A DNA stretch of 64,000 nucleotides from Salvelinus alpinus (taxonomy: Eukaryota > Chordata > Actinopteri > Salmoniformes > Salmonidae). The DNA lies in the NCBI RefSeq assembly GCF_045679555.1, contig NC_092122.1, forward strand, positions 8,117,003 through 8,181,002, in the 5' to 3' direction. Under the pieces are notes generated by a model, which worked only from the letters and a program-made list of their open reading frames with translations, had not been told where the DNA came from and did no database searches. Made by a program: the position numbers and the translations under genes. Shown piece after piece: positions 1 to 64,000 of this stretch (position 1 is the stretch's first letter; the number at the start of each line of letters is the position of its first letter).

Positions 1-2149
1 TGACCATCGTGTTCCCTCTGTGAGCTTTACTGGAAACAGTCCACCATGACCACCGTGTTACCTCTGTGAGCTTTACTGGAAACAGTCCACCGTGACCATC
101 GTGTTCCCTCTGTGAGCTTTACTGGAAACAGTCCACCATGACCACCGTGTTACCTCTGTGAGCTTTACTGGAAACAGTCCACCGTGACCACCGTGTTCCC
201 TCTGTGAGCTTTACTGGAAACAGTCCACCGTGACCATCGTGTTCCCTCTGTGAGCTTTACTGGAAACAGTCCACCATGACCACCGTGTTACCTCTGTGAG
301 CTTTACTGGAAACAGTCCACCGTGACCACCGTGTTCCCTCTGTGAGCTTTACTGGAAACAGTCCACCGTGACCACCGTGTTCCCTCTGTGAGCTTTACTG
401 GAAACAGTCCACCATGACCACCGTGTTCCCTCTGTGAGCTTTACTGGAAACAGTCCACCGTGACCATCGTGTTCCCTCTGTGAGCTTTACTGGAAACAGT
501 CCACCGTGACCACCGTGTTCCCTCTGTGAGCTTTACTGGAAACAGTCCACCATGACCACCGTGTTCCCTCTCTGAGCTTTACTGGAAACAGTCCACCGTG
601 ACCACCGTGTTCACTCTGTGAGCTTTACTGGAAACAGTCCACCGTGACCACTGTGTTCCCTCTGTGAGCTTTACTGGAAGCAGTCCACCATGACCACCGT
701 GTTCCCTCTGTGAGCTTTACTGGAAACAGTCCACCATGACCACCGTGTTCTTTCTGTGAGCTTTACTGGAAACAGTCCACCGTGACCACCGTGTTCCCTC
801 TGTGAGCTTTACTGGAAACAGTCCACCGTGACCACTGTGTTCCCTCTGTGAGCTTTACTGGAAACAGTCCAACATGACCACCGTGTTCCTTCTGTGAGCT
901 TTACTGGAAACAGTCCACCATGACCACCGTGTTCCCTCTGTGAGCTTTACTGGAAACAGTCCACCATGACCACCGTGTTCCCTCTGTGAGCTTTACTGGA
1001 AACAGTCCACCATGACCACCGTGTTCCTTCTGTGAGCTTTACTGGAAACAGTCCACCGTGACCACCGTGTTCCCTCTGTGAGCTTTACTGGAAACAGTCC
1101 ACCGTGACCACTGTGTTCCCTCTGTGAGCTTTACTGGAAACAGTCCACCATGACCACCGTGTTCCTTCTGTGAACTTTACTGGAAACAGTCCACCGTGAC
1201 CATCGTGTTCCCTCTGTGAGCTTTACTGGAAACAGTCCACCGTGACCACCGTGTTCCCTCTGTGAGCTTTACTGGAAACAGTCCACCATGACCACCGTGT
1301 TCCCTCTGTGAGCTTTACTGGAAACAGTCCACCATGACCACCGTGTTCCCTCTGTGAGCTTTACTGGAAACAGTCCACCATGACCACCGTGTTCCCTCTG
1401 TGAGCTTTACTGGAAACAGTCCCCATGACCACCGTGTTCCTTCTGTGAGCTTTACTGGAAACAGTCCACCGTGACCACCGTGTTCCCTCTGTGAGCTTTA
1501 CTGGAAACAGTCCACCGTGACCACCGTGTTCCCTCTGTGAGCATTACTGGAAACAGTCCACCATGACCACCGTGTTCCCTCTGTGAGCTTTACTGGAAAC
1601 AGTCCACCATGACCACCGTGTTCCCTCTGTGAGCTTTACTGGAAACAGTCCACCATGACCACCGTGTTCCCTCTGTGAGCTTTACTGGAAACAGTCCACC
1701 GTGACCACCGTGTTCCCTCTGTGAGCTTTACTGGAAACAGTCCACCGTGACCACCGTGTTCCCTCTGTGAGCTTTACTGGAAACAGTCCACCGTGACCAC
1801 CATGTTCCCTCTGTGAGCTTTACTGGAAACAGTCCACCATGACCACCATGTTCCCTCTGTGAGCTTTACTGGAAACAGTCCACCATGACCACCGTGTTCC
1901 CTCTGTGAGCTTTACTGGAAACAGTCCACCGTGACCACCGTGTTCCCTCTGTGAGCTTTACTGGAAACAGTCCACCGTGACCATCGTGTTCCCTCTGTGA
2001 GCTTTACTGGAAACAGTCCACCATGACCACCGTGTTCCCTCTGTGAGCTTTACTGGAAACAGTCCACCATGACCACCGTGTTCCCTCTCTGAGCTTTACT
2101 GGAAACAGTCCACCGTGACCACCGTGTTCCCTCTCTGAGCTTTACTGGA
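1..2149. repeat. minisatellite, 46-bp unit, about 46.7 copies
   Basis: A tandem array runs off the left edge. The unit reads TGACCACCGTGTTCCCTCTG, then TGAGCTTTACTGGAAACAGT, then CCACCG, which is 46 bases. Copies differ mostly by C/T or G/A changes at CpG positions (CACCG to CACCA, CCACCG to CCATCG or CCACTG), as expected from deamination of methylated CpG. A few copies carry other changes, and one near 1417 is shorter. Each unit contains ACTG-GAAA-CAGT, a short perfect stem with a GAAA loop. The array stops abruptly in mid-unit at about 2149. No reading frame is conserved through it. Confidence 0.97.
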
Positions 2150-2792
2150 TGAAAGGGAAAAAGAGAGACTTTGTCATAAATGATTCATCATAGCATGCTC
2201 TGCTTTCATCATGGTAGTGTTGTGCTAGACAGTCAGTTTCATTTCATGGGAATGTACAAGCCTGATTGTTAATTATCAACTCAAGCACCTAACAAGATCT
2301 CCTCAGCGTACAGGTAGCAGGAGTCAGTGATTCTAAGCACTATCAAGTGTTTATGCTAGATATTTCCCTGAGCCAAATTTAAACCTGAATTTAAACCAAC
2401 ATTCTCTAATTCAGACATTAACCTAGTGACAGTCTGCCTTCTGCTTTACGTCTTAAGTAATTTTGTTAGTTCTAAAACATGATGTAATTGACTCCTGGTG
2501 TAATATAATCATTAGGTAATTGAGTTCTTCAGAAGGCCTGGTATAATCTAATAGCCATTGGTTAACAACGGGACAGGACCCAGAAGGACCAGCCTTGGCA
2601 ATAAGATCTACTGACAGCTTGATGTTAATCAGCCTGCTCCGCAGTAGCCCATTAGATTGGTTTTGAAGGGAGGTATATTTAGGCTCCGCTCATGTTATTT
2701 ATTTACTTTGGGAACGTAACGTACACTCACTCCATCCAGGAATTGGTGCATTAATTTGTTCATTGGAAGTAGTTTTCAAAGAGTAGGTTATA
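2150..2792. other. unannotated intronic sequence
   Basis: This is AT-rich single-copy-looking sequence between the minisatellite and the foldback element. I see no open reading frame, repeat or motif that I can support. Confidence 0.5.
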
Positions 2793-3544
2793 GTACCATG
2801 TAGTACAGTGAGCTCCAAAAGTATTGGGACAGTGACAATTCTTTTGATTTGGCTCTGTTCTCCAGCACTTTGAAATGATACAATTACCACAAGGTTAAAA
2901 TGCATGCTGTCAACTTTAATTTGAGGGTATTTTGTGTTTCAGATGATTTTGTGTTCAGTAGAAATAAATGGTCAATTATGTATTGTGTCATTTTGGAGTC
3001 GCTTTTATTGTAAATAAGAATATAGTAGTTTTCTAAACACTTGTACATTAATGTGGATGCTACCATGATTACAGATAGTCCTGAATTAATCGTGAATAAT
3101 GATGAGTGAGAATGTTACAGATGCACAAATATCATACCCCCAAGACATGCTAACCTCTCACCATTACCATAACAGGGGAGGTTAGCATTTTTGTGGGGGT
3201 ACACAACTTTCTCACAACGCACAACTCACTACTTTCTCACCCATCATTATTCACGATTCATTCAGGATTATCCGTAATCATGGTAACATCCACATTAATG
3301 TAGAAGTGTTTAGAAACATATTCTACAATAAAAGAGACTCCAAGATGACACAATACATAATTGACCATTTATTTCTACTGAACACAAAATCATCTGAAAC
3401 ACAAAATACCCTCAAATTAAAGTTGACAGCATGCATTTTAACCTTGTGGTAATTGTATCATTTCAAAGTGCTGGAGAACAGAGCCAAATCAAAAGAATTG
3501 TCACTGTCCCAATACTTTTGGAGCTCACTGTACTACATGGTACA
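2793..3544. mobile_element. foldback element with ~350-bp inverted arms
   Basis: The left arm starts GTACCATGTAGTACAGTGAG at 2793, and its reverse complement ends the element at 3544. The two arms match over most of their length, including the block containing TATTGGGACAGTGAC and the block around TTGACCATTTATTTCTAC, with a short centre near 3150-3200. Open frames appearing on opposite strands at 2699-2905 and 3431-3628 translate identically over their first part only because of this symmetry; they are not genes. This looks like a non-autonomous foldback DNA transposon. A related copy lies at 40006-40690. Confidence 0.85.
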
Positions 3545-3832
3545 TTATTTACCATTTATTTCTGTTGGGCACAAAATCATCTGAAACACAACCAAAACAA
3601 ACAGCAAATGCATCCAACAAATGTGTAGAGTTACAAGCTTGATATAGTCATTGTGTGCTAGGAATATGGGACCAAATACTACAGTTTTGACTACTTTAAT
3701 ACACATTTAAGTGACATTGTCCCAATACCTGACAGTCTCCACTTGTATCATTTCAAATCCAAAGTGCTGGAGTACAGAGCCAAAATAACTTCAAATGGGT
3801 CACTGTCCCAATACTTTTGGAGCTCACTGTAT
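3545..3832. mobile_element. second terminal half of the same foldback family
   Basis: Directly after the right end at 3544, sequence of the same family continues. It resembles the interior of the copy at 40006-40690 (GGAATATGGGACCAAATACT, AAACAAACAGCAAATGCATC) and ends in a second copy of the terminal motif CACTGTCCCAATACTTTTGG at about 3832. The locus therefore has one left end and two right ends, suggesting a nested insertion or a deletion derivative. Confidence 0.7.
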
Positions 3833-6285
3833 ACGTACTGTGTTGTATGTTTACAGAGCTACTTCATTTAGCAAACTCAATCTCAAATGGAGAGAGAGAG
3901 AGAGAGATGGAGAGAGTATAAGGCCAGGGAGGAAGTGATGAGGGAATATCAGTAACTGTTAAGAGTGCTTGAAGTGAGCGTTTTCCATTTCCTGTGTAAA
4001 GTGCACCAGTGTCTGGGAGGAGCTGGGTAGAGTAAACAGGCTATCTACACCTCTCTGCTATACATTCCTCTATCTAAGCCTGTAAAGCCTCCCTCACTCT
4101 ATAGCTATACATTACACACACATTACATCATGCCACATACACACACCTGTATCTATGTCTGCCCCTTATTCCTCTCTGCTATACATATTACACACACACC
4201 TTTGTGGCCCTAACCCGCCTACAGTACTGCTGTGTTGTCGACTATATTCTCACCAACAGCATTTTCCTAAATCCATCCGTCTCGCCATCCTTTAACTTGG
4301 TCCAATAGTCTTTATATTGTTCAACCCTAGGCTATCAGTGATAGTGTAATGAGCTTGTTGTGCTACATTGTCTCTCTGCTTGTCTCTGTTCTTGCATTGA
4401 GAGATGAATGATTCATGTGTGACCCTTGTGAAGGGGGTTTTAAAATGGGGAAGGGTTTTATGGTCACGCGTTGGACGCAAGGACTGTTTAAAGGGGAAGT
4501 AGGGGGAAGGGTTTTGCGGTTGATTGTAAATATGATGATAAATTCAGCGTGCATTAGCAATGCAGTCAGGCAAAATCAGAAACGCCCGACGCTCAACGCC
4601 CATGATGTCATACACAAACAACCAATGGGATGTGTCCTTCTCTAGCTTGACAGAGTATACTGTATATAATCAAGTTGTCCCTAGACGCTGATCCCAGGTC
4701 AGTTTTCTGTTCTAAGGCCCCATGGTTAATTTTAGAATGTGTGGGAAGGTAAGCTGATCCTAGAACAGTGTCCAAGAGCCACTGCTACCTGGATCTTACC
4801 TTGACAGGAAGCAAATGGATCCATGTCTGCATGTCTATGCTAAAGCATTAGTGTGAGTTACGGTATAGCTACTGACCGTCTATCATTGACTCTCAGAGCG
4901 AGGAGAATGACTTAGGTCTATTAGGAAAGAGCATTAGCCCACTGCATTATGTCTTGACCACTGTAGGGTATAGTGTAGTTGGCTGGGAATCTATCCCTCA
5001 TCTGATCATGCTGCTATTGTGCAGAATTATCTAAAATACTGAAATGCTAAGAGAACCTTTTCTGCACACTTACTGTAGTGTGTTAGTGAATCTTTTCAGT
5101 TTATTTTGGGCAATTCACTCTGGGCAAAAAAATAAGTGAGGCCTACTTTGACTGAATGGCTAAAGTCTCACAGACCTTTCAAACCCCAGAGTGGAGGAAG
5201 TCCCTTATCGGTAGGCTAACTTTTCTTCAACAGCTACTGTAGCTGGCCTGCTTCCAAGTGGCAACCTATTCCCTGCATAGTGCACTACTTTTGACCGGAG
5301 CCCTTTAGGGTGCCATCTGCCTCTCTCATTAAATGATGGATTCTTCCTCTTGGTCACATGTTCACAGGCACCTAAGAGACAGCTGGTAAAACCTCTGGAT
5401 GCCTGATGTCAGTCTGTATTACTCACATAGAGCACAGGGATAGGCTGAATAATTCAACAATATGAGGCTGTGGCTCTCCCATAATTAACCCTTAGACTCC
5501 TGAGAGGGTGGCTGAGAGCAGTATCTCATAAGTGTTCCTAGAGTGGTTGTTGATGTAGTGGTTGGAGGGAAGGGGGGAGACGATGTGACCTGACTGAAAG
5601 ATTCCGTCCATCCCTCCAGACACATCTCAGAATACCATCCATGCATGATAGAACACCATCATATTACACGCACGCGACACACACACGGGCATGTTCCCCC
5701 CGAGGTGGAGACTAGCGAGGAAGCAGAACAGAGACACAGAGAGATCGCCCTCTCACTATCAGTTAAACGTGTTGTGTTCAAGCTGGGTTAGAGCAAAATC
5801 TACCCACCCTGCCTATCTCCTGTTCTATTCCTGGTCCTGTCCACCCAACCCAAGGTTATCTTCCAGAGAGGGTGTACTTCAAAAGGCCTGTGTTCTGTGC
5901 TGTGCTGCAGTGGGGCTCCTTCTTCAAAGAGCACTGAGTCTCCCACGTCTGCAGCCCTCCTGGGCCCTGTATTGATTAGTATCTGTTTAAGGCTGCTGAG
6001 CCATGTGCTGCTAACCCTTAGCTAGCGAACTCTCTAACTCAGCTAATCAGGACACAGTGAGAGGGGCATACAAACCGGGCATGCGGTAAGGATAAGGTGT
6101 ATTGTGCTGATTGATTCTGAGGCTCATGCACAGTGTTTGATGAGAGTTAACCTGCAAAAACACCTCATATGATAGATAGGTCATTTCTTCATGGGCTGTG
6201 TTGCGTGATTACCTGTGGACTTATGGGGGTTTGATGGGGAGGAGATGGATACAGTACATAACTGTGTGTATGCGAGGCGCAGGCA
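3833..6285. other. intronic sequence, only small repeat fragments seen
   Basis: There is a short GA-rich tract at about 3890-3920 and a fragment of the common salmonid TAGTGCACTACTTTTGACC repeat at about 5263-5315. Reading frames such as 5691-5975 are compositionally unremarkable, have no flanking splice signals of note, and match no family I know. I see no gene here. Confidence 0.5.
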
Positions 6286-6287
6286 TA

Positions 6288-7905
6288 CAGTCGAAGTCGA
6301 AAGTTTACATACACCTTAGCCAAATGCATTTAAACTCAGTTTTTCACAATTCCTGACATTGAATACAAGTAAAAATTCCCTGTCTTAGGTCAGTTAGGAT
6401 CACCACTTTATTTTAAGAATGTGAAATGTCAGAATAATAGTAGAGAGAATGAATTATTTCAGCTTTTATTTCTTTCATCACATTCCCAGTGGGTCAGAAG
6501 TTTACATACACTCAATTAGTATTTGGTAGCATTGCCTTTAAATTGATCAACTTGGGTCAAACGTTTCGGGTAGCCTTCCACAAGCTTCCCACAATAAGTT
6601 GGGTGAATTGTGGCCCATTCCTCCTGACAGAGCTGGTGTAACTGAGTCAGGTTTGTAGGCCTCCTTGCTCGCACACGCTTTTTCAGTTCTGCCCACAAAT
6701 TTTCTATAGGACTGAGGTCGGGGCTTTGGGATGGTCACTCCAATACCTTGACTTTGTTGTCCTTGAGCCATTTTGCCCCAACTTTGGAAGTATGCTTGGG
6801 GTCATTGTCCATTTGGAAGACCCATTTGCAACCAAGCATTACTTCCTGACTGATGCCTTGAGATGTTGCTTCAATATATCAACATAATTTTCCTACCTTA
6901 TGATGCCATCTATTTTGTGAAGTGCACCAGTCCCTCCTGCAACAAAGCACCCCCACAACATGATGTTGCCACCCCCGTGCTTCACGGTTGGGATGGTGTT
7001 CTTCGGCTTGCAAGCCTCCCCCTTTTTCCTCCAAACATAACGATGGTCATTATGGCCAAACAGTTCTATTTGTCTTTCATCAGACCAGAGGACATTTCTC
7101 CAAAAAGTACGATCTTTGTCCCCATGTGCAGTTGCAAAACGTAGTCTGGCTTTTATATGGCGGTTTTGGAGCAGCGGCTTCTTCCTTGCTGCCCAGCCTT
7201 TCAGGTTATGTCGATATAGGACTTGTTTTATTGTGGATATAGATACTTTTGTACCTGTTTCCTCCAGCACATTCACAAGGTTATTTGCTGCTGTTCTGGT
7301 ATTGATTTGCACTTTTCGCACCAAAGTACGTTCATCTCTAGAAGACAGAACGCATCTCCTTCCTGAACGGTATGACGGCTGCGTGGTCCCATGGTGTTTA
7401 TACTTGCGTACTATTGTTTGTACAGATGAACGTGGTACCTTCAGGCGTTTGGAAATTTCTCCCAAGGATGAACCAGACTTGTGGAGGTCTACAATTTTTT
7501 TTCTGAGGTCATGGCTGATTTCTTTTGATTTTCCCATGATGTCAAGCAAAGAGGTATTGAGTTTGAAGGTAGGCCTTGAAATACATCCACAGGTACACCC
7601 CCAATTGACTCAAATGATGTCAATTAGCCTATCAGAAGCTTCTAAAGCCATGACATTATTTTTTGGAATTTCCAAGCTGTTTAAAGGCACAGTCAACTTA
7701 GTGTATGTAAACTTCTGACCCACTGGAATTGTCATACAGTGAATTATAAGTGAAATAATCTGTCAACGATTGTTGGGAAAATTACTTGTGTCATGCACAA
7801 AGTAGATGTCCTAACCGACTTGGCAAAACATTAGTTTGTTATCAAGAAATTTGTGGAGTTGTTGAAAAACGAGTTTTAATGACTCCAACCTAAACTTCCG
7901 ACTTT
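6288..7905 (-). mobile_element. Tc1-like transposon, Sleeping Beauty-related, copy 1
   Basis: The left inverted repeat begins CAGTCGAAGTCGAAAGTTTA after a TA at 6286-6287. The right end is TTTTAATGACTCCAACC followed by ACTTCCGACTT, and it is cut short by the neighbouring element at 7906. The interior encodes a decayed transposase on the minus strand. Terminal sequences and protein match the salmonid Tc1-like family from which the synthetic Sleeping Beauty element was derived (established knowledge). The copy is inactive because of its broken transposase and truncated right end. Confidence 0.93.
6516..7549 (-). pseudogene. decayed Tc1-like transposase (copy 1)
   Basis: Reading from about 7537 on the minus strand, the protein starts [20 protein letters not shown] and continues with the paired DNA-binding region ([20 protein letters not shown]) and the first catalytic block around WSDE. 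An in-frame stop at 6893-6895 falls just after the KIDGI block, where related elements encode lysine. The C-terminal part, with [13 protein letters not shown] and ending GNATKY, survives only in pieces in two frames down to 6516. The family length is about 340 aa, and no full-length product can be made. Confidence 0.9.
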
Positions 7906-8480
<575 letters not shown>

Positions 8481-9980
8481 ATGTACAGTGCAATGTCTAC
8501 AGAATGAATTATATTTGAATCCCCACACCACTCCACCCCTCCCTCCAGCCCACCTCCTGTCGCCCAGAGGGGGGGGGGGATCAGCTATAGTTTTAATACT
8601 CCCATCCAGAGGTCCTCCACTGTCACTGTGTCATCGACCGACCAGGCAGAAAAAAGTCAATTAACTAACAGTGATATGTCCTTCATATCGATCGAACTGG
8701 GCCCCATGCTGTGAGTTTAGTGTGAGGTCACTAAGATATGACAGCCGCTGTCACCAACCCTTGTCCTGGGAGAGCTATAGGAAGTGCAGGTATTTGTTCC
8801 AGCCCAGCACCCTGATTCATGCATTCCATAATTATCAAGACCTTAGTTACAGTAGTTGAATCAGGTGGGTTTTAGAGCTGGGCTGGAATGAAATCCTGCA
8901 TTGTACATACTAGGGGGTAGAAGAGAGGCTGTGTATCTAACAGGAGTGTGTGTGTCCAGGGCTGGAGACCAGTGTTTCTCTCCACAGGTGGAGTTACACT
9001 CTGCTGGTCTGTATTAGTCTTGCACAGATCAGATGGCTCCTGACAGATCCACGATGGCGTGAAATGGAGAGTTTAACAGGGTGTCACTGTGCCAGAGCAT
9101 AGCCCTGTGTGAGCTCCAAGAGCTCCTAATGATGACATCACCCCTGTTAATGAGTGGGCCAGCTGAGTCCATCTGAGGGAGAGGGGACGGTGAAAGGGTA
9201 CTGTCTATCCATTATAAAGAGAAAGAAAGAGAACCGGAGAGGGAAGAGAGGGAGAGAGGAGAGACAGGGCAGTATGGTGAATCCGTCTACAGTCTTGGGA
9301 AAGGGCTTCTGTGAGAATGGTTGCTGAATACTGATGTGTGTATGTGTGAGTGTCCACTTAGGTAACGTAGATAAAAAATAAAGCGTATAGGTCACGTTCA
9401 TTCGACCCCTTTGGCTGATGTGTGTTGTTTGGTGTGTTGATACCACAGCAGAAAGCTCTGTGACTCCTTGGCACTGGCAGTCCACAACACTGGCTAGCTC
9501 TACAGGGAAGGACAGTGTGAGAAACTCAGAGGTACGGCCCATTAGTATTCGGTTAGAGTAGTTGTCTAAAGACACAAAGGGGAGGAAAAAAGGAGAGATA
9601 AAGAGAAATGGAAGAGAGCGGGAGAAAGAGGGAAATATATATAGAGAGAGGGGAAAAGACAAGTGATAGAAGGAGACGGTGAAAACAGGCAAAGTGCAAG
9701 AAACAATTTCAAAATGCTAATATTTCTCCCATTCTTCTCTGTCAGGCTGGCCGTGAGAGGTAGAAAGAGAGAGGTTGGGAGAATGTAAAATAGTCTGTTG
9801 TTATAGTAATCATTAAAAGCTACTTTCCCTGCCATCCTTTCTGTCAGACCGTGGTGTCCTATGAGACTATAAAGACTGAGAGGTGCTCTGTCAGAGGAGC
9901 AGACAGTCTGTCTCTTTCTCTGCCGCCGTCTGGTGGCTCCCTCCGCAGGGTGTGGTCTCGCAGTCAGTCTGCGTGGTCCA
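8481..9980. other. intronic sequence, no gene seen
   Basis: The stretch contains a G run at about 8570 and purine-rich tracts (GAGAGAGG-type) at about 9220-9260 and 9580-9670. The 181- and 152-aa minus-strand frames here are rich in Ser, Pro, Leu and Phe because they translate these pyrimidine-rich complements. I give them no coding status. Confidence 0.5.
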
Positions 9981-9984
9981 GTCC

Positions 9985-10075
9985 CGTGTGGCGCGAACTC
10001 GGGACCTCTGCCTCCCAAACACATCCTCCCTCAAGTGTCTTAGCTGATCACGCCACCTCAAAAGCCAGCTAATGA
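9985..10075 (-). repeat. tRNA-derived SINE-like fragment
   Basis: On the minus strand the sequence reads GGTGGCGTGATCAGCTAAG, which is like a tRNA A box. It is followed about 35 bases later by GGTCCCGAGTTCGCGCC, which is like a B box. The spacing fits a tRNA head. No flanking target duplication was identified, so this is a probable decayed SINE head. Confidence 0.4.
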
Positions 10076-10950
10076 GGTGACGCAAGCGGGACCTTTCTTT
10101 CTTTTACAGCGTTACACCTTCGTTTGCATGAGGAGGGCCAAGGGCTGGTGGACATTGGGTCCAGAGTGACAGCTTTCTGTCTGCAAGCTGTGTAGAGACT
10201 TCTGTACCTGGATAGACACGGCTTGGGCTGTTCTGAGGAGGCCAGGGGACCTTGGGTACGACAGGAACAGGTCGATATATGTCAGCCATTACTCCTTAAT
10301 ACTGCGCTGTGCTCTGGGTGTTCACAGAGATGTTGCACAGCCAGGAGCATGGATAATGGAGGAGCACCATTTTCACCACCCACTTACCCAGATCAGAGTG
10401 CTGACCTCTGCCAGCTTGTGAGAGCGTGGTTCACTAAGTTGGGTCACCTGCAAGAAGAGGTTGGGTAGAAATCCGGGCAGCGACATGGTGGAGGATTCCT
10501 CCATAGAGTCCACCAGGCTGCTGCAGCACGTCCATTCTGCACTACCACGCTTGTTGAGAGAGATTCTGGGGATTAAGCAGAGACTGGACCGCCGGGGGAA
10601 CACCAGGAGGGTGAGGGAAATGATCCTATAGTTCAAGACTCCGGAGCTGGGGGCCTTTTGCACAGCCAGGAAAAAAGGCTCTGTCTGCGGTGGCTGTGAT
10701 GGTGGCTAAGAAAGAGCATCTGCATGGGCTGAGGGCTACAGGGTGGCCGGGGGATTTGGGACCCGGCTATTCTCTGAGAGGATGTTGGCGCTACCCTGTG
10801 TAAGCCACCGATAGAGAAGTGTACTGATGATCTACGGGGCTATCGCTAACAACAGATACGTGTCGCACCTTGATCCATCAGTGGGGGGGGTGTTTGTTCT
10901 GGAGGGGGGGGGGGGAGACAGTGCAGCATCTGTTGTTTTCTTGATCCAGG

Positions 10951-11612
10951 CTGTCCTTGGTGGTGATGTACAGGGCTAAGGTTGGGGTTGACTCTGTCCT
11001 TGGTGGGTGATGTACAGGGCTAAGGTTGGGGTTGACTCTGTCCTTGGTGGTGATGTACAGGGCTAAGGTTGGGGTTGACTCTGTCCTTGGTGGTGATGTA
11101 CAGGGCTAAGGTTGGGGTTGACTCTGTCCTTGGTGGGTGATGTACAGGGCTACGGTTGGGGTTGACTCTGTCCTTGGTGGGTGATGTACAGGGCTACGGT
11201 TGGGGTTGACTCTGTCCTTGGTGGTGATGTACAGGGCTAAGGTTGGGGTTGACTCTGTCCTTGGTGGGTGATGTACAGGGCTAAGGTTGGGGTTGACTCT
11301 GTCCTTGGTGGGTGATGTACAGGGCTAAGGTTGGGGTTGACTCTGTCCCTGGTGGGTGATGTACAGGGCTAAGGTTGGGGTTGACTCTGGACCTGGTGGG
11401 TGATGTACAGGGCTAAGGTTGGGGTTGACTCTGTCCTTGGTGGGTGATGTACAGGGCTAAGGTTGGGGTTGACTCTGTCCTTGGTGGGTGATGTACAGGG
11501 CTAAGGTTGGGGTTGACTCTGTCCTTGGTGGGTGATGTACAGGGCTAAGGTTGGGGTTGACTCTGTCCTTGGTGGGTGATGTACAGGGCTACGGTTGGGG
11601 TTGACTCTGGAC
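10951..11612. repeat. minisatellite, ~44-bp unit, ~15 copies
   Basis: The unit is CTGTCCTTGGTGGGTGATGT followed by ACAGGGCTAAGGTTGGGGTT and GACT. Copies vary between GGTGGTGATG and GGTGGGTGATG, between GGCTAAGG and GGCTACGG, and between GTCCTTGG and GGACCTGG. The array starts after a G-rich stretch (G runs at about 10886-10914). It does not preserve a reading frame. Confidence 0.96.
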
Positions 11613-12853
11613 CTACATGTTGGAAGGCCTAGGAAGGCGTAGCCAACAGGTGAAGGGACTGCCTAGTAAACTACCTGTTGGGGCAGATACAAATGGCAAT
11701 GTGGAAGACCAGGAAACATGAGATGCAGGGGCAGGGTGTACGGACCCCAGAGCTGTGCTGCTGGGGCTGGTGCGGGCTCGGCTCACACTGGAGCATGTAC
11801 AGTATATGGGGGCTGGTGAACCGTCTGGGGGACTTTGTAGGGGTGTGGGGCATCAGGGGAGTTCTATGTACAGTAGATGAGGAGTGGGATAAGTTAAAAT
11901 CTTCTAGGTACGTTAAAATGAAGTAACGTTTTTTTCTTTTAATGATGTAACTATTGGGCCAGTAAAGGTCTTAAAAAAAAAAAATTGCTCTCTAAGTTGA
12001 GCGGGTGATGGAGATGTCCCTAAGGTACTGTGCCAGGAGGATGTCTCTCTGAAAGTAGGACACAAAACAGTAAAACAAATGTCTTAGTGATACCTGAAGA
12101 GTACTGTAGGACTGTATGAGTGAGTGGCACAGATTTCTGGGGGCACAGATTTCTATGTAACACCTGGACTATGAGTGAGTGTAAGTGGTTAGAGACCTCT
12201 GAATGACAGGAACATCTGTCTGTGATGAGAACCAGCGTGAAGAAGTGGACTTAAACAGACCCAGTTTCCTGTCGCAATGTTATAATGACACACACACACA
12301 CACGTCACACACAAGTCACACAGACACTCACACACACACCTCAGACGCCACAGTCTGTTATTGTCTGTGGTATTGTTTACTTTCTGTCATATTGGAGATT
12401 CCAGGAAACGTCTCCAGTTGATCATCAATATATCGAGAGGCTAGTATCACTTCCATGGTATACGATGTAATCTAATGTCATCCCCTGTGCTTTCTCTCTT
12501 CTCTCTCTCTTTCTTGCTCTCTCTCTCTCACACACACTCTCTTTCTCTGAGACGAGGACAAACACAAAATAGAGCGACAGTGTGAGAGAAAGAGAGAGAG
12601 AAGAGAGAAAGCACAGGGGATGACATCAGATTACGTCTCAGACAGTCTGCCTCTCTGTGGAAACCAATACCAACCTGCGGGTTTGAACTGCCATGTTTTC
12701 AACCGGTTCCACCTTGTAGAGGGGCGGACTTCAGAACCAGCAGCTGCGGTTTGATCATTCCATCACTACTGTCACCACCATCTTTTGGATGAGGACCGTA
12801 GACTGTGTTTGACTGCTTGACCAGGCATCCCTGAGTGTGTCTGTCTGTTGGAA
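11613..12853. other. intronic sequence with CA-rich and CT/GA tracts
   Basis: Short CACACA clusters lie at 12287-12340. A CTCT-rich block at 12490-12545 faces a GAGA-rich block at 12570-12610 that together can pair as an imperfect inverted repeat (AAGCACAGGGGATGACAT at 12608-12625 complements ATGTCATCCCCTGTGCTT at 12474-12491). No coding sequence can be supported. Confidence 0.55.
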
Positions 12854-13941
12854 AGAGCCCTAAACCCCCCATGTGCTCTTAATACCTCTCTAGACTAGAG
12901 CCCTAAACCCCCCATGTGCTCTTAATACCTCTCTAGACTAGAGCCCTAAACCCCCCATGTGCTCTTAATACCTCTCTAGACTACAGCCCTAAACCCTCCC
13001 ATGTGCTCTTAATACCTCTCTAGACTACAGCCCTAAACCCTCCATGTGCTCTTAATACCTCTCTAGACTACAGCCCTAAACCCTCCCATGTGCTCTTAAT
13101 ACATCTCTAGACTACAGCCCTAAACCCTCCCATGTGCTCTTAATACCTCTCTAGACTACAGCCCTAAACCCTCCATGTGCTCTTAATACCTCTCTAGACT
13201 ACAGCCCTAAACCCTCCCATGTGCTCTTAATACCTCTCTAGACTACAGCCCTAAACCCTCCATGTGCTCTTAATACCTCTCTAGACTACAGCCCTAAACC
13301 CTCCCATGTGCTCTTAATACCTCTCTAGACTACAGCCCTAAACCCTCCATGTGCTCTTAATACCTCTCTAGACTAGAGCCCTAAACCCCCCATGTGCTCT
13401 TAATACCTCTCTAGACTAGAGCCCTAAACCCCCCATGTGCTCTTAATACCTCTCTAGACTAAAGCCCTAAACCCCCATGTGCTCTTAATACCTCTCTAGA
13501 CTACAGCCCTAAACCCTCCATGTGCTCTTAATACCTCTCTAGACTAGAGCCCTAAACCCCCCATGTGCTCTTAATACCTCTCTAGACTAGAGCCCTAAAC
13601 CCCCATGTGCTCTTAATACCTCTCTAGACTAGAGCCCTAAACCCCCCATGTTCTCTTAATACCGCTCTAGACTAGAGCCCTAAACCCCCCACGTGCTCTT
13701 AATAACACTCTAGCCTAGAGCCCTAAACCCTCCATGTGCTCTTAATACCTCTCTAGACTAGAGCCCTAAACCCTCCATGTGCTCGTAATACCTCGCTAAA
13801 CTAGAGCCCTAAACCCTCCATGTTCTCTTAATACCTCTCTAGACTAAAGCCCTAAACCCTCCATGTGTTCTTAATAACACTCTAGACTAAAGCCCTAAAC
13901 CCTCCATGTGATCTTAATACCTCTCTAGACTAAAGCCCTAA
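12854..13941. repeat. minisatellite, ~43-bp unit, ~25 copies
   Basis: The unit is AGAGCCCTAAACCCCCCATG followed by TGCTCTTAATACCTCTCTAG and ACT. Variants fall into an ACTACAGCCC/CCCTCC group in the middle and an ACTAGAGCCC/CCCCCC group at both flanks, suggesting internal expansion of one subtype. Copies become more divergent towards 13700-13941. Each unit holds CCCTAAACC, a telomere-like heptamer, but the arrangement is a normal minisatellite. Confidence 0.96.
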
Positions 13942-14406
13942 AGCTTCTCTGTGCTTCTCCCTCACTAGAGCATCCTAGCAGTATGTCTGCTGACTCAGCC
14001 TCTTCCTGTAAATGATGTCATTTATTTATCTTTAGAAGTAGCAGAGACAGTGTCCTCTCCTCTGGGGGATAATATAATGAGACACTTCCTCTCATCTCAT
14101 CTCCTCTCCTCTCACCACTTCCTGATATCAAAAATCAGGAATTGCTGTCAATGACTCAGTGTATAGCAAACTGAAACATGCAAACCAGGTGACCAGTTTG
14201 TAAGCGTTGGTACCGTTAGTGTCACTGTCCTTGGTGCTGAAATATTAAGTCATACTGAAGCGTTAGCCCACGGATGCAGTTCAACATGATCTCTATCCCA
14301 TGGAATGTCTGTTCGAAACACTGCTCATACAGGCTACCACACAACTGAGTCAATGTTTCATGTTGGTTAGAAGTGCACTACACAGGGAATACATAGGGTC
14401 TCATTT

Positions 14407-14580
14407 GAGACATAACCACACTAGGATAATGTCTGTCCTAGCCAGACAGAGACATAACCACACTAGGATAATGTCTGTCCTTGCCAGACAGAGACATAGC
14501 CAACACTAGGATAATGTATGTCCTAGCCAGACAGAGACATAGCCAACACTAGGATAATGTATGTCCTAGCCAGACAGAGT
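14407..14580. repeat. minisatellite, 42-43-bp unit, 4 copies
   Basis: The unit is GAGACATAACCACACTAGGA followed by TAATGTCTGTCCTAGCCAGA and CA. The last two copies read ATAGCCAACACTAGG and are one base longer. This is the fourth short tandem array in the same intron. Confidence 0.93.
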
Positions 14581-14741
14581 GCCTCGAGAGAGGCTACATA
14601 TTGGGATTTGCAGCAAATAAAAAGGCTTGGTGGCACCGTGGCTTGTTCTGCTCTGCTTTGTAACGCCCCATCTGTCTCTAGTCAAGCGGGGAGAATGTTC
14701 TACTCTACTGTCAGAGGAAATTGGATGACCAGCGTTAGGGT

Positions 14742-14836
14742 AGGCATCCCAAATGGCACCCTATTTCCTATATGGAGCCCATATGGCTCTGGTCAAAAGT
14801 AGTGCACTATATAGGGAATAGGGTGCCATTTGGGAA
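14742..14836. mobile_element. small foldback MITE (TAGTGCACTA type)
   Basis: CCCAAATGGCACCCTATTTC near the left is the inverted complement of GGAATAGGGTGCCATTTGGG near the right, with CAAAAGTAGTGCACTATATA inside. The same repeat occurs at 49688-49802 and in single fragments at about 5263 and 29620, so it is a dispersed family. Confidence 0.75.
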
Positions 14837-15098
14837 TCAAACTCAGCTTCTCTTCTCCACTTAAAGTGAGTGGCTGCGATAAGAGTTGATGCCATTGTAA
14901 TGAAATTGTAGGGGGACATTGTTTCGTTTAGGATGACATTTACTCAACCCATAGAGGTGTAAAAAAACAATGATTTAATGTGGCTTTTAACTTGATGTAT
15001 GCAGTCGTCGTGTAAGTTATTCCTCATACATTTATATAGGTATGACCCACCTCTTTGACCATAGATTGGTAGACCAGTTGCTTGCCATGGGTAATATA

Positions 15099-16722
<1,624 letters not shown>

Positions 16723-16853
16723 TAGGCGCTGTATTTCTCTTTACTATGTACTGTACTTGCATTTGGAAATCCAGCTGAAATTTTATGTGCTTTCTTTATT
16801 AAAGGACACCTTTCATAAAAAGCTAGCATATAGTGACATCTGACATAGTGTAT

Positions 16854-16856
<3 letters not shown>

Positions 16857-16892
<36 letters not shown>
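16857..16892. repeat. (TG)n microsatellite followed by (TA)n
   Basis: A TG run is followed by a short TATATA run. A separate ATC trinucleotide run (about nine units) lies at about 16941-16966. Confidence 0.95.
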
Positions 16893-16895
<3 letters not shown>

Positions 16896-17376
16896 ATATA
16901 TATATATATGACACGCGTGTTGGCAGGTGAAGGGCAGTGTATCATCATCATCATCATCATCATCAAACCACACATGACCTTTAAACCTTCAAACGCTGGA
17001 GAAAAGGTCTCGTCCCTTTTCAGTTGCAAACAGCTTCAAAACAGAATATATGACAGTCATAAACTACACGACATCCAAACATTCCTCAGTATCTCCAATA
17101 GTTCTGATGTTTAAGTATGCGGAATCTGTTAGTTTACACAAATACATCTCTGTGCAAAATCATGACTCTCTCTATTACAGTGTGGACACGTGAGTCTGAA
17201 TCCCACCGCTGAAGCTGAACTAATAGCCTGTGGTAGTCCACTGTGGAGTCCCTGCATGGCTGTTTCTGTAGACTGTACTTATTCAGTGTCCCTGTAGGGA
17301 ATATTACGATTGTCTTTCCTCTTGTCCGACTTTACGTTAAGTGCACTTAATCCTATGTATTTACATGATCATTATA

Positions 17377-17396
17377 TTTAGGGTTAGGGTTAGGTT
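17377..17396. repeat. short telomere-like TTAGGG run
   Basis: The sequence TTTAGGGTTAGGGTTAGGTT holds about three hexamers. It is too short to be more than an interstitial remnant or a chance run. Confidence 0.5.
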
Positions 17397-17596
17397 TAGC
17401 ACCACATCATTTAAAGTGCTTCCACACCGAAAAGTGAGTAACGTGCTATGTTCGGTGTTCTGCTTCTAGAAGCTCAGAGGGGAGCAGGATTCTTTGCCTC
17501 TCTCCATTTTGTGTGTGTGTGTGTGTGTGTTAGGGCTGCACAATGAATCCCCCCCAAAAAATGCAGTTAGATGTTTTTGCCAATATAATGCAGCCC

Positions 17597-17725
<129 letters not shown>

Positions 17726-17958
17726 TGTGCCTCAACTGGTTTCAGTCTGACCCTGTGGGGTTTTGTTATGCTGTCTGCAATGTACACCAGACCAGACTAA
17801 GTGGTGGAAGAGTTTCAGATGGTGGTTGCTCTTTGCCTATCAATATATGTTATCGAAGTCAGAAAATAACATTTACATAACCAGGACATCCTATGATGTG
17901 ATTCTATGCTACTGAAACGTCATAACTTCTCTCTCGCCCCTCATCTGCCCCTCCCCAG

Positions 17959-24753
<6,795 letters not shown>

Positions 24754-24778
<25 letters not shown>

Positions 24779-25005
24779 CACTAAACTACAGTTCCCATAA
24801 ACCTCCTCACTGACAACACTACAAATCCAATGCGTCTCCTCTCTTAACAGAACTACAGATTCCATTGGCCCCTTCCCAGACACTAAACAACAATTCCCAT
24901 CAACCTCCTCACTGACACTACTACAAATCCCATCAGCCGCTTTAATGGCGCTAAACCAATGACTTAAATGTAAATGTAAATGTAAACTACATTTCCCATC
25001 AGCCC
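24754..25005. repeat. decayed ~45-bp tandem repeat with ACTACANNTCCCAT core
   Basis: The motif recurs as TACTACGGTTCCCATCGG, AACTACAGTTCCCATAAA, ACTACAAATCCAATG, ACTACAGATTCCATTGG, AACAACAATTCCCATCAA, ACTACAAATCCCATCAGC and ACTACATTTCCCATCAGC. The usual spacer is CTCCTCACTGACACT. The first copy lies in the last bicd1 codons, so the stop codon is inside the repeat. The core resembles the ZNF143/SBS-type motif ACTACAANTCCCA (established knowledge), but here it may simply be a minisatellite. Confidence 0.65.
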
Positions 25006-28000
25006 CTGTGGGAGTGGGTGGGGCTCACAGAGAGGAGGACAGACTGGTTTCCTGTTTCTTGTGCCTAAGCCTCTGGTGTTCGATGCAGCGTGTGGATGAG
25101 GCTCTGTATCGGCGTGAATGTTCAGACTGACTCTGCTCAGGGATTTAACACAACATGGAGCACAAGTGGCCCTGCCTTCCTCTTATTCACAGACTGTTGA
25201 TCGGTCTAAACTACAGGAGAGACAGGACACTTTTCAGACTATACATACACAGTAGTTTTGGTCTTGCCCTTTAAATCAAATCACCATCCACACAAGCAAG
25301 TGAATATGTGTGCAGGACCTTACCGCTGTTTGGAAAGACAGATGAGAAGGACATTTAGGTTAACTGGACATTTGAAGGAATTTGTTCAAATGTTGGACTG
25401 AGGTCTCCACAGATCAACCACTTGACAGTGTTATTCTCTCTCTGTTTTTAATGAAAATCACACAGATACTGTAACCAAATGTCATTCAAAGCAAGTACTG
25501 GATAAGACAGGTCAATGATTGTGGATTGTTTGCTATTTGTAATTGTTCAGTTATTACTCACAGCTCTGTAACACTGTCCTCACAATGTTATTGCAATCAT
25601 CCTCACATCTGCTGTGTAAACCTGGCACATATTTAGAGTCTAGCACCACCCATTGGCAGTTTGTAATATCACTGTATATTCAGAACTTAGACTGAAGACT
25701 TCCGTCGAGGTTGAATATCATATTAAACCTGTAACATAAATGACCTGGAATCAGCACACCATGATGGTTTTAATGATAGCATTATGAGACAGAGCGAGAT
25801 GGGTGATTCTGGGTTTCATATCAGTAGGCGAGACAGACAGTGAGCTGTGTCTACGTAGCACCCCTAGTGCCTCGGAGGGTAACTCCAGAGGAACACAGCA
25901 GCATAGATGGATGAATGTAATTAATAGATAGAAAACTCAGGAAGCTGACACACACACTTTTCAACTGGGGTTCAACAAGGATGTATTGTTAACCAGAATT
26001 ATCATTACACTGTTATAGAAATATAGACAAACATTTGAATGACATTTAGGCTATGGGTTAGTTAGTGTGGAGCTACTGTATGATGCATAGATGGGATTCC
26101 ACAGTTTCTGCACACGTGATAGTGTGTCACCTGTGTATGTGTGTGCCTTAACAACTATAGCACCTGATCAGTGCAACGACAATGACTGATCAGACATCAT
26201 TTCTATCAGCTCACTGCTTTTCTTTCACAACTCTTTTTTTCATGCCAACAACAACAGTTTTCACATTGTTTTTTCTTTGGCCCTATCCAATAGGTTAGAA
26301 TGGACAATAACAAAGCCTTGCCAGATGATCAGCGTAAGTGTCTGTAAACAGTGCTCTTGATGAGGGATACACTGCTACTGGGTGTTGGCCAGTGAGTAGG
26401 CTTTGCCAACTTTGGCCCAATCCATGCACAGTTTGGTTTTGACGGGAAGAACTAAGGGGACGTGGCTGACGCGCAAACCGATATTTCATTTTTGAATTGG
26501 TTAAAATTAGGTTATGAGTTTGGTTAAGGTAAGGGTCAGTTATAGATTTTGGCTAGTTGGGCTGTCAATGGGATGCTGGTCAGAAAAGTCTCCTTAGTCT
26601 CTCCCTGTTTTGACTCCCCTCTCTAGTATTGGCCCAGTCCAGTCTCCCCCTCCCCCACCAGTCCCAAGTTTGGAGCCCAGAGTACCACAACAACTCTCTG
26701 TCTATACTCTAACAATCCCAGTCTCCATTGGTTCAAGTGATCTACATATACCCCAACATTTTGTTATAACATGCAATATGGAGCAAAAAAAACGCATTTG
26801 ACAGGACTCCTCTTAGCTACTTTGTTGACAACGTTAGGTGAACATTTACATTTTTTCCATAACAGAAATACTGACTGTTCTTGCACTCATTGTTGGGCTG
26901 ATTGAGCTGGTTGAATGTTTTTTTCTCCAATAGTCATCTAATGGTGACTGTACAGAAACACAATGATCACTGTAGATTTGGCGTGGGAACCACCTCAGTG
27001 ACCTTCACATTTTTATACATGGAGTTTGTATTACTCTGCTTAATTTATTACGCTACATCACGTTAGCACCATCTACCTGCCTTGGCACAACACTGTATAC
27101 CTGTTACTTTGAGCAGAACACATTTGTATTTGTAGTAAAGTGTAGGTTATAATATGGAACATTTCCATCGTTGGGTAAATTAGCTGGATATAGATCTTTT
27201 CTGCAATAAGGGAATGAAAAGTGAAGGATTGTCAAATATCAAATAGATGCTAGGGGTCGCTGTCTTAGCTTCTCAAGAAAGGAAACCAGTGTGACCTCCT
27301 CTCTGTGAAACCCTCCTCGTTCCGCCCGACTCACACGCTCCAATACGCACACATCACACACACACACCAAACTCATTCCAGTTTTCGGTCCCGCTACATC
27401 AAAGTTCCATCCGTACATGCAAGAGGCTCTTAATCCTGTCAAATGCGTTGTTCCTCCTTCTCCTTTCAGATTGATTTGTTTCCCACCAGGTCTATTGGCC
27501 TGTGATTTCTCCCTCTATGTGAATACAGTGAATGCCATTTTCCTCCTCTGCTCTGTTTCAGGAGTCTTTCATAATGTCAAACATTGCCAATCCCTGTGCT
27601 AACGCCATATCCATTTCCAGGCAGACTGTTAATAGTTACCACTGATTGTCAGCCTGTTAGCTTTTGAGCACTTTATATGCATGTGTATATAACACAGAGT
27701 ATTGGAAAGCTGTATGCTGTGTACAGTGCTATGTTCATACTCTTCGTATATACTGTAAATATCATGTATAAATGACCTGTATTTTGCGTGTCGTCGTCTT
27801 TTCTGTTTTGAGTGGTCTTGAACATGTCTCTCATGTGTTCTCCTCTCATGGGTTTGGGAGGAATGCTTTACACAGCCTGCTCAGTTATTGCACAAGCACA
27901 CGGGTTCATCATAGCATACCGTAAGCGTACATTCCGTTGAACAGTACAATATATCAAATACATTCGTTTTTAGGCATTTGAGACTATTTAAGAATAGGAA

Positions 28001-28275
28001 CATTCTGGCAGAAATGTCGAATGTGCTTCTTGAAAATGCTGACACTGGGGTGATTTTCTTTGGTAAGTAGTCTGTATTTTTCCCTTCCTGGATATGATCA
28101 TCTGTGATGTCCCCTACTCCCCATTCCTGTCACCTCTCTACAGTACTGTCTCTCCATCTAATCTGTCAGTCTCTCATAGATCGTCAGAAGTCTGCTGCCA
28201 CAGTGCCGCCAGTTTCCTCACAGCTAAGGTGGGAGAAGGCCTCCCAAGCCAGCAGGTAAACAAATTAGACCAGTA

Positions 28276-28456
28276 CAGGCTAAAACTAGCCTGAATCCCA
28301 GTCTGTTTGTGCTATCATGCCAACTCCTCACTCATTATTTTGTAAGTCGCTCTGGATAAGAGCGTCTGCTAAATGACTTAAATGTAAATGTAATTATCAT
28401 GCCACAAAGAAACAATGAGTTGGCAAGAGCACAAACAGATCTGGGACCAGGCTAAA
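28276..28456. mobile_element. foldback repeat plus SINE/LINE-tail fragment
   Basis: GGCTAAAACTAGCCTGAATC ... CAGTCTGTTTGTGCTATCATG at the left is inverted against GCAAGAGCACAAACAGATCT ... GGGACCAGGCTAAAAC at the right. Between them lies GTCGCTCTGGATAAGAGCGT, a common fish retroposon tail, with ATGTAAATG after it. The outer repeat also appears in pieces at about 34160, 34485 and 61750. Confidence 0.6.
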
Positions 28457-30773
28457 ACTTTACATGGGACTGAAACGTTGCATGTGTTTAGAGTTTAAGT
28501 ACATTTTTCCATGTAATTTTGCTTGTACAGTGTAACCAGGGTACAGCATCAGGAAATCAATCCTGTGTGTGTGAGTTTTTTTAATGCTTTGACCTAACAT
28601 GACCTACCATTGTAAATCATCACTGATACCTCCTTTTGTCTGTGAGTAATCGAGGTAGATGTCTGAGATCTTTGTCAGGTACAGTGTATCTCCTGTTATC
28701 TCCGCTCCTCTTCCTCTTGTCTTCTGGTTGTCTCTGGTCATGCTCCTCCCAGATGTAGCATTGTGTCAGGTATCCAGGAGCACCGAGCTCACTGCCCGCT
28801 GAGCAGCTACCGCAGCGGCCCCCCACGAGTGCCTCTCCTTTGGCTCGCCCAGCCGCCTTGTCCCCCTGGTCCTCTATAAACCTGGAACTACTACACCCTG
28901 ACCTCGAACCCCATCACAGGACTCTGCAGGGCAGAGCCAGAGCAGTGCCTCTCGCTGTGGAAGAGAAGGACGACGCTCACAAAGACTTATAAGAGACTGT
29001 CTGACTGAGGGTTTGTGGGAGAAAAGAGCGACATGCCGCCATCTTTGCTACCAAGCTAGCTATTAGTCCTTGTTCATCATGTCTTTATCTATGGTGTTTT
29101 GGGGGTTGTTGAAACATTCTTCTATGTTATGACCAGTGATGATTATTTTGTTGGGGTCAAGAGGTGGACAACTGTTGGGTTTTGCTGAATGTATAGCTAG
29201 CTAGCTGTACAATCATTGCCGGTACCATACAGTATGTAGCAAACGCCAAGGTGGCAGAGGACAAAGCCATAACTGTGTATTTGAAATGCATGTAAAAAGT
29301 ATTAGCTTTCACGAACACAGATTGTTTAAGTCATTTTCTTCTCTTTTCATCGCTTGTCCCCACTCCTCACCAAGATCGTAGCTTGTTTTTTATACTCTAT
29401 GGAATTGCTTTAAAACGCACTTCGCTCACAGATTGTTTAAGTATACCCTACGGTATATGAATATGTTTCTATTGCACTTTTAATGTGCACTTTTAATGTG
29501 TTTTACAGGATAAGAGATTTACAAACATTGTAAAGGCTGACAGTGTTTGTACCATCATCGTCCTTCCTTGCTTCTACAGTATCTATGTTGAAACATCATC
29601 TTCGTCCCAAGTGACACCACATTCCCCAAAGTAGTGCACTACATAGGGAATAGGGTGCCATTCGGGACGTACTTTTCATCCTTCCTCTTTCTCTGAAGGC
29701 CTCAATCAACCTCCTGAATAACAAGCACAAACTGACCAATGCATTCCAATACTAGCTGTGATTGACTGTAAACCCCACTGGGTTAAATAATGATGTTGAA
29801 AGTAGATCTCTATCCAAGATTGCCTTTTGTTTTCTACAACCTGTATATGGAAGTAACCATGCTGGATCGGAGTGTAGACAGCTTTCACTATAGAATAGTA
29901 GTACTAGTAGCACTGTAGTGGTAGTAATAGTAATAGTAGAGGTAGTTGGCAGTTTATGCTGTACTGTATTCAACCATGATGCTATGTATCCTAACCTAGA
30001 AATACCAATTTTGAGCTTTTCTCAAACCACCACCCAGCAACTTTTAACCATCTATATAAAACGTCCACTCAGTCACAGCTCAGAGGCGTGGCAAAATGGG
30101 ATGAATTCACACACCTCAGCCTGGCTTTAGACAGAACATTCTGTTTCTACAGGATCTCTGACCAGAACTGTGGTTGCTAACTGCAGCTGGGTTTCAAAAA
30201 CATTGGGTTTTGACATGCTTTTGTGTTATTCTGGTGAATGCTGTCTGCTCCATTCCCACGAGGTTTCTCAGACATCACATGAAGCAGATGAAGGAGAAGG
30301 AAGGGGTTTTGTGTAACCAGCCTGAGACTGTATTAACCCACAGAGCTAAACCCCTACGCATTAGTTTGGGAGAGCAAACTGGCTTTGGAGTCCAATGGCG
30401 AGAGTAAGGTAAAGGGGATATCTAGTCAGTTTCACAATTGAATGGGTTCAACCCGAAATGTGTCTTCCGCATCTGTTTAGCGGATGGTACAGTTAACAGT
30501 CACAATGTCTCAATAATGAGGATATCAGGAGTATTCTGTATGTTGTAGCGCTGTGGGTCGCTATGTCTATTTTCCCCACCATATGTATTTCTCCCTTATC
30601 TGAAGGTTTCTTTAAACGTATCAGATGGTTCAAATACCATTGAAGGTATACATAGGCCAACTGGACATACAGTAAGCTATGAAGAAAATGATGATTGTTA
30701 GAAGCTACTTTTTCTGTACCTGGAGTGTATAGTACTCAGGGCACAAAGATGAAGCACTGAATGTGTGTCCCAT

Positions 30774-30779
30774 AATAAA
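30774..30779 (+). promoter_or_regulatory. candidate bicd1 polyadenylation signal
   Basis: AATAAA on the plus strand lies about 6 kb after the bicd1 stop codon and before a CpG-dense block that may start the next gene. Its use is inferred. Confidence 0.4.
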
Positions 30780-31139
30780 GATTAACGGACTGGTTTGCAC
30801 AATTTCAACACTACTCGACAACTCAATAAAAACCATTAGACATTCTGACAGCAATATATAAATGTATGGTATCTTTCAAATCATTTTTATTGCATATTTA
30901 ACCATGTAAAGCCTACACTTCAAAGACAATAAATCCCCCCTAATCTTATAGGGGACTGCTAAACACTTATGCATATTTTTTTTTTTTACATTACCATCAA
31001 CACCTTTAGGAAAATGGCATTAGAGTTTCGGCCACCAAAGGCTCACAGGGGGCGGAGGGTTTATTTGTGTCAATGTTAAGATCTATCGGATTCGACTTCA
31101 CTGATGGAGATTCATAGCATGTGGAAATTTGTATTGGAC

Positions 31140-31480
31140 TTTTGGAATTTGGTACGCCTATTTACGTTTTTGTTGGAGGAGCAGCTCGGTAATTAAGGTT
31201 ACCTGCGTAAATCCCTCCGGCGCCTCGAATCCGATCTCTATTCACGATCAAGGGAACAATACGTTGTATAAAGGTTATTATTATAAATCATATTACCATG
31301 TTTGACGGTGACCTGATGAGGGGGGAGAGTGTGAAGGCCACTCATCGTGAGACGGGGGAGTTTAGGCGGACGGCGGTGAGGAGAAAGTCGAAGGAATACC
31401 GCGGGAGACGGAAGGTCAGCCTTCTCCAACTGCAGTTGTTTTTGGAAACGTTGAGTGGGTGCGTCAGCGCAAACTGAAGT
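31140..31480 (+). promoter_or_regulatory. CpG-dense block, candidate fgd4 promoter/first exon
   Basis: About two dozen CpG dinucleotides crowd into this block while flanking sequence has very few. A TATAAA lies at about 31267, and an ATG at 31298-31300 opens 39 codons (MFDGDLMRGESVKATHRETG ...) up to a possible donor CGGAAG|GTCAGC at 31414/31415. The phase does not fit directly with the exon at 34550, so joining the two is not supported without an extra exon. It may be a promoter and leader only. Confidence 0.35.
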
Positions 31481-32159
31481 CGAGCCAAACTGAAAACTCC
31501 TTCTTTCCCCTGCACAAATCTGACTGGAGGTTGCCTGTGGCTCTCTAGATTTAGTCTACATAGTGCTGAAGCCATAACAGAGTGTCTGGGATGTCTGCCA
31601 AGGCATTGACTGAGTACAGCTGACTGGTATAATATGTTACAGTGATTTACTGTCCCTTACACGCTAATGCACTGGTTTATTGTTTGTGAAGATGTAGTGG
31701 AGATAACAGTATTTCTCACCATGTTTCCTCACTGGACAATAGCTTCATGTTAATGTTATTGCCCCCAGTAATAAGCTGGAGACAGTAGGTCCTAGGTCAG
31801 AAGTAATATCAACCTAGATAAGATGTTAACCAAATACTCTTGAGTAATTGATGGAACTGTTTTGATACCTGATTTCACTCAGGAAGCTCTGCCCTTTACA
31901 CTTCCCCTGACAAGACAGTCACACACTGACCACTCAGTCAGAAAGGGACACTCGCTGATAAGCAGTGAGTGGGTTTGGGTGTGTATGAGTCTTCGAGACT
32001 GATGCAGGACTCAATTCAAGAACAGCAGTGGTGTGTGTGTGTGTGTGTGTGAGCGAAGTGCTCTTGTCCTCTGGAATGGTGTATGTAAGAAGCGAGGAGA
32101 CATTTGTCAGAGACAGACAACACGTGTGGATTGAAGTTGTGGGCTTTTTCTTGACCAGA

Positions 32160-32580
32160 AACATGCATGTTGGTCCTGGTCAGTCCCTGGATGGGAGACC
32201 AGATGCTGCTGGAAGTGATGTTGGAGGGCCAGTAGGAGGCACTCTTTCCTCTGGTCTAAAAATATCCCAATACCCCAGGGCAGTGATTGACACTGCCCTG
32301 TGTAGGGTGCCGTCTTTCGGATGGGACGTTAAACGGGTGTCCTGACGCTCTGAGGCCATTAAAGATCCCATGGCACTTATCGTAAGAGTAGGAGTGTTAA
32401 CCCCGGTGTCCTGGCTAAATTCCCAAGCTGTCCCTCATACCATCACGGTCACCTAATCATCCCCAGCTTACAATTGGCTCATTCACCCCCGTAACTATTA
32501 CCCCAGGTCGTTGCTGTAAATGAGAACGTGATCTCAGTCAACTTACCTGGTAAAATAACTGTAAAATAAATAAATAAAAA
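32160..32580 (+). mobile_element. 5S rRNA-derived SINE
   Basis: The head GGTCAGTCCCTGGATGGGAG followed by ACCAGATGCTGCTGGAAGTG resembles the 3' part of 5S rRNA, as in SINE3-type elements. A central domain with CCGTCTTTCGGATGGGACGT follows. The tail TACCTGGTAAAATAACTGTA runs into AAATAAATAAATAAAAA. Confidence 0.75.
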
Positions 32581-34169
32581 CACTGTTCGTTCAGTTGGTT
32601 TACTATTTCACAGTGCCATTTAAACTAGCTAACTAACATTAGATTTAACTGGCCACTGTATGACAAACACACAGGGTTTGAGTGTGTGTCTGTGAACACA
32701 AACTGTGCCAATACTGAAGAGTCAGCGTTATTAGGCTAAACTCATGTGTTGGCAGTTGGCACTTTCCATCTAATGTTTACCTAGCCTGTCTGAGTTATCA
32801 TGCCACTCCTTATCATGGTAAACAGCATGACCGAGTACATGGAGTGGAATGTTAGCCTGAAATCCAGAACCTGTTTTGCTAACTTTTACCCACTTCAAAA
32901 CAACAAACGGTCACTTTTGTCGTCCTCTCCTCCTCAGTAGACACCGACTGCAGTCTGTTGGTTAAAACATGTAGCCTATTATCTTTCCAGTGACGTAAGA
33001 ATGACTAGAAATGGTTAACACGTTGAGAGAAGTGAGAATGAAAAGCAGTCAGGTGACCGGGAGAAACGCCATCTCAGCAATGCGTGGGGAATTTGGCTCT
33101 GTTTCACTCTGATTCCTGGCGTTGTTAATAATATCAGTGAGCTTGGCATCGTTTTTGTCCAGGAATGCAGTTGTTAGTCTTTCCTTTCTCCTGCCATCAT
33201 TGGGGAAACTCCTGAAAGCACTGGAAACTCGTAGAATAAGCGAGCTAACGACTTCAGTGAAAGAACAATGTCCCCTTATCGTAATAAAAAATGGGGCCGC
33301 TTCATTTACAAAGGAATTCAGAGGCACCACATTTGGAGTAGAGAACGGTCTAGTAGTGAGGTGACAGACCTGCCCAAACACCTTTTTTTTTTTGAACTGT
33401 TTATTCAGTTTTACAGACAATTCACTCATTAATCAACACAATTTAATCAATATAATTAACCAAAACACAAAGCAGCCACCCCGCTAATGTTCCTGTAAAC
33501 AGCTGAAGAATAGGGGTTGAGAAATGCAACCACTCTCACATTCATAGACCCCGCTATGGATGCAAAGACTGAGCATCCACTAGACCAAAACTATAGTTTT
33601 AACCATTTGAGGCTATAGTGTTATGTTTACAAGTACGTTGTTCACAAACAACGGGGCAAAACACGCTTACATTTTGCGTTCTGTCGGGGTAAGACGGTTG
33701 AACCAAGCTATTGAGTCATCTACAAGTTACACTATTCAAGAATCAATGGGCACATTTCACCAATCTCAAAGTCCAGAAATGGATGTAGCAAACACAGATT
33801 GCCCCTCCAACCAATGTCACAGGGGTGTCGATTACAGATTGATTTTGTAAGTATGCCATCAGAGGATGGACTGTTCAAACTACGTTAACTTCCTCGTACC
33901 CTTACTGTATGTCACTGGTAGGTGTCCAGTCTCTCGCTCTCCCTCAGAACTGAACAGCTGTACATGTGTATAGTACTGTATCTGTGGGAGCATCATTACC
34001 TCATAGAGAGGAGGTCAATGGAAAGAGCCCTGTCAAGAAATCCCCACTCAAAGCACAGTACAGGGACTGAAAGGAGTGTGGTTTAACGTGCACTGCAAGA
34101 TAAATCTTTTTGTGCTGTTTTGACAACTTCTATGGTCATTATCATGTCAATAGGAGTTGGCAAGACAGC
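32581..34169. other. intergenic/upstream sequence, no gene supported
   Basis: A 126-codon minus-strand frame (33049-33429) has a mixed, protein-like composition, but I recognise no family, see no splice context, and it begins in a poly-Lys stretch made by a T run. It is left as unassigned. Confidence 0.4.
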
Positions 34170-34486
34170 ACAAATATAAACGCAACATGCAACAATTTCA
34201 AAGATTTGCTGAGTAACAGTTCACGTAAAGTAATCAGTCAATTGAAATCAATAAATTAGGCCCTAAACTATGGATTTCACATGACTGGGCAGGGGTGCAG
34301 GAATGGCTGGACCTGGGAGGGCACAGGCCCACCTACTGGGGAGCCAGACCCAGCCAATCAGAATGAGTTTTTTTCGCACAGAAATACTCCTCAGCCTTTT
34401 GTGCGTATGGAGCATTTCTGGGATTTGTTTTATTTCAGCTCATGAAACATGGGACTAACACTTTACATGTTGCGTTTATATTTTTG
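34170..34486. mobile_element. Tc1/mariner-type MITE with TATAAACGCAACATG ends
   Basis: ACAAATATAAACGCAACATG at the left is the inverted complement of CATGTTGCGTTTATATTTTTGT (34466-34487) at the right. No coding sequence lies between. It splits another dispersed repeat: GGCAAGACAGCACAAA is on its left and TCTGGAACCAGGCTAG on its right, which are joined in other copies. Its right end is about 65 bp from the fgd4 exon at 34550. Confidence 0.8.
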
Positions 34487-34549
34487 TTCTGGAACCAGGC
34501 TAGGATAGATCCCTTACTCAACTTCACCCTCCTCCCTCCTTGTCTGCAG

Positions 34550-39748
<5,199 letters not shown>

Positions 39749-39768
39749 GGTCCCCTTGCAGGGGACAG

Positions 39769-40005
39769 GTGACTGGTGTTGTCAATGAAAATGGGATGGT
39801 GGTTAATGACAACGCCATGGTTGGCAATGGCAAGGGGACGGTCATCAATGGCAACGAAAGTGTCACTGATAATGGTTACGGGAGTGTCGCCAATAGAAAC
39901 GGGATGGCTGTCAATGACAGCGAGGACGCACGCTCAAACAGCCTCAGTGTTCAAACACACACTATCCTCCAGTCTCTGCACTTGTGTTCAGTGTTAAGGC
40001 CTTAA
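39769..40005 (+). other. orphan frame with Asn/Gly heptad repeat after fgd4
   Basis: Just beyond the fgd4 stop, a different frame stays open from 39736 to TAA at 40003-40005. From 39781 to about 39930 it consists of seven degenerate 21-24 bp units, each reading roughly V-N-x-N-G-M-V (VNENGMV, VNDNAMV, GNGKGTV, INGNESV, TDNGYGSV, ANRNGMA, VNDSEDA). It overlaps the end of the fgd4 exon, so a one-base shift between 39736 and 39746 would fuse them. It stops at the border of the next foldback element. Whether it is coding is unknown. Confidence 0.4.
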
Positions 40006-40690
40006 TGAGATCCAAAAGTATTGGGATAGTGACATATTTGAAATGATACAATGACTGAGGTTAAAGTGCAGACTATCTGCTTTAATAAAAGGGTATTTTC
40101 ATCCATATCGGGTGACCTGTTTATAAATTACAGCATGTTTTGTACATAGTCCCCCCATGTTAGGGGACCCATCTATTGGGACAAATTCACTTATATGGAT
40201 ATTAGAGTAGTACAAAGCATTTGGTCCCATATTCCTAGCATGCAATGATGACATCAAGCTTGTGACTCTACAAACTTGTTGGATGCATTTGCTGTTTGTT
40301 TTGGTTGTTTCAGATTATTATGTGCCCAATAGAAATGAATGGTAAATAATATATTGTGTAATTTTGGAGTCACTTGTATTGTAAAAGAAGAATAGAATAT
40401 GTTTCTAAACACTTCTACATTAATGTGGATGCTACCATGATTCTGGAACTTTCTACTACTTTAATACACATAAGTGCATTTTTCCCCAATTCTTTTGGTC
40501 CCCTAAAATGGGGAGGACTATGTACAAAAGGTACTGCAATTTCTAAATGTTGGATGAAAATACCCTCAAAGTTGACAGTCTACACTTTAACCCCACCGTC
40601 ATTGTATAATTTGAAATCTAAAGTGCTAGAGTACAGAGCCCAAATAAACAAAAATGTCACTGTCCTAATATTTTTGGCGCTCTCTGTATA
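40006..40690. mobile_element. foldback element, same family as 2793-3832
   Basis: The left end GAGATCCAAAAGTATTGGGA is inverted against the right end TCCTAATATTTTTGGCGCTC. Internal blocks TGAAATGATACAATGACTGAGG and CAAAGTTGACAGTCTACACT are also inverted counterparts. The interior carries AAACATTTGCT-type sequence shared with 3545-3832. It sits directly at the end of the orphan frame after fgd4. Confidence 0.75.
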
Positions 40691-41875
40691 CCGTAATGGG
40701 TTGGCAATGAGATTAATTTGTGTAAAAACTCGAGAGAAGCAATGTGTTCTGCCTATCCCTATCTGAATAAGAAAATAAATTAACCTTATAGTTTGTATTT
40801 GAAATGATTTACCTTTTGAAAAAATAAAGTTAAACTTGTATAAAAGAGAAGCAAGGTGTTCATTTGAACTAGAAAATAAAAGTTTGAAACTTATCAGCTA
40901 AGTTTCTTATGCTAGCAGTATGTGTTATTAAAGAGATTCTCCTATACTTCTGTATACTTTTTTCCCAGTAGTTCCGAAAGTAGCACTCACAACCCAACAA
41001 AGGTCCCCGAAAAGTGCGTACTACATGCAGATATGTGGACCACGTCATTGCTCTCTCGATTAATCCCACCTGTGTAGGCGTGTTTTGTATCAGCTGGAAG
41101 TTGATTGCCTTCGATTTGGAACCGGGCTGCCTTCTGGGTTTGAACCAGGTGCCCCTTTCAAAGTCCACTGCCAAGTCTGCTCAAACGAAAACTGACATAA
41201 TTACATGCGTATGTAATTACTAGGATTCTGTGTTTTCCCATGCAAAAGGGATTGCTTTTGATAAAAAAGCTATTATCTGTCTTCCCAATGAGACATTTTT
41301 AGAAAATTCTAACATTTTACTTTATGGAAAGAGAGATTTTTCTGGAAGATGCACCATGCTGCCTTGTTGACAAAATGACAGAGCTGTGCAGATTACTGTT
41401 CCATTTGAGAAGGGCGCTCCTCTCTCCCCGCTTTCGCCCAATGATGTAAGGGGCCATAGACCGGTGCCCCGCCTGCTTATACCAATAGGCTGCAACCTTT
41501 CTCTGCTGTGGCCACTGAGCCGTTGGGTCCGCCCTGCAACATCATTGGATAACGCTGGGCAGGCCTCTTGCTAGCTCTCGCTCAGATACGAGAGGCTGAA
41601 GCTCATTGGCTAGAACTCGAATTGCCAGGAGGCTGGCCCACGTGGGGGGAAATGTAGGGATGCAGCATAGCTTCAAGAAAAGTCGCTTTCAATCTAGGGA
41701 TTTCGTGGCTAATTGATGTAAAAAAGTAATTATTCTCATAGATTATGCATGTATGAACACATTCAGCCCAAAGTGGGAGGTTTAAAAAAGACTTTCACCA
41801 AAGTACAGGAGCATGTCTTTAAGTAAATATATTCCTTTGGAGAAGTTCTACACGTTTTATGGAGATGGAGACCTT
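40691..41875. other. intergenic, no gene seen
   Basis: AATAAA signals at 40774-40779 and 40823-40828 on the plus strand could serve fgd4 transcripts. The remaining sequence has a modestly GC-rich block at about 41400-41660 but no frame or domain I can support. The missing fgd4 second PH domain was looked for here and not found. Confidence 0.45.
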
Positions 41876-42290
41876 CCACTATATACACTACATGACCAAA
41901 AGTATGTGGACACCTGCTTGTTGAACATCTCATTCCGAATCATGGGCGTTTAATATGGAGTTGGTCCCCCCTTTTGCTGTTATAACAGCCTCCACTCTTC
42001 TGGGAAGGCTTTATACTAGATGTTGGAACATTTCTGCGAGTACTTGTTTCCATTCAGCTACACAAGCATTAGTTTGGTCGGGCAATGACGCTGGGCGATA
42101 AGACCTGGCTCGCAGTCAGCGTTCCAATATATCCCAAAGGTGTTCAATGGAGTTGAGGTCAGGGCTCTGTGCAGGCCAGTCAAGTTCTTCCACACCGATC
42201 TCAACAAACCATTCCTGTATATACCTCGCTTTGTGCACAGGGGCATTGTCATGCTGAAAAAACATGTTACATTTCTTATGCAGTTCCTAA
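41876..42290 (-). mobile_element. Tc1-like transposon fragment (one end)
   Basis: The end begins TATACACTACATGACCAAAA, a terminal motif of another fish Tc1-like family. The minus strand encodes part of the transposase C-terminus ([16 protein letters not shown]), which includes the last catalytic glutamate. Sequence stops matching at about 42290 and no second terminal repeat was found nearby, so it is a truncated copy. Confidence 0.8.
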
Positions 42291-42846
42291 CTACATTTTG
42301 TATGTGTGTAGATAAGTGGACAGAATGCAGTCTCCGCTAACGCGAGAATGTTGCTTTTCAATCACGCTGAACTTCTGTGACACGGATTGAATAGAGACCC
42401 AAAAGATTTTGAGAATTTCTGACCATAATTGCAGCCATGAGTGCCATACTGAAAGCCAGTGAGGAGGAGGTGGAGGAGCTGAAGAGAGAGAATGCAGTTT
42501 GAAGTAATTTGGCCAACAACTGTTTCTCATGTGTTGATTAAAATTGTAATTTTTATTTTTTTGTAGGCAGTTTATTTTATGCCTATTTCTCATGTGTTTC
42601 CTTTCATATGATTTTAGCCCTGGAGACCATCGTGGCATCCAGTGAGTGACAACACAGGTAATCAAACTTTGTCAAAAAAAACATTCTACTTAAGGTAGGT
42701 TTAACAAATGTTAAGTTTACTAATGTGTCCTTTCCTGTATTCACAGCTTTGGAAGCTGTAAATGATGTAATGATTTCTGATGTGAACAGTTCTGATGAAT
42801 CAATAAAGAGCATCATTTTAAAAAAAGCCAGACAACTCTTTTGTTT

Positions 42847-43034
42847 ACATTTTTATTTATTTTTTTTAATTTAGCAGACGCTCTTATTCAGAGCGATTTA
42901 CAGGAGCAATTAGGGTTAAGTGCCTTGCTCAAGGGCACATTGACAGATTTTTCACCTATTCAGTATTGGGCTTCAAACCAGCGACCATTCGGTTACTGGT
43001 CCAACGCTCATAACCACTAGGCTACCTGCCACCC
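42847..43034 (-). mobile_element. tRNA-derived SINE
   Basis: On the minus strand the head reads GGTGGCAGGTAGCCTAGTGG with A box TAGCCTAGTGG, then a B box GCTGGTTTGAAGCCC. A tRNA-unrelated body contains GCCCTTGAGCAAGGCACTTA, and the 3' part CTCTGAATAAGAGCGTCTGC ends in an A/T-rich tail. Head and order are typical of fish tRNA-type SINEs. Confidence 0.85.
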
Positions 43035-43079
43035 TCAGTCATTCACAGTTTACCATCACTGACTTAAAGTGTCTCCATT

Positions 43080-43246
43080 ACAGGAGGTTGGTGGAACCTT
43101 AATTGGGGAGGATGGGCTTGTGGTAATGGCTGGAGCGGAATAAATGGAATGGTATCAAACACATAGTTTCCATGTGTTTGATACCATTCCATTAACTCCA
43201 TTCCATCCATTATTATGAGCCGTCCTCCCCTCACCAGCCTCCACTG
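43080..43246. mobile_element. short palindromic MITE
   Basis: AGGAGGTTGGTGGAACC at the left and TCACCAGCCTCCACTGG at the right are inverted counterparts. The centre AATGGTATCAAACACATAG faces CATGTGTTTGATACCATT. Nearly the whole 167 bp can fold on itself. It lies directly beside the SINE at 42847-43034. Confidence 0.85.
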
Positions 43247-43415
43247 GTCCATTACTGTAGATCTGCTTTTCTTTGTATTTCTGACAGTCACAATTGCGGA
43301 GGTGCAAACTAAAAACAATTTAAACCTCAACAGAAATGGAGACAGTAGTTTTTACCATTCCCTTCGTATGTTTGACATCGAGAGTTGCGGAAACACACAC
43401 AAAAGCAGAACATTT

Positions 43416-43840
43416 TTGTTTTGAACCCACAACCTCTAAGTGTTGAGGTAGAGATAGAACCACTACACCACCATCACATTGTATGTTTGACAATTAAAGT
43501 CGCGGAAATGTACACAAAAGCTAAGTAGATGAGGTTTGAAGCTAGAACCTCTTGGTCTCAAGGCAGTAATTGAACTATTGCACCACCACCTTCATCACAT
43601 TTGATACCATACTCTGTATGTTTGACATCGAGTTGCTGAAACGTACGCAATAGTATAGGAAATTAGGTTCGAACTTGCAACCTCTTGGTCTGAAGGATGG
43701 GATTTAACCATTGAGCCACCAGCTAATTCACATTTTTCACTCTTTGTGTATTTGACATAGAGAACTGCGGAAACACACAAAAGCATACGTTTAGATTTGA
43801 GGCCAAAACCTCTTGGTCAAACAGCTGTGATTAAAGGTAC
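43416..43840 (-). repeat. tandem array of four decayed tRNA-like units
   Basis: Units begin on the plus strand at about 43416, 43531, 43664 and 43791 (spacing 116-133 bp). Read on the minus strand each has an A-box-like start (GGTGGTGTAGTGGTTC, TGGTGGTGCAATAGTTC, GGTGGCTCAATGGTTAAA) and about 40 bases later a B-box-like end (GGTTGTGGGTTCAAAAC, GGTTCTAGCTTCAAACC, GGTTGCAAGTTCGAACC). The third unit matches the A-box consensus TRGYNNANNGG exactly. Linkers share TGTTTGACATCGAG and GCGGAAACACACACAAAAGC. This looks like multimerised tRNA-derived repeat rather than functional tRNA genes. Confidence 0.65.
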
Positions 43841-43963
43841 ATTTTTAAAGTCATATAAAGTTGATACATTTCTATGTTGGACGTCATAAGAAAGTGTGCT
43901 GGTGAGTCCAGACCCCTCTTTCACCAGAAACCAAATCCACATGTGAACTAGTATTGTGTACTT

Positions 43964-44144
43964 AGGGCTCGATTCAGTCCGTATCACGGAAGTTGCGCGA
44001 CTGAACTGTAAAGGGGATTTCCCAATGAGCTGACATATGCAGCGTTCACTCTGAATGCAGTCTCCGCGAACGCGTAAACGTTGCCTTTAAATGAATATCG
44101 CACTGTAGCGTGGATCTTCAGCGCTACGGATTGAATCGGGCCCT
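43964..44144. mobile_element. foldback MITE (GGGCTCGATTCAGTCCGTA ends)
   Basis: GGGCTCGATTCAGTCCGTAT at the left is inverted against CGCTACGGATTGAATCGGGCCC at the right. It encodes nothing. A fragment of the same family (GCAGTCTCCGCTAACGCGAG) lies at about 42325-42395. Confidence 0.75.
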
Positions 44145-44566
44145 TAGTATCATATCCGTAGTATCATGATTATGGATGGTGTTGATGGCCATTTCTATAC
44201 AATGCTGACCACAGAGGTTCTGGGCTTACCAGTGACTTAATGGGATCATTTTATAATAAAACACATTCTACAGATCCCTTTCTATTTACAGACAAAAGTT
44301 TGGTGATTTCTTCTCTCAAAAACATAAATAAATAGATGTCCTATTAAGAGAAGTGACAAATCCTCCCTCAGTTCGATGACATGACCACAGACTTTAGATT
44401 TGACTCCCCATTTGAAAACATAAGGAAACCTAAGCATGACTTCCTTGGTAAGTTCTGCTCCTAGGCACCGAATCTCCAGAGTTCCAGGATGTTTCTGGTT
44501 GGCTCCACTCCTCCAGAAAAAGAGGGTTGGGGATAGACATGAATGACATTCCTCTGTACTGTACAT

Positions 44567-44572
44567 TTTATT
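44567..44572 (-). promoter_or_regulatory. candidate dennd11 polyadenylation signal
   Basis: AATAAA on the minus strand lies about 390 bases after the dennd11 stop codon. It is one of a few possible signals in the region and is given as a candidate only. Confidence 0.3.
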
Positions 44573-44712
44573 GACAGGCAGGAAGGCGATGGTTAACAAT
44601 CCAGACTGAGCATCCATGAATGTCACAGGACAGTGCCAAGAACCAAATTCCATTAGTCTTTTCTGGTTCAGTGGCTCTCTCCATTCATTTGCTTTTTTGG
44701 CCTGAGAGTCTC

Positions 44713-44835
44713 CCGTATTCATAAAGCATCTGAGTAGGAATGCTGATCTAGGATCAGGTCCCCCCTGTCCATGTAATGAGCTCTAAAAGACTAAACGGAT
44801 CTGAGATCAGCACTACTGAGACGCTTTATGAATAC
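44713..44835. mobile_element. foldback MITE (GTATTCATAAAGC ends)
   Basis: GTATTCATAAAGCATCTGAG at the left is inverted against CTGAGACGCTTTATGAATAC at the right. The interior pair GATCTAGGATCAG / CTGAGATCAG is also complementary. It lies about 130 bp beyond the dennd11 stop codon, probably within its 3' untranslated region. Confidence 0.75.
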
Positions 44836-44961
44836 AGGCTCTGGTCTCAGCCTTGCCAAAGTATTCTGACCTCTCATAGTCCAGGCTCCAGACTGTCTGT
44901 ATTGAGTCTGTGTGTCTAGGGGTGTAGGACCCTGTATGTCAGTCAGTGTGCCACCCAGGCC

Positions 44962-47900
44962 TCAGCTGCAGCAAGGGTGATCGGTGACCAGGAGGCTGTC
45001 ATAGCCGTATGTCTCCAGCAGGTGGAGTAGGAAGAGCCTGTCTCCGTGAGGGTCTAGCCCCATGGCCCTCACACTCTCCTGGGTTAGGATGGGCTCAGGG
45101 CTCCCTGCCACCTCACTCAGCGTCTGGAAGATACGGTTATTCTGCTCCAGGAAAAACCTACAACGGTAAGGAAAAGTAACTTAAAAATTAAGAAATACTT
45201 TTCTTTTTTAACAATGTTTTCATGGACATTTGTATTTAGTTTATATGTAGAAATAAACTGCTTAAATGTAAAAAAAAAAAAAAAAAAAAAAAATCTATTT
45301 TGAAGAGTTCTTTATAACGCCAGTTGTAGACTGGGTCCTGGTGTAATATACTAACAGAATGAAGTGGTCCTCTTCACTGGACACACAGTCTCCATTCTCC
45401 TCCTGAGAATATAACAGCATCTGCCTGGAAACACAATGCTGTCATTATTATCATCACTTATATCCTCTGTATCGACTACAAGAAGATAACATTAACAACA
45501 TTCTCCTCCTCAGGTTGTTTTGCAGACTGTACTGTACCTCTGTTCAGTGAGTTTGCGGTACTTCTCTCGGTCTGCAGTGTTGAGACGCAGTAAAGGCTTC
45601 AGACTCTCTCTGGTTGTCCTCACATTCTGGTTATCCACATAGACATCATACAGGTCCCGCTTCTCCTCAAAGATCTTCTCTGTGGTGCCTACACACACAA
45701 GCCCCTCAGGTTTATTGTAATGAGGGTAAAAAGTCTCAAGTGTATTCCGCTCTGTCTCTCATAGATGTGAAAGAAATAGACTGGTTGTAGAAGTGATAAC
45801 AAAACCCTACAATGCATCCACCATATTGCTTTCACCCATCTTCAGTTTTCAGATCAGTACAGATGAATTAAAGGGGAAGTTGAAGACTATGAAAATGCCC
45901 TATTCCCTGACTCCAGACACTCACATGCTACGTAGGACAGTTCCGTATCCAGGGTATCGATGTCTGCCACGTTGACATAGAAGAAGGGGCGGAACTCTGG
46001 CACGGCCACGCCCACCCCCGGGATGGACACGTTGGCCAGGCAACAGCAGCAGTACACTAGGGAGGACAGGAAATAGAGAAAGTTAATGAAAATGTATATA
46101 AAAGTGTATGTTTAAGAGTACATAGGTGAGTAGCATTGTGTTCTTTTGAGCGCGAAGAAAACAAACGCAACTGAGAAGTTACTGTGTGTGTCTGTGTCTG
46201 TGTCTGTGCTTGCGTCCATATCAGTGGACGCAAGCACAACAATGTCTGTGCGTGTGCATAGTGTGTTAGTGCTCCCCCTCACCTCTATAACAGACCACGC
46301 CTACAGGTGGAGGAGAGAAGATGAGGATACGTCTCCTCAGCAGAGCTAACTTCCACAGGACCATGATCTGCTCCCCAAAGAACTGGATGAACTGAGACAT
46401 GCAGCCAGCTGGGTGGGTGATCTGGAGGGAGGAGGAGAGCTACTGTCATCATCATCATCATCATCATCACCACCATCAATACTAGCAGCACAATAACACA
46501 CACACAGACTCCTATCACCTGAAATACCATTTCATATTCCCGTAATAGTAAACCACAACCTCTCACCTTCATCTCAGGGTGCATACAGTGGTTGAGTGCT
46601 GCTCCCCAGGGACTGCCAGGACATGCAGTAACCACACTCTCCCCATCGGGGGGCAGCACTGATCTCTTATCCTCAAAGAACGCCTCCAGAGGAGAGTACT
46701 GGCCAGGAGTTTTCAACTGGAGCCTGGATCAGACACACACACATGTACGCACACACACAAATTGAAAGTCATACAGGCAATGTAAGCAGAATGCATGCAG
46801 GTAATTATATTCGAGCAAGGGCCTGAGATGGACAGGAAAAGACAGACAGAACGTAAGAATGAGACTGGGATAGAGATTCACATCAGGGGGTTTTAATATC
46901 ACCTCTGAAGGGTTCATCCCAAAAGATGGTCCATTTAACCCAAGAACCAGTGGTAATGTAAGATTCGGGCTCATTTATAGCTATCTAATGTAAAGCCATT
47001 GTGTATCTGTCTAGGAATGGGTCTGTTTATGTGTCTGGGGGAAGATTACCATAGTGGGGTCTCTCCTTGTCACCCTATAATAACAGAGTAGGTAGAAGTT
47101 GCTCCTAAACACTGATACAGGAACAGTTGTTTCCATCCCCCCTAATGATAAATTAGGATTGGGAGTAGGGTAATCTGATCCTAGGTCGGTTGTTAGGGGC
47201 AACTTCCACTTCGAGCTATGCTAACATCGTCAGCATTCTCTCTTCAACTCTACTAAGGGTTGACATCTAAATTGCAATCTGTGTTTATAACATTGACAAC
47301 TGAAAATGTGAGTTATGCATGCAGAGTAGGCCTCATGTTAGGATTCATCCTGGCCTATCAATGCAACAGTAGTGTCCTTGAAACAACAGATGAGCATGCT
47401 ACTCACACTAAAAAGTGATGGGCTTGGATTCCTGTTAAGGCAAGGGCCGATTTCATGGTTTTACTGCTAACCTACAAAGCATTACATGGGCTTGCTCCTA
47501 CCTATATTTCCGTTTTGGTCCTGCTGTACATACCTACACGTACGCTACGGTCACAAGATGCAGGCCTCCTTACTGTCCCTAGAATTTCTAAGCAAACAGC
47601 TGGAGGCAGGGCTTTCTCCTATAGAGCTCCATTTTTATGGAATGGTCTGCCTACCCATGTGAGAGACGCAGACTCGGTCTCAACCTTTAAGGCTTTACTG
47701 AAGACTCATCTCTTCAGTAGGTCCTATGATTGAGTGTAGTCTGGCCCAGGAGTGTGAAGGTGAACGGAAAGGCACTGGAGCAACGAACCGCCCTTGATGT
47801 CTCTGCCTGGCCGGTTCCCCGCTCTCCACTGGGATTCTCTGCCTCTAACCCTATTACAGGGGCTGAGTCACTGGCTTACTGGTGCTCTTCCATACCGTCC

Positions 47901-48295
47901 CTAGGAGGGGTGCGTCACTTGAGTGGGTTGAGTCACTGACGTGATCTTCCTGTCTGGGTTGGCGTCCCCCCTTGGGTTGTGCCGTGGCGGAGATCTTTGT
48001 GGGCAATACTCGGCCTTGTCTCAGGATGGTAAGATGGTGGTTGAAGATATCCGTCTAGTGGTGTGGGGGCTGTGCTTTGGCAAAGTGGGTGGGGTTATAT
48101 CCTGCCTGTTTGGCCCTGTCCGGGGGTATCGTCGGATGGAGCCACAGTGTCTCCCGACCCCTCCTGTCTCAGCCTCCAGTATTTATGCTTCAGTAGTTTA
48201 TGTGTCGGGGGGCTAGGGTCAGTCTGTTATATCTGGAGTATTTCTCCTGTCCTGTGTGAATTTAAGTATGTTCTCTCTAATTCTCTCTCTCTCCC

Positions 48296-48347
<52 letters not shown>

Positions 48348-51300
48348 TCGGAGGACCTGAGCCCTAGGACCATGCCTCAGGACTACCTGCCCTGATGACT
48401 CCTTGCTGTCCCCAGTCCACCTGGCCGTGCTGCTGCTCCAGTTTCAACTGTTCTGCCTATGGAACCCTGACCTGTTCACCGGACGTGCTACCTGTCCCAG
48501 ACCTGCTGTTTTCAACTCTCTAGAGGCAGCAGGAGCGGTAAAGATACTTTGAATGATCGGCTATGAAAAGCCAACTGACATTTACTCCTGAGGTGCTGAC
48601 ATGTTGCACCCTTGACATCCACTGTGATTATTATTATTAATTGACCCTGCTGGTCATCTCTGAACATTTGAACATCATTGGCCATGTTCTGTTATAATCT
48701 CCACCCGGCACAGCCAGAAGAGGACTGGCCACCCCTCATAGCCTGGTTCCTCTCTAGGTTTCTTCCTAGGTTCTGGCCTTTCTAGGGAGTTTTTCCAAGC
48801 CACCGTGCTTCTACACCTGCATTGCTTGCTGTTTGGGGTTTTAGGCTGGGTTTCTGTACAGCACTTTGAGATATCAGCTGATGTAAGAAGGGCTTTATAA
48901 ATACATTTGATTGATTGATTGATTGATGGGCTACAAACAACCCAATTTCGGTTATTTGGTAACCCAGAGCTGGTTACATAATGGACAGAACACATGTTGG
49001 GTTATTTTGACCCAGCCAGTTGGGTTACATGTATAGCCCAACAAATTGGGATTACCCAAACATGGGTTAATTTAACTATCAATTGGTTATTTTTACTCTC
49101 ATGCTGGTTGACCTAGCAGGTGGGTATTTTTTAATGTAATCCTTAGGTTATTTTCAGGAGGCGTGGTTTATTAGTGTGAGTAAATGTAATTCCTGTTCAT
49201 CATGTTAAGTTTACATACTGCAAATTAAAATGTTCCTTTTTATTTGTATTTTTATTATACATTCTTCTATAATATTAAAGATGCACTATGCAGAAATCAC
49301 TCTACCATTTCCTGGTTGCTACAATTCTAATAGTTAGCCTAATTTCAGTTTATGTGACAAAACGAGCAAGTATAGTGTAGAGAATCATTGTACCATCTAA
49401 ACCAGGGTTTCCCAAACTCAGTCCTCGGTCAGGTCGCCCCAAAAGTTACATATTGCAGATATAAGATTATTTATTACATATTATAATAAGGTATACCACC
49501 TTATTGGATGCCAACAATGAGGTTACATAGGCTTTAAGAGAACTCATACACTTCTGTAAGCAGCTACAAAAATGCACATTTACTCTCATGGGTGCCTAAA
49601 AGAGGAAGCGCGAGAAAGAGCGAAAAAGAGACAGTGCTGTTTTTTACTCTACAATATGTTTGTGTACAACATAGGCTGAGTCTGAAATTGGCACCCTATT
49701 CCCTATTAGTACACTACTTTTGACCAGAGGTTGCCAGCACAACTTTTGACTCTTGTCAAAAGTAGTGCACTATATAGGGAATAGGGTGCCACTTTCAGAC
49801 TCAGCCTATCTTGTTGAGCAGGATATCTGACACCCCTTGACTCTCACACACCATGTTTAATGCATGAGATAATTATAAATACCAGGGAGACGACTGTGAC
49901 TTGAGGAGAAAGAAAGAGAGACTGACATGAGAGAGGATACAGAGAGTGAAAGAAAGTGAGAGAGAGTGAAAGAGAGCATGGGGGCTATAGAGTACAAGAA
50001 ACAGAGAAAGAGAGATCCAGAGAAAGATTGGGAGAGGGGGAGAGAGGGTAGAGGGGGAGTGAAAGAGAGAGTAGAAGAAAGAAAGATCCAGTGATAGAAA
50101 TAGAGAGAGTGACGGGAAAAAATAGTGTGTGTGAAAAACAGCGACCAAAAAAAGAGAAAGAGAGAGACAAAGACAGAGAGGATTGATATTATCGATAGAT
50201 AACATAACTTAAATGGGTTCTACCTGACTTGGTGTTCCAGGAAGCCCATGTATCGGTACAGCAGGGTGTAAGAGGTTGACAGGATACCCACAGACTTCAT
50301 TCTTGCCCCCCTCTCCACCACACTCTCCACCGCCATGTTGGCAAAGCACGCCAGGCCAAAGTACCCGCCCTTACGGAAGTATCTGTGGGGGGCCAGAGAA
50401 AGAACCATGAGTCAAGCCAAGGGAACATACTGCCCTGCCATTTGGCTGTTTTCTCTGCTGACCATCAGATCTAAAGTTTTGCTGTCCTTGGCAGCAAAAT
50501 CTAATTGTTTAATCTAAAAGGTCTTCCTCGCCTTCACTTGTATGCTTTCCTTCATCAGCTTTGCTATGAAAGAACAGGGCAGAGGAGAATAGGACACCGG
50601 TGGCGTTCCCCTATTGTCATGGCTGTTCCTGTGATGTCAAATGAGTTTAAATGAAGGAGACGAGGACAGGAAGCCTATTAGACTACTGAGATGCATCCAG
50701 GATAGAATACAAAGAAAGGATGCCACTTTATACTATTGAGAGATGCACTCAGGATAGGTTCAAAATAAAGGAATCCAGTTTATATGATTGAGATGCAGCC
50801 GGGTGTACTTACATGAAGTCGCTGGAGACTCTGTGGGAGCCGCTGGCCATAGCCTTGAACTCTACTCCCTCCAGGTTCATGTCCCCTGGCAGACACCACT
50901 CTAACATGTTACCTAAACAGTAAACACACGCACACACACATAAAGGGGAGTGAAATTAGGTAATACTGTAGGTATGGTTACCATAACAACTGTCCTAGAA
51001 ATCTGTGCAAATCTGCATGTAGATCAACCAACCAACCACAGGCCTCAAACTATTTGGAATAAGCCGTCATTACCCAATTAAGTCAATTCCCTCATTGATT
51101 AAAGTAATTCAATCTGCAGTGAAATCCACAGGCTGACTCCCTCTCTCTCCTAATCACTCATTAGAATGTATAGTCCCAGACAGTCTCAAGAATACGTACA
51201 TAACAACTAATTGGTTGTGAAGCCGGTGGTCAGACATTATCAATAGATGTGTATATCTAGCCTACTATGGCTTATACCTCTCTGATATTCCGAGGTGAAT

Positions 51301-52079
51301 GACAGGGGATGCCTTTAGGGTGTGGTCATAGAGAATTCACACATCCCCTGTGACTTTGGGGTTCCTGAGTAAGAATATAGAGGTCTTTGTGTTCAAGAGC
51401 ATCCTCAAGGAGTAGGCGAATACCACATTATGACCATTGCATCCCATGGTTGGGGTCATCAATTCTCTGGCCTAGTTCAAATAAATCCATCCCAAGCTCT
51501 CTGATGCATTTTCTGCTAATAATAACCAGTATGCCTATAATGAACAATAAAATCATTATTATATGCATGGATGCTATAGGCCTATAGATGTTACAAATTG
51601 ATACAAGGGTGTGACCATGCAGGTGTGACCATTCTCTAGGCAGTAGCACAGCACGAAAAAATATCCGAGGTCCCTCGACTCGACTCACCTGATCTTGTAT
51701 CAAATGTCACCACAAACACGGCCACGATCGGATCCTTTTCCTCCCATTTCACCATGATATCGTGCGGCACCTCTCCTTGTCCTGGGGCCGGAGTATGGTC
51801 ATCCTTGTCAAGACACTGAGCATCCCATTCCACAGGATTGGGGACCGTGCTCCTGGATGAGAGGGATGTGTCTATGCTAGAGACTGCTGATGTGAAAGAC
51901 CCAGGACCCCCCGGACTGGTGCTCCACCCTATCCCCGGCACAGTGCACCCCAACGCCCGACTGTTGGCGGGGCTCGGCCCCTTGACGTCCTTCTCCTCTT
52001 CTGGTGTGGGAACAGGTTTCTCTGCGGGAGGAACCTCCTCCCAGTCCAGTAGTGGTGCCCGGTCGGACTTCTCCACCAT
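44962..52079 (-). CDS. dennd11: DENN domain-containing protein 11 (LCHN), complete
   Basis: DENND11 belongs to the DENN family, many of whose members act as Rab guanine-nucleotide exchange factors; its exact target is not shown here. Exons in order: 52079-51689, 50912-50813, 50382-50224, 46723-46567, 46421-46283, 46056-45925, 45688-45538, 45424-45356, 45157-44962. All junctions are GT-AG, phases agree and the total is 1494 bases (497 aa plus stop). The start [13 protein letters not shown] resembles the known N-terminus. Conserved blocks include [74 protein letters not shown] and [20 protein letters not shown]. The protein ends VTDHPCCS. It is slightly longer than the human protein (455 aa, from memory), mainly in the N-terminal exon. 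It starts head-to-head with arl1, 686 bp away. No defect was seen. Confidence 0.95.
45270..45293. repeat. poly(A) run in dennd11 intron
   Basis: A run of about 24 A on the plus strand lies in the intron between the exons at 45356-45424 and 44962-45157. No retroposon body is attached that I can recognise. Confidence 0.8.
47440..48927 (+). mobile_element. L2-type LINE, 3' end with long untranslated region
   Basis: The 5' part encodes the C-terminus of an L2-like polyprotein ([52 protein letters not shown]) and stops at about 47733. A long 3' region follows, containing an internal CTTT run, then CAGCACTTTGAGATATCAGC and a terminal (ATTG)n run near 48910-48927, typical of this family. The element is 5'-truncated and sits in the large dennd11 intron (46724-50223), in opposite orientation to the gene. 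Confidence 0.9.
48295..48348. repeat. (CTTT)n microsatellite inside the L2 tail
   Basis: About 13 CTTT units form a tetranucleotide expansion within the LINE 3' region. Confidence 0.95.
48928..50223. other. dennd11 intron with MITE and purine-rich tract
   Basis: The intron contains a foldback MITE at 49688-49802 and, at about 49905-50185, a long GA-rich tract whose complement produces Ser/Leu/Phe-rich spurious frames. No exon is supported. Confidence 0.6.
49688..49802. mobile_element. foldback MITE (TAGTGCACTA type), second copy
   Basis: The ends CTGAAATTGGCACCCTATTC and GAATAGGGTGCCACTTTCAG are inverted repeats, with CAAAAGTAGTGCACTATATA inside. It is the same family as 14742-14836. Confidence 0.78.
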
Positions 52080-52765
52080 TGCGGCTCAGCTGTCAGCGAC
52101 CCCCGGCTTGACTCTGTGACGAAGGGATGCAGGAGAACAGAATCGTGTACAGACACGGAGCGGAGAGCCCATTCGTAATGCATTAGCTACGCGTTGGTTG
52201 AAATAAATCCATACTCACAATTGCAAATGTTAAATTGATTGATTCCGTTGAAACACAAGCTGTCTACTTTGTGTATGATAGCCTGCTCCTTTTGCATAGG
52301 GACATCTAAAGATGCACATCCACTTAGGTATAATAAGAGTGTACATAAATTATTCTTTCGTTTTTTGGGGGTGCGTTCAAGAATCCACACTATTATACGT
52401 GCTATTTGTAGGTCTTTATACAAGAAAAAACGTTTTGAAACGTTGTCATCTTGAATACAGCTCGTTGTAGGTCTCTAGTTCCTCATCAACGCACATTCAA
52501 TATAGTATTTTTTTTTATCGGAACTTGCAACTAAATACTAAGGGGACATTTGCTATAAAACAAATAATATTTATAGTTTCATGCAATTGTGTTTGAACTA
52601 TTTAACATTTCAAAATATTTGTCTGATGTTGAATGTACTGACAATGAAACCGGATTATCCATTAATGACGTGTTCTTGCGACACGTCACTGAATTCCATC
52701 AGCTACGGAAGCGGTGCCGTGTCGAGATCTACAACACCGTTGATCAAGGGTTTAGTGTCTTCAGA
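52080..52765. promoter_or_regulatory. shared dennd11/arl1 divergent promoter region
   Basis: Only 686 bp separate the dennd11 start codon (minus) and the arl1 start codon (plus), so both promoters and 5' untranslated regions must lie here, unless a 5' UTR intron extends further. CpGs cluster at both ends. The most striking element is TGACGTGT at 52666-52673 facing ACACGTCA at 52681-52688, a perfect 8-bp inverted pair with a 7-base spacer. The TGACGTG core is known as a CRE/UPRE-type site for bZIP factors such as CREB, ATF6 and XBP1. No clear TATA box was found close to arl1. Confidence 0.6.
52666..52688. promoter_or_regulatory. inverted TGACGTGT pair, candidate bZIP site
   Basis: TGACGTGT, seven bases, then ACACGTCA. 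It lies 78-100 bp upstream of the arl1 ATG, probably in or just before the 5' untranslated region. Binding is not shown by sequence alone. Confidence 0.45.
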
Positions 52766-58341
<5,576 letters not shown>

Positions 58342-58962
58342 AGAGCCCCCACACCTCTTGTTCTCTGTAAATACCCCTGACCTCCTGTATAAAATACTTC
58401 CTGATTGGACCGCTCAGGAGGACCAGAGACTGCACTCCTTCCAAGGGCACGTTCACTACGCAAATGTTGAAAATAGAAATGTCATGAATAGAGCTGACGT
58501 CATTCCTTACTCTACATGTCACATGTTCTACACAATACATTTCTATATGAAGGTTCCAAAACGTTGTGCCCTGCTGAACACAGCCCCGCCCCATCCCCGA
58601 AGCCTTCACCATGCCAAGCCCCTCCATGCCTTCCAGCCTGGGATAGAGAGGCTGCAATATAGTATATTACCTTGTCTCAAAACACTTATCGCCCATAGCC
58701 CTGTGGTGTTTGCAGATCTGAAGGGGACCAAGTAGTGGTGATGGCTCCACATTAGACCTCCAATTTGGATGTGTGGGACATAATTAAACAATCTTCTGCC
58801 ATTTTTGGTGAACTGACTGGCCCCTTCAAGGAAGTGGACCTGAGCAACGTTACTGCAGCTGGTGCTGTTTTCTATTGTACTACTCATGCTGAATTATTTT
58901 TTTTCATTTCTTAAACTTCTGTTGGGTGTGTAAATAAATAAAGTTTGAGGTTGTTAGTTTAG
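58342..58962 (+). other. arl1: arl1 3' untranslated region
   Basis: It follows the TAA at 58339-58341. AATAAA occurs at 58937-58942 (with an overlapping copy four bases earlier), so cleavage is expected at about 58955-58970. The frames within are not coding. Confidence 0.65.
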
Positions 58963-59037
58963 GCCTTTTCATTGGAATGCTCAAACTTTAATATGTCAGT
59001 TGTTGGACACTAACTGCTTAATTTGTATGCTACAACT

Positions 59038-59043
59038 TTTATT
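59038..59043 (-). promoter_or_regulatory. candidate utp20 polyadenylation signal
   Basis: AATAAA on the minus strand lies about 340 bases beyond the utp20 stop codon. Used together with the arl1 signal, the two convergent transcripts would end within about 100 bp of each other without overlapping. Confidence 0.4.
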
Positions 59044-59380
59044 GCATATTTGAGCTTGTACAGTGAAAACGACCCTCAGTAAAACTGATTTCAGACTGAA
59101 TATATAAACCTTTGTGGTCAAATTATTTATCTCCCACCCAATAAGCATTATTGTAAAATTCAACATGACCACTGATACTTTTCCAATAAGATTGTTAAAA
59201 GAAAGCAGCACAATATAGTATTTAGTTGTGTGTGTATATATATAAACCCCTTAGACAATCTTGCACTTCTCAAATCCTTGATTGAGAATTCATACAGAGG
59301 TGGCTTGTGACTGTCAGCTCCTGCATTAAGCAGGATATGATTGCCTGGTCTTATCCATCCTTGCTATAAAATGGATAATA

Positions 59381-62300
59381 TCATTTCACCATAGCCAAGT
59401 CCTTGAGTGAGTTCCTCTGTCTCTTGGCTTTGTAGTCAGGCCTCAGGAACTCAATCTTCCTCTTCTTGGCCTCGATCTTGTTTTTGTGCTTCTTCCTGGC
59501 TGCGATGTCAGGGTTAGCCACCGCCTGAGAGAAGAGTAAAAGGTTTGTGTGAGATGTATCCAACATTACCCTGTCATTATGATAGAAACATTTGCTCAAG
59601 AGCCAAAACAGTGTGTGCTGTTCATCACTAACTCAAAGATTTACCAGTTTGGCCATCATGAGTTCAGATTTTTGTTGTGGCCCCCACCCCATAAAAGTTG
59701 CCCATCCTTGTTTAAATATATAACATTGGTGGATACTAATATCCCTGTTAGCCTCCCAGGCCCCTGAACACAAATATTACATTGTATTACACCCCCAAAT
59801 TATTCCACAGATTCCTTGGCATATTATTTTTAAATATATTTTGAGATCTGGTGTCTGAGAACCCTGCTCTATGCCCTCCTCTGTGAGGCATCCTTCTGAA
59901 CGACTGAGAAGGCCAGGGAGAAGGTCTGCAGCCCCACCTGCTTCTTCAACAGCTCTATCAGTTCCTGGGACAGGTTTTTCAGGGTGGGGTCTGGGGAGTA
60001 CAACGCAGAGATGCATTCAATTAGTGCTCTATTTCATTCGGAGACAAACGCCTACAGAGGGATCAGTCTGAAGAGAACTACAGAGTTGAGTTGTGTTGAC
60101 ACAGAATAACACGAGAGAGCAGTCAGACAACACGACAGCCAGAAAATAAACACACAAAACTGAAAGGTTTTGATTAGGATGATGAATCTGAGTAGTGGTG
60201 AAAGGGGGAGGACGATGACAGACAGTGTTGTGTTACCTTGATCCTCGTAGCTGTTATTAAATGACGAGGACAGTATTGCAGTATGTTACCTTGGTCTGCA
60301 TAGGTGCTGCCAAGTTCTCTGTAGAGAGGGCCGATGATGGTGGTGAGGTAAGCCTTTCTTTACCCAGGTCCACAGCTATGGCACCCAGGAACTTAAACAC
60401 ACATGTTCTCTATGGGGGGAGAGAAAGGACAAATAACAATACAACCATTTATTGCTGATATTCATTAACTCACCATCAGTAAATAAGCAGTGGTGTTGGG
60501 AAAATATATAAAAGGACCATGTATTGGGGTGTTTGTGTGTACCTTGAGGGGTATCTTGGGCGTGTCTGCAGCTTCCCTCTTAGCCATTAGAGACAGCTTC
60601 TTCATCATCCACAGTAAGGATGGAGGACGATCATCCTTCTCGTCCTCCTCTTCTTGCTTCTCTTTCTCTTCTTCTTCATCCTCTTTCTCTCCATCTTTCT
60701 CCCCCTCTCCTCCATCTCTTTTTCCTCCTCTACCTCCTGGGCAGGTGTGATTTCAGACTCAGGTGAGATCAGCTAGATCACCTTGGCGACGGACAGCAGG
60801 TTCTTGATCACCTGGGGAACGAGACGATCAAACCTGTCAATCGAACTACTGCCTGACGCGTGACACCTCAGACTTGAATAGTCAGTTTGCAACATCATCA
60901 GTGTAATATCTTCGTCCTTACCTGTTCTCCCGTTGACGTGTCCAGGTACTTCGACTGCAGCTGGTGACAGAAAGACAGGATCAACTCTCTCATCTGGTGG
61001 AGGGAAGGAGAGGTAACGCCAGGTAAAAAGACACATAAATCAGTATCGCTAAACATCACTTGAGTCAAACCCTTGTTTACAATACAACGCCTTCAATTAT
61101 CTCATTGTTATTCTAACCAATAAAAGCTGTTCTCCCTGTTCCGCCTCATTCACTGAGTAGCCAATCTTGGTGACATGTTTCACCTTGGTCACTCTCAGCA
61201 GGACAAGTCATCGGTCTGCATCTTTGGTTAAGTGATGTTCAGACCCGTCTCACCTTCTTGTCTAGGTTGGTGGTAAGAAATGTGGTCGCCACAGGTTCTG
61301 GTGTGGTGGCGTTGTTGGCACAGCCCTTCTCTGTGGTCTCCTCTCTTCAGCGGGCAACCAGCTGGTCTGGCCGGTGGGCAGCAAACAGCTGACCAAACAG
61401 TTGAGAGGCGGTCAGCCACACCCAACAGTGAGGGTAGCACAGGTGGGTCTCAACATGACCTGGTGGGGGGGGGACGCATTGCTCCGTTACACCAAGAGGA
61501 AGCCAGCCGTTTAGAGGGTAAAATATTACATTCAATGATGTAGATCTGTAGTTCTAGACTGTATCATCAAGACATTTCAGGTGGAAACGTGTAGGCACAT
61601 GGGTTTAATCACACTGCTATACAGAGCAGGCAATAAGCTTAACATACCACAGTACTGTAGGCCTATTTATCTCACCCCAGACAACGGAGATGCCTGAGGT
61701 GATTTTCAGACCGTGACGGTTGATCTACAACCAGCGCTCCGACCATAGGAAATGGCAAGACAGCACAAACAGATGTGGGGCCAGGCTAGAGGTAGTAGTG
61801 TCTTACCCAGGATGTTAGTGAGTGTGTCTTGAGGCTTGCTGAGCTCCAGTAGGCTACAGTCCTTGGTGAGTTTGGTGACCAGCGTCAGGTAGCTGAACAG
61901 CAGTCTGTCTGCTGCCTTCTCATCCTGCTCCTCCTCAATCTGACAGACACACAGATATAGAGCAGCTGTTAGCACAGGTGATATAATATAGTAATTAAAA
62001 GACGAATACCTACATCCCGCTGAGATAATGCTTTTCAAAGTATAACTTTCCACGTAGTTTATATCTTAAAAGTTTGATTTGTAAAATAGTTCATGTTCGA
62101 CTCACGTCTTCAAAGTTGTCGGGTGGATCTCTTTCTCGATGAGGGGCAGCACGGCATCTAAACGGAGGCCAAACCGAACCCCCTCTACCTCCACAAACAG
62201 CCCACACACCTGGGCCCCCCAGACGACGCAGACACACCTGGGGGTAGGGGTCAGGGGCTACAGCAGGAGGACACGGGTTGCATCTCAATTGTCTAAAGTG

Positions 62301-64000
62301 GATTTCTCTCCTTTATTTGCACTTCATCAGATATTTACATTGCTTTATTAGATGCATAGAGAAAGACAATTAAGACGAGTGTGTGTGTGTGTGTCTGCAT
62401 GTGTGTGTGTGTGCGTCCATACCTTGTCTCCAGACAGCCAAGTGTTGACCAGGGTGTTCTGGTGTTCCTGGTCCAGTTGACTCAGCAGTGATTTGATAGC
62501 CACGGCGGCCATTTTCTTACAGCGAGCCGAGTCATCGTTAACCATGGCCAGAGCCAGAGGGACGAAGAACAACCCACTGTGCTGCAGCAGCAGGTTCTAG
62601 GACAGAGACGAATCAGTTACACACAGGAGTAGAATTAGGTTGTCCCCAAAAAACTGATCTAAGGTCAGTTTTGAGTTTATTCCCTCTAATGGTTAGGGTT
62701 AGTATGTGGGATCTATTTCTATAGCCAACTTCAACCAGGAGCAGTGGGTTTAGAAAGCGACCAGAGTTACTGCGAGTCGAACTCAAGTAATTATGGGATG
62801 TGTGTGTCAGGTGGATTGTTGTGGATACCTGAGAGAAGGTCTGAAAGATATAGCCCATCAGCTCCAGAGAAGCCTCTCTTCCTGTGTCAAACTCATAACT
62901 AACACAGAGAGAGATTGTAGTATCAAAAGTCACAAACAATCGACTTACATCTAAAATAACGAATCCCTTTAAACACAAATGTATCCTACCTGAGCTGTGC
63001 CACGATGAAGTCTAGATGTGATCTCAGTTTCTTCCCCAGAGGATAATCCAGGATATACTTCTGGTAAATCTACAGGTGAAAATAACAGAAACACTAAAAT
63101 ACCTTTTTACAAGACACCTTCAAAAATAAAATACAAAACGCTAAAATACAGGTTTAAAAATGTATATAAAAAGAAACAAAACTGTACATGGACCCTGATC
63201 ATGCCGTTCTGCCCGGTAACAGACAGCTTGGCCACTTTCTTCATCAGCTCCTCCATCTCTGGTACTACCAGCTTCCTGGACAGGATGGCCTGTAGCTGGA
63301 GATAGAGAGGATATAGTACAGAGGATATAGTACAGAGGAGGACAGATGAAGAATTTCATTATACACTTTGAAAGCAAATACATCTATATGTCTGGTTAAA
63401 TAAAAGTATAAAATGCTGGGGTCTGATGCATTAGCTGTAGCAATAAAATACGGTCTCAGGTGAAGAGGGAGGGCGTCAGCTACCTTTAGCAGGCCGAAGG
63501 CTGTCGCCTGACGTGATTGGTCACAAATGTCCTCCTCAGCGTATCCCAGCAGCACTTGCAGCTGCGTCTCAGTTATCTTGTGTGTCTTCATGTTCTTTAC
63601 TAGGGTGGTGATGGACTGACAGCAAAAAGAAGGGTCATTCAATTCATTTGATACAGACAAATTTCTGTCATATCAAATCATTGAAACACACAATATGGCC
63701 TATAAACTGGTTACCAACGTAATTAGAACGGTAAACAAGTCGTCATGTGGTATATTTAAGCAATAAAGGCACGAGGGGGTGTGGTATATGGCCAATATAC
63801 CACGGCTATGGGATGTTCTTAGTAACGACGCAGCGCAAAATACCTGGATACAGGAATCCAGGGCTCGAACGACCCGGTTTATAATTGATACTATATTAAT
63901 ATGTATTAATTCAACCATTTCCAGAACAGAAACAATCACTTGTGCTACCTTGAAGCAGTTCTGGACGAGTTGGAAGTTCTCTCCGCGGGCAGCACCAGCC
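59381..64000 (-). pseudogene. utp20: utp20 C-terminal region, decayed copy (5' part outside window)
   Basis: UTP20 is a large HEAT-repeat protein of the small-subunit processome needed for 18S rRNA maturation in the nucleolus. Exons on the minus strand: 64000-63949 (partial), 63615-63484, 63289-63188, 63069-62990, 62898-62829, 62596-62423, 62237-62106, 61939-61807, 61459-61254, 60993-60922, 60811-60543, 60409-60290, 59990-about 59872, and 59524-59381. Conserved blocks include ETQLQVLLGYAEEDICDQSR, EEQDEKAADRLLFSYLTLVT, TLKNLSQELIELLKK, and the basic end KIEFLRPDYKAKRQ...SLKDLAMVK. Exons from 64000 to 62423 are clean. After that: shifts of +1 and -1 within 62237-62106; TGA at 61347-61349 where Trp is expected; TAG at 60773-60775 where Tyr is expected; one base lost in the acidic tract of 60811-60543; a shift in 60409-60290; and TAG at 59869-59871 with the exon end missing. 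It most likely makes no full UTP20. Confidence 0.85.
59525..59868. other. utp20 intron with probable repeat insertion
   Basis: The minus strand here contains TTTATGGGGTGGGGGCCACA followed by ACAAAAATCTGAACTCATGA, which I take to be a dispersed salmonid repeat. Where the penultimate utp20 exon should continue for about nine more residues (a basic stretch in the family), unrelated sequence begins instead. Insertion or deletion at this point is the likely cause of the lost exon end. Confidence 0.45.

Follow-up and report, generated by a model that had tools for sequence, protein, structure and literature searches.

The stretch analysed here (the window) comprises 64,000 nucleotides of Salvelinus alpinus (NC_092122.1 of assembly GCF_045679555.1, positions 8,117,003-8,181,002) and lies on contig C37 in the genome search (C37:8117003-8181002). 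It carries, on the minus strand from 64000 to 59381, the last 14 exons of a copy of utp20, a ribosome-building gene, the first of these exons being truncated by the window edge. An intron of this copy contains an H/ACA snoRNA, and arl1 is the convergent neighbour. These features are given below; exons are numbered as in the 59-exon model of the partner copy on contig C11, and lesions were called by direct base-level alignment of the window copy to the C11 copy.

63949-64000, minus strand: exon 46, 3′ part; touches the window edge, acceptor uncertain
63484-63615, minus strand: exon 47, without stop or indel
63188-63289, minus strand: exon 48, in-frame loss of 9 bases near 63191; donor CAT/GTACAG, partner CAT/GTACGG
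62990-63069, minus strand: exon 49, without stop or indel
62829-62898, minus strand: exon 50, without stop or indel
62423-62596, minus strand: exon 51, in-frame loss of 9 bases near 62457
62106-62237, minus strand: exon 52, G run lengthened by one G near 62220, one C missing near 62124
61807-61939, minus strand: exon 53, matches the partner at 133/133 sites
61460-61806, minus strand: snoRNA host intron, donor TGG/GTAAGA and acceptor CACCAG, both the same as in the partner
61587-61714, minus strand: H/ACA snoRNA ACA64 (Rfam RF01225), full length, 68.7 bits (gathering threshold 35)
61254-61459, minus strand: exon 54, in-frame TGA at 61349-61347 where the partner has TGG (one-base change)
60922-60993, minus strand: exon 55, without stop or indel
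60543-60811, minus strand: exon 56, TAG at 60775-60773 where the partner has TAT (one-base change); 16-base deletion near 60708
60290-60409, minus strand: exon 57, 7-base deletion near 60353
59865-59990, minus strand: exon 58, third stop, TAG at 59871-59869; exon end and donor gone
59381-59524, minus strand: exon 59 (last), in-frame loss of 9 bases near 59489; normal stop retained
56063-58341, plus strand: arl1, last four exons unbroken, 133 codons

The window also contains several repeats and mobile elements. Positions 1-2149 are occupied by a minisatellite of 46.7 copies of a 46-base unit, truncated by the window edge; C11 has a more extensive array of this unit at about 42249295-42256316. 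Two further minisatellites were found at 10951-11609 (44-base unit) and 12854-13942 (43-base unit), the latter being present also on C11. Long transposase-like ORFs, which we take to be of the Tc1 type, are located on the minus strand at 15320-16375 and 6893-7609, one of them open over 351 codons. Rfam identifies the 3′ element of an UnaL2 LINE at 28329-28382 on the plus strand, while the ORF fragments at 57381-57991 (minus strand), in the interval that separates the arl1 exons from the utp20 copy, are presumably reverse-transcriptase-like.

Splice-aware alignment of human UTP20 (PDB 7mq8, chain SP) to the window gave a best strict model scoring 1203, against 1413 when stops and frameshifts were permitted; the same 14 exons of the C11 partner scored 1673 whether lesions were permitted or not. 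The window copy is identical to the human protein at 215/328 residues in the downstream exons and at 124/200 in the upstream exons, counts that leave out gaps, split codons and part of the human residues. A Pfam scan of six window utp20 ORFs found no UTP20 domain, and a search with the utp20 protein found no relative in the viral_contigs set.

The alignment to the partner bears out the view, reached in an earlier sequence-only reading, that this utp20 copy is decaying: it is a pseudogene with stops and frameshifts. Both substitution stops reported there, TGA for Trp at 61347-61349 and TAG for Tyr at 60773-60775, are indeed one-base changes with respect to C11. The exon at 60811-60543 measures 269 bases, off a multiple of three, because 16 bases are missing; the shift reported for 60409-60290 corresponds to 7 missing bases, and the extra G and missing base reported for 62237-62106 are found as an added G near 62220 and a lost C near 62124. 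These last two changes offset each other, leaving the frame open with about 32 codons read in another frame. The description of the upstream exons as perfect does not hold, since they lack 9 bases, in frame, at 63191 and again at 62457 and have a donor, CAT/GTACAG, that differs from the CAT/GTACGG of the partner. Nor is every later exon group in trouble: 61939-61807 and 60993-60922 are intact, and the sole defect of 59524-59381 is the in-frame loss of 9 bases. The earlier reading did not mention the TAG at 59871-59869, the loss of the end and donor of exon 58, the three 9-base deletions (two of them within upstream exons, 48 and 51) or the ACA64 snoRNA. The intron after exon 58 aligns poorly to the partner intron. 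A lost donor at 63187, suspected from the human comparison alone, was discarded, as the partner likewise reads CAT/GT; the 9-base deletion and the altered donor remain. Clustering of the lesions within the window, tested before the partner was known, is marginal at most (P 0.04-0.20, depending on the count used). Exons 53 and 48 show no substitution with respect to the partner (0/133 and 0/102, the exon average being 4.4%), which may reflect chance, late gene conversion or local constraint.

The second, intact utp20 copy that the earlier reading predicted lies on C11, in a duplicated block. The partner is described by a 59-exon GT-AG model whose frame runs unbroken over about 2,790 codons to one terminal stop; the model is 8,370 bases long counted from the second codon, with an ATG directly before it. 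The exon search was guided by an approximate human sequence, and the borders of small exons are provisional where conservation is poor. Stops counted within the C11 search matches come from read-through of introns, as the exon model shows. The search of the animal's own genome (2.37 Gb, 928 contigs) with the UTP20 Pfam profile returned three matches at only two loci, C11 and C37, among six candidates scored; searching with the protein brought up two further weak matches, one on C24 (36% identity, E about 4e-4) and one on C27 (46% identity, E about 5e-4).

Blocks of the window, with gaps between them, are collinear with C11 42.186-42.251 Mb, which runs in the opposite orientation; only DNA blocks of at least 250 bases, running from window position 63699 to 1 and ordered on C11, were counted. 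Pieces of the neighbouring genes were also found beside the partner: 2 of 3 for arl1, 3 of 3 for a FYVE-domain gene, a stop lying within one of these matches, and 4 of 4 for bicd, the FYVE and BicD assignments being made by Pfam. In bicd, used as a control, four ORFs are unbroken and match the BicD profile over 632 residues in a scan that omitted profile positions 621-669. The introns of the C37 utp20 copy are kept at the partner positions, so this copy was not retroposed; together with the collinear neighbours, they indicate that C11 and C37 share a duplicated block, most simply read as an ohnolog pair. Whole-genome duplication is most likely the cause of the block.

The damage extends over the entire C37 copy, which is dead as a whole and not at its 3′ end alone. 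Compared with the 59 partner exons, 18 are unmatched, 19 clean, 6 have in-frame indels only and 16 were labelled broken, an unmatched exon being one without a blastn match at E 1e-4, in order, within C37 8197000-8176300. The unmatched exons are 6-9, 20 and 27-39, every one of them beyond the window. Four labels are doubtful, those of exons 5, 40, 22 and 46: exons 5 and 40 align at just 50% and 41% identity and are better counted as absent, and exon 22 was labelled broken solely from its donor column, where another alignment shows GT. Further frameshifts are found beyond the window; those falling within absent stretches are forced alignments and were excluded from the count. A loss confined to the 3′ end, or a very recent one, was rejected on the ground that 18/59 exons are unmatched beyond the window. 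The recent loss that the earlier reading drew from the clean upstream exons is not supported, for the same reason, and there is no clear contrast in dN/dS between upstream and downstream exons. Because the outlying part of the copy is worse, the clean run of upstream exons is an effect of where the window ends, and such a run tells little about the age of a loss.

The two copies differ at 80/1,807 sites in exons and at 203/2,029 sites in introns (last two introns left out). Over the 595 codons compared in the window exons, dS is 0.097, dN 0.028 and dN/dS 0.285 (0.245 for the six upstream exons, 0.306 for the eight downstream ones). Since 0.285 lies between constraint and neutrality, these values suggest that the duplication probably came first and the coding loss later. 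As a rough estimate, it would span about 10-40% of the elapsed time, given an assumed dN/dS of 0.25-0.1 for a working copy; dating by stop count is very imprecise, the interval reaching from 0.006 to 0.22 substitutions per site.

The window ACA64 sits on the gene's strand within the intron 61806-61460, and its partner is located at C11 42187650-42187777 (71.1 bits). The window copy has an H box ACAGTA, which fits ANANNA, an ACA three bases from the 3′ end and two hairpins, and it keeps 25 of the 28 consensus pairs. Its predicted fold has -43.6 kcal/mol (z -3.1), that of the C11 copy -35.2 kcal/mol (z -1.3). The two snoRNAs differ at 4/128 sites with no indel, compared with 39/218 in the rest of the host intron (p 3e-5); as judged from this divergence, ACA64 is shown to have been constrained since the duplication. 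Four or fewer differences would have a probability of 0.15 or 0.012, under two neutral rates, had the snoRNA been free since the duplication, and of 0.83 or 0.52 had it been free for 40% of the time; these values assume that all 4 differences arose on the C37 branch, and the 40% is a rough reading of dN/dS. Divergence therefore cannot tell whether selection on ACA64 outlasted the protein. A search with an approximate 28S rRNA stretch, as a possible target of the snoRNA, gave no match.

At the other end of the gene, about 5.3 kb just upstream of the partner start codon (C11 42161788-42167075) have no counterpart near C37 8195930. This difference may represent a deletion in the C37 copy, perhaps including the promoter, or an insertion in the partner. 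A 196-base part of the C11 stretch resembles C37 8193375-8193185 and may contain a repeat.

Taken together, the feature is almost certainly the 3′ end of a duplicated, non-processed utp20 pseudogene, one of two copies produced by block duplication. A chromosome block, most likely with the whole genome, would have been duplicated to give two utp20 copies, of which the C11 copy, with its full-length frame, presumably supplies the UTP20 protein. The C37 copy, for which we infer a loss of function, would then have been freed from selection; it has gathered stops, frameshifts, the donor loss and the loss of many exons. If spliced, its RNA would reach the TGA of exon 54 while several junctions still lie ahead, which should make it a target of NMD. 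Both copies carry the intronic ACA64, still structurally whole. What speaks against this explanation is that, by a dN/dS of 0.285 and the identity to human UTP20, the amino acids have drifted little in view of how heavy the structural damage is; the loss may be fairly young, or constraint may have lasted until late.

That the lesions are sequencing or assembly errors in an intact gene deserves hardly any credence: the added G and the missing C do fall in homopolymers, but the remaining lesions are substitutions, deletions of 7, 9 and 16 bases and missing exons, and the checked neighbours bicd and arl1 are clean. It is very improbable, too, that the C37 copy still yields a useful shortened or alternatively spliced UTP20. 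The 19/59 clean exons and a dN/dS below 1 in the window exons are consistent with such a product; however, a strict GT-AG model that dodges the window lesions scores 1203 instead of 1413 and has to resort to implausible exons, and 18/59 exons are unmatched.

A separate question is whether the decayed copy has been kept as a non-coding host of ACA64, a coding host becoming an SNHG-type gene, which we consider unlikely. The full-length snoRNA with its boxes, its 25/28 pairs and its stable fold, the deficit of differing sites relative to the rest of the intron (4/128 vs 39/218, p 3e-5), the preserved splice sites of the host intron, the presence of the C37 start codon and the clean exons 2-4 all point in this direction. 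Random change simulated at 5% per site leaves fold and boxes standing in about 15% of 1,000 runs, which adds slight support. On the other hand, the partner snoRNA scores slightly higher (71.1 bits), so the C37 copy would be redundant; the 4 differences fit freedom for 40% of the time; and the promoter may be gone with the unmatched 5.3 kb, unless the partner has an insertion. Moreover, a snoRNA copy may be conserved and yet silent: among human snoRNAs that are not expressed, almost 12% are described as highly conserved (PMC11028025). The full scenario, in which the protein is lost, the C37 copy is still transcribed and spliced and ACA64 is kept by selection while the host turns non-coding, is given a slightly lower standing and is quite unlikely.

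The pseudogene, as we read the C37 copy, has parallels in known systems. For salmonid ohnologs, which date from a duplication 80-100 million years ago, a shift of one copy to lower expression with possible pseudogenisation has been described (PMC8042706); as in that account, one of two duplicates is decaying here, although that work deals with expression genome-wide, whereas the present case concerns one gene whose lesions are read from its sequence. As for the snoRNA, Snora78 is by name ACA64 (PMC12289781), and SNHG9 is tabulated with SNORA78 among the non-coding snoRNA host genes (PMC6912041). SNHG9 thus resembles the C37 locus in being a gene without coding capacity that bears the same snoRNA family; unlike SNHG9, the C37 locus, as a putative host, is a utp20 duplicate in decay whose intact partner bears the snoRNA as well. 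Judged by the listings of our literature search, we found no report of utp20 loss in fish; likewise, the titles and abstract openings of the matches listed gave no direct precedent for snoRNA hosts without coding capacity or retained after duplication.

After genome duplication one of two gene copies is commonly lost, and the utp20 pseudogene in itself therefore changes little. The locus is an ordinary pseudogenised duplicate with a surviving snoRNA. It offers a clean example in that the partner is intact over its full length, and it allows the protein of one gene and its intronic snoRNA to be scored independently. Should the snoRNA prove to be kept without the protein, the C37 copy would show a route to non-coding snoRNA host genes.
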